This document shows, one piece after another, positions 1 to 64,000 of a stretch of 64,000 bases of DNA (positions are counted from its first letter, which is position 1; every line of letters begins with the position of its first letter). A program made the translations under genes and the position numbers. The stretch spans positions 1 to 64,000 of the forward strand of contig JANYKQ010000047.1 in assembly GCA_025358115.1 (NCBI GenBank), in the 5' to 3' direction. The notes under the pieces were generated by a model. The model had not been told where the DNA came from. It saw only the letters and a list, made by a program, of their open reading frames with translations, and did not search any database. The stretch comes from Methanomicrobiales archaeon (GTDB lineage Archaea > Halobacteriota > Methanomicrobia > Methanomicrobiales > Methanospirillaceae).

Positions 1-1
1 G

Positions 2-1129
2 ATGACCATCAACGCCTCGATGGAGACCAAGGATCCGGCCGGCGAACTGGTAGCCCCCAACGGGATCCGGTTCAAAAAGAAACCGGACGGACTGACACGG
101 AGCATCATATCCGAACTGCTTAAAGAGCGGGACGACAAGAAGGCGCTGCGCAACAAGTACGAATTCGGATCCCCGAATTATGTGCTCTACGATATGCAGC
201 AGAACGTGCTCAAGGTGATCATGAACACCTACTATGGTGTCTCGGGCTACACCCGCTTCCGGCTCTTTGACCGGGAAATTGGCTCCGCAGTCACGTCCGT
301 GGGCCGGGCGATCATCGAGCACACCCGGCGCGTGATCGAACAGGAAGGCTACACGGTGATCTACGGGGACACCGATTCCTGCATGGTGCACCTGCCCCCG
401 AATCTGGACCGGGAAGCAACGATTGCAACAGCCCGTGCCATCGAGAAAAAACTCAATGAGCGTTACCAGGAGTTCGCTCTTAAGGAACTGAATGCCGATG
501 TCCATTACTTCTCGATCAAGTTCGAGAAGATCTATGAACGGTTCTTCCAGGCCGGCAAGAAGAAGCGGTACGCCGGGCACCTGGTCTGGAAGGAGGGTAA
601 GGATGTCGATGAAGTGGATATTGTTGGTTTTGAGATCCGCAGAAGCGATACGCCCCAGATCACCAAGGTCGTGCAGCAGCGGGTGATGGAGATGATCCTC
701 AAAGGAGAGGAGTACGCGATAATCAAGTCTTTCCTTTCCGGTGTGATCACAAAATACCGGGGTGGGAAATATACCCTGGATGAGATCGGCATCCCCGGAG
801 GGATCGGCAAATCCCTGGATGATTACGGGAATGATGATGCCCAGGTCCGGGGGGCAAAATATGCCAACGTGCATCTCAAGACCGAGTTTGGCAAGGGGAG
901 CAAGCCCAAGCGGATCTATATCCGGACGGTTACGTCAAAATACCCGAAGACCGATGTGCTCTGCTTCGAGTACGGCGACCAGGTTCCTCCCGAGTTTGTC
1001 GTGGATCTGGAACTGATGCTGGACAAGACGATCAAGCAGCCGATCTCCCGGATTATTGAGGCGCTCGGGTGGAGCTGGGATGATGTGGATCCCCAGCGGA
1101 CAACGCTTGCCCAGTGGGGACTTGGCTGA
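2..1129 (+). CDS. polB: Family B DNA polymerase, C-terminal part (cut by window edge)
   Basis: This is the 3' part of a replicative family B DNA polymerase; the 5' end lies outside the window and the first ATG here is internal. Motif B is visible as K71-V-I-M-N-T-Y-Y-G. Motif C, YGDTDS at residues 121-126, carries the two catalytic aspartates of the palm. The thumb region follows and the reading frame ends normally with TGA. The next gene (proC) converges on it, with two GC-rich hairpins between. The exonuclease domain cannot be judged. The family call is firm; whether it is the main replicase PolB1 is inference. Confidence 0.93.
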   Translation: MTINASMETKDPAGELVAPNGIRFKKKPDGLTRSIISELLKERDDKKALRNKYEFGSPNYVLYDMQQNVLKVIMNTYYGVSGYTRFRLFDREIGSAVTSVGRAIIEHTRRVIEQEGYTVIYGDTDSCMVHLPPNLDREATIATARAIEKKLNERYQEFALKELNADVHYFSIKFEKIYERFFQAGKKKRYAGHLVWKEGKDVDEVDIVGFEIRRSDTPQITKVVQQRVMEMILKGEEYAIIKSFLSGVITKYRGGKYTLDEIGIPGGIGKSLDDYGNDDAQVRGAKYANVHLKTEFGKGSKPKRIYIRTVTSKYPKTDVLCFEYGDQVPPEFVVDLELMLDKTIKQPISRIIEALGWSWDDVDPQRTTLAQWGLG

Positions 1130-1294
1130 GATTTTTTTTAAGCTCGTAGGAACGCACATGAACGGGGTTCACACCCGAATCATGAAAACCGGTACCATGA
1201 TCCGGGGTAATGATGATCCCCCGCTTCAGGGCCTCTCATAGGCACGGCGGGGCAAAGAAGTTTCCCTGCATTTTTATTTTAGTCATTCATCTGC

Positions 1295-1385
1295 CGCACG
1301 GGAAGCCCCGTCTTCCGATAGGGGGGTCAAGGGGGTGCTCCCCTTGGGATGCCTCCCCCTCTGGGGGAGAGAGGGGGTCACCCTC
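1295..1385. repeat. GC-rich hairpin region between convergent polB and proC
   Basis: Two perfect 7-bp hairpins lie in tandem: CAAGGGG/CCCCTTG at 1328-1346 (5-nt loop) and CTCCCCC/GGGGGAG at 1353-1369 (3-nt loop). The left part (about 1297-1316) matches, in the opposite orientation, part of the GC-rich repeat at 58392-58420. The position between two converging genes would suit a bidirectional transcription end, but similarity to other intergenic copies suggests a dispersed element. The rest of the 1130-1464 gap is A/T-rich with no convincing gene. Confidence 0.55.
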
Positions 1386-1464
1386 ATAAATCCTGAAGAA
1401 GATTAGCATGTAATGGAAAAACGATTTTTTCTTGAGAACTTTTTTTTTAATTATTGGATCCATA

Positions 1465-2310
1465 TCAAAATTCCCGGCCCAGCAACCGGTCCGCTTCCGC
1501 ACGCACATCCGTCTTTCTCAGCCCGTATTTTGCGAGCGTCCGCTGGATGAGCGTGTCGTAAACCCGGGGCATATCGGACTGGAGCTGCTTTACTCCCTCT
1601 TCAGTGATCCCGCCGGGGGTTGCCACACGGCGCAGGATCGTTTCTACCGGATATCCTTGTTCATCGAGAAGCCGGGCGGTGCCAGAGAGCGTGGAGACGG
1701 CCAGCAGGTGAGCCTGCTCTTCTGACAGGGTACTGTGCCGGACCGCAGCACGGGCAAACTCGTCGATCAGGACTGCGATCAGGGCCGGGCCGCAGCTGGT
1801 GAGATCCGTGGCAACATCAATATTCTCCTCATCGATTACCACAACGTTTCCCAGTGCACGAAAGAGATCGTCAGTCTCCTTTGCTGCGCTTTGGGTGACC
1901 GCAGCGTTATGACAGAGCAGGGTGACTCCCGAACTCATCTCGCCCGTCAGGCTCGGGACAACCCGGGTGACCGGGCCGGGGAAAAAGCGGGCAATCTGCT
2001 CCATCGGGAGGCAGGCGGCTATGGATACCAGGTGGGTATCTTCCTGAAGGTCACCGGAAATTTCTGAAAGGACCCGGATGGTGTCAAGAGGTTTGGTGCA
2101 GAGCAGGACCCGGCTGCACTGCCGGACAAGGGTGCAGTTGTTCTCTGCAACCTGTACTGACGGGTATTTTTCAAACAGTGAGGTGAGCGCTGCGGGATGA
2201 CGGGTACTTACCCGGACGTCTTCTGGCTCCAGGAACTTTTTGTCCAGCAGCCCCCGTACGATCATGCTCCCCATGCTCCCGTAGCCAATGAAACCCGTTT
2301 TTGTATTCAT
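1465..2310 (-). CDS. proC: Pyrroline-5-carboxylate reductase
   Basis: The protein reduces 1-pyrroline-5-carboxylate to proline with NAD(P)H, the last step of proline synthesis. An N-terminal Rossmann motif (GFIGYGSMG) binds the dinucleotide, and the C-terminal dimerisation domain carries the family hallmark TPGGITEEG. Length, about 281 residues, is normal for ProC. The ATG at 2308-2310 is preferred; an in-frame TTG nine bases upstream only adds three residues. The gene stands alone, converging with polB and divergent from the PAS sensor at 2572. A remote paralogue with another imino-acid substrate cannot be ruled out. Confidence 0.88.
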   Translation of the reverse strand: MNTKTGFIGYGSMGSMIVRGLLDKKFLEPEDVRVSTRHPAALTSLFEKYPSVQVAENNCTLVRQCSRVLLCTKPLDTIRVLSEISGDLQEDTHLVSIAACLPMEQIARFFPGPVTRVVPSLTGEMSSGVTLLCHNAAVTQSAAKETDDLFRALGNVVVIDEENIDVATDLTSCGPALIAVLIDEFARAAVRHSTLSEEQAHLLAVSTLSGTARLLDEQGYPVETILRRVATPGGITEEGVKQLQSDMPRVYDTLIQRTLAKYGLRKTDVRAEADRLLGREF

Positions 2311-2571
2311 ATGCAACAACCCGTTCCGGATCCATGGGACACAATCAGGTAAATATTCCCCTGGATGCTCCGGTCACCCTATTGTTTTATACTCACACAT
2401 GCAAGAAAGAGTCACGCGGGAATCGGTAAAATGAACTCTGATCTATTAAAGTAAATTGTCAAACAAAAACAAAATTTATTAATAACGATTGGTGCAATTA
2501 AGTTTCATATCTCTCTTATACAATACTGCCGTGGGCAGCGCATGAGACGGGCATAAGGGATTGGGGAAAAT

Positions 2572-3924
2572 ATGACAGGTTCGAATATTTTTGTTGAGCG
2601 CGACGAGAGTTTTGTCAATCTCTGGTTGTTCATTGTCATCAATACGACAATTCTTGCTCTCCTGATCAATATACTGAGCCTGAATTATGGTTCCAATGAC
2701 GTAGCCCCGTATCTTCTCTACATCCCGGTGGTCATTGCATCCTACTGGTATTCCAGCCGGGGTCCCATTTTTGCGGTGATCATCTCCCTGGCGTACATGG
2801 GTCTTGTATACTATTTTACTCATGGCGCTCTCGGGGAACTGGTTGCTTCGTCCATCAAATGTTATATCCTCATCGGGGTTTCGGTCGTAGTATCGAGCCT
2901 TGCAACCCATATGCGGAAGAACGAGGTGAAGTATCGCGGGATCTTCAACCACTCGGAAGCGGGTATCGGCCTTGTCAACAGTTCGGATCTCTCCATTGCA
3001 GAAGTGAACAAGCGTTTTGCAGACATGCTCGGGTATACTACTGAAGAACTCACCCACATCTCTTTTGCAGATCTCTGGCTGGAACCCCCGGTAAAAGACA
3101 CGTTCTTCAACCAGCTCAATCTCCATGAAAACGTAGAGAATCTTGAGACACGGTTCAAAACGCAGACAGGTAAGGATTGCTGGGTCCTCATCTCTGCAGG
3201 AAAACTGCCGGACAAACAGTTTGTCTGTACTATCATCGATATCACTGACCGCAAAAAAGCGGAAGCGGCACTCCTTATCAAGGATCATGCGATCAGCTCG
3301 TCGATCAATGCAATTGTAATCCTGGACCTTGATTTCAATATCCAGTACGTGAACAGATCGCTCATGAAGATGCTCGAATATGATCTTGAACTGGAATTTT
3401 TAGGGAAACCCACCAGCCAGTTCTTTGCCTCACGACAGATTTTTGATGAGATCCGCGAGATGCTGCCAAAAAAAGGCAGCTGGTTTGGGGAAGTTGTCCT
3501 GGTAAAATATTCCAAATCACCTATTTTCGTCCTGATCTGGATAAATATGGTGAAAGATGAGACCGGAAAACCGATCTGCATCATGGCATCATTCATCGAT
3601 ATCACCGTTCGCAAACAGATGGAACTGGTCAAGCGGGAAGCGCTCGAGCAGATCGAGCAGAACATCGAACAGTTTGCCATCCTTGGCGACCATATCAGGA
3701 ACCCGCTTGCCGTCATCATGGGTCTTTCCAGCCTGGCACCGGGCGAGATCACCGATAAGATCATTCTCCAGGCCCGGGAGATAGACCGTATCATCACCCA
3801 GCTGGATATGGGCTGGATCGAATCCGAGAAAGTGCGTGACTTCATCAAGCGCTATTACCTGGTAGGCACAGAGGCCAGGGTAAATTCCAAAGAAGAGCCG
3901 AAGAAAAAGTACCCGTCTCCATAA
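2572..3924 (+). CDS. Membrane PAS-domain sensor without a kinase ATPase domain
   Basis: Residues about 15-112 form a hydrophobic multi-helix membrane module containing PYLLYIP and an SRG turn. Two PAS domains follow (about 120-230 and 237-350), each closing with the DIT.RK signature. The end (355-430) has a HisKA-like helix, LGDHIRNPLAVIMG, with H374 as candidate phospho-acceptor. There is no HATPase_c domain: the N, G1 and G2 boxes are absent, and the protein ends after a conserved-looking GWIESEKVRDF segment. It may be phosphorylated by another kinase or act by protein contact. Its membrane module resembles that of the kinase at 49051-51957. The ligand is unknown. Confidence 0.8.
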   Translation: MTGSNIFVERDESFVNLWLFIVINTTILALLINILSLNYGSNDVAPYLLYIPVVIASYWYSSRGPIFAVIISLAYMGLVYYFTHGALGELVASSIKCYILIGVSVVVSSLATHMRKNEVKYRGIFNHSEAGIGLVNSSDLSIAEVNKRFADMLGYTTEELTHISFADLWLEPPVKDTFFNQLNLHENVENLETRFKTQTGKDCWVLISAGKLPDKQFVCTIIDITDRKKAEAALLIKDHAISSSINAIVILDLDFNIQYVNRSLMKMLEYDLELEFLGKPTSQFFASRQIFDEIREMLPKKGSWFGEVVLVKYSKSPIFVLIWINMVKDETGKPICIMASFIDITVRKQMELVKREALEQIEQNIEQFAILGDHIRNPLAVIMGLSSLAPGEITDKIILQAREIDRIITQLDMGWIESEKVRDFIKRYYLVGTEARVNSKEEPKKKYPSP

Positions 3925-3955
3925 ATCCCCGGTCGTTCCCGGTGCTGTGAAACAA

Positions 3956-5908
3956 TCAGGTGTGCGGGTTCTTTCCCGCCTCTTTTAACCGCTCATTGAG
4001 TTTCTTGATCTGGTCCCGGAGCGCAATCGCCCGCTCGAAGTCGAGGCTGTCAGCGGCATCCCGCATCTGTTTCTCGATATCGATGATCACGTTGGGGATC
4101 TCGTTTTTCGGCACATGTTTTGTATCGGTCAGCTCGACTTCTTTTTCCTTGACCGGCTTGATGATGGTGAGCGGAACGATGTTATGCTCGGTGTTGTACC
4201 GGACCTGCATCTCGCGCCGCCGTTTGGTCTCGGCCATAGCCCGCTTCATGGAGTCGGTCATGTTGTCGCCGTACAGGACAACTTTGCTGTTGACATTGCG
4301 GGCAGCCCGGCCAATGATCTGGATCAGGCTCCGGGCATCGCGGAGGAAACCTTCCTTATCCGCATCAAGGATGCCGATGAACCCGACTTCGGGGATGTCG
4401 AGCCCTTCCCGCAGCAGGTTGATTCCCACGAGCACATCGAACTTGCCCAGCCGGAGCTGGCGGATGATCTCGGTGCGTTCGAGCGTCTTGATATCGGAAT
4501 GGAGATACCGGGTCTTGATGCCCCGGTCCGCAAGGAACTCGGAGAGTTCTTCGGCCAGTTTTTTGGTAAGCGTCGTGATGAGGGCCCGGTCGCCCCGGGC
4601 AATGGTTGCCTGAACCTCGCGGATCACATCGTCCGTCTGCCCGGTGATCGGCCGGACCTCGACATTGGGATCAACCAGGCCCGTCGGGCGGATGATCTGT
4701 TCCACGAGCCGGTCCGAGTGCTTCAGTTCGTAATCCCCCGGTGTGGCAGAGACAAAGATCGTGCTGGTCATGTACTGCTCGAACTCATGGAATTTTAAGG
4801 GACGATTGTCGTACGCACTCGGCAGCCGGAACCCGTAATCGATTAAGGATTTCTTGCGCGAACGGTCGCCGTTGTACATGCCGTGGAGCTGAGGGATGGT
4901 CTGGTGGCTCTCATCGATGATCATGAGGAAATCTTCGGGGAAGTAATCGAGCAGGCAGTAGGGTTTCTCACCGGCCGAGCGGCCGTCAAAGTGCCGGGAG
5001 TAGTTCTCGATGCCCTTGGTTGAGCCGGTCTCTTCGATCATTTCCAGATCATAGTTGGTCCGCTGTTCAAGCCGGTGCGCCTCAAGCATGCCCAGCGTTG
5101 GCAGGACTTCGTCCAACTCTTTCCGTATAGTCTCGGCTGCCTTCTTCCGGGCACCTTCGGGAGTAACGAAGTGGCGGGCAGGATAGACATAGAAGTACTT
5201 CAGCTGTTCCTTCCGGTTGCCGGTGTTCTTGTCCACTTCGCTGATCCGCTCGATCTCGTCGCCGAACATCTCGATCCGGATGATGTCGTTGAAGTACCCG
5301 GGGATGATATCGATCGTATCGCCCTTGACCCGGAAACGGCCGGGCATCCGTTCGAGATCGTTTCGCTCGAAGAGGATATCGAGCAGCCTGCTCATGATGT
5401 CGGTACGGGAAATTTTCTGGCCCGCCGAGAGCTCGAACCCCATGTTCCGGAAGTTCTCGGGATTGCCGAGACCAAATATACAGGAGACGGAGGCGACCAC
5501 GATCACGTCGCGCCGGAACGAGAGCGAGGCGGTAGCCGAGAGGCGCATCATCTCGATCTTGGGGTTGATGGCCGAGTCCTTCTCGATATACTGGTCCTTT
5601 GAGGGGATGTAGGACTCGGGCTGGTAGTAGTCGTAATAGGAGACGAAGTACTCGACCCGGTTTGTGGGGAAGAAGTCGCAGAACTCGGCATAAAGCTGGG
5701 CGGCGAGCGTCTTGTTGTGGGCGAGCACGAGCGTAGGGCGGCCGGCAGATGCGATCACATTTGCCATCGTGTAGGTCTTGCCGGACCCGGTCACGCCGAG
5801 CAGTGTCTGGAGCCGTTCGCCTTTCTCCAGACCTTCGGTTAACTGTCGGATGGCTTCGGGCTGGGAGCCAGCCGGTGCGAATGGGGAGACGAGCTCGAAC
5901 TCAGTCAC
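3956..5908 (-). CDS. uvrB: Excinuclease ABC subunit B
   Basis: UvrB is the DNA-damage verification helicase of nucleotide excision repair. Walker A (GVTGSGKT, residues 38-45) sits in the first motor domain. The aromatic beta-hairpin region (YYDYYQPESY) that clamps the damaged strand is intact, as are the later helicase motifs (for example IGRAARN). A C-terminal UVR motif around SLDFERAIALRDQI would contact UvrC. At 650 residues it is full length. The start is GTG (5906-5908) reading MTEFELVSPF; no in-frame ATG is better placed. Neither uvrA nor uvrC is in the window. The Uvr system in methanogens is generally considered bacterial in origin. Confidence 0.97.
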   Translation of the reverse strand: MTEFELVSPFAPAGSQPEAIRQLTEGLEKGERLQTLLGVTGSGKTYTMANVIASAGRPTLVLAHNKTLAAQLYAEFCDFFPTNRVEYFVSYYDYYQPESYIPSKDQYIEKDSAINPKIEMMRLSATASLSFRRDVIVVASVSCIFGLGNPENFRNMGFELSAGQKISRTDIMSRLLDILFERNDLERMPGRFRVKGDTIDIIPGYFNDIIRIEMFGDEIERISEVDKNTGNRKEQLKYFYVYPARHFVTPEGARKKAAETIRKELDEVLPTLGMLEAHRLEQRTNYDLEMIEETGSTKGIENYSRHFDGRSAGEKPYCLLDYFPEDFLMIIDESHQTIPQLHGMYNGDRSRKKSLIDYGFRLPSAYDNRPLKFHEFEQYMTSTIFVSATPGDYELKHSDRLVEQIIRPTGLVDPNVEVRPITGQTDDVIREVQATIARGDRALITTLTKKLAEELSEFLADRGIKTRYLHSDIKTLERTEIIRQLRLGKFDVLVGINLLREGLDIPEVGFIGILDADKEGFLRDARSLIQIIGRAARNVNSKVVLYGDNMTDSMKRAMAETKRRREMQVRYNTEHNIVPLTIIKPVKEKEVELTDTKHVPKNEIPNVIIDIEKQMRDAADSLDFERAIALRDQIKKLNERLKEAGKNPHT

Positions 5909-5981
5909 GGTGCATAGGATCTGGAATTGTGATATTAAAAGGGATCGGGATGCGGCAGGAAAGTGATGGTACTTTTATGCG

Positions 5982-6431
5982 TTAGCGTTCTCCCTGCCGG
6001 GTCATGGGGCAGACATTGCATCCCACCATCTCGCCAAAGCAGAAGAGGAATCGTTCCCGGATGGTTCGCGGGAGTTTGTCTTCAGGTAGAGGAAAAAACC
6101 CGAAGCTCTTGTAAAACGAGATCAGGACAATGGTTGAGTGGATGAAGATCTGTTCGGAGCCGCATGCATCGATGAGTGCCTGGACCGCGAGCCGTGCATA
6201 GCCCCTGCCGCGGGATCTTTCACTGGCAAAGACGCAGTCCATCTCAAGCCCGTCCGTGTGCCGGGTACACCGGGCGGTAGCGGCAAGACTGCCATATTCA
6301 AAAACACCAAAGACCCGCTCTTCGGGCATGTCATTTTTCTGGCCGCGGTACTCTTCCCATAATTTTACTGCGAGCGGAAATTCTTCATATTTCAGCTCGC
6401 GCACTTCCGTTCCCGGTCCGGTTTCTGCCAT
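5982..6431 (-). CDS. GNAT-family N-acetyltransferase
   Basis: A single GNAT domain of about 149 residues. The acetyl-CoA pyrophosphate loop is visible as RSRGRGYAR, followed by the typical helix and a late FYKSFGF segment. The end carries a GEM.G..VCPM motif with two of the protein's cysteines near the C-terminus. The same motif and overall sequence recur in the C-terminal third of the protein at 53417-54706, so the two are paralogous. ATG at 6429-6431 is preferred over an upstream TTG because it begins the conserved domain. The substrate is unknown. Non-coding repeat A begins about 200 bp upstream. Confidence 0.8.
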   Translation of the reverse strand: MAETGPGTEVRELKYEEFPLAVKLWEEYRGQKNDMPEERVFGVFEYGSLAATARCTRHTDGLEMDCVFASERSRGRGYARLAVQALIDACGSEQIFIHSTIVLISFYKSFGFFPLPEDKLPRTIRERFLFCFGEMVGCNVCPMTRQGER

Positions 6432-6624
6432 TGCGTACCGGAGAATCTTTACTCCATTCCTATTTGAGCGTGACCATGTATGCAAAGAAGGGTACTGCCG
6501 GGGAAATGGACCGGAATTTTTCCCGCCGAATCATTTCGTACAAAAAAAAATTCAAAGATCCTTAAAAAAAAAATTCGATTTTTCCGGAACTTCCTGTACA
6601 GAATTTTCCTAAAAAAAATCTCCA

Positions 6625-7031
6625 CCAACCTCTTCCCCGTCACCGTCGTAAATCCCATTCTCCGACATAAACAACCCCCGCAACGCGCCCCAATCGCCAA
6701 ACCGGGCAAAAATAGAGGCGCATATAATGTCCTCCGGAGCCCCGTATTGCACTTTGGCGGCACTTTTTTTCCGATCCGCTACGTTTCATCCTTCCTTCTT
6801 TTCGCAGGAAAAACTCACCCAGATCCTGAAAACGGATGGATGAGCCCCGTTTTAAGTTTACTCAACCATGCACACCCGGATTGAATCCAAGCGTTTTACG
6901 GGTTTTTTTCAGAAATGTCCCGTTTGGCAAACCGGGCATTTTGCGAGGTTTTCAGGGGTTCAGGGCCCCCATTTTCATAACCCCCTTTAGCACCAAGCGG
7001 AGGGGGAATAGGGGGATTATCGAAGGGGAGG
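6625..7031. repeat. Long direct repeat, copy A
   Basis: About 400 bp, aligning along its whole length with 10534-10936 in the same orientation. Nearly identical blocks include CACCGTCGTAAA, GAGGCGCATATAATG, TTTCCGATCCGCTACGTTTCA, ACCATGCACACCCGGAT and the hairpin block at 6911-6943. One-base indels between the copies break every reading frame, so protein coding is unlikely. The copy sits just downstream of the 3' end of the FG-GAP gene. The remaining sequence from 6432 to 6624 is A/T-rich and holds no gene. Confidence 0.8.
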
Positions 7032-7107
7032 ATGTCAGAAACCGGGAATAAAATAGAGGATTTTATCATGGGCCGTTGGCCGGCACGGGATTTTTTGGAT
7101 TTCAGAA

Positions 7108-9924
7108 TTAATCGTACTCCCGGAACAGGGCCGTGTTCTGCCGGCGGATCCACCAGCGCCTGAACAGGAAGACTCCCCCGATGACTGCTCCAAGAGCAAC
7201 AATTCCTTCTAGTACGATAACGGGGATGCCGGGATCCGTTACCGGTGCAGCCGGGACTGCAGTTGTTGCAGTTGTCACCGGTACAGAAGTGACGGTACTT
7301 TCGGCAACCGGCCTTGTGGCTGGCAGCGGGGCAGGAGCAGTTGTCACAACCTGATCACCGGGAGTTGTTCCGTTTGACAGTGTTGAAACCATGGTCGTGT
7401 TTGCATCAATCCCTGCAGGTGAAACGACAACAGCAAACTGCGAGAAACCCGGTGTCTGCACTTCATATTGATAAGCATCCCCGTTCTGGCTGACCAGAGA
7501 ACCCGTGAGCGGGCTCCACCGGCCATCGTGATTCCGCATGAGGGTAACCTGTGCCGGATCAATATGATGATCCCGGAGATATTGCCCATTCACTGAGAAG
7601 GATATCGTTGCGCCATTCACCAGATTCGGGTTGAGTCCTACAAGTTCGATCGTGATGAAACCCACCACATTCTGTCCTGGGATCGATCCCCCGTAGCTGA
7701 CCGTTCCGCCCATCAATTCGACATTTCCCTGGTTCTGGTTAAACACGATCTTCACCTCGTTTAATGCTACCGGGGAAATTACGGTGGGATTCTGGTCAAA
7801 GGAGAATGTTGCTGGTTGTCCTGCGACAATGTTGGCAGCGGTCGAGAATGTCGGGCTGCCTGAGCTGCCCGGGGCGTTATTGCTGCCGCCATTGTCTGCG
7901 GGTGCAGGAGTGGGTGTCGGGGTGGGTGTCGGAGTGGAGTACGTAAACCGGTCCGCAGCGCCGGTGGCACTCGTGCCAGCCGAAGTTGTCACCGTGATAT
8001 CCACGGTTCCCGCAGAGCCGGCAGGAGATACGGCGGTGATCTGGGTAGCTGAGTTCACCGTGTAACTGGCAGCGTTGGTTGCACCGAATTTGACCGCAGT
8101 CGCCCCGGTAAACGCGGTGCCGGTAATGGTTACACTCGTGCCACCCGCAGTAGTGCCGCCGGTCGGGCTGATACCGGTTATGGTCGGGGCGGCGGCGGTG
8201 AGGAAGAGATAGGCAGCCCCGGCATCCGAAGCAGCGGTATCGTTCCTGGTTGCCCCGACCAGCGCGGCTGAACCGTCGGAGGAGAGCGCAACGGAGTACC
8301 CGAACTCGTCATTCGCGGCACCGCCGGTGAACGTTGAATCTGCGGCTGAGGCAGATTTGCTGCTCCACCCTCCTCCCTTCTCGAAGATATACGCAGCGCC
8401 GGCACCCGAACCGGCGGTGCGGTTATACGGTGCTCCGATAAGTGCCGTATCGCCGGAAAGCGCAACAGAATAGCCAAGGTTGTCATCCGATAAGCCACCG
8501 GTGAACTGGGCGTTTGCGGCTGAGGCGGATTTGCTGCTCCAGCCGCCCCCTTTCTCAAAGATATACGCGGCCCCGGCATCCGAATCTGCAGTGTCGTTAT
8601 AATATGCCCCGACCAGCGCCGTTGAACCGTCGGGGGAGAGTGCAACGGAATACCCGAAGTAGTCATTCATGGCACCGCCGGTGAACCATGCATCCGCAGC
8701 TGAGGCTGATCTGCTGACCCACCCTCCGCCCGGTTTCACGAAGATATACGCGGCCCCGGAATCCGAACCTGCGGTTTCGTTCGAGATTGCCCCGACCAGC
8801 GCGGTTGACCCGTCGGAGGAGAGCGCTACGGACCAGCCGAAGCTCTCACCGCTGAGGCCACCGGTGAGCTGGGCATTTGCCGCCGAGGCAGTTTTACTGC
8901 TCCACCCGCCCCCCTTCTCGAAGATATACGCGGCCCCGGTATTCGATTCGGGGGTGTCGTTATTATATGCCCCGACCAGCGCCGTGGAGCCATCGGAGGA
9001 GAGGGCTACGAAGTACCCGAAGTAGTCATTCGTGGCGCCGCCGGTGAACCGGGCATCCGCAGCTGAGGCCGAGACCACCGGGTCGATGGTGATCGGGTAG
9101 ACCGCCCGGGTATCATCCACAACCCACGAGAGCGAGGTCCCGTCCGTTGCCAGGGATACGGGAAGTGCTGTCCCGTCAGCAGAGACCGCGAAAAGACCAG
9201 TATAGGTGAAGAGGGGCTCGCCTGAGGCACCGGTGAACGTGAGTGCCGTGACGTCCGTGCCGGAGCGGGTGGCATTCCCGGCAAGCCCGAACCGGACCTG
9301 CAGGGGGCCGGTACCGGGGGGACGGCTCGTGATGGTCATGCCCTGCTCGATACCGGTGTCAGTGTTCCGGTACCATTCGGTGTACGCCGGGCGGGTGATA
9401 TTCAGCTCCCGCCCGCTGGCAGTTGCAACCCCGCGCCCGGCAGGAGTGCAGGTATCATCCCTGCAGAGCCCGGCAAGGGTCATGCCGAAGGCGGTGCCGG
9501 TGCCAGGGCCGGAGAAGGCTGCCGTCCCGTTCATCGGGGTATATGTAAAGGTAATCCGGTTTGCCGTATTGCGGGCATACCATGAACCGGTTGTTTCATC
9601 ATACGAAAAGGCGTGAAGGGTCTCCAGGATCCGCCCCTTCAGTGCCGAGGCATCCGCTGGGGGGAACTTTGTATCGATCACGGAAAAGGGGTCGGCCCCG
9701 GTGCGGTCCGGTATTGTCATGCCGAACTGCCCGGCGATCCCACCGGCTGCGGCGAACGGGAACATTTCTGGTTCTATAGCAAAAACTCCATCACCGGGGA
9801 CCGGGACTATTGCACCCGGCATCAGGAAATCAGAGGGCATCATAGCCGCTCCCACAGGCCCTGCGAGTGACAGCGCGATAATCAACAGCCATGTAAATAC
9901 CAGACCGTACCGTTCCGCATCCAT
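7108..9924 (-). CDS. FG-GAP repeat / IPT / PGF-pre-PGF cell-surface protein
   Basis: A secreted, membrane-anchored surface protein of about 938 residues. The N-terminus is a signal peptide (charged MDAERY, then a hydrophobic stretch ending near GPVGAA). After a unique region come five tandem FG-GAP-type repeats of about 60 residues (about 289-581), each with a VALS.DG.(T/A)AL(V/I)GA core. Next are an IPT/TIG domain (582-667), a Pro-Thr linker, a PGF-pre-PGF-type domain ending in TPGFSQFAVVV, a second Thr/Pro-rich stalk and a C-terminal helix with a basic tail (FRRWWIRRQ). FG-GAP repeats form beta-propellers, here presumably for adhesion or envelope contact. ATG at 9922-9924 is chosen, with AGGAG upstream. 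It is flanked by direct repeats A and B. Confidence 0.85.
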   Translation of the reverse strand: MDAERYGLVFTWLLIIALSLAGPVGAAMMPSDFLMPGAIVPVPGDGVFAIEPEMFPFAAAGGIAGQFGMTIPDRTGADPFSVIDTKFPPADASALKGRILETLHAFSYDETTGSWYARNTANRITFTYTPMNGTAAFSGPGTGTAFGMTLAGLCRDDTCTPAGRGVATASGRELNITRPAYTEWYRNTDTGIEQGMTITSRPPGTGPLQVRFGLAGNATRSGTDVTALTFTGASGEPLFTYTGLFAVSADGTALPVSLATDGTSLSWVVDDTRAVYPITIDPVVSASAADARFTGGATNDYFGYFVALSSDGSTALVGAYNNDTPESNTGAAYIFEKGGGWSSKTASAANAQLTGGLSGESFGWSVALSSDGSTALVGAISNETAGSDSGAAYIFVKPGGGWVSRSASAADAWFTGGAMNDYFGYSVALSPDGSTALVGAYYNDTADSDAGAAYIFEKGGGWSSKSASAANAQFTGGLSDDNLGYSVALSGDTALIGAPYNRTAGSGAGAAYIFEKGGGWSSKSASAADSTFTGGAANDEFGYSVALSSDGSAALVGATRNDTAASDAGAAYLFLTAAAPTITGISPTGGTTAGGTSVTITGTAFTGATAVKFGATNAASYTVNSATQITAVSPAGSAGTVDITVTTSAGTSATGAADRFTYSTPTPTPTPTPAPADNGGSNNAPGSSGSPTFSTAANIVAGQPATFSFDQNPTVISPVALNEVKIVFNQNQGNVELMGGTVSYGGSIPGQNVVGFITIELVGLNPNLVNGATISFSVNGQYLRDHHIDPAQVTLMRNHDGRWSPLTGSLVSQNGDAYQYEVQTPGFSQFAVVVSPAGIDANTTMVSTLSNGTTPGDQVVTTAPAPLPATRPVAESTVTSVPVTTATTAVPAAPVTDPGIPVIVLEGIVALGAVIGGVFLFRRWWIRRQNTALFREYD
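8194..9072 (-). repeat. Five tandem FG-GAP coding repeats
   Basis: Five units of about 175-185 bp within the surface gene are highly similar at DNA level. The peptide block GAAYIFEKGGGWSS is encoded three times almost unchanged and once more with an extra Pro. The fourth unit is shorter, having lost two residues in its VALSGD loop. Similarity at the DNA level points to recent duplication or gene conversion. Confidence 0.8.
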
Positions 9925-10533
9925 TTGTGTTATCAATCTCCTACTTACGATAATTTCCGGGAGGGCGTATTATTCTTTTCACGGGATGTTGTTTGCTCCG
10001 GTTTGAGAAAAAAACCTGCCCGCCCCGACTACTAAGTCGTTAGTTTGAGGATTCATAAGAGTTGGGAAACTGGACCTTTTTTTTACCTTACTGGTCGGAC
10101 CATGACCAGATTAGGTTTGATTCCGGGGGTTGGGAAAAATCTAAACCGGCACTTTTGTACAGGGTTGTTGAACTATCCCGGAATTATCTGCGATTCAGTT
10201 CGCTGAAAAGATTGCATTTTTTTAAATCGCGATACGCCGGGTTGTTTGAAAAATTTTTTAGATTGCGTAACTGATTGCCATTAAAAAAAAGGTACAGCCG
10301 GTTTTTTTCGTACCGGAAAAAAAGTTTCAGAAAAAAATTTGAAAAAGCATTGAAAATTTTTCAGAAATTTTTTGAAAACTTTTGAGGAAAAATTTTCGAT
10401 ATTTCCCTACAAGAAACCGCCACCACTCCTGCGGGACACTCCCGTGTTGGATTAAATACCTGAAATGATAATCATCCCGCGGTGCCGGGAAGAGGCCGGT
10501 GGCGGTCTGACCTCCTCAAATAATGATTCAAAC
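9925..10533. other. Non-coding A/T-rich leader region of the surface gene
   Basis: There is no supportable gene. The region holds long A and T runs, including a dense block at 10240-10420. The surface-gene promoter must lie here on the minus strand, but no single TATA box stands out. From about 10430 the sequence becomes more GC-rich toward repeat B. Confidence 0.5.
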
Positions 10534-10936
10534 CCCCTCACCGGTCACCGTCGTAAAACCCATTCTCCGGCGAGAAAATACCCCCACAGCATACTCCAAT
10601 AGCCAAAATACCCGAAATTTGAGGCGCATATAATGCCCTCCGGAGCCCCACATTGCGATTTGGTGGCACTTTTTTTCCGATCCGCTACGTTTCAATCCCC
10701 CCGAAATCCGGAGCGAAAACTCACCCATATCCTGAAAACGCCAGAATGAACTCTTTTTGATATTTCCTCAACCATGCACACCCGGATAGAATCCGGGCGT
10801 TTTAAGGGCTTTTTCAGAAATGTCCCGTTTGGCAAACCGGGCATTTTGCGGGGTTTTCAGGGGTTCGGAGGCTCCCTTTTCATGACCCCCCGGAACACCT
10901 GAGGGAGGAGGAATCTGGTGATTATCCGGGGGGTGG
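10534..10936. repeat. Long direct repeat, copy B
   Basis: The partner of 6625-7031, in the same orientation, about 3.9 kb away on the other side of the surface gene. By eye roughly three quarters of positions agree. The imperfect hairpin with CCCGTTTG facing CAAAC-C-GGG is retained exactly (about 10818-10846). From 10937 to 11306 the DNA is again A/T-rich with no gene seen. Confidence 0.8.
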
Positions 10937-11306
10937 ATAGACGGGACCGACAGGAGGTGGGCAGGAACTGATGACAGGGTACAGGATCGACCGGGAATTT
11001 TTAATTTTATTTTTCGCGTGCCCGGATTTTTTATAAAAATGCTGCACGGTTTTTTTGTAAAAATAATTTCCGGAATCCGTCAAAATAATCTCCCGGTTTT
11101 TTCCGGAATTGGCCGTACAGTATCTTGGGGTACCGTTTTTCCGGATTTTTTTAAAAAGGGAGCGGTTTTTAGATGCATGAAATAGAATCCAGACCGATAT
11201 AAATCCAAAAAAAAAAACGATTTGCCCTGTATTTCCGGAAATGATGAATCAGGGAACGAAAATGAGAAAAATACCCGCGACCTGCGGAAGACACAAAAAA
11301 AGATAA

Positions 11307-11807
11307 TTATATGATTGCCGCAGTGATGCCAATGACACCCGACTGGATGATGACGGCAACTGCGATGATAACGCCGGCCATCTCAAGGGCGACTGCCACA
11401 TTACCTTTCTTGAGCTCTTCAAACTCCTCGACACCTTTTGTCAGTTTATCAAGAATGTTGAGTGCGAGATAGATTGCACCGACAGCGAGCACAATGCCCA
11501 GGATGAGCTGGATGAGTGCAATCCCGACAATCGTCAGGCCGTCAAGGGACAGGATACCGACACTCAGTGCCTTGTTGATACCAACTGACAGGCCGGATAC
11601 ACCTGACTGGACAACAAGTGCAATGGCGACAAAGACTGATGCAACAAGGATACCAACTGCGACATTGCCTTTTGCGAGTTCCTTTTCCTCATCAATTCCC
11701 TTGGTGATCTTTCCGAGCACCGCAAAGCCGACATACAGTGCCACAACGGCAAAAATGACGGCAATAACCAGCTGGACTAATCCAACAACAGCATTTGCTA
11801 AAAGCAT
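11307..11807 (-). CDS. Tandem DUF350 membrane protein
   Basis: A small, very hydrophobic protein of about 166 residues made of two homologous halves. Each half has a helix pair followed by a charged loop: (L/I)T KG(I/V).E..EL.KGNVAV appears once per half. This is the DUF350 arrangement; the family has no settled function. ATG at 11805-11807 is chosen because GGAGTG lies seven bases upstream; the longer open frame upstream reads into low-complexity non-membrane sequence. It stands alone between repeat B and the tRNA gene, with a T-run after the stop. Confidence 0.75.
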   Translation of the reverse strand: MLLANAVVGLVQLVIAVIFAVVALYVGFAVLGKITKGIDEEKELAKGNVAVGILVASVFVAIALVVQSGVSGLSVGINKALSVGILSLDGLTIVGIALIQLILGIVLAVGAIYLALNILDKLTKGVEEFEELKKGNVAVALEMAGVIIAVAVIIQSGVIGITAAII

Positions 11808-11961
11808 GATTTCACTCCAAATTACCGTAGGATGTTTGTCTAAACGATACATAAATATATCGTCAGATTCGGCTAAAATGGGGGGTATTCGCTGCATATT
11901 TGGCAATCAGGATGAAAAATGAGCGTTAATACGAGAAAATAAAAAAAACACGACAAGAATA

Positions 11962-12073
11962 TGCTGCGGGAGGGTTACGATCCCCCGATCTCCAGATGTC
12001 TCAAGCCTGAACGCAAAAAACGTTCTTGAAAACCCTATGAGTCTGGCGCCCTAACCAGCTAGGCCACCGCAGC
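11962..12073 (-). tRNA. tRNA-Met (CAT anticodon) with intron
   Basis: Read on the minus strand, acceptor halves GCTGCGG and CCGCAGC pair over 7 bp with discriminator A. The D-arm is GCC...GGC and the anticodon stem is CCAGA/TCTGG. A 38-nt intron (11998-12035) follows base 37, directly after CAT-A, leaving a 74-nt mature tRNA. The intron folds with TCAAG/CTTGA and GAACG/CGTTC helices, consistent with a bulge-helix-bulge splice site. The G1-C72 pair argues against initiator tRNA, so elongator Met is most likely; tRNA-Ile2 (CAT, later modified) is the alternative. The T-loop reads ATCGTAA, starting with A rather than T. CCA is not encoded. Confidence 0.85.
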
Positions 12074-12140
12074 ACAAAAGTGCATAATAAAAACGCAGTA
12101 AAAACTATTAAAGGTTCTGATAGACCGTTTTAATCGGGTA

Positions 12141-13616
12141 TCAATCCTTTTTCTGTTGCAGGTACTGGTTGACTGCAACCGTTATTGCGGCGATTTTTTT
12201 TCCCTGCTCAAAAGATCCCGCAAGTGTCTGCATCCGGGTCTCTTCATCCCGGGTGTACCGCTCAAGGGTATCGAAGATATGCTCTTCTTTGAGGAAGTGT
12301 GTGTGAGTATTACCATCGACAAACTGTTGGTTGTTCATGATCGCATAGTGGAGAGGCAGCGTCGTCCTTATCCCAAGGATGATATATTCGGAGATCGCGC
12401 GGCGCATCCGTTTTATCGCCTCAGCCCGGGTGCTGTCCCAGGCGCACAGTTTTGCAATCATGGAGTCATAGTTCGGGGGTATCGTGTACCCCATGTGGAT
12501 GCCACTGTCAACCCTGATACCCGGTCCACCCGGTGAACGGTAGCGGACAATTTTACCGGGATCTGCGGCGAAATTATTGAGGGGATCTTCGGCATTGATA
12601 CGGCATTCTATGGCATGACCCCGGATAGAAATATCCTCCTGGCAAAAGGGCAGTGATTCCCCGGCTGCAACAGCGATCTGCTGCTTGACCAGGTCGATTC
12701 CCGTGATAAATTCGGTGATCGTGTGCTCCACCTGAAGACGGGTGTTCATCTCCATGAAATAGTAATTCCCCTGGCTGTAGAGGAATTCAACCGACCCGGC
12801 ATTGGTGTAGTCTGATACCTCTGCCACCCTGAGTGCTGACCGGGACATCCGCTCGCGCAGTTCCGGTGTCATGATCGGGGACGGGGCTTCCTCGATCAAT
12901 TTCTGGTGCCTGCGCTGGATCGAGCATTCCCGGTCATAGAGGTGCACAGCATTACCGTGCTCATCGGCAAGTACCTGGAATTCGATGTGCCGGGGTTTGA
13001 CTAAGTATTTTTCAATAAAAACTGTCGCATCCCCGAATGCGGACTGGGCAATGCGCATGCTTGCAGTTATGGCATCCTCGAGAGTTTTTTCGTCCTGCAC
13101 GATCTGCATCCCGATGCCCCCGCCCCCGGCGCTGGCCTTCACGATTACCGGGTAACCAATCTCTGCGGCTACTTTCTTTGCATCGTCAATATTGTTGATC
13201 CCGCCATCAGTGCCCGGGATTACCGGGACACCGGCCTGCTGCATCATCTGTTTGCTGCCGATCTTCGATCCCATGGCTTTGATAGTCTTCCAGCGCGGGC
13301 CGACAAAGATCACATTTTCGTCGTGGCAAAGTTTGGCAAACCGGTAATTCTCGGCCAGAAATCCGTATCCCGGATGCACGGCCTCGGCTCCGCTCTTTTT
13401 GGCAATGTCGACAATCCTCTCCATGTTCAGGTAACTTTTGGAGGGGTGGGCATCGCCGACATGGAATGCCTCATCGGCATATTTGACATGGAGTGCGTTC
13501 TTGTCGGCAGAAGAGTAGATTGCAACTGTCTCGATATCGAGCTCGCGGCATGCACGCATGACCCGGATGGCGATCTCGCCCCGGTTGGCGATCAAAAGTT
13601 TTTCAAAAAATTTCAT
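12141..13616 (-). CDS. pycA: Pyruvate carboxylase subunit A (biotin carboxylase)
   Basis: The ATP-grasp biotin carboxylase subunit carboxylates biotin on PycB using ATP and bicarbonate. The N-terminus has LIANRGEIAIRV, the ATP-binding glycine loop is KASAGGGGIGMQ, and the catalytic stretch MNTRLQVEH is intact. At 491 residues it matches the stand-alone archaeal subunit. Its ATG overlaps the pycB stop by four bases (ATGA), so the two are translationally coupled in the order pycB-pycA. Together they make oxaloacetate from pyruvate for the incomplete reductive TCA route and amino acid synthesis. An acetyl-CoA carboxylase role is unlikely in an archaeon with PycB adjacent. Confidence 0.93.
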   Translation of the reverse strand: MKFFEKLLIANRGEIAIRVMRACRELDIETVAIYSSADKNALHVKYADEAFHVGDAHPSKSYLNMERIVDIAKKSGAEAVHPGYGFLAENYRFAKLCHDENVIFVGPRWKTIKAMGSKIGSKQMMQQAGVPVIPGTDGGINNIDDAKKVAAEIGYPVIVKASAGGGGIGMQIVQDEKTLEDAITASMRIAQSAFGDATVFIEKYLVKPRHIEFQVLADEHGNAVHLYDRECSIQRRHQKLIEEAPSPIMTPELRERMSRSALRVAEVSDYTNAGSVEFLYSQGNYYFMEMNTRLQVEHTITEFITGIDLVKQQIAVAAGESLPFCQEDISIRGHAIECRINAEDPLNNFAADPGKIVRYRSPGGPGIRVDSGIHMGYTIPPNYDSMIAKLCAWDSTRAEAIKRMRRAISEYIILGIRTTLPLHYAIMNNQQFVDGNTHTHFLKEEHIFDTLERYTRDEETRMQTLAGSFEQGKKIAAITVAVNQYLQQKKD

Positions 13617-15352
13617 TGCACCACCAGCAGGACATCGCCATTCTGGACGACATCGCCGGTATCGACAAAGATCTCCATGACCTTGCCATCGACCGGGCTG
13701 TGAATGGGGTTTTCCATCTTCATGGCTTCAAGGACCATCAGGGTGTCGCCTTTTTTGACCGTTGCCCCACGGCTGACGGACACCTGGAGTACCATCCCCT
13801 GCATATTGCTCTTGATACCACCGGCTACTTCACCCCGGGGAACCTTTTGAGGCGCTACACTGGTCACATTCACGCTGCTGCCGCCCACTGAAACAATCCG
13901 GACGGAGAATACTTCACCGTCAACCTCTATCTCCATCTGGCTCGGTATATCGGATGCGGGTTTTGTTACGGTATGTTTCTGGGGGATCGCTTCCTGTGTT
14001 CGTTCCCCTTTGAGGAACGAGGGGGCAATTGCCGGGTAGAGGATGTACGTGAGGACATCTTCTTCTTTTTTCACGAGTCCTGCTTTCTCTGCCTCGGCTT
14101 TCATGGATGCGTACGCAGGTTCGAGCAGGTCCGCAGGACGAACCGTAACGACCGTATCATTGCCAATGATAAGGGTCCGTATCTCTTCACTGACCGGCCC
14201 CGGGGACTTGCCATACAGTCCGTGCATATAATCCTTGACTTCTTTGGTCACGTTGCGGTACCGCTCTCCGTTTACCAGCACATTGAGCACTGCCTGGGTG
14301 CCGACAATCTGGCTGGTAGGGGTGACCAGTGGCGGGTATCCGAGATCTTTTCTGACACGGGGAATTTCTGCAAGCACTTCTTCCCAACGGTTGAGGGCAT
14401 CCTGCTCCTGCAACTGGGAGACCGTATTTGAGATCATGCCGCCCGGGAGCTGGTAGATGAGCACATCGCTGTCTATGCGTTCTGATATCGGGTTTACCAG
14501 GCCCGCGTATTTCTCCCGTATCTGCATACAGATGTTGCGGACCGCCCGGAGTTTTATCAGGTCAATCCCGGTCTCCCGCGGGGTGCCTATCAGGGATGCG
14601 ACAATACTTTCTGTCGGCGGCTGGGAAGTTCCCATGGCAAAGGGAGACATTGCCGTATCCAGGATATCAACTCCCGCATCGATAGCTGCCTGGTAACTCA
14701 TGGGGGCAACCCCGCTTGTTGAATGACTGTGCAGGCATATCGGAATGTCCACGGTCTTTTTGATGCCGGTGATCAGATCCCGTGCTGCACCCGGCATGAT
14801 GAGGCCTGCCATATCCTTGATGCAGATTGAATCGCAGTCGTGCGTATAGAGTTCCTGGGCCATATCGATGAAAGTCTTAGTGGTGTGAACCGGACTGGTG
14901 GTATAGGAAAGAGTGCCCTGCAGGTGCGCCCCGACATTTTTCACCTGGTCCATGGAACGCTGCATATTGCGGATATCGTTCAGGGCATCGAAGATCCGGA
15001 AGATATCCACCCCGTTTTTATGGGAGGCTGAAACGAATTTATCCACAACATCATCCGGGTAGTGACGGTACCCTACCAGGTTCTGACCGCGCAGGAGCAT
15101 CTGGATCGGAGTGTGTTTCAGTTCTCCTTTAAGCGCGCGAAGGCGATCCCAGGGATCATCATTCAGAAACCGGATACAGGTATCGAAAGTAGCGCCACCC
15201 CAGGCTTCAACCGAAAAAAAACCGCAGTTGTCAATTTCCCGCGCAAGGGGAAGCATATCCTCGGTCCGGAGCCGTGTTGCGATGAGGGACTGGTGGGCAT
15301 CCCGGAGGGTGGTATCGGTGATAAGTATCTTTTTGGGAGCGGCAGGGTGCAT
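13613..15352 (-). CDS. pycB: Pyruvate carboxylase subunit B (carboxyltransferase and biotin carrier)
   Basis: The carboxyltransferase barrel starts with TDTTLRDAHQS, the metal- and substrate-binding segment of the HMGL/OadA family, and contains GGATFDTC and CIKDMAGL. The C-terminus is a biotinyl carrier domain with the canonical AMKM tetrapeptide; K545 is the predicted biotin attachment site. It resembles the alpha subunit of Na+-dependent oxaloacetate decarboxylase, but no membrane beta/gamma decarboxylase subunits are nearby while pycA is directly coupled, so pyruvate carboxylase is the better call. About 50 bp separate it from ecfT upstream, so it may share the biotin-transport transcript. 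Confidence 0.93.
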   Translation of the reverse strand: MHPAAPKKILITDTTLRDAHQSLIATRLRTEDMLPLAREIDNCGFFSVEAWGGATFDTCIRFLNDDPWDRLRALKGELKHTPIQMLLRGQNLVGYRHYPDDVVDKFVSASHKNGVDIFRIFDALNDIRNMQRSMDQVKNVGAHLQGTLSYTTSPVHTTKTFIDMAQELYTHDCDSICIKDMAGLIMPGAARDLITGIKKTVDIPICLHSHSTSGVAPMSYQAAIDAGVDILDTAMSPFAMGTSQPPTESIVASLIGTPRETGIDLIKLRAVRNICMQIREKYAGLVNPISERIDSDVLIYQLPGGMISNTVSQLQEQDALNRWEEVLAEIPRVRKDLGYPPLVTPTSQIVGTQAVLNVLVNGERYRNVTKEVKDYMHGLYGKSPGPVSEEIRTLIIGNDTVVTVRPADLLEPAYASMKAEAEKAGLVKKEEDVLTYILYPAIAPSFLKGERTQEAIPQKHTVTKPASDIPSQMEIEVDGEVFSVRIVSVGGSSVNVTSVAPQKVPRGEVAGGIKSNMQGMVLQVSVSRGATVKKGDTLMVLEAMKMENPIHSPVDGKVMEIFVDTGDVVQNGDVLLVVQ

Positions 15353-15400
15353 TGGGTAAACCTCAATAGGCCGGCAGGAATTTATTCAGCCTCTTAAAAT

Positions 15401-16054
15401 TCACCGGTAAAGTATTAAAAATTCACTAACGGGAACGAACGCCAAAAACCCGACAACAATTGCAGCCATAACCGGAATCAGATCATATCGCCGGTGAATG
15501 AATTGCGGACAGAAGGAACCCCCGCGATAAAAGCCTCTGACTGCCATCAGTTCCGCAGTATCCTGGGACCGGACCAGTGCATCATTCACCAGGATGAGCC
15601 CGGCAGGCACGAGGATTCTCACCCCCCACGGTTGTCCTTTGATAGTCATGGCCATGCGGATGCGATCGAGATCGGCAGCAAGTGAATCTGCCATCTGCAT
15701 CCCCATCTCGGCAATCATGCCCAGCTCAAAACCTGTCCTGTTTCCCAGCAGCCAGACCCCGAGATGTAAAAATTCTCCCGTCTCCTGCTCGCTATAGAGC
15801 CAGACTCCGATAAGGATAATTGCACCCATTCTGATAAGGTAGGAAATACCATCGCCTCCGGACACAATGATGAAGAGTGCCGCAAGTGCGATCAAACCGA
15901 GTGTCCCGGCAACGATCCTGATCCGCTTTACTTCCTGCAATCGTGGCGTAAAGACTAGCCACCACACAAACACTCCCATTGCTCCCGGCACACTGAAAAA
16001 TGCGACCAGGGTGAGGAGGGTTGCCGTGCCGATCCGCATCCTTACGTCCTGCAT
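15401..16054 (-). CDS. bioN: ECF transporter transmembrane subunit EcfT (biotin)
   Basis: An integral membrane protein of 217 residues with clustered N-terminal helices, a cytoplasmic coupling region and a C-terminal helix. The coupling segment contains AVRGF, matching the Ala-Arg-Gly coupling-helix signature of EcfT/CbiQ proteins. It links the two ATPases to the BioY substrate-binding subunit. ATG at 16052-16054 is chosen because AGGAGG lies a few bases upstream, giving a 13-bp overlap with the preceding ATPase gene. It is the last transporter gene before pycB. Confidence 0.82.
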   Translation of the reverse strand: MQDVRMRIGTATLLTLVAFFSVPGAMGVFVWWLVFTPRLQEVKRIRIVAGTLGLIALAALFIIVSGGDGISYLIRMGAIILIGVWLYSEQETGEFLHLGVWLLGNRTGFELGMIAEMGMQMADSLAADLDRIRMAMTIKGQPWGVRILVPAGLILVNDALVRSQDTAELMAVRGFYRGGSFCPQFIHRRYDLIPVMAAIVVGFLAFVPVSEFLILYR

Positions 16055-16734
16055 GTGGCCTCCTGGAGATCCAAGGGAGAAATATTCTTCAGATTTTTTC
16101 CGGAAGCCATGAGTCGTTTTATCAGTACCGGGGCATGTGTCCAGTCGTGAAGGGCACCGGGCAGCTCGCCGCGTTCTATCAACATGCCCTGTTGTATCTC
16201 CCAGAGGTAATCCACACGGGGAAAAGTGGTCTGCTCGTGGGTGAACAGCACCGTAATTCCGCTTGTCCTTTGGGAGATGAGTCCACAGATCCGTTCTTTT
16301 TCCCGGGCGTCCAGAGAACTGAATGGCTCATCGAGCAGGAGAAGATCGTAATTTTTTGCCAGTACGCAGGCAAGATGCAGGCGTTTTAATTCACCGCGGC
16401 TCAACATGAGCGGCGCACGATCCTGCTTTTCCATGAGATTCAGTTCGGAAAGTACCGGTACTGGGTCCAGTCCCCAAGACCTGCATTCCTCAGCAACGGT
16501 AGAACCGGTCACATGATATTCGGGAAACTGCAGGGAGATCATGCTCGACCTGATGCCCTCCCTCCCAATCGTACCGTGTGAAGGTGACAACAGTCCGGCC
16601 AGCATCTGGGCAAGGGTTGATTTTCCGCTTCCGACATTCCCGCTCACCAGATGAATCCCTTCACCAAAAGCGCCCTCAGCCTCCAGTGACCAGTCTCCCC
16701 GGAAGGCGCGTGCTCCATTGAGCTGCAGCCTCAT
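16042..16734 (-). CDS. ECF transporter ATPase, second subunit
   Basis: An ABC ATPase of about 230 residues with Walker A SGNVGSGKST, Walker B LLLLDEP and an ABC signature written LSRGE instead of LSGGE. It should pair with the neighbouring ATPase (16731-17402) as the heterodimeric motor of the biotin ECF transporter. ATG at 16732-16734 overlaps the upstream stop as ATGA; the GTG 15 bases earlier is less likely. It overlaps ecfT at its 3' end. The altered signature suggests that the two composite ATP sites are not equivalent. Confidence 0.85.
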   Translation of the reverse strand: MRLQLNGARAFRGDWSLEAEGAFGEGIHLVSGNVGSGKSTLAQMLAGLLSPSHGTIGREGIRSSMISLQFPEYHVTGSTVAEECRSWGLDPVPVLSELNLMEKQDRAPLMLSRGELKRLHLACVLAKNYDLLLLDEPFSSLDAREKERICGLISQRTSGITVLFTHEQTTFPRVDYLWEIQQGMLIERGELPGALHDWTHAPVLIKRLMASGKNLKNISPLDLQEATCRT

Positions 16735-17402
16735 ATCCTGCACCGCCACGACATTGGATAGAACGGGGTTTGAACAAGGGATGCAAAGACCCGGGCAGGA
16801 TTTCCGCTGAGTGTAACCTTGCCATCTTCCATGACCAGGAGAAGATCCCCTCGCGAAGCAGTCTCCATCTGCTGGGTGCAGCGAATTACATACGGTACTC
16901 CAGATGTTCGTATCAGTTCTTCGATCTGGAGGCAGCGGGTCTCATCGAGATGGGAGTCATATTCATCCAGCACCAGGATCTTCGGGTGCTGGACCAGGGC
17001 GGATGCGAGTGCTACAAGGACTTTTTCCCCGCCGGAAAGTTCTTTTATCGTTCGGTCGAGGAGATGCGTGATATTCATCTGACGGGCAATTGTTTTTACG
17101 GCACGATCCGTCTCATCGCAGGGAACATGGGAAAAACGAAGGGCAGACGCGATCTCGTCGGACACCCGGGAAAAAAGAATATTTTTATCCGGAAACTCGT
17201 TTACCCAGCCAACATCTGTCTCCCTCGGCGTTTTGCCATCGATATGGATCATGCCGTTTTCTGGCACGGCAATACCCGAGCAGAGCCGGAGCAATGTTGT
17301 CTTGCCACTCCCGTTTGGGCCAATTACGGAGGTTATCCCGGGCGGTATTGTCAGGGAATCGATCCGGATCATCCGGTAACTGAGCCCGGCCAGTTCAATC
17401 AT
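16731..17402 (-). CDS. bioM: ECF transporter ATPase, first subunit
   Basis: An ABC ATPase of 223 residues: Walker A GPNGSGKTT near residue 28, canonical signature LSGGE, and Walker B ILVLDEYDSHLD. The usual Walker B Glu is followed by Tyr instead of Pro. It begins with ATG overlapping the bioY stop by four bases. With the second ATPase, EcfT and BioY it forms a complete four-component biotin importer. The bioM symbol is used by analogy with BioMNY systems. Confidence 0.87.
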   Translation of the reverse strand: MIELAGLSYRMIRIDSLTIPPGITSVIGPNGSGKTTLLRLCSGIAVPENGMIHIDGKTPRETDVGWVNEFPDKNILFSRVSDEIASALRFSHVPCDETDRAVKTIARQMNITHLLDRTIKELSGGEKVLVALASALVQHPKILVLDEYDSHLDETRCLQIEELIRTSGVPYVIRCTQQMETASRGDLLLVMEDGKVTLSGNPARVFASLVQTPFYPMSWRCRI

Positions 17403-17908
17403 GGAAGTCTCTTTGCAATCAGGTATGCTGCAGACGCCTTCGCCACATCTCCCAGGATGAACGGGAGCATTCCTATTGCCAGAGCAGCAGCGATACCCAT
17501 CCCGGTCGAATACAGGAGCCAGCTGATCCCGAAGGCATAGATGATCAAGGTTGCAAGTGCCAGTCCAATGACGTGGACACGTTCACCTTTTGCCTCATAT
17601 GCCAGTCCAACGATAAGTGCAGCCGGTATAAACCCGATCAGGTATCCCCCGGTTGGACCCAGCAGGATCCCGATTCCCGCAATCCCGTTGTGAAAGACCG
17701 GCAGTCCCAGCGCGCCCAGCACGATATACAGCGTGACCGGGATCACTGCATACCTGCGCATGACTGCCCCGGCGAGCAGAACAAAAAGTGTCTGGAGTGT
17801 CAGCGGCACCGGAAAGAATGGTACCGATACCCAGCTTCCAAGGGTAATAAGCGCGATAAATGCTGCAGAATACGCAATAGTTCTGGATCGGTTCAGGTCC
17901 CCAAACAT
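17399..17908 (-). CDS. bioY: Biotin ECF transporter substrate-binding subunit
   Basis: A six-helix membrane protein of about 169 residues. The BioY-typical segment ILLGPTGGYLIGF is present, along with conserved FFPVPLTLQTLFVLLAG near the N-terminus. BioY binds biotin on the outer face with high affinity. ATG at 17906-17908 is chosen; an in-frame TTG six bases earlier lies inside the operator palindrome. The perfect inverted repeat at 17909-17938 touches this start codon, so BirA binding would block expression of the whole transporter operon. Confidence 0.93.
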   Translation of the reverse strand: MFGDLNRSRTIAYSAAFIALITLGSWVSVPFFPVPLTLQTLFVLLAGAVMRRYAVIPVTLYIVLGALGLPVFHNGIAGIGILLGPTGGYLIGFIPAALIVGLAYEAKGERVHVIGLALATLIIYAFGISWLLYSTGMGIAAALAIGMLPFILGDVAKASAAYLIAKRLP

Positions 17909-17938
17909 CGTCAACCTGAAAAAATTTAGTGGTTGACG
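17909..17938. promoter_or_regulatory. Predicted BirA operator (perfect palindrome)
   Basis: CGTCAACC and GGTTGACG form a perfect 8-bp inverted repeat separated by exactly 14 bp of A/T-rich DNA. Biotin operators in bacteria and archaea are dyads with a 14-16 bp spacer and AACC...GGTT inner ends, which is seen here. It lies in the short birA-bioY gap. A T-rich TATA-like stretch just upstream (about 17940-17950, read on minus) would place the transcription start inside the palindrome. The adjacent BirA has the N-terminal HTH needed to bind it. Confidence 0.78.
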
Positions 17939-17959
17939 ATAAAAAAATACCGCTTTTAA

Positions 17960-18940
17960 TTACTGCTGATAACAGTCTCCCGCTATCACCCGTTCGAGCC
18001 TGCCATTCTCTTTTCGTATGATCAGGGCACCGAACGCATCGATATCCACGGCTTCTCCCTCAAATGTATTCTTGAGCGTACGGATCTGCACATGGTTTTC
18101 GAGCGTGCATGACAGGCTCTTCCACTCCTGCAATATTGTATCATACTCTCCTTCTTCTAAGAGCAGGTACCGGCTCTCGAACTCCTTTAGGATCCGGGCA
18201 AGGAATGCAGCCCGGTCCACTTCATGGCCAACTTCTGCACTGATCGATGTAATGAGCTTCTGGAGTTCGGGCGTGAAATTACTGAGAGGAACATTTACGT
18301 TCACACCGATTCCCAGCAGGCAATAATGGACCTTGTCTGCTTCTGCGGCAAGCTCCAGGAGAAGCCCGGCAACCTTTTTGTTGCCAATGAAAATATCATT
18401 GGGCCATTTGATCAGGGCACCGAGCTCGAATTCCTTTCGCATTGCCTTGGCTATGGCAATCGACCCTGCCATCGTGATCATAAAAACGTGATCTACCGGA
18501 ACGGCCGGCTTGAGAATGATGGTGATCCAGATTCCCCCGCCCGGTGAGATCCAGGCCCTTCCCATCCTTCCTACCGCCCCGCTCTGTTCTTCAGCAATGA
18601 TCACGGTTCCGTCCAGTTTGTCCACATCCCCCTCCTGGCAGAGCTGTTTGCCGATCGCGTTTGTGGAAGGGGTTTTCTCCAGGTAGCGCAGTTTTTTACC
18701 AATAAACTGGGTCCGGAGATTTTTGTGAATCTCGTACGGGAGGAGTTTTTCGCTCGCCCGGGTGAGCTGGTACCCCTCTTTCTGTGAGGATGAGATGGTA
18801 TACCCCATCAGGCGGAGCTCTTTGATCTGCTTCCATACCGCAGACCGGGTGACCCCCAGTTCGTTACTGATCGCCTCTCCGGATATCGGGGCTGCAGCCC
18901 GTTCCAGTATCTCAAGTACCCTGAATGCCGAATCCGTCAT
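17960..18940 (-). CDS. birA: Biotin-protein ligase / biotin operon repressor
   Basis: It activates biotin as biotinyl-AMP and transfers it to the PycB lysine. An N-terminal winged helix (about 1-60, with ELGVTRSAVWKQIKEL) marks a bifunctional repressor-ligase. The catalytic domain has the adenylate loop in the form GAVGRMGRAW and the substrate motif KWPNDI. A C-terminal SH3-like domain ends the protein. ATG at 18938-18940 is favoured over upstream in-frame starts because the HTH begins there and GGTGA precedes it. It sits 45 bp upstream of the bioY ORF with the operator between, and follows the DUF2111 gene by 5 bp. Confidence 0.93.
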   Translation of the reverse strand: MTDSAFRVLEILERAAAPISGEAISNELGVTRSAVWKQIKELRLMGYTISSSQKEGYQLTRASEKLLPYEIHKNLRTQFIGKKLRYLEKTPSTNAIGKQLCQEGDVDKLDGTVIIAEEQSGAVGRMGRAWISPGGGIWITIILKPAVPVDHVFMITMAGSIAIAKAMRKEFELGALIKWPNDIFIGNKKVAGLLLELAAEADKVHYCLLGIGVNVNVPLSNFTPELQKLITSISAEVGHEVDRAAFLARILKEFESRYLLLEEGEYDTILQEWKSLSCTLENHVQIRTLKNTFEGEAVDIDAFGALIIRKENGRLERVIAGDCYQQ

Positions 18941-18945
18941 GCATT

Positions 18946-19368
18946 TCACCGTCTGGAGCCACTTTGTTCCGAGGGAAGCGGGCAGGGATTCTTGCCACAT
19001 ACCTCTTTTATTATCGCAGACTGGTTTTCCATGAGTGTTGCAAGATCAAAAATGCCGGTGATATCCACCACACCAATTGCACCGATTGCATTCCCTTCAT
19101 TATCCCGGATGGGAGTGACGGTCACGGGAACATTCTTGTACGCCCCGCTGGAAGGAGTAATTTTTATTGTGCGGTTTGTTGCGATCGCTTCCATGAGGAC
19201 CGGGCCGTTGTAGTGGCGGTCGATGACCCTGCCGTCTTCAACCCGGATTCCATCTTTTTCAAGCGATTTTGCCGTAACGGGAAGACGGTGAATCAGTTCG
19301 TGGACGGCAATTACAATGGGTTCAAGATCGCCGGATTCTGCGCTGCAGGATAACGTGTAGCGGTGCAT
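18946..19368 (-). CDS. DUF2111 family protein
   Basis: About 140 residues, matching the methanogen-typical DUF2111 family (recognised from memory). The core reads TP.SGAYKNVPVTVTPI followed by AIGVVDITGIFDL, a PAS/GAF-like ligand-domain pattern. A Cys-rich tail (CGKNPCPL) precedes the stop. ATG at 19366-19368 has GGAG a few bases upstream. The gene ends 5 bp before birA, so the two are probably co-transcribed; a link to biotin is suggested only by position. The biochemical function is not known. Confidence 0.75.
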   Translation of the reverse strand: MHRYTLSCSAESGDLEPIVIAVHELIHRLPVTAKSLEKDGIRVEDGRVIDRHYNGPVLMEAIATNRTIKITPSSGAYKNVPVTVTPIRDNEGNAIGAIGVVDITGIFDLATLMENQSAIIKEVCGKNPCPLPSEQSGSRR

Positions 19369-19478
19369 AAAGACTCCTCTTATAACTCTGGTCATTCTCT
19401 ATCTAGATGAATATTGTGTATAGGAAAAGGTTCCCGGGAAAAACTTCGCCAAAAGGAACCGATAAAAAACCTGTATTA

Positions 19479-20054
19479 CTAAAAAAATGTCGGTAATCCA
19501 GCAGAACAAAATTCGGTTAAAAATTTTCTGGAGGGATATTCATGCACACTGGTGACCACGATTCTTCCCTTTCCCACCTGCTTTTCAATGATAACATCCG
19601 AGTCTTCGGCCCTGCCGACACCGCATCCCTCGTGGGATATGAATGAGCCGTCGCATTCTATGCACAGGGGATCATAGTCCTCGATCATGGTTCCCGCATC
19701 AGAGGAAGGAATACAGTCAATCCTTCGCGGGTGGCAGTCATGCCGGTAGGTTACCGCGAAGGGAAGCCAGTCGTACCCATCCGGTTTTTCCGTGGCTGCT
19801 CCATAAACCAGCAGGTTCCCACCCTTCTCAACGAATTTTTCTATCCGTGGTGATGAGGCCCTGAGGGCCGGCAGGAGGTTGGAATAGAGGGGATTTGCAA
19901 AACCCGTCGGGATGATCAGGCAGTTAAACGTCTGGCGGTAGAACGGGGCTGCCAGCATGTGAGGCGTGACGAGTTCACAGGTGATTCCGCAATCTTCTAT
20001 GAAGCGGTTGAAATGCTGGGCTGTTCCCCAGACAAACCCGGCCCGGCAACTCAT
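19479..20054 (-). CDS. Glutamine-amidotransferase-like protein coupled to rtcB
   Basis: 191 residues. The middle (CLIIPTGFANPLYSNLLPAL, then FVEKGGNLLVYG) has the strand-turn pattern of class I amidotransferase-like or BPL-N-like folds. No convincing nucleophilic Cys elbow with a His/Glu pair is seen, so catalysis is doubtful. Its ATG overlaps the rtcB stop by four bases, so it is translationally coupled to the RNA ligase. Several Cys and His lie in the C-terminal half (CIECDG, HEGCGVG). Not assigned to a known function. Confidence 0.6.
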   Translation of the reverse strand: MSCRAGFVWGTAQHFNRFIEDCGITCELVTPHMLAAPFYRQTFNCLIIPTGFANPLYSNLLPALRASSPRIEKFVEKGGNLLVYGAATEKPDGYDWLPFAVTYRHDCHPRRIDCIPSSDAGTMIEDYDPLCIECDGSFISHEGCGVGRAEDSDVIIEKQVGKGRIVVTSVHEYPSRKFLTEFCSAGLPTFF

Positions 20055-21484
20055 CCCTTGATCACTCCCAACGGCGAGAGGCGCGCCACGAGCCGGGAGA
20101 TTCCTGCCTCGTGCACCACGTTCACCACTTCATCGCTGGATTTGTACACTTCCGGGGCTTCATCAGCGATCGCATTCTCGCTGTGGGCCCGTACGATAAT
20201 ACCCGCTTTTAAGAGATTTGCCGTGATCTCTTTTCCGCTCAGGCTCTTCTTTGCCTGTGTGCGGCTCATGATACGCCCTGCCCCGTGACAGGTACTGCCG
20301 AACGTCTTTTCCATGGCAATCTTCGTTCCGCGCAGTACGAAGGATGATGTACCCATACTGCCGGGAATGATGACCGGCTGGCCGATCTTTTTCAGATCCG
20401 GGGGAAGTTCATCGCTATCCGGGCCAAAAGCCCGGGTTGCACCTTTGCGGTGCACGCAAACGTTCATGCGCTTTCCGTCGACATTATGCTCTTCGATCTT
20501 TGCCACATTGTGCGCCACATCATAGACCAGCGGCATAGAATCGTAGTCTATCCGGAACATCTTTGCAAGGACTTGTCGTACAGTATGGGTGATGAGCTGC
20601 CGGTTTGCCCATGCATAATTGGCTGAAGCGGCCATTGCACCAAAATAGTCCTTACCTTCCATGGACGTGATGGGTGCGCAGGCGAGTTGCCGGTCCGGAA
20701 TGGTGATATGATATTTTTTTGTGGCACTTTCGAGAAGTTTGAGGTGATCGGTGCAAACCTGGTGGCCGAGCCCCCGGGACCCGCAGTGAATCATGCAACA
20801 GATCTGGCCCAGCTGCAGCCCAAATGCCCTGGCTGCCTCAGGATCGAAGATCTCACTCACAACCTGCATTTCGAGGAAATGGTTGCCGGATCCCAGGGTC
20901 CCTCCCTGCGGGACACCCCGCTGTTTTGCTTTTGCCGACACTGCGTGGCAGTCCGCCTGTTTCATGTACCCGCCATCCTCGCACCGGATGAGATCGCGTT
21001 TGACGCCATACCCGGCATCCACCGCCCAGCTTGCCCCTTTGTTCATCATCCGTTCAAGATCCGGAGGAGAAATCCTGAGTGTGCTCTTACCCCCGACCCC
21101 GGTGGGTACTGCCCTGAAGAGTTCCTCGATCAGGTCACGACGCCCGGAAATATCTTTCTGTGCAAGTGGTGTGGTGAGCAGCCGGACCCCGCAGTTGATA
21201 TCAAAGCCAACACCCCCGGGAGATATTACCCCCTCATCGAGTGAGAATGCCGCAACGCCTCCAATGGGAAACCCGTAGCCCCAGTGGATATCCGGCATGG
21301 CAAGGGAATGCCGGATGATGCCGGGCAGGGTGGCGACGTTTGCCAGCTGTTCGATTGCGCCGGATTCCAGGCTGCTTCCCAATGATTCCGAGAGGAAAAA
21401 TTTTCCCGGAACTCTCATACCCGGGACATACCCTACCGGTACTTCCCATTCATTCACCCCGGTCTGTCGCACACCTTCAATCAT
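20051..21484 (-). CDS. rtcB: RNA-splicing ligase RtcB
   Basis: RtcB joins 2',3'-cyclic phosphate and 5'-OH RNA ends, sealing tRNA exons after intron removal. The metal-binding Cys is in GVGFDINCG, further ligands are in HCGSRGLGH, and the GMP-accepting histidine is in CHGAGRIMSR. At 477 residues the gene has no intein, unlike several archaeal homologues. The archease gene lies just upstream in the same direction (gap about 85 bp), and a tRNA-Met with an intron is encoded at 11962-12073. It requires GTP and Mn2+ in studied homologues. Confidence 0.96.
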   Translation of the reverse strand: MIEGVRQTGVNEWEVPVGYVPGMRVPGKFFLSESLGSSLESGAIEQLANVATLPGIIRHSLAMPDIHWGYGFPIGGVAAFSLDEGVISPGGVGFDINCGVRLLTTPLAQKDISGRRDLIEELFRAVPTGVGGKSTLRISPPDLERMMNKGASWAVDAGYGVKRDLIRCEDGGYMKQADCHAVSAKAKQRGVPQGGTLGSGNHFLEMQVVSEIFDPEAARAFGLQLGQICCMIHCGSRGLGHQVCTDHLKLLESATKKYHITIPDRQLACAPITSMEGKDYFGAMAASANYAWANRQLITHTVRQVLAKMFRIDYDSMPLVYDVAHNVAKIEEHNVDGKRMNVCVHRKGATRAFGPDSDELPPDLKKIGQPVIIPGSMGTSSFVLRGTKIAMEKTFGSTCHGAGRIMSRTQAKKSLSGKEITANLLKAGIIVRAHSENAIADEAPEVYKSSDEVVNVVHEAGISRLVARLSPLGVIKG

Positions 21485-21570
21485 CGGTCTTCCTCATCCT
21501 TTTGAATTATTGATGTAATGATCAAACCTATGATCTTTGTATGGTCTAATCCCATTTTTTTAGACCCTCC

Positions 21571-21978
21571 TTATACATCAAATAAGATATCCAGCATATA
21601 TCCGTTCGCATTCTTCCGGATTACGAGCCCGGAATAGGAGATCCCTTTCACTTCTGTTCCTGAAGAATGCCGGACCGGATCAAATGATTCTCCATAAAGA
21701 ATCGCGGTCAGGTGCAGGTCTTTGATCGTGATCTCAGTCCGCGAAAAGACCAGGCCCTCAACTTCTGCGATAAAAAGCACTTCAGAGAGGAAGTCGCAGA
21801 TGAGGGTTTCAATATTGTCGGCCTTAAGCTGGATCTCTTTTATCGTCCCCTCTTTGCGGTCGTTTCCATATACAACCTGCATCAGCGCAAGGAATGCATC
21901 GGTAAAAAGTGCTTCGAGTGTCGGAGCATGGGCACGGATTTTTACATCAGCCGTGTGGGAGATCTCTTCAAAACTCAT
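21571..21978 (-). CDS. Archease (RtcB activator)
   Basis: 135 residues of the archease family, which speeds guanylylation and turnover of RtcB. The opening EEISHTADVKIRAHAPTLE contains the conserved His and Asp, and the C-terminal strand ends in DILFDV with the metal-binding acidic residue. The start codon overlaps the stop of the preceding gene (TGATG), and rtcB follows downstream, so function and context agree. Confidence 0.93.
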   Translation of the reverse strand: MSFEEISHTADVKIRAHAPTLEALFTDAFLALMQVVYGNDRKEGTIKEIQLKADNIETLICDFLSEVLFIAEVEGLVFSRTEITIKDLHLTAILYGESFDPVRHSSGTEVKGISYSGLVIRKNANGYMLDILFDV

Positions 21979-22265
21979 CAGCGGTCGTGCCTGATCAGAT
22001 CGTTATCGTCAAAGAACGGGATCATCTCCATGTGGATACTGTGCAGGAATCTGGCCTGGTGAATGGAGACATAGATGGTATGGTCGCCGGCTTTAAGGAG
22101 AAGGTCGGATTTTTTCGGAGGCTTTACCTGTACGGGAAGAAGTATGGGCCCTCCGCAGGAGGTGCTGATACGAAAATCACAGTTCCGCTTGTTGATAAAA
22201 TCAATTACTTCAGGAAGAACAATGACCTCGCTTAAACCAGCACGGTCATAGGAATCAGAATGCAT
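21978..22265 (-). CDS. Conserved small protein upstream of archease, function unknown
   Basis: 95 residues without a recognised domain. A central RISTSCGGPILLPVQVKPP segment looks like a compact beta-rich fold with one Cys. Coding is supported by the one-base TGATG coupling to archease and by a clean start near 22265. It may be a methanogen-specific protein; position in an RNA-ligation operon is the only functional hint. Confidence 0.6.
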   Translation of the reverse strand: MHSDSYDRAGLSEVIVLPEVIDFINKRNCDFRISTSCGGPILLPVQVKPPKKSDLLLKAGDHTIYVSIHQARFLHSIHMEMIPFFDDNDLIRHDR

Positions 22266-22318
22266 GATGCTGTTATAGTTGGAAGGCTGGGATAAAAACG
22301 GTTATGGATCAGGGTAAA

Positions 22319-22630
22319 TCAGCAGACGCCGACGATCCGAATCACTACATCGAAGTATTTTTCCTTGAGTTCGTAACTGTTCACTCCATCAGCATTTCGT
22401 GTGGCATGGAGTATACCTATCCGGGAAGAAATGATACCAACCATGGATGCAATGGCGTGAAATGTTACGACAAACTGCTTTTGCAGTTCTGCCACAATTT
22501 CTGCAATGGTTATTGATTTTGTCTTTACAAAGAGCCTGAGTACTTCGCGCCGGATTCCTGTCCTGTCCCGGGAGAGGTAGGATTGCAGGCGTCCTTCAAT
22601 GACTCTCTTGATCTCTGAAGGAGATCTCAT
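22319..22630 (-). CDS. DUF2551 winged-helix-like protein
   Basis: 103 residues resembling the methanogen DUF2551 family. The sequence begins MRSPSEIKRVIEGRL, then IRREVLRLFVKTKSITIAEI and an AIASMVGIISSRIGIL recognition-like helix, consistent with a winged-helix DNA-binding fold. The target is unknown. It is the first gene of a minus-strand run that includes the small unknown gene, archease and rtcB, with about 50 bp to the next start. Confidence 0.72.
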   Translation of the reverse strand: MRSPSEIKRVIEGRLQSYLSRDRTGIRREVLRLFVKTKSITIAEIVAELQKQFVVTFHAIASMVGIISSRIGILHATRNADGVNSYELKEKYFDVVIRIVGVC

Positions 22631-23000
22631 ACTTTTAGTGTCAAAGGTCTAGGTATATATAATTATTGATTTGATGCGTTTTAAAATCCCAGAACGGAAA
22701 TCCAACGATTTTTAAAAGGAACAATTTTTTTCTGCGAAACTGGTTTTTTGGTGTTATTTTCTGTAGCTTCCTTTGTAAGGTTTCCGGGGCAGGAAAAAAT
22801 TAATAATAATTTCTCCCTTCACAGCAGCATTATCCGCACTCATAATTTCGCTTCGTGAGTTTTTTTACACAACTGTTTTTGGTTTTAGTATTTTTTTATG
22901 AATTTTTCTCATGCACTTTCTCTCAACTGCCGCAATGATTAGTCTCGAAATAACGGCGCTCTGATAACTATTTAATCATACATTAACAGATGAATATGAC
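22631..23000. other. Intergenic promoter region between DUF2551 gene and secF
   Basis: A divergent, A/T-rich spacer with no gene seen. TATATAATTATTGATT near 22655-22670 could serve as the TATA box for the minus-strand gene; CTATTTAATCATACATTA near 22965-22985 is a candidate for secF. Confidence 0.4.
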
Positions 23001-23855
23001 ATGGGATTAATTAACTATAATATAGAGCGATATTCACCAAAACAGCTGGTGTTCATCCCTCTCGTTCTTTTGGCAATTTCCCTTATAATACTCAGCTTCA
23101 ATATGGTGAACATCGGAATGCCAATGACACCCGGTATGGAGTTTGTTGGCGGATATTCATATTCTGTTATGACTTCCCAGACTGATGACCAGATACGATC
23201 TGTCTTTTCCGATTATCCGCTGGTGAGTATTAAGGAAGGTATCAAAGGTAAGCTGTTGCAGTTTGGCCCGATGGATCAGGCAAAGCTGGATTCCCTCCAG
23301 ATCACTGTGGAAAAAAACTTTCCGGAACACGAATCCATGGCCTCCATTGATCCAACCTTCGGAAAGAGCAATCAATCAATGGCAGTTCTCGCCCTCATCC
23401 TCTCATTTATCGGGATGTCCATTGTGGTTTTCATTTCCTTCAGGACCTTTATTCCTTCATGCGCTGTGGTCCTTTCAGCATTTGCTGATATGGCCATGAC
23501 CGCTGCGGCAATGAGTGTTCTTGGTCTTACGCTTACCCTTGGAACAACCGCTGCGCTCCTGATGCTTATCGGGTACTCCGTTGACAGTGACATCCTGCTG
23601 ACAACCCGGGTACTCAAACGGCAGGGAAAGCTTAATGAGAAACTTGAGGGCGCCTTCAGGACCGGAATTATCATGACTTCAACAACATTTGCTGCAGCGG
23701 TGGCCATGTTTGTTGTCTCGTGGTTGGGGGGTGTCGAGATTCTGTGGGAGATCTCCGCTGTGCTTCTCATCGGTCTCGTGGCTGATGTACTGAATACCTG
23801 GCTTACCAATGTCGGTATCTTGAAGTGGTACGTCCTGAAAGGAGGCAGCAAATGA
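23001..23855 (+). CDS. secF: Protein-export membrane protein SecF
   Basis: A six-helix RND-like accessory subunit of the Sec translocon, 284 residues. The first periplasmic-type motif appears as GMEFVGGYSY, and the C-terminal membrane half has GYSVDSDILL, the conserved charged segment of helix 4. The stop overlaps the secD ATG by four bases. The secF-before-secD order is typical of archaea and opposite to bacteria. SecDF assists late steps of protein export. Confidence 0.94.
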   Translation: MGLINYNIERYSPKQLVFIPLVLLAISLIILSFNMVNIGMPMTPGMEFVGGYSYSVMTSQTDDQIRSVFSDYPLVSIKEGIKGKLLQFGPMDQAKLDSLQITVEKNFPEHESMASIDPTFGKSNQSMAVLALILSFIGMSIVVFISFRTFIPSCAVVLSAFADMAMTAAAMSVLGLTLTLGTTAALLMLIGYSVDSDILLTTRVLKRQGKLNEKLEGAFRTGIIMTSTTFAAAVAMFVVSWLGGVEILWEISAVLLIGLVADVLNTWLTNVGILKWYVLKGGSK

Positions 23856-25321
23856 ATCTGAAAGAACTTAAGGACCTTGTCAAGGACTGGCGGGTAGCGA
23901 TCCTCCTTATACTTGTCGTCCTGTCGGTCGTAGCTATATATCCCCATTTCGATGACAAGGGGAACTTTACAACAAACCTCCAGTATGGGCTGGATCTCCA
24001 GAACGGAGCCTGGTTGCAGATGGAACTTCAGGCTGAGGTTGTTGGTTTTACTACGGATCAGCCCATTGATCAGTTTGTATCCAATCTCTCGAAAAAGATG
24101 GATACCGAAGTTCATGTTATTGATCCAACAAATCCGACCCATCTGGAAATAAGAAAATATTATTCAAAGGCCGATCTTGAACCGATCTTTGCAAGTGAAG
24201 GTGGCAAGATCGTTTCATACCATCAGGGAGTTTCAAAAGAAACTGCTGAACTTGTGAAAAAGATCCTTGAAAACAAGCTCAACTCCCTTGGTACAAAGGA
24301 TACAAAGATCAATATCCTGACCGATATGAGCAATACCGCACAGTATGTCAGGGTTGAAATGGCCGGTGTGGATATGAACCAGGCCAAGAGCCTTGTCGGG
24401 AAACAGGGAAAATTCGAGATCCGGATCCAGACTATTGGAAATGAGACCGGACATGTCCTCTATGGTGACGCAATCACCAGCGTCGGCAATCCTGAAAAAG
24501 ACATTCAGCGGGGGGGTGGCTGGGGAGTTCCCTTTACCCTGAGTGAAGAGGGTGCAATCGCGCTCCAGCAGGCTGCAATAAAATACGGTCTTACCACAAA
24601 TCCCGAGGCACACAACCTCATCATGATCCTTGATAACAAGACGGTTTTTGATGCCCCCATGGTTGCAGATGCTGCAGGAAAACTGCAGACCAATCCCAAC
24701 CGCCAGTGGTCCGCAAGCACCGGGTCAGGAGCGAACGGTGAAAATGCGGCCCAGACCCTTAATATTCACCTGCGGGCCGGAGCCTTACCGGTAGAAACAA
24801 AAATAGTCGGAAGCGGTTCGGTTCCCGCAGAGCAGGGTGCCAAGAACAAGATGGTTTCGGTTATCGCAGGTATTCTTGCACTTATTACGGTAGGTTTTGT
24901 CATCTATTTCCGGTACCGTGAACCAAGTATCGTCCTTCCGATGGTTCTGATCAATGCTTCGGAGATTCTCATCCTCCTTGGTTTCATCAGTGCAATCCGG
25001 TTCCAGATTGATCTGCCGACAATTGCCGGTCTTATTGCCGTGCTTGGCACAGGAATCGACCAGATGGTCGTCATCACCGATGAGATCCTGCACGAGGGCC
25101 GCGTTCCGTCTCCCACCCTGTATCTCAAGAGACTCAGCCGTGCCCTGATGATCATTGTGATTGCGGCGGCGACAGTAGTGATCGCCATGGTTCCGCTGAT
25201 GCTGATGCCCCTCACCACGTTGCAGGGCTTTGCGCTCATTACCATCCTTGGTGTTCTCGTCGGTGTTATCATCACCCGCCCGGCATATGGCAAGATCATC
25301 ATGCAGATCCTCTCCAAGTAA
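23852..25321 (+). CDS. secD: Protein-export membrane protein SecD
   Basis: About 489 residues: one N-terminal helix, the D1 motif as LQYGLDLQNGAWLQ, a large external domain, then five helices with LIAVLGTGIDQMVVITDE. The usual G.D..GG motif is modified to GLDLQNG, as in other archaeal SecDs. ATG at 23852-23854 is chosen because GGAGG lies directly upstream and the codon overlaps the secF stop; an earlier in-frame start inside secF is unlikely. Confidence 0.93.
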   Translation: MNLKELKDLVKDWRVAILLILVVLSVVAIYPHFDDKGNFTTNLQYGLDLQNGAWLQMELQAEVVGFTTDQPIDQFVSNLSKKMDTEVHVIDPTNPTHLEIRKYYSKADLEPIFASEGGKIVSYHQGVSKETAELVKKILENKLNSLGTKDTKINILTDMSNTAQYVRVEMAGVDMNQAKSLVGKQGKFEIRIQTIGNETGHVLYGDAITSVGNPEKDIQRGGGWGVPFTLSEEGAIALQQAAIKYGLTTNPEAHNLIMILDNKTVFDAPMVADAAGKLQTNPNRQWSASTGSGANGENAAQTLNIHLRAGALPVETKIVGSGSVPAEQGAKNKMVSVIAGILALITVGFVIYFRYREPSIVLPMVLINASEILILLGFISAIRFQIDLPTIAGLIAVLGTGIDQMVVITDEILHEGRVPSPTLYLKRLSRALMIIVIAAATVVIAMVPLMLMPLTTLQGFALITILGVLVGVIITRPAYGKIIMQILSK

Positions 25322-25374
25322 CAATACCATAGATTTATCTTTTTTTTAATCGACTACTCTTCCGGGTATGTTTA

Positions 25375-25647
25375 ATGAGCAAACCAGTGTTGTTTGATTT
25401 TTTTGCTACGTGGTGTGGTCCCTGCAAAATGCAGTCGCCCATTCTTGAAGAACTTGCAAAAACGATGGGTGATACGGTTGAGATTAAGAAAGTGGATGTC
25501 GACCAGCATATGGATCTTGCAGAAAAATATGGGATCCGTGTTGTTCCAACCCTTATTATTGAAAAAGACGGGAAGGTTGTTCAGTCCATGGAAGGTGTGA
25601 CGGATCTGTCAACCCTGGAAAAACTCCTAAAACCTCTGGTGGAATAA
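25375..25647 (+). CDS. trxA: Thioredoxin
   Basis: A 90-residue single-domain thioredoxin with the classic redox centre W13-C14-G-P-C17, the buried Asp region (KKVDVDQ) and the cis-proline loop RVVPT. It is slightly short, as in many methanogen thioredoxins. It reduces disulfides in the cytoplasm. Its stop is one base from the npdG GTG, so the two are very likely co-expressed, which may couple thiol redox with the F420/NADP pools. Confidence 0.92.
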   Translation: MSKPVLFDFFATWCGPCKMQSPILEELAKTMGDTVEIKKVDVDQHMDLAEKYGIRVVPTLIIEKDGKVVQSMEGVTDLSTLEKLLKPLVE

Positions 25648-25648
25648 C

Positions 25649-26302
25649 GTGAAGATCGGGATTGTCGGGGGTACTGGTGATATTGGGGAGGGAATGGCAA
25701 TGCGCCTTTCTCCGTTATTTGATATCATCATTGGATCCCGTGAGAAAGAGAAGGCAGAGGCTGTCTGCAAGTGCACGCTTGAACTTTGCGATGTCCGCGG
25801 GGAAAAGCCCTGCACGGTTGTTGGCACATCGAACCAGGATGCGGTAACCTGTGCAGATATCATTATCCTTGCTATCCCATTCAAACATCTTGTAAGTACA
25901 CTTGAGACCCTGGACTGTTTTGAGGACAAGATTGTGATAAGTCCTGTCAATCCCATGGAGAAACGCAATTTCTTTGAATTCGTTCCCCCGTCTGAAGGTT
26001 CAGCAGCTCTTCTGGTGCAGAAACTGCTCCCGAAAAGTACTCGTGTCTGCTCTGCCTTTAACACCATTGCAGCGAATAAGTGGCGAGCGCTTGACGAAGA
26101 ACTCGCGTATTCTGTTCCCGTCTGTGGGGATGATGCCGATGCAAAACGCCAGGTAATGGATATTGTCAACAAAGTGTCGAAACTCCAGGCATTCGATGGC
26201 GGTCCCCTCGCCGTTTCCTGTATGGTGGAGTCACTCACTCCTCTGCTTCTCAATATAGCCCGGTACAACAAGATGCGAGATGTCGGTATCCAGTTCCGTT
26301 AA
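25649..26302 (+). CDS. npdG: F420H2:NADP+ oxidoreductase
   Basis: 217 residues; it transfers hydride between coenzyme F420 and NADP. The NADP-binding loop GGTGDIGEG is at residues 7-15 and is followed by GSREKEKAE, where Ser-Arg selects the 2'-phosphate. IILAIPFKH and an SPVNPM stretch match the F420-site region of Fno proteins. The start is GTG immediately after trxA. It supplies NADPH for biosynthesis in methanogens. Confidence 0.92.
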   Translation: MKIGIVGGTGDIGEGMAMRLSPLFDIIIGSREKEKAEAVCKCTLELCDVRGEKPCTVVGTSNQDAVTCADIIILAIPFKHLVSTLETLDCFEDKIVISPVNPMEKRNFFEFVPPSEGSAALLVQKLLPKSTRVCSAFNTIAANKWRALDEELAYSVPVCGDDADAKRQVMDIVNKVSKLQAFDGGPLAVSCMVESLTPLLLNIARYNKMRDVGIQFR

Positions 26303-26915
26303 GGTGCGGTGTATCGTCCGGTCCCTTGCCGGCCATTATGGCGGAATTGCCTGGTGGCCGGGCGACACCGATGAAGTGATGATCGGCTCGATTCTCACCC
26401 AGCAGACCCGGTGGGAGAATGTTGAGAGGGCGCTTCTCGAGCTGGAGAGGAGAGGACTGAAATCGATGCATTCGCTGCATACTGCAGAAAAGCAGGATAT
26501 TGAGGACGCCATCCGGTGCACGGGTTTTTACCGGATCAAGGCACAGCGCCTGCAGTCCCTTGCGGTCCATGTGATGGATGCTTATGGCAGTGTTGATGAG
26601 ATGCGACAGCACCCGACAGTAACACTCCGCGAAGGCCTGCTGGGCGTGAAAGGTATTGGCGAGGAGACTGCTGACAGCATCCTCTGTTTTGGGTTCCAGC
26701 GGACCAGTTTTGTGATCGATGCATACACGGAAAAGATCATGCAATGCACGGGTGTTATGGAAAAACGGCAGGAATTAAAACCCCTGTTTGAGACGGTGCT
26801 TGCTCCTGACCCCAAGGTGTACCGGCAGACGCATGCCCATATCGTGGAATATGCAAAGGGATTTTGCGGAAAGAAGAGGTGCAGTGAATGTATTCTGGTG
26901 AATTTGAACGGATAG
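26280..26915 (+). CDS. MagIII-type HhH-GPD DNA glycosylase (endonuclease III related)
   Basis: 211 residues of the HhH-GPD fold. A GWWPGD-like start (AWWPGDTDEV), ILTQQTRWENVE, the helix-hairpin-helix LLGVKGIGEETAD and the catalytic Asp in FVIDAYT are visible. This is the endonuclease III-related group that includes the 3-methyladenine glycosylase MagIII. The C-terminus has C-X4-C-X2-C but lacks a fourth Cys, so a normal 4Fe-4S cluster is not expected. It overlaps npdG by 23 bp and the next gene by 28 bp. The substrate is unproven. Confidence 0.82.
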   Translation: MSVSSSVKVRCIVRSLAGHYGGIAWWPGDTDEVMIGSILTQQTRWENVERALLELERRGLKSMHSLHTAEKQDIEDAIRCTGFYRIKAQRLQSLAVHVMDAYGSVDEMRQHPTVTLREGLLGVKGIGEETADSILCFGFQRTSFVIDAYTEKIMQCTGVMEKRQELKPLFETVLAPDPKVYRQTHAHIVEYAKGFCGKKRCSECILVNLNG

Positions 26916-27421
26916 GTAAACGGCTCTTTGCCGAACACCTGGTTGGCGGTAATTTTGGCAACATGAGCATGAGATCGGGAAATGGTTTCTTCATCAAGCG
27001 CACGGGCACCTGTCTCGATATTGCCACGGAGCCGGTGTTTGTCCCCATGACCGGTGATGCACCGAAAGAAGCGTCAAGCGAGTACCGGGTGCATCGCGCG
27101 GTCTATACCCTGACAAATCATACCGCGATCGTTCACGCCCATCCCCCGTATGCGATTGCTGCATCGCTTGTGATGCATGAGATTGTCCCGGAAGACAGCG
27201 AAGGTGAGATGTTCTGCCCGCTCATCCCTGTTGTCACCGGTGCTCCCGGGACGCAGGAAGTTGCAGATAATGTTGCACGTGTTCTTTCCGCATCGAAAAT
27301 GGTGATTGCCCGGGGACATGGTACGTTTGCTGCCGGTGCAACACTCGATGAAGCGTATATCTATACTTCTCTTGTTGAGCATTCCTGCCGGATAATTGCG
27401 CTGAAGAAACATTTTCTTTAA
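26888..27421 (+). CDS. Class II aldolase/adducin family protein
   Basis: 177 residues of the FucA/AraD class II aldolase family. Zinc-binding histidines sit in VHAHPPYA, and a third in ARGHGTFAAG. The N-terminal GGNFGNMSMR matches the phosphate-binding region (GN.S.R). In methanogens a fuculose-1-phosphate aldolase-type enzyme has been linked to making lactaldehyde for F420 synthesis; that role is possible but not shown here. The gene starts inside the glycosylase gene. Confidence 0.83.
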   Translation: MYSGEFERIGKRLFAEHLVGGNFGNMSMRSGNGFFIKRTGTCLDIATEPVFVPMTGDAPKEASSEYRVHRAVYTLTNHTAIVHAHPPYAIAASLVMHEIVPEDSEGEMFCPLIPVVTGAPGTQEVADNVARVLSASKMVIARGHGTFAAGATLDEAYIYTSLVEHSCRIIALKKHFL

Positions 27422-27525
27422 TTTTTTTACAAATTTCCGGCCGGAAATGTTTTGGGAATAAAAAAAAACAGGGAATTCATGCAATCTATACTTATTTGAC
27501 GTGAGGCGACCAATAATTCAGAACA

Positions 27526-27888
27526 ATGGCAGTCGAGCCCGAGTTCCGGTACAAACAATGTCTCATCATCAGAAATGATGTCAAGATGAGCTGCGGCAAA
27601 CGGTGCGCCCAGGCTGCGCACGCATCCATCGGTGCCTATAACAATGCAGACAAGGCGCTCTCAAAAGCATGGATCTCCGAAGGGCAGAAGAAGGTTGTGC
27701 TCAAAGCCAATGACGAAAGAACCCTGCATGAGCTCCGGGTGATTGCGGAACGGTCCGGTATCTCGCACTCCCTGATCCAGGACGCCGGTATGACCGAGAT
27801 CCCGCCCGGCACCATCACGGCGCTTGGGCTTGGGCCGGCCCGGAGTGAAGACCTCGACAAGATTACGGGAAATCTCACCCTCTTATGA
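27526..27888 (+). CDS. pth2: Peptidyl-tRNA hydrolase (Pth2)
   Basis: 120 residues of the archaeal/eukaryotic Pth2 family, which releases peptides from prematurely dropped peptidyl-tRNA. The catalytic region reads KQCLIIRNDVKMSCGKRCAQ with AAHAS, followed by the conserved ...DAGMTEIPPGT... and LGLGP near the end. The stop overlaps the truD ATG as ATGA, giving a two-gene RNA-metabolism operon. Confidence 0.95.
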   Translation: MAVEPEFRYKQCLIIRNDVKMSCGKRCAQAAHASIGAYNNADKALSKAWISEGQKKVVLKANDERTLHELRVIAERSGISHSLIQDAGMTEIPPGTITALGLGPARSEDLDKITGNLTLL

Positions 27889-29159
27889 AGCAGAGCACCT
27901 ATCCTCTCGAACGTGAGCTTGGTATGCGCTATTACGCGAGCGATGCCGAAGGAATCTTTGGCAAGCTACGGTCATCCCCGGAGGATTTTCTTGTTGAAGA
28001 GCTTCCGCTTCCCGAAAAAGGCGGCACTGCTGGTCCGTATTGCATCTGCCTGCTTGAAAAAAAGAACTGGGAACTCCAGCATGCGATAAAGGAGATTGCA
28101 AAACGGCTTGGTATCAGCCACCGCCGCATTGGCTGGGCAGGGACAAAAGACCGGAATGCGATCACAAAGCAGTGGATCTCGATCTTCAACGTGACTGCTG
28201 AACAGGTTGCCGCCATCCATCTCAAGGATATCACCTTAGAGCCGGTCCGGCAGTCCAACGAGGCACTGGCGCTGGGCCAGCTGCTGGGAAACCGGTTTGA
28301 CCTGGTTATCCGCGATACCCGGTCTGCAAATCTTCCGGAGCATGTGCAGGCCCTCAACGTGACTGCATCTGAGGGCGTCCCCAACTATTTCGGGCTCCAG
28401 CGGTTCGGTGCGATCCGGCCGGTCACCCACCGGGTAGGTGAATGGATCTTACGGGGAGATTTTGAACAGGCCGTAGTTACGTACGTGGGGCAGGAATTCC
28501 CCGGGGAGATGGATCCGGTAAAATCCATACGCTCAGACTTTCTGGAAAACCGGGATCCGGAACCGGCGCTGCGCAACCTCCCGGTGTACATGGCCTTCGA
28601 GCGGGCCATGCTCCACCATCTCTACACGCACCCGGGAGATTATCGCGGGGCCCTCCTGGAACTGCCGCCAAAACTGCTCTCCCTGTTTGTCTCTGCCTTC
28701 CAGTCGTACCTGTTCAATTGTGCCCTCAGCCAGCGGCTCGATGACGGGGGAACCCTCAATGACCCGGTTCCCGGTGACCGGTTGATCTTTGCCAACGGGC
28801 GCACGGATACTGCCACGACTGCAAATGTCAACACGGTTGCGATCCACATCAGGCGTGATCGCTGTACTATTGCACTCTTCATGCCCGGTAAGACAAAGAC
28901 GGTGGCAACCACCCTGGGAGAAGAGATTATGGAGTCGCTCCTTCGTGAGCACCGGATTACTGCTGAAGATTTCGAACGGGCGGCAGCATTTGTCAGCACA
29001 AAATTTGAGGGTGCATGGCGCCCGATCACGTTAAAAACGGCCATCGAATCGACGATAGAAAATACCGATGTGCGCCTGAAGTTTACCCTGCCACCCGGTC
29101 ATTATGCAACAACGGTCTGCCGGGAATTTATGAAAGCTGATCCATTGCAGATGATATAA
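27885..29159 (+). CDS. truD: tRNA pseudouridine synthase TruD
   Basis: 424 residues. TruD converts U13 of tRNA (U35 of tRNA-Tyr in some archaea) to pseudouridine. The catalytic Asp is D89 within GTKDRNA, preceded by the F-V-E-E-type motif I (SSPEDFLVEELPL). PNYFGLQRFG is the family signature. The insertion (TRUD) domain of about 150 residues follows. Coupled to pth2 by a four-base overlap. Confidence 0.95.
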   Translation: MKQSTYPLERELGMRYYASDAEGIFGKLRSSPEDFLVEELPLPEKGGTAGPYCICLLEKKNWELQHAIKEIAKRLGISHRRIGWAGTKDRNAITKQWISIFNVTAEQVAAIHLKDITLEPVRQSNEALALGQLLGNRFDLVIRDTRSANLPEHVQALNVTASEGVPNYFGLQRFGAIRPVTHRVGEWILRGDFEQAVVTYVGQEFPGEMDPVKSIRSDFLENRDPEPALRNLPVYMAFERAMLHHLYTHPGDYRGALLELPPKLLSLFVSAFQSYLFNCALSQRLDDGGTLNDPVPGDRLIFANGRTDTATTANVNTVAIHIRRDRCTIALFMPGKTKTVATTLGEEIMESLLREHRITAEDFERAAAFVSTKFEGAWRPITLKTAIESTIENTDVRLKFTLPPGHYATTVCREFMKADPLQMI

Positions 29160-29407
29160 CAAAACCATTTTTCCGTTCTGTTAAAATCTTTTTTTGTTCA
29201 ATCTTTAACGTAAGCATGAGTGTGAACCCTTCTCTCATTCCCCGGTGGAGACTGTTCAGGGAGCGTATCCCCTTGACCCTCCGTTTTTTTCAACAATCAT
29301 CTTCTGGTTATTGGAATTGAGGGGATACCCGTTACACAAATATTTTGATGGTTTCTGGACTGACCTGGTGAGTTAATCCCTATTTCTAAAGGAAAAAAGT
29401 GAAAAAT

Positions 29408-30208
29408 TTATCTCCGCGATTTGGCCATCTTCTTAGCCCCGGTAATCGCGTCGTTTAAATTGCCCATCTCATCAATAATGTTCAATTTTATCGCATCGGC
29501 GCCCCGGATGACCCTGCCATCCTGGATATCGGACCGGGAAATCATACGATGGGATGTGACATCGGAAATGAATGTCTCAAAACTATCATCCACGATCTTC
29601 TGGGCATACATCTGTTCATCACTGCTGAGCGGACGAGCTGTTGAGCCCATATCCTTCTTAGCCCCGGACTTGACTACGCTCAGATTATATCCCTCGTTTT
29701 CCATCCAGCGACTGATATCAGAAAATTTCCAGATGACCCCGACACCGGAAGTAAATGTATCGGGGTCTGCATAGATCCTGTCTGCATGGGCACTCACGTA
29801 ATAGGCAGCTGATGTTGCCATGTCACCCATGGAAACAACAACCGGCTTTTTTGTTTTTGCATATTCAAGATCCCCGATAATCTCCTGCGCTGCAGCAGGA
29901 GTACCTCCGGGACTGTTTACCCTGAGCACAATCGCTTCTACCATCGGATCATCGGCAGCTTCGCGTAACTCTTTTCCCACAACTTCACTGCCGATATTTT
30001 CCCCATCGGACACTTCTCCGGTCATCATGGTGCCTTCCATACGCACAACCGTAACGCCCATCTGATCCGCATGGGTGAAGTAGAATACGGCAACCATGCT
30101 GGCGATAACTACGATAAGCCCGAAGATGATAAGAAAAAACCATTTCAGTCCCGCATGGGACGGGGGTTTTGCAGATCCCGAAGGAACTATGGTATAGGTA
30201 CCGTCCAT
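29408..30208 (-). CDS. sppA: Signal peptide peptidase SppA-like protease
   Basis: 266 residues with one N-terminal transmembrane helix (about 21-46), so the protease domain is likely outside the cytoplasm. S133 in MGDMATSAAYY is the predicted nucleophile and K185 in SGAKKD the general base; the 52-residue spacing equals that in the Bacillus enzyme. It degrades signal-peptide remnants in the membrane. It starts 3 bp after the arfC stop and is probably co-transcribed. The single-domain form is the short SppA type. Confidence 0.92.
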   Translation of the reverse strand: MDGTYTIVPSGSAKPPSHAGLKWFFLIIFGLIVVIASMVAVFYFTHADQMGVTVVRMEGTMMTGEVSDGENIGSEVVGKELREAADDPMVEAIVLRVNSPGGTPAAAQEIIGDLEYAKTKKPVVVSMGDMATSAAYYVSAHADRIYADPDTFTSGVGVIWKFSDISRWMENEGYNLSVVKSGAKKDMGSTARPLSSDEQMYAQKIVDDSFETFISDVTSHRMISRSDIQDGRVIRGADAIKLNIIDEMGNLNDAITGAKKMAKSRR

Positions 30209-30211
30209 TGA

Positions 30212-30898
30212 TTACTCCTTTGTGTAGAGGACATCAAACTCGGAGACGAGGTTGCTGCCGCACATATAATATTTTTTTAAGTTGAGCCGGATCATCTCGT
30301 CTTCATTATTGATATGCATTCCGCCAACCAGTGAAGGGGTATCGGCTCCCCCGACAATGAACGGCAGGTGTATCAGACGAATTTCGTCGACCAGGCGATC
30401 ATGGAGCATATGCCAGTTGAGCGTGGGTCCGCCTTCGATCATCAGCTTGTTGATGCCAAATTTTTCCTTGAGTATCTTTAAGAGCATCGGGAGTTCGACA
30501 TGGGTTTTGCCGGCAACAATTACATGCGCTCCTTTCTTTTTTATTGCATCAACGCGGTCCTTTGGTGCTGCTTCACAGACGGCAATTGCCGTGGGCGCAT
30601 CAGCTCCCAGCACATTGGCATCAAGAGGGATATCAGCCATACTGCACGGGATCACCCGCAGGGGGCTCTTGCCCTGTACATAGCGTACCGTGAGAAAAGA
30701 ATTATCGATACGGATCGTATTAGCTCCAACCATGATCGCATCATATTCTGCCCGGGTAGTGTGGAGCAGCAGCTCGGTCTCATGGGACATATATTTCATG
30801 AGAATTTTGCTGGATGCGCCCTTTTTTAAGGTCAGTTTACCGTCTGCGGTGATCTCCGACATCATCAGTACATGCGGGCGATCTGTTGGTGAGGTCAT
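30212..30898 (-). CDS. arfC: 2,5-diamino-6-(ribosylamino)pyrimidinone 5'-phosphate reductase
   Basis: A RibD C-terminal (dihydrofolate-reductase-like) fold of about 228 residues, in the archaeal stand-alone form. It reduces the ribosyl group of the pyrimidine intermediate of riboflavin (and thus F420/FAD) synthesis with NAD(P)H. Visible motifs are MSEITADGKL, VGANTIRIDN and MIEGGPTLNW. ATG at 30896-30898 is favoured; upstream in-frame codons extend into promoter-like DNA. It precedes sppA. Confidence 0.9.
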   Translation of the reverse strand: MTSPTDRPHVLMMSEITADGKLTLKKGASSKILMKYMSHETELLLHTTRAEYDAIMVGANTIRIDNSFLTVRYVQGKSPLRVIPCSMADIPLDANVLGADAPTAIAVCEAAPKDRVDAIKKKGAHVIVAGKTHVELPMLLKILKEKFGINKLMIEGGPTLNWHMLHDRLVDEIRLIHLPFIVGGADTPSLVGGMHINNEDEMIRLNLKKYYMCGSNLVSEFDVLYTKE

Positions 30899-31020
30899 TT
30901 TTAACTTCAGCTCTCCGGGTACATTGTGCGGTGGATATAAATAAAGTGATGACAACGGCTATCCCGGGACACCGACGACATAGTGCAATTATTAAACATT
31001 TAGTTCCTATGATTTGAGCT

Positions 31021-31653
31021 ATGAATATTACTGCACTCCGACCACGGTTTACCAAGTACCTTGAACCGGTCGCAGAGGTCTTTGTCAGGATTGGCATAAC
31101 GCCAAACCAGATCTCTTTGCTGGCGCTTCTTGCCGGTGTTGTATGTGCGGTTCTGTTTTTTCAGCGACAGTTCGTGTCTGGGGCTTTTATGCTCCTGCTC
31201 TCTGCGGTCTTTGACCTTGTTGATGGGAGTGTTGCGAGAAAGACCAATGCCCATACGGATTTTGGGGCGGTATTTGACTGGATTGTGGACAAGTATGTCG
31301 ATGCCCTCGTACTGCTTGGTGTGGGGTTGAGTGGTATTGCAATTGTCAGCCAGTATTTTGCCGTCCCGCCTTTAGCGGATTTTGCCGTTGTAACATTTGC
31401 AATAATCGGCTCCCTTATGAACACGTTTATCAAACCGGTAGTGTACGCAGAGATCGGATATCACGAAAAAGTTGAGGGAAAAATTGACGATCCACTTGAA
31501 GGAGTGGGTTTTTTTGGCCGGCCTGAAACGATCCTCGTTTTGATCCTTGGTGGAGTATCAGGTTTTATCTGGGTGTCTGTGATCCTCATTGCGGTATGTA
31601 CAAACCTTTCTGCAATCCAGCGGATCATCTACCTTTATAAGACACTTTCATGA
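31021..31653 (+). CDS. CDP-alcohol phosphatidyltransferase (archaetidylinositol-phosphate-synthase type)
   Basis: 210 residues with several membrane helices. The CDP-alcohol transferase signature is complete: D65, D68-G69, A72-R73, G82, D86 and D90. These bind Mg2+ and the CDP moiety of CDP-archaeol. Similarity to methanogen archaetidylinositol phosphate synthase suggests inositol-phosphate head-group transfer; archaetidylglycerol or serine synthesis is the alternative. It is divergent from arfC across about 120 bp. Confidence 0.85.
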   Translation: MNITALRPRFTKYLEPVAEVFVRIGITPNQISLLALLAGVVCAVLFFQRQFVSGAFMLLLSAVFDLVDGSVARKTNAHTDFGAVFDWIVDKYVDALVLLGVGLSGIAIVSQYFAVPPLADFAVVTFAIIGSLMNTFIKPVVYAEIGYHEKVEGKIDDPLEGVGFFGRPETILVLILGGVSGFIWVSVILIAVCTNLSAIQRIIYLYKTLS

Positions 31654-31700
31654 TTTTCCATGCCTGATATGAGATCGATTTCTGACTCCTTCAGACGTGT

Positions 31701-31719
31701 TTCATTAACCGTTAATGAA
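31701..31719. promoter_or_regulatory. Perfect 19-bp palindrome (TTCATTAAC-C-GTTAATGAA)
   Basis: Nine-base arms with one central base, 48 bp after the phosphatidyltransferase stop in the gap between two convergent genes. It is A/T-rich and not followed by a T-run, so it looks more like a protein-binding site than a terminator. The rest of the 31654-31886 gap shows no gene. Confidence 0.4.
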
Positions 31720-31886
31720 CGCAGAGATCGGCATTATAAACAGAGGATGGATTGACACCCGGCCTGATAGAGAAGCGGGTTTTTTCGTTGGGATAAAAAA
31801 CATCATCCTTTATTCCTGCTCCCCGCAGAGCACCCGTTTTTATATGACCCTCTGGTTTTCTTGTTGTGCCATGTACAATTCTTTCC

Positions 31887-32708
31887 CTAATCCGAAGGAT
31901 CATCTGTCTTTAAAAATGCATTTTTAACTTCACCGTAATAGAGCTGATAGAGGTCATCGGCAAAAATTCCGAGCCTGGGTATGATTGTAAAGAGTCCGTA
32001 CGCGATAACAACCAGGCAGACCAGGGCCAGCAATTCTGCGATCACATTATGCGCCCAGAAAAAACTCTCGTACCCCAGTTCACCGTTACTGGCAATCTCC
32101 GGGTAATAGGGAAACATCTGGCTGGTGTAGGCGATGATGACAAAAGCATTTCTTAAAAGATTTAAGAAATAGATTGTCGGGGCAACGATAAGGAATGCAT
32201 AACATTTCTGTTTCAGGGTAGTCGGGACTGCCGCTGCCACACCCAGCATGATCGCAATACTCTGGATGCCTGTGCACCCGAGGATGATCTCTACCCTGAA
32301 ACTGTTCCGGGCAATGATATTCCAGTCCGTGTTGGTGACATTGAACTGGAGCAGGTCGAGTATCCAGATCACCTGTCCCACCACAACTGCTATCAGCCAG
32401 TCCCCGAAGGCTGGAACGTACTCAAACGGTGCATAGATGATGAACGCAACAGCTGCAGCCCGTGAAAGGTGCATTACCCTGTTATCCTCTGCAAGAAGAT
32501 ATTTGGCAGTGATAACGAGGAATGGCACGGAAAGTGCAGCAATTACCGGATACATGAAGTTATTTTCCGCAAAAAATTCCGGTAACTGGGTAAACAGGGC
32601 AAGAACAATAAATGTCCAGCCTGTGATGGCGGTATATTTCCGGTGTCGACCGGGCAGGAGGAACAGAAGAAATCCAATACAGGAGATCAGCACCAGATAC
32701 TCGATCAT
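31887..32708 (-). CDS. artA: Archaeosortase A
   Basis: A polytopic membrane cysteine transpeptidase-like enzyme of the exosortase/archaeosortase superfamily, about 273 residues. The catalytic Cys is in EIILGCTGIQS (C145 from this start), followed by the conserved Arg in NLLRNAFV (R186) and the His-containing FFWAHNVIAE. In Haloferax volcanii ArtA processes PGF-CTERM surface proteins and joins them to lipid. ATG at 32706-32708 is chosen; the GTG 15 bases upstream overlaps the AAGGAG ribosome site. The gene is divergent from tfs. Confidence 0.92.
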   Translation of the reverse strand: MIEYLVLISCIGFLLFLLPGRHRKYTAITGWTFIVLALFTQLPEFFAENNFMYPVIAALSVPFLVITAKYLLAEDNRVMHLSRAAAVAFIIYAPFEYVPAFGDWLIAVVVGQVIWILDLLQFNVTNTDWNIIARNSFRVEIILGCTGIQSIAIMLGVAAAVPTTLKQKCYAFLIVAPTIYFLNLLRNAFVIIAYTSQMFPYYPEIASNGELGYESFFWAHNVIAELLALVCLVVIAYGLFTIIPRLGIFADDLYQLYYGEVKNAFLKTDDPSD

Positions 32709-32893
32709 TATACATTTATTCACTCCTTACCAAAAAAAGGATTCTGAAGATACACTATTTTTTTAAAAAAAAACCTCGCAAGTTCAATACAATTGTACCT
32801 GTATGCAGTGAGATTATTCCTGGGTTTTAATCCAATGAAATCCGGTGTTCCTGACACGAGGTTTAATCTTCTTTGCTCACGCATGGAATACCG

Positions 32894-33208
32894 ATGTTCT
32901 GTCCTGAATGTAAGACAATGATGATATCTTCTGGTGGTCAACTCAAGTGCCGGAAATGTGGTTATATTCGCAAAATTGAAGCTGCTGACCAGATGAAGAC
33001 CCAGAAGATGCGCACGGAGAATGAGATTACGATTGTGGACGATGAAGACACTAAAATCAAAACCATGCCCACGATCCAGATAAAATGTCCGAAATGCGAG
33101 CACAATCTGGCCTTCTGGTGGCTCCGTCAGTTACGCGCTGCGGATGAAAGCGAGGTGCGTTTCTTCCGTTGCACGGAATGTGGTCACACCTGGAGACAGT
33201 ACGATTAG
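32894..33208 (+). CDS. tfs: Transcription factor S (TFIIS-like RNA cleavage factor)
   Basis: 104 residues with two zinc ribbons. The N-terminal one (MFCPECKTMM...CRKCGY) resembles RpoM/RPB9. The C-terminal one (CPKCEH...CTECGHTW) carries the loop RAADESEVRFFRC, in which the Asp-Glu pair inserted into the polymerase channel triggers transcript cleavage. The acidic pair is intact, so it should be active rather than an inhibitory paralogue. ATG at 32894 is preferred over an upstream in-frame start. Confidence 0.93.
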   Translation: MFCPECKTMMISSGGQLKCRKCGYIRKIEAADQMKTQKMRTENEITIVDDEDTKIKTMPTIQIKCPKCEHNLAFWWLRQLRAADESEVRFFRCTECGHTWRQYD

Positions 33209-33777
33209 GTAATAACCATATCCATAAAATCATTTTTAAAAAAAATCTCTTTTAACCTTTGTCCGATTCATTTTTCATGCGTTCATCTCATTCAACCTCA
33301 CTGTTTTGGTTTTTTCGTAACCATCTGACGAAACGGAAAAATTTCTGTCTTTTTCCCCTATTCAGGATTCAGGACGATTTTGATAGAAATCTCCAATGGT
33401 AAAAAAATGAAAAATGGTTTTTTAGAAAACTGATTTGAGAAACCCTGCCAGGACCAAAACCAGTTCAGGTTTTTATCGTTGCAGGATTGGAGTTCATAAT
33501 AACTTCTGGAAGTAATTAAATGGCGGCCATAAATGTATGGGGTAAAATACGTTTTTTTCAAAGAATGATACACGGTGAATTTACCGCGCGCATATGCCGC
33601 TGAAAAATACTTGGGAATCTGCCCCGGATTTGAAAATTTCAGGCAGTATGCCGCATTTATCGCAAACAGAGTCTGATCTCTGCCAATACCTTCTGAAAAC
33701 CTCCCGTTTCCTGAACGGAAAATGGTAACCTTTTATTGCGGACACTCATTATTAATAATGTAGAATCGGGTTTTTTT
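33209..33777. other. Long A/T-rich gap upstream of acs
   Basis: No gene is supportable; short open frames here have no recognisable features. It probably holds the acs promoter and an untranslated leader. ACCTTTTATTGCGG at about 33728-33741 is a candidate TATA region. Confidence 0.4.
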
Positions 33778-35670
33778 ATGGCTGAAGATTTTAACGTGAA
33801 ATTCACCGACAAACAGTACCTGCCGGATCCTTCAGTGAAAAAGAACAGTTGGATCGGAGATTACCAGAAAGCGTATGATACTTTCTTAAAGGATCCTGAT
33901 GGCTTCTGGGACAAGATCGCATCAGAACTCCACTGGTTCTCGCCCTATACCAAGGTTAAGGAGTGGAATTTTCCTCATGCCCGGTGGTTTCTTGACGGGA
34001 AGACCAACATAACCTATAACTGTCTCGATCGCCAGATGCAGAATGCCCGGCGCAACAAGGTTGCCCTCATCTGGAAAGGTGAGGACGAGAGCGAGAGAAT
34101 CTACACGTACCGGCAGCTCTATCGTGAAGTGATGCGTTTTTCCAACGGCCTGAAGAAACTGGGCGTGATAAAAGGTGATCGCGTCTGCATCTATATGCCG
34201 ATGGTACCCGAGCAGATCATATCGATACTTGCCTGTGCACGGATCGGTGCTGTCCATAGTGTTGTCTTTGGCGGTTTTGGGGCTGCCGCACTCAACAGCA
34301 GGATAGTCGGTGCAGAAGCCAAAGTCGTTATCACTGCCGATGTCACGTTCCGGCGCGGGAAGTCGATTCCTCTCAAGCATGTCATTGAAGAAGCGATCAT
34401 CAATGCACCCAGTGTTGAACATGTCATAGTTCTCAGAAGAGAACTTCACCAGCCTGTCGAGATCCACCATGAAATGGAAGTGGACTTCTATGACCTGATC
34501 AGGGATGTCAGCCAGGAATGTGAACCTGAAGTGATGGATGCAGAAGACCCGCTCTTCATCCTGTATACCAGTGGATCCACCGGTGCACCAAAAGGGATTG
34601 TTCATACCTGCGGGGGGTACATGGTGGGTGCTTATTATACAACAAAAAACGTCTTTGACATCAAGGATAATGATGTCTACTGGTGCACTGCGGATCCCGG
34701 ATGGATTACCGGTCACTCTTATGTGGTGTACGGTCCGCTGTTAAACGGGGCAACCATTCTTATTACTGAAGGAACGCCGGATTACCCGGATGCCGGAGCC
34801 TACTGGCGGATCGTTGAGGATTTCGGTGTAACCATTCTGTACACTGCGCCAACAGCAATCCGGATGTTTATGAAGCTGGGCGAGGAATGGCCCAATAAGA
34901 GTAACTTAAACACCCTGCGCATTCTGGGGTCTGTCGGAGAACCGCTCAATCCTGAAGCTTTCGAATGGTATTACCGTGTTATCGGAAAAAACCGGTGCCC
35001 GGTTGTTGATACCTGGTGGCAGACTGAGACGGGTATGCATATGATCACCACGATGATCGGCGAACCCATGTACCCGGGTTTTGCCGGAAAGCCCATTCCC
35101 GGGGTAGTTGCTGATGTTGTTGACCGGGAAGGAAAATCAGTTCCCCCGGGCACAGGGGGTTTCCTTGTGTTGAAAGAACCCTGGCCATCCATGTTCCGTG
35201 CAGTATTCCATGATCCGGAGCGGTACCAGAAGTACTGGAACACGATTCCGGGCTGTTATGCTGTCGGAGATCTTGCGGTAAAAAACAAAGATGGTTACAT
35301 TATGGTAATCGGGAGATCGGACGACCTGATCGTTGTTGCCGGGCATAATATCGGAACTGCTGAAGTCGAGAGCGCGCTTGTGTCGCACAAGGCAGTAGCA
35401 GAAGCCGCTGTCATTGGCAAGCCCGATCAGGTGAAAGGCAATGTGATCAAGGCTTTTGTGATCCTGCGTATCGGTCATGAGCCATCCGATCGTCTGAAAA
35501 ATGAGCTCCTGTATCATGTCCGTATCACGCTGGGGCCCATTGCCATGCCATCAGATATTGAGTTCGTTACTACTCTCCCGAAGACCCGGAGCGGAAAGAT
35601 CATGCGGCGGGTATTAAAAGCAAAGGAGATGGGCATGGACCCGGGCGATATTTCAACTCTGGAAGACTGA
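33778..35670 (+). CDS. acs: Acetyl-CoA synthetase (AMP-forming)
   Basis: About 630 residues. It activates acetate to acetyl-AMP and then acetyl-CoA, allowing assimilation of acetate. The ATP loop YTSGSTGAPKGIVH, the TWWQTETG adenylation motif, and the C-terminal SGKIMRR with the catalytic, acetylation-prone lysine are all present. ATG at 33778-33780 begins the domain properly (MAEDFNVKF); an in-frame ATG 42 bases earlier adds residues unlike the family. It is followed by tbp after 54 bp. Confidence 0.95.
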   Translation: MAEDFNVKFTDKQYLPDPSVKKNSWIGDYQKAYDTFLKDPDGFWDKIASELHWFSPYTKVKEWNFPHARWFLDGKTNITYNCLDRQMQNARRNKVALIWKGEDESERIYTYRQLYREVMRFSNGLKKLGVIKGDRVCIYMPMVPEQIISILACARIGAVHSVVFGGFGAAALNSRIVGAEAKVVITADVTFRRGKSIPLKHVIEEAIINAPSVEHVIVLRRELHQPVEIHHEMEVDFYDLIRDVSQECEPEVMDAEDPLFILYTSGSTGAPKGIVHTCGGYMVGAYYTTKNVFDIKDNDVYWCTADPGWITGHSYVVYGPLLNGATILITEGTPDYPDAGAYWRIVEDFGVTILYTAPTAIRMFMKLGEEWPNKSNLNTLRILGSVGEPLNPEAFEWYYRVIGKNRCPVVDTWWQTETGMHMITTMIGEPMYPGFAGKPIPGVVADVVDREGKSVPPGTGGFLVLKEPWPSMFRAVFHDPERYQKYWNTIPGCYAVGDLAVKNKDGYIMVIGRSDDLIVVAGHNIGTAEVESALVSHKAVAEAAVIGKPDQVKGNVIKAFVILRIGHEPSDRLKNELLYHVRITLGPIAMPSDIEFVTTLPKTRSGKIMRRVLKAKEMGMDPGDISTLED

Positions 35671-35691
35671 TTTGGCCAATATCATACCCAA

Positions 35692-35702
35692 CTTTTTAAA
35701 TA
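35692..35702 (+). promoter_or_regulatory. Candidate TATA box of tbp
   Basis: CTTTTTAAATA lies about 25-30 bases before the tbp ATG, so transcription would start at or next to the start codon, giving a leaderless or nearly leaderless mRNA. A second A/T stretch (TTTTATATC) at 35706-35714 is too close to the ATG to act as the TATA element. Confidence 0.4.
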
Positions 35703-35724
35703 CTGTTTTATATCATTTATAAAT

Positions 35725-36285
35725 ATGAAGGTCAGACCAGAAGATTCCCTTAAGATCGAAAATATAGTTGCCTCCGCCAAGGTAACCGATTATCTGGATC
35801 TACCCGATATTGCATCAAAGATCCCGGGCGCTGAGTATAACAAAAAGCGTTTTCCCGGCGTTGTACTCCGGATGCAGGATCCCAAGATCGCAGCACTCGT
35901 TTTTGGGTCGGGAAAAGTAGTACTAACCGGTGCAAAGAGTGTGGACAGCCTGAGTAAAGGTCTCAATATTCTTGGCGGCCTCCTGCGCGATCTGGGAATT
36001 GATATCCCCACAAAACTGGATTATAAGATCCAGAATATTGTCACATCTGCAGATCTTGCTACGCCAATTAATTTGAACAAGATCGCTGTCGGTTTTAACC
36101 TTGACCGGATTGAATACGAACCAGAGCAGTTCCCCGGTCTTGTGTACCGTCTTGAGGTTCCCAAAGTTGTTGTACTGTTGTTTGGATCCGGAAAGTTGAT
36201 TATCACCGGGGGCAAGGAACCCGGGGATGCAACGAAAGCAGTAATCAAAATTGTTTCAGACCTCAAAAGTATCGGTCTGATCTGA
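35725..36285 (+). CDS. tbp: TATA-box-binding protein
   Basis: 186 residues made of two imperfect direct repeats (about 9-95 and 98-186), the saddle fold of TBP. Each repeat contains the stirrup motif FPG(V/L)V.R and a GSGK...TG strand. It recruits TFB and RNA polymerase to promoters. This is a general transcription factor; only one copy is in the window. Confidence 0.97.
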   Translation: MKVRPEDSLKIENIVASAKVTDYLDLPDIASKIPGAEYNKKRFPGVVLRMQDPKIAALVFGSGKVVLTGAKSVDSLSKGLNILGGLLRDLGIDIPTKLDYKIQNIVTSADLATPINLNKIAVGFNLDRIEYEPEQFPGLVYRLEVPKVVVLLFGSGKLIITGGKEPGDATKAVIKIVSDLKSIGLI

Positions 36286-36470
36286 TGTTTTTTGATCAAT
36301 AATTTCCTCATTCTGATAATTTTCCAATCTCATAATTTCATATGATTTTGGATAAATCTGTCATAATATATAAAATCCTCTCCCCATTGCATCGCAATAC
36401 GAGGGCATATATATCAACAATTAGATAATTTCTAGTGGTAATCTTTAGTAAAATAGTGTGGATGTGATGC

Positions 36471-36845
36471 ATGAGAACAGAGAATGTAATGTATTTCACG
36501 GAAAAGGAAGAGGAGTTTGCAAATCTCCTCATTGAGATTGGAACCAAGAGGAATGTGGCAAAGGTACTCGTATTTCTTGCAAATACCCCCGAAGCAACGT
36601 CACGGGCAATTGAGCGCGGCACCGATCTCCGCCAGCCTGAAGTCAGTATCGCAATGCGTTACCTGCTCGAACAGGACTGGATCTCCAGCCGCGAGAGCAA
36701 GGCCGAGAGTAAAGGCCGCCCGGTAAAGATCTACGAGCTGGCAAAACCCATCCATCAGATTATGGACAGCATTGAGAAAGAGAAGAAGAAAGAGGCGAAC
36801 AACCAGCTCGCCCTTGTTCATAAATTACGGGATTATCTCAACTAA
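36471..36845 (+). CDS. Winged-helix transcriptional regulator
   Basis: 124 residues. A winged helix at about 20-90 contains AKVLVFLANTPEATSRAIE, then LRQPEVSIAMRYLLEQDWI as recognition helix, and a wing with KGRPVKIYEL. A charged C-terminal helix (EKEKKKEANNQL) is likely for dimerisation. It looks like the COG3355-type predicted regulators of methanogens. The target is unknown. The last four bases overlap the end of rpiA on the opposite strand. Confidence 0.8.
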   Translation: MRTENVMYFTEKEEEFANLLIEIGTKRNVAKVLVFLANTPEATSRAIERGTDLRQPEVSIAMRYLLEQDWISSRESKAESKGRPVKIYELAKPIHQIMDSIEKEKKKEANNQLALVHKLRDYLN

Positions 36846-37537
36846 GGAATAATCCTGCATATTTTTTCGCCACCTACAATGACGGTGGTTTTTTGGGTAA
36901 ACCCGCAGAATAACCCGCTCTCAACTACGCCGGGAATCAGTCCTATCGATGCTTCGAGTTTGTCGGGTTCGGTAATTGTTGTGAATTTTGCATCAAGGAT
37001 AAAATTCATATTATCGGTTATCACCGGGCCGTCTTTCTTTACACCCTCCCGCAGCACCGGGACACATCCCATTGCCCTGAGCTGATCCATGACGGGCCGG
37101 ATGGCAAACGGGATGATCTCTACCGGTACCTGGGCGTCAAGGCGGGGAACCATCTTCTGTTCATCAACAACCACGATGAACTGCCGGGCTGCTGCAGCCA
37201 CGCATTTCTCCCGGGTGTGTGCAGCACCCCGGCCTTTGATCAGCCGCAGTTGTGGATCGACTTCGTCAGCCCCATCTATTGCGAGATCTATGACCGGATA
37301 GTCATCGAGGGTTGTTAACGGGATTCCATATTCACGTGCCCGGATGGCAGTCTGGAATGATGTGGGGATTCCGGAAATTTTAAGCCCTTCATGCATTCTC
37401 TGTGACAGCCGTTCCATGGTATACATGACCGTTGACCCGGTGCCGAGGCCGATTATCATACCGTCTTTTACCATCTCTGCTGCTTTGTAACCGGCTGCAC
37501 GTTTGGCTGCCGCGGGATCGCGTGTCACTGAGTCCAT
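36842..37537 (-). CDS. rpiA: Ribose-5-phosphate isomerase A
   Basis: About 231 residues. It interconverts ribose-5-phosphate and ribulose-5-phosphate. Signature motifs GLGTGST, DGADEVDP and KGRGAAHTREK carry the phosphate-binding residues and the catalytic Asp, Glu and Lys. ATG at 37535-37537 begins MDSVTRDPAAAKR; a longer in-frame extension upstream is hydrophobic and unlike the family. It converges on the regulator gene with a four-base overlap. Confidence 0.94.
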   Translation of the reverse strand: MDSVTRDPAAAKRAAGYKAAEMVKDGMIIGLGTGSTVMYTMERLSQRMHEGLKISGIPTSFQTAIRAREYGIPLTTLDDYPVIDLAIDGADEVDPQLRLIKGRGAAHTREKCVAAAARQFIVVVDEQKMVPRLDAQVPVEIIPFAIRPVMDQLRAMGCVPVLREGVKKDGPVITDNMNFILDAKFTTITEPDKLEASIGLIPGVVESGLFCGFTQKTTVIVGGEKICRIIP

Positions 37538-37810
37538 TAAAGTGATACATATCGGTACGGGGATTATTAAAACTGGTGATATGAGGGTGAAATGGCTGCA
37601 GATGGATTGTTTCATGCCGGGTCAGGTATTTTCTAAAAAAATTCTTTTGAATTTTCTTTCTGTATCCTGATGGAAACTGATGCCCCTATACCCACAAATA
37701 TGATGAATCCCGCCGCCTCTATTGGGTGCCTCCATCGCGCTTTTGGTTGGTTTACGGTAATGGGGATTATCTGAATAATGGTTACGTTGTATCAGGTTGT
37801 TCTGGTTAAT

Positions 37811-37878
37811 CACCCTGCCCGGCAAGGCCCCGCCGAAGCGGCCGGGCGACCCCGGAATGGGGTGGGTTGCATCCCAAT
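37811..37878. repeat. GC-rich intergenic repeat, copy 1
   Basis: Within the 37538-37972 gap, which holds no gene. It matches 58460-58520: in a 42-bp core, 37 bases are the same. The core contains a hairpin ACCCC-(G)GAA(T)-GGGGT. In the other copy the bracketed pair is C and G, a compensatory change that keeps pairing. A further perfect 7-bp stem GCCCGGC/GCCGGGC occurs only in this copy. Confidence 0.65.
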
Positions 37879-37972
37879 AGGGATAAAAGATGTCTATCTC
37901 AATGAAATTTCTAAAATGTAGCCTCATTGATGCTTATTTAATGAAAAATAGGGTTGAAATCTCTTAAAAAAA

Positions 37973-38761
37973 TTAGTTCTTAAACACTTTTTTTGTATCT
38001 TCTACCGCTGCATAGGACGTGCAGTCCAGCGTGATTGGCGTGATCGAAACATTTCCCTTCCGGATTGCATGCACATCGGTACCTTCTTCAGCATCATCGT
38101 AGAGCGGACCATTGATCCAGAAATACGGGCGACCCCGGGGATCGAGTCGCTTTTCCACACCGGTATGGAACAGCTTGGGGCCAAGCCGGGTGATCTCGTA
38201 ACCGCCTTTTACTACGGAGGGGATGTTCACATTGATCACATCGGTGTGTTCGGAGAACCCGTGCTCAAGTACCCGGGAGACCACATCGCGCACCACTATC
38301 TTGGCTGCATCGAAACTTTTCCCGATCTGGCGGGGGTCATCGAACTTATCCCCCTGGTCCTCCACCTGGAGGGAGAAGGCAATACCCTTCGTGCCCTGGT
38401 TGGAGCCTTCCAGTGCCGCTCCCACCGTGCCTGAGGTCATGATGGATTCTGTCGAGAGATTCTCTCCGATATTAATCCCGCTGACAATCATTGTGGGCCT
38501 GAGTTTGAGGGCATACAGACCGATGATTACGGCATCGGTTGGTTTGCCGGCAACCGACCAGGCAGGGAGCCCGTTGATGGTGATCTGGCTTGCCCGCAGG
38601 GGTTCGAAGATCGAGATCGACCTGCCAACAGCGCTCTGCTGGGTTGCCGGGGCTACAACGGTTACATCGGCAATGGGGGTGAGCGCTTCATATGCCGCCC
38701 AGAGCCCGACTGAACTTACGCCATCATCATTGGTGAGCAGGATCGAAGGTCTCATATTCAT
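37973..38761 (-). CDS. surE: 5'-nucleotidase SurE
   Basis: 262 residues. A metal-dependent nucleoside monophosphatase; the metal site is formed by TNDDG (from residue 10) together with the downstream Ser and Asn in SGINIGEN. The mid-protein TSGTVGAALEG is also typical. Two adjacent ATGs (38761 and 38755) are both possible starts. It is divergent from mfnD across about 80 bp. It may dephosphorylate GMP/AMP or polyphosphate, as known for the family. Confidence 0.93.
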   Translation of the reverse strand: MNMRPSILLTNDDGVSSVGLWAAYEALTPIADVTVVAPATQQSAVGRSISIFEPLRASQITINGLPAWSVAGKPTDAVIIGLYALKLRPTMIVSGINIGENLSTESIMTSGTVGAALEGSNQGTKGIAFSLQVEDQGDKFDDPRQIGKSFDAAKIVVRDVVSRVLEHGFSEHTDVINVNIPSVVKGGYEITRLGPKLFHTGVEKRLDPRGRPYFWINGPLYDDAEEGTDVHAIRKGNVSITPITLDCTSYAAVEDTKKVFKN

Positions 38762-38838
38762 GAAGTCTATTGATGCCGCCCCACAAATAGTTCACCGATC
38801 GGATAGGGTAATTTTCTTAAAGCGCATACAGGAAAAGG

Positions 38839-39726
38839 ATGAAAGTCCTGCTCGCAGAATATGCCTCCCGTCACGACCCCGCTCTTGCCCCCGAGGGTGC
38901 AGCAATGCTGGCTATCTTAAAGAAAAGTTTTGAGAACTGCGGGTATGAAGTAGTGCTGCCCGGCAGTGGGGATTTCGGGGCTGAGATCGAACTCCTGGCA
39001 CCTGCCTGTGATATGGGGCTCGTGATTGCACCCGATCACCTGCTGGCCCGGTACACCCAGATCCTTGAACAGCACACCCACAATCTCGGGTGCGGTTTTA
39101 TGACCGCCGCTCTCTGCGCCAACAAGGTTCAGACAGAAAAGATCCTGCAGGCGCATGGCGTGCCGGTGCCTGCCATCGCAACTTCTGGAAAACGGATGAT
39201 CAAACCGGTGAAAGGCTGCGGTGCGCTTGGCGTCCGCGTTTCAGAAGGCCCTGTTGGCGACGGGGAATTTGCCCAGCAGTTCATTGAAGGCGAACATCTC
39301 TCGGTAAGCCTGGTGGCAAGCCGGGTGATTGGGGATGCATGCGCGTATTTTACCGGCAAACCCCCGCTTGTCCTTGCCGTGAACCACCAGCTGATCAAAC
39401 AGGCTGCAGACGGCTCGATCCAGTACCTGGGCGGGGAGACCCCGGTTCATCCCGCACGGGAAGCAGAGATCATCGAAATGGCCAAAAAAACGATCATTGT
39501 TCTCGGTGGACAGGGTTACTGCGGCGTTGATGTGGTTGTGGCCGACAAGGTCTATGTCGTGGACGTGAACACGCGGATTACGACGAGTCTTGTTGGAATC
39601 GCAGCCTGCATGAAAGAAGAGATTGCTGATATCCTGGTTGAGGCCTCCAAAGGCGGGGGCCCGAACGAGGTCCACCTAGCCGGAAGTGTCCGGTTTGACA
39701 CGCAAGGGAAGGTTTTACGACTATGA
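38839..39726 (+). CDS. mfnD: Tyramine-L-glutamate ligase (methanofuran synthesis)
   Basis: An ATP-grasp enzyme of 295 residues that joins tyramine to glutamate, an early step in methanofuran assembly. The ATP-binding strand MIKPVKGCGALGVR and the metal-binding VVDVNTRITTS are clear. The stop overlaps mfnF by four bases, and that pairing of methanofuran genes supports the assignment over other ATP-grasp ligases. Confidence 0.88.
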   Translation: MKVLLAEYASRHDPALAPEGAAMLAILKKSFENCGYEVVLPGSGDFGAEIELLAPACDMGLVIAPDHLLARYTQILEQHTHNLGCGFMTAALCANKVQTEKILQAHGVPVPAIATSGKRMIKPVKGCGALGVRVSEGPVGDGEFAQQFIEGEHLSVSLVASRVIGDACAYFTGKPPLVLAVNHQLIKQAADGSIQYLGGETPVHPAREAEIIEMAKKTIIVLGGQGYCGVDVVVADKVYVVDVNTRITTSLVGIAACMKEEIADILVEASKGGGPNEVHLAGSVRFDTQGKVLRL

Positions 39727-40679
39727 TCGGCATTGATGTGGGAGGGGCAAATCTCAAGCTCGTCAATGAAAAGGGAGCCCACATCCATTACTGCCCGCTC
39801 TGGGAGCATGCCCCGATCACGTCCCTGCTTGAACAGTACGTTACTGCACCCGATGACCCGGCAGCCGTGGTCATGAGCGGAGAACTGGCAGACAGTTTCT
39901 CCAGCAAAATGCAGGGTATCTCCTTTATTGTGGATGCGGTGAAGGCTGCATTTCCCCGCGCTGCTTTTTACGGTATGGATGGCCGGTTTCATTCCCGGGC
40001 AGTACCCGGGCTGGCAGCTGCCAACTGGCTTGCCTCGGCTGATTACCTGCGGAATGAATATCCGGATGCAGTCCTTCTTGATATCGGCAGCACTACTGCT
40101 GATATCATTCCGCTTGCCTGCTTTGAAACGCTGACCGGGCTTACGGATCTCCTCCGGCTTCAGCGGGGTTATCTCCTCTACACCGGCATGCTCCGGGGAA
40201 ATGTCGCCACCCTGCTCCAATCGGTGAATCTCAATGGGGTAAAAACCCCGGTCAGTTCAGAGTTTTTTGCAGCCAGTGCCGATGTCCACCTTGTCCTGGA
40301 TCATATCGGCGCTGACCAGTACTCCTGTGACTCTCCTGACAAGAAAGAGAAGACAAAAACTGCGTCCCTGCGCAGGCTCGCCCGGGTGGTTTGTGCCGAC
40401 CTTGAAGAGATTGGTGAGGAAGGAGCCATGCAGATCGCTGAACAATTCTGGGTAGTGCAGCGAAACCTGATCTGCGACCAGGTCCGGCTGACAGCCGCGG
40501 ATTCCGGAGCCCGGCGGATTATTGTTGCCGGGATTGGGGCCCCCCTCTTTGCCCGGGAACTGGGAGGTACTGATCTGAATAAGACCCTGGGGCCCGTTGC
40601 CGATGCACTCCCTGCGTATTCCGTGCGGGAACTTGCCCTGTCCAGCCAGCCTCTTCCCTCCCGGAAAGAAAAACAGTAG
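39723..40679 (+). CDS. mfnF: MfnF, methanofuran precursor condensing enzyme
   Basis: 318 residues of the ASKHA-type hydantoinase-like family long annotated as H4MPT-linked C1-transfer pathway protein. MfnF couples the furan methanamine phosphate derivative to gamma-glutamyltyramine. The phosphate-binding loops MIGIDVGGANLKLV at the start and LLDIGSTTADI in the middle are present, with IIVAGIGAP as the adenosine motif. Coupled to mfnD by ATGA. Confidence 0.88.
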   Translation: MIGIDVGGANLKLVNEKGAHIHYCPLWEHAPITSLLEQYVTAPDDPAAVVMSGELADSFSSKMQGISFIVDAVKAAFPRAAFYGMDGRFHSRAVPGLAAANWLASADYLRNEYPDAVLLDIGSTTADIIPLACFETLTGLTDLLRLQRGYLLYTGMLRGNVATLLQSVNLNGVKTPVSSEFFAASADVHLVLDHIGADQYSCDSPDKKEKTKTASLRRLARVVCADLEEIGEEGAMQIAEQFWVVQRNLICDQVRLTAADSGARRIIVAGIGAPLFARELGGTDLNKTLGPVADALPAYSVRELALSSQPLPSRKEKQ

Positions 40680-40750
40680 GGTGTCTTTATGAAACCGTGG
40701 ATACTTCAGCCTGATCCGGTCCCTGGGCTCATTCCTGATCACTACGATCC

Positions 40751-41386
40751 TCATGGATGATCGGCCTCCCGTTCTTCTTTGTTTTTCTCTTCCTGCCGGC
40801 ACTCCTTTTTCTTTCCGGTAATGGCAAGGTGAGGTGCTGCCCGGTGTGCCGATGGGAAACCACATGCAGCGAGAAGTTCTGCCCCCTGGGTGCTGCTCCC
40901 CTCACCCGAACTGGCGGCGAGTGCTGAGACTGACAGGAGGGAAAACGGCAGGTTCATGCCAAAAAAATCTGCAGCAGGAATATCCGGGAAATTCTCCGGG
41001 TGGTAATTCCGCCATGTGGTGCGGTGCACGCAGATTCCCATGGCCTCAATCATCCTGGCCGCCCGGCCCGACGGCATGGATCTGCAGAGGGTTATATAGA
41101 GATCGATGACCGGAGAACCGACCCGGGTACCCGGATAGAATGGTTCATCGGCATAACAGAGATGTAAACATTTCCTGCAGGTGAACCGTTTCACCTTCAC
41201 CATGATGACGCGTTCTTCTTCCTGTTCCCTGATTACAGCGAACTGTTTGGGCCGGGTATCGTACCCGGAGACCGGACCGCCGCATAACGGACATTGCGGG
41301 AGCCCGGAGAACTCAGTTCCTTCAAATGCACCCAGAGCGGTCTGCAGGATATCAATTACCATGGGCGGAATGCGGGGAGGTTTCAT
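40751..41386 (-). CDS. Zinc-ribbon / HTH protein resembling a transposase N-terminus
   Basis: 211 residues. A zinc ribbon (CPLCGG...CRKCLHLC, residues about 32-77) is followed by a helical region IDLYITLCRSMPSGRAARMIEAMGICVHRTTWRNY. That order resembles the DNA-binding front end of several transposases. No DDE catalytic domain follows; the last 70 residues are low-complexity and charged (KKKECRQEEKNKEE). It lies directly beside the fdhAB fossil. Function unknown; an element remnant is possible. Confidence 0.6.
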   Translation of the reverse strand: MKPPRIPPMVIDILQTALGAFEGTEFSGLPQCPLCGGPVSGYDTRPKQFAVIREQEEERVIMVKVKRFTCRKCLHLCYADEPFYPGTRVGSPVIDLYITLCRSMPSGRAARMIEAMGICVHRTTWRNYHPENFPDIPAADFFGMNLPFSLLSVSALAASSGEGSSTQGAELLAACGFPSAHRAAPHLAITGKKKECRQEEKNKEEREADHP

Positions 41387-41572
41387 GACGATTCTTTTAG
41401 TCCATCTTTACGTTGCAGGAAAACCCTGTGCTGTGCACTAATACTGCGCGATTTTCCCGGCCGTTACCGGGATCTTTATCGGATGTTCCATAAATACCCA
41501 CTTATAATCATCAAAAATCCGTTCCAAACCTTCCGCATGTAACCATCCTTTTCTGTCAACATCGGTTGTTCG

Positions 41573-42123
41573 GGATCATTCCCTGATTTCAGGTACGTAC
41601 CAGGCACCCATTCCTGCTGTGGAACCGGTCGCGGGATCAACCTTTTAGTCAGGGATGGTCAGGTCACAGGTATCTCACCCTGGCAGCATAACCCGATCAA
41701 CGAAAGCAAGGTCTGTATTTGCGGTAACAAGTCTTTCGGGTCTGTCAACAGTGCAGCACGCATCACCACACCGTCCCTGCCATGATTGATGTGGCAGCAG
41801 CCGGCAGGAGCAGGGCACACTGCATCAGGTACTACTCGTGCATTTCAGTCTGCCCGAACTGCTATTTTGTTGACCGTACGACCAGGGACCCGGACTACGC
41901 CTCCTGCGGCGAAGTTCCTCTGAATTTCATGTTCCGCCTCATCCGCTTTGCCCACATCGCGGATTCATGCGTGAACTGCGGCCAGTGCCAGGAACTCCGC
42001 CCCTCAGAAATTCCCAAACGCGCTCTTCATGCACTCCCGGCAGGTTGAACCCGGGAGATGTCCAATCACATGCCCGGTGGCAACATGAACCTCCCGCTTA
42101 TGGCCTTAGCAGAAGAAAAGTAG
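41573..42123 (+). pseudogene. Collapsed formate dehydrogenase fdhA-fdhB remnant
   Basis: The first frame (to TGA at 41783) reads like the start of FdhA: FRYVPGTHSCCGTGRGINLL, then NPINESKVCICGN and RITTPSLP. Several cysteines of the FeS site are lost. From 41782 another frame reads like the C-terminal ferredoxin region of FdhB: CIRYYSCISVCPNC and CVNCGQCQELRP, with Tyr and Arg in place of ligand Cys. A third frame (42058-42123) continues with NMNLPLMALAEEK. Most of fdhA and the front of fdhB are deleted. The parent was probably the F420-dependent formate dehydrogenase, whose genes occur as fdhA-fdhB. Confidence 0.75.
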
Positions 42124-42388
42124 AACGCAACCGTCTCCACAACTCCGGAAGCGACATGATCTACGAGAACGTATTCAAGTTCCTGGCCAGACATTTTTTT
42201 TAATTTTTTTTAACAGGCAACTCATTTTTACCCCCTGATGTCATCCTTTGGATACCATTGAAAAACCGGATCAGGATTTGTCCGGGTACCCCGGTAGTTT
42301 TTACTCCTGTCATGAATACCTGAAAACAGGATATGCAGACGACAGACCAGAACGCATTAATAAAAAGCACACCAGACATTCGAACCAT

Positions 42389-43078
42389 ATGAACCGTTCT
42401 CCTGCTCTTGCGATTCTTCTTGCCCTTCTTATTACCGGGGTAACTTTTGCCGGATGCATGACAAACGCACCACTCCCTGCACCGGTTGCACCTTCCCCGT
42501 CCGGTCCGGTTCCTGCCCCAGAACCCGGTGCGAACCCGGGTGCCCCCGTAAGCATCCTCTTTGTCCAGGAAGCCCCGTCAGGTTCGCTTGTTCCTGCCGG
42601 AAATGGCGTCTGCACGCTCACTCTCTCCGGTGTTGTCCCGTACACAACGTATTTCTCGGACCGGCCGGAGCGTATCGCCGGGTTTTATCCCCTGCAGGAT
42701 TTTCTTGCCGGGTTCAACTGGTCGGCAGCGCCCGGTGCGGCAATATCCCGGCCGGATGCAAAAGAGTCCGAAGACACCCTGATAGTCACCCTCTCGGATC
42801 CCCGGTATAACCGCACGGCAAACGAGCTGGTCTATACCGTGAAAATAATCGCTGATTACAAAGGGGCCGGGCTTAAGGAACTTGCAGCAAAAGCCGATCC
42901 GAAACTCCCGGAAAACCTTGGCAGGGTGAGCCTGTTCATCGATTCAGGAAGCCGGCCCGGTAGTGACGCAACATCGTGTACAGAGGGGCGAAGCTGCCTG
43001 GATACCTGTGAGATCAAAGGGGGAAAGGGTGCCTGTTACCTGATCTGCGGACCATTCTGTCCTGCCCCATCCGGATAA
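42389..43078 (+). CDS. Secreted lipoprotein, function unknown
   Basis: About 229 residues. Signal peptide with lipobox TFAGC, then a Pro/Ala-rich linker and a globular domain. The last third has six cysteines (SCTEGRSCLDTCEIKGGKGA then CYLICGPFC), suggesting disulfides. ATG at 42389 is chosen because it starts the signal peptide; the open frame upstream has no such feature. No domain recognised. It stands alone between the fdhAB fossil and the next minus-strand gene. Confidence 0.7.
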   Translation: MNRSPALAILLALLITGVTFAGCMTNAPLPAPVAPSPSGPVPAPEPGANPGAPVSILFVQEAPSGSLVPAGNGVCTLTLSGVVPYTTYFSDRPERIAGFYPLQDFLAGFNWSAAPGAAISRPDAKESEDTLIVTLSDPRYNRTANELVYTVKIIADYKGAGLKELAAKADPKLPENLGRVSLFIDSGSRPGSDATSCTEGRSCLDTCEIKGGKGACYLICGPFCPAPSG

Positions 43079-43215
43079 TACCGTATTGAGTGAAAAAATG
43101 AACGGGAACTCCTGAGGCTGATCCTGCGGTTCTGATGGGAGTGATCTCCTTTTTCCAGCGGAAAACCGGTTTTTCGGGAAAAAAACTGCCGGAATTCCCG
43201 GTTACGGATTCTCGA

Positions 43216-43668
43216 TCATTTCCATTTGAAGAGCGGAATCATCGGTTTTAACGGATCATAGGTACCGCCCAGGGCAGATAATGCAAAGGTCTTGGAAAAG
43301 ACGTTTTTCTCTTCGTTTTCGAATGTTATTATCACTTTGACTTCCTGGATCATCGAATCGAATGAGCGGGTATGGGTTTCATCGACAGCAAGGAGTGCCA
43401 CATCATATTCGGTATTCAAAGGAACAAGCGCCACGTGGATATGTGAAGCGGTCGAATTTCCTGAATTCTTTAAGATAACCGATTTGGCATCTTCCGAGAG
43501 GCTCGCCTCGACATCGGGATGGGAAACGCTGTCCTGCATAATCAGCAGGGAGACAAATAACGTGATTACCAGAATAAAAACAATGCCTGCCAGATAGATA
43601 TTGAGTGTATAGAGGATGATGGTGACAGCAATACCCAGCACCAGAACGATCAGAGACTTTTTATCCAT
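43216..43668 (-). CDS. Two-helix membrane protein with outer beta domain, unknown
   Basis: 150 residues: two adjacent N-terminal transmembrane helices (about 5-45), then a soluble beta-rich domain with the pattern SVILKNSGNSTASHIHVALV and VKVIITFENEEKNVFSK, reminiscent of CARDB-type immunoglobulin-like folds. No catalytic motif. The gene is isolated, with A/T-rich DNA on both sides. Confidence 0.65.
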   Translation of the reverse strand: MDKKSLIVLVLGIAVTIILYTLNIYLAGIVFILVITLFVSLLIMQDSVSHPDVEASLSEDAKSVILKNSGNSTASHIHVALVPLNTEYDVALLAVDETHTRSFDSMIQEVKVIITFENEEKNVFSKTFALSALGGTYDPLKPMIPLFKWK

Positions 43669-44210
43669 ACTTCATAGTTGTGCATCCCGCCTTTTTTGTT
43701 TAACGGTTTAGTATTAAAAAAACCGGTGCTTCCCATTATCCCCTGCATTCCTCCAAATCTGGTGCATGGAATATTTTTTCACGGTGACACAGGATTTTTT
43801 CAGTAAAAACTGTATGCATGACCCCACAGTCTCTCCGGCTTTTTCCGGAATTCTTCCGGTTACCCATGGGTAAAGTAGTAAATTCTCCCGGGAAACGACC
43901 GGAATGATATATCACCTCGGTTTTTTTTGACTGCGCGTAGTAAAAAACTTTTTTTCCGGTTGTCCTTTTTTTAAAAAAAAATCCATACCCAAGCAAACCG
44001 ATTCAATACGTTTATTAATAATACCCTGCCGTACAGCCATTTTCATTAACACCTTAGAGCTGCATTATTCCTATTCATTGCTGTACACGAGCCTGATTCG
44101 CAAACAATTCGAAAATTATTAATATCCACGCAAGAGAGTGTAAATTGCCCTATACAGAAAAGTGATTTAATACGTTGCTGGTATAGGTGGTCAATTGAGG
44201 TGTGTTAAAA
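43669..44210. other. A/T-rich gap and leader before fdhC
   Basis: No gene seen. TTATTAATATCC near 44115-44126 and TTTAATACG near 44165-44173 are possible promoter elements for fdhC; GAGGTG at about 44197-44202 is its ribosome-binding site. Confidence 0.4.
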
Positions 44211-45089
44211 ATGGTGTTTCATCCTCCGGTAGCAATTACTGCAAAGGCAGGAGATGCCGGTAAGTACAAAGTCGGCTTGCCGGCCTGGAACATGGTCCTT
44301 CGTGGATTCATGTCAGGCGCATACATCGCTATGGGTGCCGCTCTTGCAACGGTCTGTTCAACTGGAATTATGGCAACCGATGTTGCACTGCGTTTCGGAA
44401 CCGCAAGCCCAGGGTTTGCACAGTTGATTCTCGGGTGCGTCTTCCCGGTCGGGCTTATCATCACCGTCCTTACGGGCGCTGAGCTCTTCACTGGTGACGC
44501 GATGCTCGCCCCCATGGCAGCATTCATCCACAAGATCAGCTGGATGCAGGTCGCGAACCTGTGGGTCTTTGTCTATATCGGAAACTTCATCGGATCAGTC
44601 GTATTTGCCTACATCTGTGCATACGGCCCCTTTGTCTCGTTCGATGCAGCGGGAGTAGGTACGGTTACTGCGTTTGGTTCCCGGGCGATTGCGATAGCCG
44701 GAGCCAAGGTTGGTTATGTCGGGATCATGGGTTTCTACTCTGCATTCCTCAAAGCCATCGCCTGCAACTGGTTAGTCAACCTCGCTATTCTGCTCGGAAT
44801 CTGTGCAGATGATGCAGTTGGCAAGTTCTTCGGTATCTGGTTCCCGATCATGGCGTTCGTTTCATCAGGATTCGAGCACTCGATTGCAAACATGTACTTT
44901 ATCCCCGCAGGTATCTTTACCCAGGGATTCATTACGGACCCAACGAAGATCAATGCCAGCATCAACTGGGTTACCATGTGGACTGCAAACATTATCCCGG
45001 TAACTCTTGGTAACATCGTCGGAGGTATCTTCTTCGTCGGTGTCATCTACTGGGTTGCGTTCCGCAAAGAGATCGCAGCACTGAAGTAG
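44211..45089 (+). CDS. fdhC: Formate channel/transporter FdhC
   Basis: A formate-nitrite transporter (FNT) family membrane protein of about 292 residues with six helices. FNT features seen are RGFMSGAYIAMGAAL near the N-terminus, the omega-loop region LTGAELFTGD, NWLVNLA, and GFEHSIANMYFIP, which contains the pore histidine. ATG at 44211 has GAGGTG upstream. fdhC is normally followed by fdhAB in methanogens; here only a decayed fdhAB remnant lies about 2 kb upstream and unrelated genes follow. It may still import formate for other enzymes. Confidence 0.93.
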   Translation: MVFHPPVAITAKAGDAGKYKVGLPAWNMVLRGFMSGAYIAMGAALATVCSTGIMATDVALRFGTASPGFAQLILGCVFPVGLIITVLTGAELFTGDAMLAPMAAFIHKISWMQVANLWVFVYIGNFIGSVVFAYICAYGPFVSFDAAGVGTVTAFGSRAIAIAGAKVGYVGIMGFYSAFLKAIACNWLVNLAILLGICADDAVGKFFGIWFPIMAFVSSGFEHSIANMYFIPAGIFTQGFITDPTKINASINWVTMWTANIIPVTLGNIVGGIFFVGVIYWVAFRKEIAALK

Positions 45090-45112
45090 ATTAACATCCA
45101 ATTATTTTTCCG

Positions 45113-45628
45113 ATGAAGATCGGAAATATCGAAGTGAAGGTCTCAATCATCTCAATAGGGGTGTTTGTCTTCTTCACTATTTTTCTCATTCTTGCCTCTC
45201 TCTATAGTCCTGAGGTCAGGTCAAACCTTATCTGGTTGATCCCGGTCCTGTTCATGCTTCTCGTCATTCCCGTTGCCCTCAACTATATGAGCCGCAGCCA
45301 GTACGCGGAGCTGGAACCCGAGTATGAGCGCCAGGCAAAGACGGTGCGCGTGAAGCTGATCAATGAAAACATGATAGGAAAGATTGTTCGAATCAATGGT
45401 GTGGTGGAACGCGTCCATTTTCAGTTCTTAAACCGGCCCCAGTATTCGGTGGCCGATCGCTCCGGTGCGATCTCGGTTAAGATGTTTACGAGCCCGGATG
45501 AGAACATCAAGGTGAACGATGTTGTCGAGGTGCTTGGCCAGGTGATACGCCGGTATATCGTGACCGGTGAACCTGTGGTCAACTGTGTCTCGATCCGGAA
45601 GAAAAGTGCACCGGCAAAGGATGAATGA
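45113..45628 (+). CDS. Membrane-anchored OB-fold protein
   Basis: 171 residues. Two N-terminal transmembrane helices (about 8-58) are followed by a region (IGKIVRINGVVERVHFQFLN to GAISVKMFTSPDENIKVNDVVEVLGQV) with the strand order of an OB-fold nucleic-acid-binding domain. It follows fdhC after 24 bp and is probably co-transcribed. No specific function recognised. Confidence 0.65.
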   Translation: MKIGNIEVKVSIISIGVFVFFTIFLILASLYSPEVRSNLIWLIPVLFMLLVIPVALNYMSRSQYAELEPEYERQAKTVRVKLINENMIGKIVRINGVVERVHFQFLNRPQYSVADRSGAISVKMFTSPDENIKVNDVVEVLGQVIRRYIVTGEPVVNCVSIRKKSAPAKDE

Positions 45629-45699
45629 TTTTTTTATGCATCACTGATTGCAGAAATTAAAAAAAAGGCTTTTTTTAAGTAACTGGAGTGAGAACCGGC

Positions 45700-46527
45700 A
45701 TGACCCCGTCAGAAACTACCCTACCGTCAGATAGTAAAAAGGAGCAATACCTGGAGCTCGCCGTCCCCGTTCTCTCGTTCGGGGCAACGCTTGTGGGAGT
45801 CCTTCTCTGGAAGATGGGTTATGAACTCAATTTCCAGTTCTTTGCCATTGGCTGTGTGATCGGATCCTGTCTCCTGGCATACCTTGCGTATATCCGGCCC
45901 CGGAAGGATATCGTGGCATTATCTACACCGATCTATGCTTTCATCTTCTTCGTTGTACCGACAGACTACATGTCGGGCTTGACCCTTCAGCTGCTCTATG
46001 CGGTAAGTCTCACCCTGCTCCTGGTCCGCCTTAAATACCGGTTCGGGGCTTCTCATACGGCAGTATCGTCCGGAAAAGAACTCGCGGCCCCTCTCAAATC
46101 CTATCTCGACGAGACGCACGATACGGTTACCGGTATCTCCCCGTACGATGCCCACCGGGCTGCACTGGTGATCAGCCAGGTTTCCACCGGCGAATACGCG
46201 CAGGCAGCCCGGAGCGCAGGCATGGTTAACGGGCAGTCCCCAGACCTCCCGGGTGTGCTGGCCCGGGCTTTTGCGATCGTGCAGGAGCATGCAACCATTC
46301 TCGAACTCTCCCTTCCCCGGCCGGAACCGTATCTCACCTTCCTGCCGGAAGATGAGGGCCTGCTCGCAAAGGGTTTGTCTGCCACGTTTTCAGAAGACCG
46401 GAAGTTCGATACCATGTTTGATAACGCGATGCTCCTGCTCTTCAGTGCTGCATGGAATACGGCGGAATCTGACCGCCCCCACCTGATCGCCTGCCAGATG
46501 TTTGTGCTGAAATTACTGGATGAGTGA
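45700..46527 (+). CDS. Integral membrane protein with soluble C-terminal domain, unknown
   Basis: About 275 residues. Four to five N-terminal helices (LAVPVLSFGATLVGVLLW to LQLLYAVSLTLLLV) lead to a soluble helical domain of about 150 residues. No motif is recognised. ATG at 45700 is favoured because GGAGTG sits nine bases upstream; the GTG within that site is the alternative. It is 70 bp after the OB-fold gene. The 46528-46866 gap that follows has no convincing gene. Confidence 0.62.
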   Translation: MTPSETTLPSDSKKEQYLELAVPVLSFGATLVGVLLWKMGYELNFQFFAIGCVIGSCLLAYLAYIRPRKDIVALSTPIYAFIFFVVPTDYMSGLTLQLLYAVSLTLLLVRLKYRFGASHTAVSSGKELAAPLKSYLDETHDTVTGISPYDAHRAALVISQVSTGEYAQAARSAGMVNGQSPDLPGVLARAFAIVQEHATILELSLPRPEPYLTFLPEDEGLLAKGLSATFSEDRKFDTMFDNAMLLLFSAAWNTAESDRPHLIACQMFVLKLLDE

Positions 46528-46866
46528 GATCTCCTGTAGGAAATGTATACAACCCGGTTCATTTTTTCCACCGGACCCGATCTCTCTCATGTTCCGGCTC
46601 CCGAAATATCCGGCAGCGCTCCTCAGTGTTTTGTCAACGGGGCTCTCTGGCACAACGGGCAGTTCCCGGCATGGCTCAAGTACATTTATCAGGAAACGGT
46701 ACCCGTACCTCTTTTAGTCCTGCAATCCGGAAGAACCCGTTAGACCCATTGGCCCTGGTCATCATCCGGCAGACGCCCTGATCTCTTTTTCCCGGTTATT
46801 CCCGTTTTTTACCAATACCAATGATTTTTTTATAACCGGGACAATGGGATACTATGGAGAGTTCCT

Positions 46867-48879
46867 TTGGTCTTTGAACTCCTGACCGATATCCTGATCG
46901 TTTTTGCCATTGCGCTCATAGTCGGGATGATCTTCAACCGGATTAAGGTGCCTCCTCTTGTTGCCTTCATCCTCACCGGAGTTATTGTCGGCCCGTACGG
47001 GCTGAGTATCATCAGGGGGCAGGAACAGGTCACCAATCTTGCAGATATCGGTATCATTCTCCTGCTCTTTACCATAGGTCTCGAGTTCTCGTTCAAGGAT
47101 CTCTGGAAGATCCGTATCATCGCCATTGCCGGGGGCGCACTCCAGGTGGGACTGTCATTTGTATTCTTCTGCGGTATTGCCCTCCTGACCGGTCTTCCGG
47201 TAAACGAGGCAATCCTGATGGGTTTCCTCTTCTCCCTCTCCAGTACGGCAATCGTTCTCAAAATACTTCACCAGAGAGGTGAGATGGATTCACCGCATGG
47301 CAGTATTGCGCTGGGAATCCTGATCTTCCAGGATCTTGTGGCAATCCTCATGATCATGGCGATCCCATTCCTTGCAAGTATCCCCCAGCTGGATCCCACG
47401 CCCTTTCTCCCGGGAGATGCGCTCATCATACTGGTTATCCAGGATCTGCTCATCGCCCTCATCCTCATCGCATGTGCAAAATGGATCATCCCCCGGGTCA
47501 TGCACGAGATTGCCCGGACCCGCAACCAGGAACTCTTCTTACTCGTTGTCATTCTCACCTGCTTTGGCGTTGCGTGGCTTGTCTCGTTTACCGGTGTCTC
47601 GGTTGCCATTGGCGCCCTGCTGGCAGGGCTGATCATATCGGGATCGGAGTACAGCCACCAGGCTGCAAGCCTCGTCCTTCCCTTCCGGGATATCTTCACC
47701 AGTTTCTTCTTCATATCCGTTGGTATGCTGGTGGACGTACGGTTCCTGCTGGCAAATTTCTGGCTGGTTTTCTTCCTGATCATTCTGGCAATCGTTGTAA
47801 AAGCCCTGCTCGCTACTGCTGCACCCCTTGCACTCGGGTACCCGCTCCGGACTGCCGCGATGACCGGGCTCGCCCTTGCCCAGGTTGGTGAATTCTCGTT
47901 TATCATTGCCCGGAGCGGGTTTGATACGGGCATCCTGCCATCTGATGTGTACCAGACATTCCTGGTCGTTGCCCTGATCACGATGGCCGCTACCCCGTTT
48001 GTGATGGGGATCGGCCAGCCCGTTACCGGAAGGCTCTGCGAAATACCGGCCCTGGCCCGGGTTGTGCGGGGGACGTGCAGTAATGATGATGAGAAATCAC
48101 GCCAGAAGCATACCGATCACCTGGTGATCATCGGGTATGGTGTTACCGGCCGGAATCTTGCCCTGACTGCGCGAAAAGCCGGGATCCTGTACAGTATCAT
48201 CGAGCTCAACCCGGACCTTGTCACCGATGCACGAAATACCGGTGAGACGGTGGTATTTGGCGATGCAACCGGCGAAGGCGTGCTCCTCCATGTCGGTATC
48301 CCGCAGGCCCGGATCGTTGTGGTGGCGATAAACGATCCGGTAGCGACCCGCAAGATCGTGAGCCTGTGCAATGGCATCAACCCCTCCCTCTCCATCATAG
48401 TCCGGACCCGGTATGTCAGCGAGGTTGAATCCCTGCATGCCCTGGGAGCTGATGAAGTGATTGCAGAGGAGTTCGAGACCTCTGTTGAGATTTTCACGGT
48501 CGTCTTGAACAAATATTTTGTCCCGCGTGACCGGATTGAATCGTTCATTACCGATGTCCGTGCCAATGGCTACCGGATGCTGCGCAGCAGGAGTCCGGTT
48601 GAGGGAACCCTGCCGGATCTCGTGCGGGATATCCGGAATATTACCATTACCGCCCTCACGGTTGAACCGCAATCCCCTCTTGCCACTGTCACGCTCGGGG
48701 AGATCAACCTGCGGAAACGGTACAATCTTCTCGTCCTCGCGATCCGGCGCGGTGATGAGGTACTGACAGGTCTTGGCGGGGAGACCCGGATTGAAACGGG
48801 GGATATCGCAATCATCTATGCCTCCCCCGAAGATATCGCGAAAGGTGCAAACCTGTTCTCCGGGCAGAAAAATGATTGA
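46867..48879 (+). CDS. CPA2-family cation:proton antiporter with RCK domain (KefB/TrkA-N type)
   Basis: 670 residues. A twelve- to thirteen-helix Na+/H+ exchanger domain (about 1-395) includes GLEFSFKDLWK and ALAQVGEFSFI, typical of CPA2. An RCK/TrkA-N domain follows (about 418-540) with the dinucleotide loop IIGYGVTGRNLA, then a TrkA-C domain (about 570-660). The RCK part gates transport by NAD(H) or nucleotides. It probably exchanges K+ or Na+ for protons. The start is TTG at 46867 with GGAGAG just before it. No glutathione-linked partner is present. Confidence 0.88.
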   Translation: MVFELLTDILIVFAIALIVGMIFNRIKVPPLVAFILTGVIVGPYGLSIIRGQEQVTNLADIGIILLLFTIGLEFSFKDLWKIRIIAIAGGALQVGLSFVFFCGIALLTGLPVNEAILMGFLFSLSSTAIVLKILHQRGEMDSPHGSIALGILIFQDLVAILMIMAIPFLASIPQLDPTPFLPGDALIILVIQDLLIALILIACAKWIIPRVMHEIARTRNQELFLLVVILTCFGVAWLVSFTGVSVAIGALLAGLIISGSEYSHQAASLVLPFRDIFTSFFFISVGMLVDVRFLLANFWLVFFLIILAIVVKALLATAAPLALGYPLRTAAMTGLALAQVGEFSFIIARSGFDTGILPSDVYQTFLVVALITMAATPFVMGIGQPVTGRLCEIPALARVVRGTCSNDDEKSRQKHTDHLVIIGYGVTGRNLALTARKAGILYSIIELNPDLVTDARNTGETVVFGDATGEGVLLHVGIPQARIVVVAINDPVATRKIVSLCNGINPSLSIIVRTRYVSEVESLHALGADEVIAEEFETSVEIFTVVLNKYFVPRDRIESFITDVRANGYRMLRSRSPVEGTLPDLVRDIRNITITALTVEPQSPLATVTLGEINLRKRYNLLVLAIRRGDEVLTGLGGETRIETGDIAIIYASPEDIAKGANLFSGQKND

Positions 48880-49050
48880 TATATGGTCATTGTTTTCCCC
48901 TTCATCGTATCCACTGAAAGATCAGGGGAGAGGTTCCCGGATTGTCTCTGGAAAAATGCACATGAACGGGAGAGTGGGGGGCCACAGTCTGAAGAAGCGG
49001 AAAAGTAAAAGTGAACCGCAGAATTAGAGGATATCAGCAGAGCCGGGCGT

Positions 49051-51957
49051 TCAGGAAAACCGCCAGACTCCCTTTGGCACCCGGATCTCAAACCGTGCGC
49101 CCCTGCCCGGGGTTCCGGTCTCGGTTATCGTGATTCCGGTGATTGCAAGAATCTCCCGGGAGAGGTACAGGCCTAGGCCGGTATGTTTCCCAAAACCCCG
49201 GGTAAACAATTTTTTCTTGTCATCTGCAGAAATTCCTGTTCCATCGTCATCAACCACAAGGATCAGTTCGTCATTATCCGTCGAGGATGTCACGCGGATA
49301 GCAGTCATCTGCTCTCCTCCGTACCGGAGGGCATTATCGATAATATTGTAGAACATTTTTTCCAGCAGCGGATCGGCAAACACTTCCAGGGATGGATCCC
49401 CGGCATCAATACTGATGTTCCGCACAGGGAGTGAGGCGGTAACTGACCTGATCACCCGGTTCACATTCTGCCACTGCGGAGCCTTCACCCCCATGTCCTC
49501 ATAATCCTTGGTAAAATTGATCTGGTGTACTATGGTCTCGGTGATCTTCTCCTCCTTTGCGATGAATTCTGCGGTGAGAACCGGATTATTGAGCGATTCA
49601 CGGGACAATTCCAGGTACGCGGAAAGTGCCGCGAGCTGGTTATTGATGTCGTGCCGGGTGATGCCGGAGAGCAGGTTGAGTTTCCGGTTTGCCTGGTGGA
49701 GTGCCTCTTCTTCCAGTTTGCGCCCGGATATATCCCTGATGATCCCGACAATGAACTCCTCACCGGAGGAATTGGTATAGATAGATTTTTTTGTACTGAT
49801 GGTACGAGTGTTTTTTGTAAGACCGGTGGTTATGGACTCTTCATTTTCATTTTCAAGACCCGTCCGGAAGATCTCTTCATCTTTCGTGCGGAAAACATCG
49901 GCTTCTTCCTTCCTGAAAAGATCGTAATCGGTCTTTCCCAGTATGTCCTCGCGGGAGTGTCCGGTGAACTGGCAGAAACTGTTATTGACCCTGACAAAAC
50001 GGTACGTGCGATCCTTGATAAAGAGGGGATCTGCCAGGGTATTTATTATGGTATCGAGGTATACATTCGATTCCTGTAACGCCCGCTGGACTTTTTTCTG
50101 TTCCGTGACATCCCTCACGGACTCAATCGCACCGGTAATCTCTCCCTCCTGGTCTATTAACGGGATTGCACTGATCCAGAGCGAGAACCGTGTGCCATCG
50201 GTGCGGGTGATGTCTGTCTCGGTCCTGACCATATTGCCTTCGAAATGGGCATGGGGGTATGCGGTCCTGATACCTTCATTATCCTGCCTGAGGACATAGT
50301 CGATGAGGATAGGGCCGGTCCTGCCGGCAATCCACGTTGTATACGCATGGTCACCTTTGCCAAGAATATCCGGCACCGGGATCCCGCTCATCTTCTCCAT
50401 GGCCCGGTTCCAGGCAACAACAATGCCCTCTCTGTTGATCACCATCGTCGGGTCCGGGAGGAAATCGATGATCTCTGCGAGACGCCGGCTCGTTTCACGA
50501 TAGGCTTCTTCGGCCCGTTTTCGTTCGGTAATATCCCGGTTGCTGGCACGCCGTCCTATGAACTCTCCCTGTGCATTGTACAGTGGCTGGCAGACGTGGC
50601 CTATCCAGCGGATACTCCCGTCCCGGCGGATAATCCGGAAATCCACTGCTTCGGGTTTTTCCGGCACAAAAAAATGTGACATGTGATGCTCATGGGCATC
50701 CCTGTCTTCCGGATGGAGAATGGTATCTATCAGGCGCCGGTTGGTATAGAATTCCTCCGGGGTATAGCCCGTGATACGTTCGCAGGAGGGTGTTGTATAC
50801 AGGATCGATTCATCGGGGCCAATCCAGTACTCCCAGTCGTACGTGAAGTCGGCAAGCAGGCGATATTTTTCTTCACTCTCCAAAAGGGCATCCTTTGCCC
50901 GGGCCAGTTCTGAGATATCGATGAAACTTTCCAGAAGGTACGTGCGATCGCGAAGGGTGATGGGGGTCACCGATTTGAGGATCGGGCATTTCGTAAGATC
51001 AGACCGCAACAGGATTTTTTCTGACCTGTCGACAACCTGATGCAGGTCCGTGATCGGGCACGCCCCTTCAAGCGCAGGACAGATGTAACTGGTGCAGACC
51101 GAGCCGATGATCTCTTTTTTTTCTGCCCCGAACATGGCCGCTGCCACGGCATTGACATCAACAATGGTGTGGTTGTCCGGATCTATCAGTACCACCCCGG
51201 CAATCATGGATTCAAGGATAGCGTTGAGGAGATCGTCGCGGATTTTTTGTTCATCTGCAGCTCTTTTCCGTTCCGTGACATCCCTTCCGGTAGTCTGGAT
51301 CCCGGTGATGGTACCCCCTTTTACCATGGGGGACACAAAAAATTCGATACAGGCCCAGGTCCCGTCTTTTTTCCGGAACCGGACCATGATTCCATCGGGA
51401 CCTTCGCTCCCCCCGCATTTCCGGGCTGATGCCTGGACCAGGCCGGGATCCTCCGGGTGGATGAACTCACGGAGCTCTTTTCCTTCGATTTCAGTGGGAC
51501 GGTATCCCAGTATTTTTTCAACAGATGGCGAGACGTACGATACCCGTCCGTCAGTACCGGACAGCAGGATAATGTCGGAACTCCGTTCAGCCACACCCCG
51601 GAACCGGTTCTCGCTCTCCTGCAACCGGGTGGTCAGGAGCGAGACTATGGCTCCAATAAGGATAAAGATGACCGCACGTCCCCCTGCCGAGAGCAGTACC
51701 TCGGAAATTACGGGATTGAAGAAGTATGACATACCGCAATAGATTGCTGAAATAATAATGGCAAAGAGGATCCCGCGCCGGGGAAAATAATACGCGGTGA
51801 GAATTATCGGGACGTAAAAGAGGTGGGGAAGGACATTGGTAATGCCGATCATCAGGGCATAGCTGTTCAGGGCCAGGACGATGATGGTGAGGGATGCAAT
51901 TATTGCAGAAAGAATCTGCGTTCTTTTTTGTCCAGGATACGTGAAGAAACGATCCAT
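49051..51957 (-). CDS. Membrane multi-PAS sensor histidine kinase
   Basis: 968 residues. The N-terminal membrane module (about 15-110) is followed by five PAS domains (about 118-232, 240-352, 365-483, 490-623, 632-745), a dimerisation/phospho-acceptor helix with H769 in RHDINNQ, and a HATPase_c domain with N box NIIDNALRYG, G1 DDDGTGIS and G2 GLGLYLSRE. All kinase boxes are intact. PAS 2 has clustered cysteines C288, C293, C300 and C324. No response regulator is adjacent. The membrane module is related to that at 2572-3924. Confidence 0.88.
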   Translation of the reverse strand: MDRFFTYPGQKRTQILSAIIASLTIIVLALNSYALMIGITNVLPHLFYVPIILTAYYFPRRGILFAIIISAIYCGMSYFFNPVISEVLLSAGGRAVIFILIGAIVSLLTTRLQESENRFRGVAERSSDIILLSGTDGRVSYVSPSVEKILGYRPTEIEGKELREFIHPEDPGLVQASARKCGGSEGPDGIMVRFRKKDGTWACIEFFVSPMVKGGTITGIQTTGRDVTERKRAADEQKIRDDLLNAILESMIAGVVLIDPDNHTIVDVNAVAAAMFGAEKKEIIGSVCTSYICPALEGACPITDLHQVVDRSEKILLRSDLTKCPILKSVTPITLRDRTYLLESFIDISELARAKDALLESEEKYRLLADFTYDWEYWIGPDESILYTTPSCERITGYTPEEFYTNRRLIDTILHPEDRDAHEHHMSHFFVPEKPEAVDFRIIRRDGSIRWIGHVCQPLYNAQGEFIGRRASNRDITERKRAEEAYRETSRRLAEIIDFLPDPTMVINREGIVVAWNRAMEKMSGIPVPDILGKGDHAYTTWIAGRTGPILIDYVLRQDNEGIRTAYPHAHFEGNMVRTETDITRTDGTRFSLWISAIPLIDQEGEITGAIESVRDVTEQKKVQRALQESNVYLDTIINTLADPLFIKDRTYRFVRVNNSFCQFTGHSREDILGKTDYDLFRKEEADVFRTKDEEIFRTGLENENEESITTGLTKNTRTISTKKSIYTNSSGEEFIVGIIRDISGRKLEEEALHQANRKLNLLSGITRHDINNQLAALSAYLELSRESLNNPVLTAEFIAKEEKITETIVHQINFTKDYEDMGVKAPQWQNVNRVIRSVTASLPVRNISIDAGDPSLEVFADPLLEKMFYNIIDNALRYGGEQMTAIRVTSSTDNDELILVVDDDGTGISADDKKKLFTRGFGKHTGLGLYLSREILAITGITITETGTPGRGARFEIRVPKGVWRFS

Positions 51958-52445
51958 GCAGCCCTCTGTCAGATAGTACAGGGTTTGTTGCCGGGGAGAA
52001 TAAAATACTATTTGATGGATCGACGGATCTCTGAACAGTGTCCACTCATGTCAGGAATCGTTGGTTATTGTCTTATGACCGGGCAGGAACTCCCGCTGCT
52101 TGCACACCGGCCGAATCGCACACTGCACCGGTTTGTCAGCGGGACATGCATTCCGGCTGGCCGCCCGGGTACAGCTGCTCAATACGATTGCACATTCACC
52201 TCCTGGACCGGGGACCGGCTTGACGGACATCCGGAGCGAGGAGGACCGTCATTTGGACAGATATTACAAAAAGAATCATGTCTTTCCCTTACCGGCCCCT
52301 GCTGGCAGGGCCGGCACGTACCCGGCAGCGGCATTTTTTTAAATTTTCCTGCTGCCATTCATTCCCCAATCCCCGGCTGAATTACGGGAGAGTCATTTTA
52401 TAGTTACTCTATCCAGTAGGAAACTACACGGAGAATCCAAAGATC
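51958..52445. other. Divergent gap between the kinase and surface-protein genes
   Basis: GC-rich in the middle, A/T-rich near 52330-52400. No gene supported: the open frames that cross it lack any recognisable motif. TTTTATAGTTACTC at about 52395-52408 is a plausible promoter element for the gene at 52446. Confidence 0.4.
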
Positions 52446-53363
52446 ATGAAAGAGACCTATCTTGTCATTGTTGCTGCAATTCTGTTGCTCTGCTGCATGT
52501 GCATGCCGGCCGGTGCATCTCTCCTGGAAGTCACCGTCAAAGGAACGGTTGCGACCCTCAGCCCGTCTTCAAATACCATTACCCTTGACCACCCCCGGCA
52601 GTACGGGTGCAGTTACCCGGCGGGCGGAGGTACGGTCTGTACCTATACCCCGATGAGTGTTGAGACTCTGACGGGAACCGCACCGGACAGTGCGTCGTTT
52701 TCTGTTTTTAAACCCGGGGATTCGGTTGTTGCCACGAGCCTGGGCGGGGCCGGAGGTACCTGGATTGCGCTGGCAAAACTCTACGGCTCCCGCCCGAACG
52801 AGGAGAACGTGACTGCACTTGAGGGAGACCCTTCCATGATCCCGACACCCCTTGTCGCGGGATACGCGGTGGATATAATGATCTCTCCCAACTGTTCTGC
52901 CTGCACCGGTAGGATCTGCACCGCGGCATCCGCTGACGTAAAGATACTGAGTAATGACATGCTGGTTCAGGAAAATACTCTCCTGCCCGGCCAGGACCTG
53001 CGCTTCAATGGCAAAAATGACGGTTCTGGCATCAGCGTGGTGTTCCGGAAGGGTGAGACCTCGGGCCAGAGCTGCGGAAGTGCGACCGGCACCGGTCCCC
53101 AGGCGATCTCTGTCTTCAGCATAACCGTTGTCCCCCCGGTGGGATTCGATCAGACCAGCCTCAGGACCGCGACTGCGACCCGGACCGAAGAGGTAGTGCC
53201 GACTCCGGTGCAGCTGCCACCGATTGTTCAGCAAACGCCAGGTACCGCCCCTTCCACCGCAACACCCGCCCCCCTGCCGACAGCGAAGTCCGGCATGCAG
53301 CCCCTTGCTGCGCTGGGAGCTGCCGGGTTTGCGGGGCTTGTCCTGGTGATGAGAAAGAACTAA
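52446..53363 (+). CDS. Secreted surface protein with C-terminal anchor
   Basis: 305 residues. A clear signal peptide (MKETYLVIVAAILLL... cut near PAGAS) precedes a beta-rich extracellular domain with paired cysteines (CSYPAGGGTVC, CSACTGRIC). A Thr/Pro/Gln-rich stalk (about 240-278) leads to a terminal helix LAALGAAGFAGLVLVM and basic RKN. That tripartite end resembles an archaeal sorting signal, but no PGF motif is present; TAKSG stands in its place. Function unknown. Confidence 0.72.
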   Translation: MKETYLVIVAAILLLCCMCMPAGASLLEVTVKGTVATLSPSSNTITLDHPRQYGCSYPAGGGTVCTYTPMSVETLTGTAPDSASFSVFKPGDSVVATSLGGAGGTWIALAKLYGSRPNEENVTALEGDPSMIPTPLVAGYAVDIMISPNCSACTGRICTAASADVKILSNDMLVQENTLLPGQDLRFNGKNDGSGISVVFRKGETSGQSCGSATGTGPQAISVFSITVVPPVGFDQTSLRTATATRTEEVVPTPVQLPPIVQQTPGTAPSTATPAPLPTAKSGMQPLAALGAAGFAGLVLVMRKN

Positions 53364-53416
53364 CTTTTTTCCAATCCTTTTTTTTTGTGCGGAACGGGAA
53401 CCTGAAAAATGACTAC

Positions 53417-54706
53417 TCATCCGGCAGTGTCATTCCGGCCAGCCGGTTCGCGTTTCATGGGGCAGACCTCTGCACCCTTCATCTCACCCATGGCCCATGA
53501 ATATCTCTCCCGGACGGCCAGGGGAAGATCGCTTTCAGGAATGGGTACAAACCCGAACGATTGGTAAAAATCCACGAGATGTAGCACGGTGTACATGTAC
53601 AGCACGGAAGTCCCGCACTCCCGGACCAGGGCTTCGATGGCATTCCGGGCGTACCCATGTCCCCTGAACTCGTCCCAGGTGAAGATCCCGTCCACCTCGT
53701 ACCCGTCATCGTGCCGCTTGCACCGGGCAACGCTGACCGGCGTGTCTTCAATAAAAACGGCAAAGATTCGGTCATGGTCGGGATCTGATTTGGTCTGGTG
53801 GTAGTCAAACCAGATCTTCTCGGCCATGTAGAACTCGGATGGGGCGAGTTCCCGGGTGTTGATCTCTAACTGGATTGCGGTGAACATGACCAGCACGGGT
53901 TTTTTTGTCAGTGCAGTAACCTTCGAAGTCGTGATGCCGAGAGGGACTTTCCGGATATAGTCCCTCTTGCCGAAGCGGGCCATCATGACAAGCGAGACAG
54001 CCTCTTCATCCGCGACAATAGCGATCTGGCCGGTCGGGTCGCCGTACCTCACCATCATCTTCACCCGGATATCCGGGTGGGCCTCCTTGATCTTCTCCCG
54101 GGCGTCTGCGAGGCGTGTCTCTACTTCCCGGAGAATGAAATTCATCCGCTCCTCCGTCTCGACCTTCCGGATGACATGGAGGAGAATGATCTCCGAGACT
54201 CCCTCAAGTTCCCCGACAAATTTCAGTGCATCGTTTGCGGGCCGGGAGAAATCGAGCGGGAAGAGGATCCGAAAGAAGAGCGGCCCTGGAATCATCCGTG
54301 GACCGGATGCAGAAAAGCCCTGCGGGGGAAACCGCATGATAAGGACATGGGTCCGGCTGTGGGCAAGGACCTCGATGTCGTCATGGCCAAGAAGGATCTT
54401 ACTGAGGCGCCCTTTCCGGGCCCCCATGATGATTAAGGACGGCCGCTCGGTCTCGGCGGTTTTGAGGATTGCTGCGGGAATGTCATGAACGGGATCTTCC
54501 CGGATGAGGCACCGCACCGCTATATCCGAATTCGTGATGAGTGCCTGCTGCTCTTCCACCTCCTCACGTTCCCGTACAACGGTATGCCCGGTGCGGACGA
54601 TATGAAGCAGGACAATCTCCTGTATGTTCCGGATATCGTTTGCACAGGCCACGAGCTTTTCGGATGTCTCCGACAGATCGGTGGGGATGAGAACCTTCTC
54701 GAACAT
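53417..54706 (-). CDS. Tandem universal-stress-protein and GNAT acetyltransferase fusion
   Basis: 429 residues in three parts: USP domain 1 (about 1-128, starting KVLIPTDLSE), USP domain 2 (about 145-280, ILFPLDFSRPAND) and a GNAT domain (about 290-420) with acetyl-CoA loop EFRGHGYAR. The USP nucleotide motifs are not canonical. The GNAT part is paralogous to the stand-alone protein at 5982-6431, sharing FY.SFGF and GEM.G..VCPM. The USP domains may let a nucleotide or stress signal control acetylation; this is inference. Confidence 0.85.
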   Translation of the reverse strand: MFEKVLIPTDLSETSEKLVACANDIRNIQEIVLLHIVRTGHTVVREREEVEEQQALITNSDIAVRCLIREDPVHDIPAAILKTAETERPSLIIMGARKGRLSKILLGHDDIEVLAHSRTHVLIMRFPPQGFSASGPRMIPGPLFFRILFPLDFSRPANDALKFVGELEGVSEIILLHVIRKVETEERMNFILREVETRLADAREKIKEAHPDIRVKMMVRYGDPTGQIAIVADEEAVSLVMMARFGKRDYIRKVPLGITTSKVTALTKKPVLVMFTAIQLEINTRELAPSEFYMAEKIWFDYHQTKSDPDHDRIFAVFIEDTPVSVARCKRHDDGYEVDGIFTWDEFRGHGYARNAIEALVRECGTSVLYMYTVLHLVDFYQSFGFVPIPESDLPLAVRERYSWAMGEMKGAEVCPMKREPAGRNDTAG

Positions 54707-54845
54707 CGTGCCGGCCTGCTGTCGATTGAGTGTTTGTCCGGTTTGTTCTTATGCATGGTGATCCGGCACCGGCCGGGTGGAATAGCGGTGGAGGATCAAA
54801 ATGCCGGGGGTATCTGTCCATAATATGTACGGGAGGAAATCCGGG

Positions 54846-55379
54846 TCACTCTCCTCTGTCTCCTGGCGGTGCCGGAAAATTATTTTTTTCCCGTTCTGCC
54901 CTCTCCTTCAATGCGAGCAGGTGCCGGTACTGCCAGTCCCGTTCTCCGGCAACGGCAGCATCGGCCTCATCCGGGCTTGCGGCTCTCCAGACTGCCTGCT
55001 GCGCGTATATTGCAGAACCAAGGGAATGTGCGGAAACGTGTGCGGTTGCCACGGCCTGGCCTGCCGCACGGGCAGCCGAGCGGGCGGGAGTATCTTCTCC
55101 AACCTCCCGGGCAGCAGCATGTGATCCCAGCGAGGCCGACCGGATATCTGCCATTCTGAAGACCCCCGTAGTTATCCATACCCGGAGTGCAACGAGTGCG
55201 TTCCGGGGCCGGGGGTCGTCCGGGAATTTCTCCTCAAAGTACGGCAGGACCCTTTCTGCACAGTCGATAGCCCAGACCGCTAATGTTATTTTATCGGTGG
55301 CCTTCACCAGCTCTTCCATTAGTTCATCCCTGCGGTTGAGGGTGAATTTGGGTTGTTTCTTTCGTGGTCCGGGATTCAT
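54846..55379 (-). CDS. Imm5-like putative immunity protein
   Basis: 177 residues, all-helical. It matches the family annotated as putative immunity protein: WAIDCAERVLPYFEEKFPDD.RP, an Ala/His-rich repeat of HAAAREVGE, AARAAGQAVATAHV and HSLGSAIYAQQA. Such proteins were predicted to neutralise polymorphic toxins, but many occur with no toxin nearby, as here. The flanking genes are the USP-GNAT fusion and a histidine kinase. Its role in an archaeon is open. Confidence 0.72.
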   Translation of the reverse strand: MNPGPRKKQPKFTLNRRDELMEELVKATDKITLAVWAIDCAERVLPYFEEKFPDDPRPRNALVALRVWITTGVFRMADIRSASLGSHAAAREVGEDTPARSAARAAGQAVATAHVSAHSLGSAIYAQQAVWRAASPDEADAAVAGERDWQYRHLLALKERAEREKNNFPAPPGDRGE

Positions 55380-55525
55380 GGCAGTTCAGGTTTTTTTAAA
55401 ATTGTCTTTTCTTCCGGCAAGCTACCGGCCCCTTTGTGTTCACACAGGACCCCCCCATCAGGATGGAGGAACGGATTCTCCCTATAAGGTGCGGGAACGG
55501 CAGCGTAAGCCCGGTACAGCAGATG

Positions 55526-56737
55526 TTATTCTTTCCCGTTCAGCCGCCACGCACCTTCCGGCACAGCGATCTCAAACCGGGCTCCCTTTCCGGGCTCGCC
55601 GTTTTCCGTGATCATGATACCTGTGATTGCCAGGATTTCCCGGGAGAGGTACATGCCAAGACCCGTATGCTGGAAAAATTTCCTCTGGAAAATGTTCTCC
55701 TTCTCCCCGGCAGGGATCCCGACCCCGTCATCTTCGCAGACAATGATCCCGCCCCGGTCCGCATGGATAAAGGAGAACCGGATCCTCGTGAGGGTCTTGC
55801 TGTACTTGAGAGAATTCTCCATGAGGTTGTAAAAGACCCGTTCCAGCAGGGGATCTGCATAGATACTGACGGCTTCCACCACCACCTCCAGCCTCACCGT
55901 ACCCGGGTTCAGGTTCCGGGTTGCCCGGACGATTGTCATCTCCAGATCCTGCCAGGAGGGGGAATGGATACCGATCTCCTGGTAATCCCGGGTAAAGCCG
56001 ATCAGGTCCGTGATATTATCCGTCACCTCAGTCTCCTTCCGGATATATTCAAGAAGCCGGGGCTCGTTTGTCAGTGCTTTTGAAAGTTCAAGATAGCCGC
56101 CCAGCACGGTCACCTGGTTGAGGATATCGTGGCTGGAAATGTTGGAGAGGATGTTGAGTTTGGTATGGGCGAGCCGGAGTGCATCCTCAGCTCGTTTCCG
56201 TTCCGTGATGTCAATGATGGACGCGATGCTCTGGAGTGTACCGGGAAAGATCCGGACATAGATGTCAACGTCGATTACCCTGCCGTCCTTCCGGATAACC
56301 TGTGTCTCGTAATGGCAGGGAACTACCGGGTTACCCTCACGGCGTGCCTTGTGATACGCCATAATCCGCTCCCGCTCTGCAGGATCAATGAATGAGAAGA
56401 TCGAAAGGATATGTTCTGTCTCCCCGCGGGAGTACCCCGACATCTGCTCAAAAACGGAATTAACCAGTGAGATGATGCCATTATCTTCGATGACTGCCAG
56501 GCCGGTGCCGGAGTTCTCAAAGATGGTCTGGTAGCGGTGGATCAGGTCTTCGGAAGTCTTCTTGAGCAGGGCATGGATGGAAGAGCGTTCGCGGAGCAGG
56601 TGGGTGTTACCCGATTCCAACCGGCGGATACTGGCGGCAGTTCTCCGGAGGTACGTTTCATACCGTGACCGCTCTCCCGGTGGAAGCGTTTCAAGAAGGG
56701 CACCCAGGTTTTTTTCCAGCTCGTCAAACTGTTTCAT
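55526..56737 (-). CDS. Cytoplasmic PAS histidine kinase
   Basis: 403 residues with no membrane helix. A coiled-coil N-terminus (about 1-70) leads into one PAS domain (70-195), a phospho-acceptor helix with SSHDILNQ, and a HATPase_c domain with NLMENSLKYS, EDDGVGIP and GLGMYLSRE. It follows the FIST gene after 6 bp, so the FIST protein probably supplies its input signal. No receiver protein is directly adjacent. Confidence 0.87.
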   Translation of the reverse strand: MKQFDELEKNLGALLETLPPGERSRYETYLRRTAASIRRLESGNTHLLRERSSIHALLKKTSEDLIHRYQTIFENSGTGLAVIEDNGIISLVNSVFEQMSGYSRGETEHILSIFSFIDPAERERIMAYHKARREGNPVVPCHYETQVIRKDGRVIDVDIYVRIFPGTLQSIASIIDITERKRAEDALRLAHTKLNILSNISSHDILNQVTVLGGYLELSKALTNEPRLLEYIRKETEVTDNITDLIGFTRDYQEIGIHSPSWQDLEMTIVRATRNLNPGTVRLEVVVEAVSIYADPLLERVFYNLMENSLKYSKTLTRIRFSFIHADRGGIIVCEDDGVGIPAGEKENIFQRKFFQHTGLGMYLSREILAITGIMITENGEPGKGARFEIAVPEGAWRLNGKE

Positions 56738-56743
56738 GTGGGA

Positions 56744-57874
56744 TCATTTCCGCAGGCTGATGAGGACAAGCGAGAGCGTCTCGTTGTAGAAATCGCAGGT
56801 GCCAAGCCGGTTATGCCCGATCTCCCCGTAGGTGAAGAACCCGGCAAGCGGGGCGTTCCAGAGCCGGGATGCGGTGAGGACTTCATCTGCTGCCATCGAT
56901 CCGGCAACCCGGTACCGGGCAATGCAGGAGAAGAGGAGGAGCAGGGAGGCAATTGGATGAACGGTATGATACTCTTCCAGTTCCCGGACAGCCTGCCCGA
57001 TGGTCTGGTAGCCAAACGAGCTTGAGAACCGGACGAGCGACCCCTGGGGAACCGAACCGGCAAAGATGAGGGAACCTTTCAAAAAATCCACGGCAAGAAA
57101 TGTACGAAGGACCTCGGTCCCATCCGGACGACGGATCAGGAGCGGGAAATTGATCCCGATCTGCTGGAGTTCGTCATCCTTTACATCCAGGTACTCCTTG
57201 AACACCCCGGTTGCCGGCCTGCCGTTGATAGTGTGGACCGTGTTTCCTTCCGAGGATGTTATCAGCATCTCTGCCCCGATCCCGACCCAGCCGCTCGATG
57301 CGATGCCATGGACATCAACCTTATCCGCATCGAACACAAGAACAACAGCCCCGTCGTGGGAGATACGGTTGCCGGAGAACACAAAAGTATCTTTCATGAG
57401 TCCGTCATCACCAGCCATCCCGCCAAAGAGCGGGACAGATATCCCTGCAGCCTGCTGGATGCCATGGACAATCGCCTCGCCATCGTTTTTCAGGCCGGCA
57501 ATGGCAATGATAAAGGCGGGTTTTGAAAACTGCCTGCTCCCCCATGTGCCGATCCGCTGTCCCAGGGAAAACGAGGTTTCCTCCCCCCGTTCAAAGAGGG
57601 ATATGCGGAACAGGGCCGGGTCAAAGTCCATAAAACAACAGACTGCGGACTGGTCAAGGAACGGCTCAGCTTCCCCGGCAACAAGAATTTCCCCGGCCGT
57701 GGTACAGCCGAAGACCGGGATGCCTTCAGGGCCCAGGGCTGCAACGAGATCCGGAATGTCAAGAGCAATGGAGGAGAAGATGATCCCGAGGGTTGGCCGG
57801 AAGGAGTGAATCTGCCGGTATTTTTCGATCAGTTCGTCAGCGGAGAATGCCGAAAAGCAGGAAGTATTTGGCAT
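56744..57874 (-). CDS. FIST-domain sensory protein
   Basis: 376 residues with FIST_N (about 20-215) and FIST_C (about 220-360) domains. Typical are GCTTAGEI, the GGMAGDDG turn, and the late LLLLFSCIARY with AGFFTYGEIG. FIST domains are predicted small-ligand (amino-acid) sensors and often sit beside signal-transduction genes. Here the stop lies 6 bp before a PAS histidine kinase, forming a two-gene sensing unit. The ligand is unknown. Confidence 0.9.
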   Translation of the reverse strand: MPNTSCFSAFSADELIEKYRQIHSFRPTLGIIFSSIALDIPDLVAALGPEGIPVFGCTTAGEILVAGEAEPFLDQSAVCCFMDFDPALFRISLFERGEETSFSLGQRIGTWGSRQFSKPAFIIAIAGLKNDGEAIVHGIQQAAGISVPLFGGMAGDDGLMKDTFVFSGNRISHDGAVVLVFDADKVDVHGIASSGWVGIGAEMLITSSEGNTVHTINGRPATGVFKEYLDVKDDELQQIGINFPLLIRRPDGTEVLRTFLAVDFLKGSLIFAGSVPQGSLVRFSSSFGYQTIGQAVRELEEYHTVHPIASLLLLFSCIARYRVAGSMAADEVLTASRLWNAPLAGFFTYGEIGHNRLGTCDFYNETLSLVLISLRK

Positions 57875-58391
57875 AGGAGGTTTCTGATTGAATAATACTT
57901 CCGAAGTATAATAAATTACCCGGAGCTGCTTTCAGACACCCCAGGTCTCCTGTTGTAGCATGCCGGTGACGGAAATGCACCCTGCCGGAAATTAAATGTC
58001 AACGGAGCTGTGCAAAGCTCCACGCTTATTATCACTCCACTTCCCGAGCCCTGCCCGCACTAGTCCGCGCCCATCCCGATTGCGAACATTGTCGTAAACT
58101 TACATCCCGGATCTCCGTGATGGGGGAGAGGGGGAGGATCTGACCGCTTCTTTTTTGTGGGGCAGGAAACTATCCCGGCCGGAGATATCCTGTCCGCCCG
58201 TTGCGATCCCTTGTCTCTGCCTGGAACCGGTCTTTCACCCGCTGCTCTTCCTCCCGGCTCCAGCTTCGGGATCCTGGCTCTCCGGCTTTCCGGTTACCGG
58301 ATCTTTTACAGGATGCCGGTATACTAAAAAAGGGCTCTGTAGAAATCATAGTTTTTTATCATAGACCGCTCTTGGGGGCTTTTGGCATCTG
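57875..58391. other. Gene-free gap upstream of the FIST operon
   Basis: The promoter of the FIST-kinase pair lies in the A/T-rich part near 57885-57915. A small hairpin GGAGCT/AGCTCC occurs at about 58003-58020. No gene is supported. Confidence 0.4.
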
Positions 58392-58520
58392 ATGCCGCCG
58401 CCCCCGACGGGGCTTCCTTTGCGGCGGTTCAAGGACTGGACACTTCTCCATACACTGATTTGCCCTGCGAGGCCCCGACGAGGCGGCCGAGCGACCCCCG
58501 AAGGGGGTGGGAGGACTCCT
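58392..58520. repeat. GC-rich intergenic repeat, copy 2 (two modules)
   Basis: The left module (58392-58430) has CCGCCGC/GCGGCGG outer and CCCCG/CGGGG inner inverted repeats and matches, reversed, part of 1297-1316. The right module (58460-58520) matches 37811-37878, with hairpin ACCCCC-GAA-GGGGGT. The remaining DNA up to 58684 is A/T-rich and gene-free. Confidence 0.65.
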
Positions 58521-58684
58521 AAAAACTATAAGAAAAAGGTATCCGATTTTCATATTTTGTGTGTGTATCCCGAGAGTTCATGTGCGTTTCTACTGAGCAA
58601 AAAAAAGAGTAACGATCAGATCTTGGATCGTGCAGGTCACGTACGTTCAGTGTTTCTTCTGTCCCTGCACCGGGGATTTTTCTG

Positions 58685-61552
58685 TTATCTCGTGCGTTTT
58701 GTGATATCCCGCACAATTGCCCAGTACCCGGACCTCTGGCCGGCCCGGTTACGGATAAGGTAGGTCTGCATTTCGACCGGGATAACTCTCCCGTCTTTGT
58801 GCAGGTACTCTTTCTCATACAGGTCGGAATACCCGCGGGTATCAACCTGTTCTTTGAGTATCCTGGTTTCCTGTTCATGCCACCGGGCAGGCGTGATCTC
58901 TTCATATGTCAGGTTTCTGAGTTCATCAACAGAATATCCCAGCATTGCTCTAAAGGCGGGGTTGCACTGGGTAATTTTTCCCTGTACATCAACGGTTGCC
59001 GATCCATCCCTCAGGTTATCGTAGAGGCTGCGGTACTTCACCTCGCTCTCCCGTATTTTCTTCTCGTTCTCCGCGAGCCTCCTGTACTGGAGGCGGAGTT
59101 CTTCTGAACCTGCGGTGATCTGGTCATATGCAGCCCGCAGTTCCTTTTCAGCCCGCTTACGTTCGGTGATATCCAGCAGGGAGGCAACGCTTTTGGTTGT
59201 GCCCGGGATGAGATCTATCATGAGAGAGATATCCCGGATCCCGCCGTCCCGTGCAATGAACCGGAATTCATACCGGGTAAGTGCGCTTTTCCGGTCCGTT
59301 CTTCTCAGCCGGTGCTGTTCGAGCATACGGTCGAGATCTTCTATGACAACAAATTCCGTCCACTTCTTTTTGTTCTCGAGTTCATCTTTCCGGTACCCGC
59401 TCAAACGCTCGAACTCAGAGTTTACCAGGCTTATTGTCGCATCGTTCTCAACGATAACCGTTGCAGTTCCCGTAGTTTCGAAGATGGCACGGTAATTCTC
59501 CTCGCTCTCCTGGAGCGCCTCTTCTGCCCGCCTGCGCTCGGTGATGTCAACCAGGAAATTAAGGGTGGCGGGCCGCCCGTCCCAGTCAATGATTACTGCG
59601 CTGATCTCCACCCATACCAGGCGGTTATCTTTCGGGTTCAACCGGAATGCATACCGTGGCGGAGCATATTCCCCCCTCATCCTTTTTTCGTACCGTTCCA
59701 GGAACATTGCCCGGTCTGATGGATGGACAATATTGGCATAGGGAATTCTGAGAAGTTCCTCTTCACCAAAGCCTGTCATCTCCGTTGTGCGTGGGTTAAC
59801 CAGCACCAGCCTGCCATCCTGCGCCACAAAGATCGCTTCGTTTGCGTTCTCTATCAGGTTGCGGTACTTCTTTTCGCTCTCCCTAAGTGCCTCTTCCGCC
59901 AGTTTTTGTTCGGTGATGTCCCGGCCTACCGACTGGTATTCTGTAGCCGTTCCGGAACTATCGAAGAGGGCCCGGTCGCTCCACCGCTGCCATCGCAGGC
60001 TGCCGTCAGGCATTATGACCTGATGTGCAATGATATCGACCGGGTGGTCCGGCTTTAAGGACTCAAAGAACTGTTTCACCCGCTCCTGCTCTTTTGCCGG
60101 GATATCCGGCCTGAAGCGGTGCCCGATTATGGTATCCCGGTCCAGTCCGAAATACCGGCAGTAGGCTTCATTGACAAAGACATGGGTGCCATCGGGCAGG
60201 AACCGGGAGATGAGCTCGGTCTGGTCCTCGACTACGTTCCGGTACTTCTTTTCGCTCTCCCTGAGCGCCTCTTCTGCCCGCCTGCGATCCGTGATGTCAC
60301 GCGAGATACCGATAATTTCCGCCGGGTGGCGCGGATCATCGATAACCATCGTTGCTGAAACTTCTGTGGAGATTACCGCCCCGTCCTTTCGCCGCATGTC
60401 AAGGGGCAGGGTAAAGACAATCCGTTCTGTATCTCCGGGCTTTCGCTGTGCAATTTTTTCCCGGATCATACCGGTAATCTTTTCAAAGGATTCCGGCATC
60501 AGGACCCCGGCCATGGTCTGGTTCAGCACTTCGTCCGGTGCAAAGCCCCACATTTTTTCCACCGCCGGGCTGATATAGGTGAACCTGCCGCTCGTGACAT
60601 CCAGCGTCCAGATGACATCAGCAGTATATTTTGAAATGAGGCGGTAGCGTGCCTCACTCCACCGGAGGTCCCTCTCTGCCCTCTTGAGGTCAGTGATGTC
60701 CCGTATGATCCCTTCTGTCCCGAGGATCATGCCGGCGGCATCGGTATAAATATGGCTGTTGAACAGGGCCGTGATGATGCAGCCGTCGGCCTTTTTCAGC
60801 CGAACCTCCCGGTTGCTGACGGATTTTTCTGCCAGGATCTCGCCGATTATGGTCTCGTATTCTTCCGGTGCAGCATAGAATTCCTGGGCAGGCCTTCCCA
60901 GCATCTCTTCCTCATTCCGGTAACCCATGGTCCGGACACCGGAGGGGCTCATCATGATGAGGTTCCCCTCGCGGTCCGTGCGGAAGTAGGTATCCTGCAG
61001 GTTCTCGATGATAGTCCGGTACTTCTCCTCGCTTTTCCGGATAGCGGCCTCGGCTCTCTTTCGTTCCGTTATATCACGGGCAACGGCAAGGGCAACCGTT
61101 TTTCCAAAAAGCGCCTGGACATGGCTGTTTACCTCTACCGGGATTACAGAACCGTCTTTTCTGGTATGATCCGCGTAAAAGGTACAGGACCCCGTCGCAG
61201 CCATCTGGACGCTGATTGCGGATATATTCCGGCTGTGCTCTTCCGGTACGATATCAGCAATGCGCATGGTGAGCAGTTCTTCGCGGCTGTACCCGAGGCG
61301 GCTGCACATGACATCGTTGACTTCGAGCAGCCTGCCCGGTGACAGGTCTGGCTGGATCTCGTGGATATAAACAGCGTCAGTAAGGTTGTTGAAGAGATTC
61401 CGGTACTTCTCCTCGCTCTCAAGAAGGGCCTTTGTTGTCCGGCAGCGTTCAACCGCGAGCCGGATGATATGGGAGAGCTCGGCAAACTGGGTCTTTGGAT
61501 TCCCGCCCTTCTGGAGGTAGAAATCGGCGCCGTTGTTGATAGCCTCGATCAC
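58685..61552 (-). CDS. Seven-PAS protein, C-terminal part of a frameshifted receiver-PAS gene
   Basis: 955 residues from the first usable codon. The opening residues GADFYLQKGGNPKTQFAELS are the last third of a response-regulator receiver, including the conserved Lys. Seven PAS domains follow in series, most ending DITERKRAE or close variants. The protein stops after the seventh (RDITKRTR) with no kinase, cyclase or other output. The in-frame reading continues upstream to about 61620, where the rest of the receiver is found in another frame (61621-61815). One missing T in a T4A4 run explains the break. Confidence 0.82.
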   Translation of the reverse strand: MIEAINNGADFYLQKGGNPKTQFAELSHIIRLAVERCRTTKALLESEEKYRNLFNNLTDAVYIHEIQPDLSPGRLLEVNDVMCSRLGYSREELLTMRIADIVPEEHSRNISAISVQMAATGSCTFYADHTRKDGSVIPVEVNSHVQALFGKTVALAVARDITERKRAEAAIRKSEEKYRTIIENLQDTYFRTDREGNLIMMSPSGVRTMGYRNEEEMLGRPAQEFYAAPEEYETIIGEILAEKSVSNREVRLKKADGCIITALFNSHIYTDAAGMILGTEGIIRDITDLKRAERDLRWSEARYRLISKYTADVIWTLDVTSGRFTYISPAVEKMWGFAPDEVLNQTMAGVLMPESFEKITGMIREKIAQRKPGDTERIVFTLPLDMRRKDGAVISTEVSATMVIDDPRHPAEIIGISRDITDRRRAEEALRESEKKYRNVVEDQTELISRFLPDGTHVFVNEAYCRYFGLDRDTIIGHRFRPDIPAKEQERVKQFFESLKPDHPVDIIAHQVIMPDGSLRWQRWSDRALFDSSGTATEYQSVGRDITEQKLAEEALRESEKKYRNLIENANEAIFVAQDGRLVLVNPRTTEMTGFGEEELLRIPYANIVHPSDRAMFLERYEKRMRGEYAPPRYAFRLNPKDNRLVWVEISAVIIDWDGRPATLNFLVDITERRRAEEALQESEENYRAIFETTGTATVIVENDATISLVNSEFERLSGYRKDELENKKKWTEFVVIEDLDRMLEQHRLRRTDRKSALTRYEFRFIARDGGIRDISLMIDLIPGTTKSVASLLDITERKRAEKELRAAYDQITAGSEELRLQYRRLAENEKKIRESEVKYRSLYDNLRDGSATVDVQGKITQCNPAFRAMLGYSVDELRNLTYEEITPARWHEQETRILKEQVDTRGYSDLYEKEYLHKDGRVIPVEMQTYLIRNRAGQRSGYWAIVRDITKRTR

Positions 61553-61620
61553 GACCTCTTCGCGGCCGCGGCCGGTGAACAGGATGAACGGGACCTGGTT
61601 TCCTTCGCCGCGGAGGGCTT

Positions 61621-61815
61621 TTAAAATGCTATGCCGTTCATCCCGGACATCTCGTAGTCTGAGATGATGCAGTCAACCGGCCTGTTTTTCAGTATTTCAA
61701 AAGCATCTCCCGGAGTAAGCGCAGTCTCGACCGTAAAGATCCCCGAACGTTCAAGGAAGATCTTCCCCATGTTCAGAAGTGCAGATTCATCTTCTACGTA
61801 CAGGATGGTGAACAT
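61621..61815 (-). CDS. Receiver domain N-terminal fragment (split by frameshift)
   Basis: 64 residues: TILYVEDESALL with the acidic pocket, then the phospho-acceptor Asp in CIISDYEMSGMNG, ending at TAA right after MNGIAF. The missing beta4-beta5 half is encoded in the next frame downstream and fused to the seven-PAS protein. Restoring one T (TTTTT AAAA) would read IAFLKALRGEG, the usual continuation. Either the gene is broken, the frame is recovered by slippage, or the base is a sequencing error. ATG at 61813-61815 is preferred over GTG two codons earlier. Confidence 0.75.
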   Translation of the reverse strand: MFTILYVEDESALLNMGKIFLERSGIFTVETALTPGDAFEILKNRPVDCIISDYEMSGMNGIAF

Positions 61816-62028
61816 TGACACTGCAACATTGGGAGGGGGTGTATTTATTATATGAGGGTTGACCGGGTTGCGGTGGCCGGGGTGTTTTTTCCTATGATCT
61901 CTCCACCCCGTTGATCCGGCTCTTTGTTACCGGTACCCCTCTCCATGACGAGCGTATCGGCAGATTCACCGGTTATTTCGTACATGGCGGGATTTAAAAA
62001 TTTACAAGGGGAAGCGGTGAGAACCTAA

Positions 62029-62397
62029 TCACGGCCGGTGATACCATGTCCGTCCGTAGCGGTCCTTTTTTTCTTCAAGAGTCTGTTTTTTTAGGCATCG
62101 TACCAGGTATCTCAAGAAGAGTTCCCGGGAAATGTCCCCGGCCTGCCAGGTCATGGAGGTGATACAGAATTTTCCCCCGGACCGGGTGAGGATCTCTTCA
62201 AGTTTCTTTTCCAGCCTTGTTTCCAAAGGTTCGGTTCTTTTCCTGACGGGCAGTGGGTTGCCCATAACTTCAGGGCCGCAGGCAACAGACCGGTCCGGGT
62301 TCTCTCCATCTTTCCAGATATTCTTGCACCGTATGCAGCGCCAGGTATTGAGCAGCGGGTAAACCCAGTCGCTGGAACAGACCGGACAGTTTGGCAT
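62029..62397 (-). CDS. Zinc-ribbon protein, function unknown
   Basis: 122 residues. An N-terminal zinc ribbon (CPVCSSDWVYPLLN to CIRCKNIW) is followed by a basic linker and a helical C-terminal part with ELFLRYLVRCLKKQTLEEK. No known partner. The flanking gaps (61822-62028 and 62398-62786) show no other genes. Confidence 0.6.
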   Translation of the reverse strand: MPNCPVCSSDWVYPLLNTWRCIRCKNIWKDGENPDRSVACGPEVMGNPLPVRKRTEPLETRLEKKLEEILTRSGGKFCITSMTWQAGDISRELFLRYLVRCLKKQTLEEKKDRYGRTWYHRP

Positions 62398-62786
62398 GGT
62401 ACATCATCCCAAAACGGGAACGCACAGCTGCATTATCCGACTTCCTTTACCCGGCCAGTGCCGTCCCGGTATTCTTTCCTGCATCTGTTTGCTCTTCATG
62501 GCGTGAAAAAATGTCTCAAATCTCAACTGGCCGGCCGGGCATACCAGGATCTTCTCAACCGGGACCGCTGATACCGATCTGTCCTTGGGAACCGGTATGA
62601 TAAATTTACACCGGGTTGGGATAAAAATATACTATCATTACCACAGAATCCGCATGAAAGGGAATTACACAATCCGGGTATGATGAGGAAAACCTCATTT
62701 TCATCCCTCGCCCGGTATCTTAATAAGCAGTCTTCTCCAAGAACTTCTTAATTACTTCAGAGAATATTTTTCTTCAGGTGTAATCC
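62398..62786. other. Divergent promoter gap
   Basis: No gene seen. GATAAATTTACACC (about 62598-62611) and a run of A/T around 62615-62640 may hold promoters; the 62740-62775 stretch is A/T-rich just ahead of the last gene. Confidence 0.35.
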
Positions 62787-64000
62787 ATGGACGCTCCCCC
62801 TTTCGAACATCTCCGCAGGTTTTTTGAACGTATCAAGAATGTCGGCTTCTTTGAGCGCCTCTTTTCATGGAATGCGATAGTAACTTCCGGGTACGATGCG
62901 TTCGGAGAGTACCAGCGCCTCCAGAATCTTGTAGGGGAGAAAGACGGGCAGATCGCAGAGCTTGTGTCAAAGAACCGGGATCTCCTGAAAGATGCCGAGT
63001 ACAATCGTGAACGGTCGGTCCAGGTACAGCAGGAACTTTCCTCCGAACAGATCCGGTACCAGTCGATCAATGACCGGATGGCAGAGAACATACAGTCCCT
63101 CAACGAGAAGATCACCGGGAAGGAGCGGGAACGGGCCACGGTTGCCGAGGCACAGGCAAACAGCGAGGATCATATTCTCCGGCTCAAGAGCGATATGGTG
63201 ATGTTGGCTGCAAAGAACGAGGACCTGCTCTCAAAGATCAGCGAGCGGGAGAACGAGTCCGGGGGTCTTGTTGCTGCGGACAAGAAGAACCAGCAGTCCA
63301 TCACCCGGCTCACAACGGACCTCTCGGTATCGCAGAGCAAGTACGACTCACTCAACACACAGTTCATTGAGGCGCAGAAATCCCTGGCTGAATTACGGCA
63401 GCGGGAAGAGGAGCGGACCCGGGAGCATGATTCCCGGGTCACCGAGCTGATGTCCCTGAAAAAGCAGCTGGAGGACGACCGCCTCCGGGTTCAGGTGGAA
63501 CGGGATGCCGAAATCCGTGCAGAATTTGCCGATATGGAGCAGACCTGGAGAAAGCACGAGGAGGTTGTTGAGCAATCCCTTCGATCGATCTGCCAGCGGC
63601 ACACAATCGAATACTGTGACAAGGAAAAATTCCCGGTCTCGGGAAAGAAGCCGGATAACTCGGTCATCATTGCAGACCAGTACGTGATCTTTGATGCCAA
63701 GAGCCCGAAGAACTCCGATGAGCTCGGGAATTTCCCCCTCTATATCAAGAACCAGGCCGAGGCTGCAAAGAAGTATGCCAGGGAGGAGAATGTCAAGAAG
63801 GACATCTTCCTTGTCGTGCCGGCAAACACCCTTAGTTACCTCGACGAGTTCCACCTGGATATGGCCGATTACCAGGTGTATATTGTTACGCACGAATGCC
63901 TGGAGCCGGTGGTGCTTGCCCTCCGGAAGATTGAGGATTACCAGTTCATCGACCAGCTGAGCCCCGAGGACCGGGAGAACATCTGCCACGTTATTGGCAA
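62787..64000 (+). CDS. Coiled-coil protein with RmuC/PD-(D/E)xK-like domain (cut by window edge)
   Basis: Open from ATG 62787 to the window end (404 codons, no stop). Residues about 45-265 are a long heptad-rich coiled coil dense in Glu, Arg, Gln and Ser. A globular domain then begins, with CQRHTIEYCDKEKF, YVIFDAKSPKN, FPLYIKNQAEAAKKYARE and DIFLVVPANTLSYL. The V-I-F-D-A-K strand resembles the D-x-K active site of PD-(D/E)xK nucleases, and coiled coil plus nuclease-like domain is the RmuC layout. RmuC is thought to limit DNA rearrangements. The nuclease assignment is inference. Confidence 0.7.
   Translation, partial: MDAPPFEHLRRFFERIKNVGFFERLFSWNAIVTSGYDAFGEYQRLQNLVGEKDGQIAELVSKNRDLLKDAEYNRERSVQVQQELSSEQIRYQSINDRMAENIQSLNEKITGKERERATVAEAQANSEDHILRLKSDMVMLAAKNEDLLSKISERENESGGLVAADKKNQQSITRLTTDLSVSQSKYDSLNTQFIEAQKSLAELRQREEERTREHDSRVTELMSLKKQLEDDRLRVQVERDAEIRAEFADMEQTWRKHEEVVEQSLRSICQRHTIEYCDKEKFPVSGKKPDNSVIIADQYVIFDAKSPKNSDELGNFPLYIKNQAEAAKKYAREENVKKDIFLVVPANTLSYLDEFHLDMADYQVYIVTHECLEPVVLALRKIEDYQFIDQLSPEDRENICHVIG

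Follow-up and report, generated by a model that had tools for sequence, protein, structure and literature searches.

The window, by which we mean the whole 64,000-nucleotide stretch of DNA that was analysed, is part of contig C54 of a draft genome bin (2.26 Mb, 97 contigs, 70% complete). Between a divergent gene for a zinc-ribbon protein, here called X, and a membrane-protein gene it holds the broken remains of an fdhA–fdhB pair, and an intact fdhC lies further on (Table 1). Three short frames in the broken stretch had been read from the sequence alone as the start of FdhA, the ferredoxin end of FdhB and a further FdhB tail, and tblastn of FdhA and FdhB against the window bears this out. The intact FdhA of the same genome matches 41585–41773 (frame 2, E 5.4e-15, 48% identity) and its intact FdhB matches 41803–42015 (frame 1, E 3.1e-17, 49% identity), all further FdhA or FdhB matches in the 64-kb window having E values above 0.3; the TIGR01591 profile also detects the fdhA piece (E 9.4e-8). 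As for the tail frame (RLHNSGSDMIYENVF), it comes from the end of FdhB: the last fdhB codons (...RLHNTGSDMIYENVF) align with the fossil DNA once the three one-base indels that break the fdhB part are allowed.

Table 1. Features of the fossil fdhA–fdhB pair and its neighbours in the window.
Feature	Position	Strand	Evidence
X, zinc-ribbon protein, divergent to the fossil	40751..41386	-	40% identity to a C43 protein encoded divergently from an intact fdhA
Whole fossil: fdhA start, internal fdhA scrap and fdhB end	41583-42203	+	tblastn
Fossil start of short fdhA, codons 1-63	41583..41772	+	82% DNA identity to the G006 orthologue
Fossil internal fdhA scrap, codons about 340-357	41766..41816	+	86% over 51 bp to G006
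Fossil fdhB end, codon about 291 to poly-T tract	41816..42203	+	79% DNA identity to G006
Membrane protein between fossil and fdhC	43216..43668	-	same place in G006, 71% identity in L032
fdhC, formate/nitrite-family channel, intact	44211..45089	+	PF01226, E 9e-74

The nearest relative with an intact unit, genome G006, carries it at the same locus (L032 9311–12419) in an identical gene order on both sides: acs-tbp-rpiA-surE-mfnD-mfnF-X-fdhAB-mem-fdhC-OB-cyc-kef, where mem is the membrane-protein gene, mfnD is mfnD-like and OB is OB-fold-like, and where X and mem lie on the strand opposite to fdhAB. A Cys-rich, lipoprotein-like frame at 42389–43078 (+), between the fossil and the membrane-protein gene, is absent from the G006 locus. 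Pfam gave no match for X, the lipoprotein, the membrane protein or the OB-like protein, and a tRNA scan gave no match.

DNA alignment with the G006 orthologue reveals two internal deletions in the fossil, of 835 and 1,660 bp, neither of which is a multiple of three. The sequence-only reading had proposed one internal deletion of most of fdhAB followed by decay; deletion and decay both hold, but the deletions number two instead of one because of the 51-bp internal fdhA scrap, which that reading had not noticed. At the junction of the 835-bp deletion lies the 7-bp CCACACC (41766–41772), a possible microhomology. The fossil fdhA has neither the ATG nor the ribosome site (GGTTAGAACATGGATTTC in the intact gene, GGATCATTCCCTGATTTC in the fossil), and six iron–sulphur Cys ligands are lost in total: C10H and C17R in the Fe4S4 domain of FdhA, and four in the ferredoxin domain of FdhB that are Cys in all intact orthologues and have become Tyr, Phe, Arg and Arg, so that the replacement of ligands by Tyr and Arg noted from the sequence alone was correctly seen. 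When the comparison is limited to sites on which three outgroup copies agree, changes found only in the fossil fall at codon positions 1, 2 and 3 in the numbers 18/22/16, against 0/2/8 for those found only in G006 (positions 1 and 2 versus 3, Fisher's exact p = 0.0033, from a small sample). The avoidance of codon positions 1 and 2 is thus gone in the fossil, a relaxation of constraint that agrees with the lesions. Every testable mark of a pseudogene is present, and 41583–42203 is a true pseudogene of an fdhA–fdhB pair.

As a pseudogene the relic is unremarkable, and it is the tracing of its intact counterpart that exposes an FdhA subfamily with an altered active site. At the same locus, G006 and seven other genomes (G062, G002, G017, G020, G030, G015 and G010) encode a short FdhA of 617–622 residues, the copies being 72–90% identical to that of G006, while their identity to the three ordinary FdhA proteins encoded in the genome in hand is only 41–49%. 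This short form occurs in 8 of the 232 genomes of the order, all of them Methanoregula; beyond the eight, two further members of the genus (G032 and G008) show a cut-off end of it at a contig edge. All eight fall together in a tree, as a single clade with a long stem. The intact short FdhA scores 603.1 bits against TIGR01591, below the curated cut-off of 666.25, whereas ordinary FdhA of the same genome score 818–880. The residue following the active-site Cys is Asn in all eight, against His in the complete ordinary copies examined. Also missing are the TGR..H motif, a C-terminal TNxALDPxxxxPEFKxCAV stretch and a 28-residue loop, all three of which contribute to the pterin site in the FdhA family. 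Retained are the active-site Cys, the substrate Arg and the invariant C10, C13, C17 and C45 of the Fe4S4 domain, and the pterin-binding domain PF01568 still matches (41 bits, 618 residues); with the active Cys, the Arg and PF01568 in place, some molybdopterin chemistry is therefore possible. An AlphaFold2 model (mean pLDDT 78.6) has the formate dehydrogenase fold, codon-position counts show the intact copies to be under purifying selection, and the gene next door encodes FrhB_FdhB_N and FrhB_FdhB_C domains. The intact orthologues thus make up a subfamily confined to Methanoregula in which the active site is altered. To judge from its first 65 residues, which are 71% identical to short FdhA and carry the subfamily's KVCI.GNKSF signature, the enzyme lost from the window was this short, divergent paralogue and not an ordinary formate dehydrogenase.

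Ordinary FdhAB, as defined by TIGR01591 and exemplified by the Methanospirillum hungatei Fdh-Hdr-Fmd complex (PDB 7BKB), shares with the short unit its two-gene order, the Fe4S4 domain, the active Cys and the Arg, and its FdhB is 84% identical to the FdhB of the short unit. The two FdhA differ in length (618 versus 687 residues for the ordinary form), in Cys-Asn for Cys-His, in the missing TGR..H and TNxALDP motifs and in falling below the TIGR01591 cut-off; the window copy, in addition, is dead. A second precedent is ElpAB of Methanothermobacter, which passes electrons from F420H2 to heterodisulfide reductase (Nomura et al. 2025, PMC12350162; PDB 8RVY). That paper describes ElpA, an FdhA homologue without a pterin domain, as acting with ElpB in F420H2 use only, reports that the M. 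hungatei FdhAB-MvhD-HdrABC complex can use F420H2, probably at FdhB, and mentions 'ElpA-like' proteins in Methanomicrobiales (PMC12350162). From sequence, ElpAB (8rvu_D is a sequence relative) and the short unit look alike in joining an FdhA-derived subunit, probably without formate activity, to an F420-active FdhB homologue. ElpA (about 340 residues), however, has lost the whole pterin-binding domain, while the short FdhA keeps a reduced one and has no adjacent MvhD; the short fdhAB locus contains no MvhD/ElpC gene. Non-catalytic FdhA-like scaffolds beside FdhB have also been surveyed in other methane archaea (PMC12054007). In the Molybdop-FdhB-HdrA clusters of ANME and Methanosarcinales (PMC12054007), as in the short unit, a proposed scaffold FdhA-like protein that has lost its active site stands beside FdhB; in those clusters the active Cys is missing and the genes lie with hdrA, whereas the short unit keeps the Cys and has no hdrA at its locus. 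Set against the first two of these precedents, the intact orthologue departs from formate dehydrogenase alpha subunits in score and in Cys-His, and from ElpA in keeping a pterin domain, although by its domains it has an F420-active FdhB partner; we therefore file it under neither, and the short unit may work like Elp.

Two Methanoregula genomes bear on what the short unit does. G010, which we take to be Methanoregula boonei in part because fdhC is missing from it, has the short form as its only FdhA and a single FdhB. M. boonei has no formate transporter and is unable to use formate (PMC10579272). G015 (Ca. Methanoregula pelomyxae) has an intact FdhB as partner of its short FdhA, while its ordinary fdhB, adjacent to that pair, is disrupted and spread over three frames (L036 13109–14350). 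This disruption could account for the two FdhA but single FdhB reported for the symbiont (PMC10579272). On Methanoregula fdhAB paralogues, the literature searched yielded only the puzzle in that paper. The Fdh and Elp precedents, the short form as the sole FdhA of putative M. boonei and the FdhB pattern of G015 together lead us to propose a role between F420H2 and heterodisulfide reductase (Hdr). Our favoured reading, to which we give a probability of roughly 0.6, is that 41583–42203 is a unitary pseudogene of the short FdhA paralogue and its FdhB, and that the intact unit would be a donor of F420H2 electrons to Hdr that does not oxidise formate.

Retention of the active Cys, the Arg, the Fe4S4 ligands and the formate dehydrogenase fold, and purifying selection on the intact copies, would also suit a true specialised molybdo-enzyme that was lost here, whether a formate dehydrogenase with altered kinetics, an enzyme for another small substrate or one working only in CO2 reduction. 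We regard this as rather unlikely, given that Cys-Asn replaces Cys-His in 8/8, that the pterin-site motifs are gone and that putative M. boonei, a non-user of formate, has only the short form. Improbable, and rejected, is the version of the sequence-only reading, in which an ordinary F420-dependent formate dehydrogenase operon, fdhAB(C), gave rise to the fossil: its homology to both Fdh subunits, fdhC 2 kb downstream and the ordinary fdhAB held at the same locus by some relatives (e.g. G005, G025 and G035) all suit it, but the identity to ordinary FdhA is about 48%, far below that to the short subfamily with its signature, the internal scrap lies in the region beside the loop absent in the short form, and G006, the closest relative with the unit, has the short form. 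That the fossil is an assembly artefact or a chimeric contig, as a fragmented and incomplete metagenome bin might invite one to suppose, is very hard to credit when the gene order on both sides equals that of G006 over about 16 kb, when scattered substitutions, indels and ligand losses are impossible through a mis-join and when G003 holds a different relic at the same place. An 88-codon frame does cross the ferredoxin part, yet a still functional small gene such as a mini-ferredoxin can be dismissed, since in that frame the four ligand Cys are gone, neither start nor ribosome site is retained, codon positions 1 and 2 vary almost as freely as position 3, and no conserved frame of the fossil's layout was found in sister genomes.

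On the favoured reading of an F420H2-dependent donor to Hdr, the short FdhA would probably not oxidise formate. FdhB would instead take hydride from F420H2, the iron–sulphur chain would pass electrons towards HdrABC, and the short FdhA would take no part in catalysis but provide docking and relay, on the model of ElpAB in Methanothermobacter. The suggestion that the cell may have another formate dehydrogenase proved right: three intact ordinary fdhAB pairs lie elsewhere in the genome (one on C20, two on C43), along with an fdhB end at the edge of contig C4, and no intact short fdhA was found in this assembly, which is 70% complete. Three ordinary FdhAB, whose FdhB could do the same job, might have made the short unit dispensable in this lineage, to be deleted and then to decay. 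More tentatively, we propose that a formate-independent FdhA paralogue passing only F420H2 electrons to Hdr arose within Methanoregula itself, Elp-like yet separate in origin from the truncated ElpA, and was lost repeatedly at one locus where ordinary FdhAB was retained in the genome. If this were true, it would explain how Hdr is fed in M. boonei and Ca. M. pelomyxae, both without Mvh hydrogenase or a formate transporter, and the window would hold one such loss caught midway. Annotation probably files the short FdhA as formate dehydrogenase, and the presence of fdhA in Methanoregula genomes should not be taken as formate use. The short subfamily, together with the relatives that have lost it, makes electron supply to Hdr in hydrogenotrophic Methanomicrobiales without MvhAG testable.

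A tree of three flanking proteins groups this genome with G006, G021, G034, G001, G014 and G004 (support 100/100). Within that group only G006 retains the unit, and the other five have 164–406 bp between X and the membrane-protein gene with no remnant. By blastn, no fdhAB remnants were found in the gap from X to the membrane-protein gene, or in the nearest stretch, of those five or of G011, G028, G060, G019, G012 and G029. Elsewhere in the tree, G003 keeps a 66-bp relic of the fdhB tail between X and fdhC (contig C7, L073 about 9,690–9,760), where the unit was lost independently and the loss has gone further. The fewest state changes on the tree number six, and, if the unit is ancestral, at least eight losses besides the decay in the window are needed; such counts are a rough guide because certain inner branches are poorly supported and recombination may have taken place. 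The fdhC genes of G000 and G004, for example, are 99% identical with differing flanks. Separately, the ordinary fdhA at the same locus in G027 (L055 1–1930) is split, with stops reported inside, and is possibly another decaying copy.

Gene X accompanies fdhA widely. Of its 57 copies in the genus, 44, counting the one beside the window fossil, start 162–548 bp from a divergent fdhA. The remaining 13 are all found at this locus; 12 of these have no fdhAB there, and the other stands at a contig edge. Across the order, other Methanomicrobiales included, X is divergent and adjacent at 26 of 80 fdhA loci. Members of the family lie in the window, in L010 (6080–6637 and 10841–11608) and in L086–L165. 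NCBIfam gives only a weak match to an ISL3-transposase zinc finger (E 4e-4). X makes a good candidate fdh regulator. Decay of X alongside its fdhAB partner was not borne out, its codon pattern being much the same with or without fdhAB.

The fdhC gene was rightly described from the sequence alone as intact with a good ribosome site (GAGGTG, 7 nt before the ATG). Its product scores 248 bits against PF01226 (gathering score 34.6) in an intact frame and so belongs to the formate/nitrite transporter family, its differences from G006 fall at codon positions 1, 2 and 3 in the numbers 27/17/95, a purifying pattern, and it is the single match in the assembly, which is 70% complete. The description of fdhC as usually in the same operon did not stand up here, where the opposite-strand membrane-protein gene intervenes. 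Nor did the idea that FdhC has been put to a different use: with three intact ordinary fdhAB pairs still in the genome, no new role need be invoked for its survival, and most relatives keep fdhC at the locus with or without fdhAB, so that its survival here is no sign of a new use. FdhC would still serve the ordinary FdhAB enzymes. Over 44211–45628, fdhC and the next gene are 98–99% identical to L071 9320–10734 of G004, whereas their neighbours are only 57–90% identical, and this suggests recent exchange.
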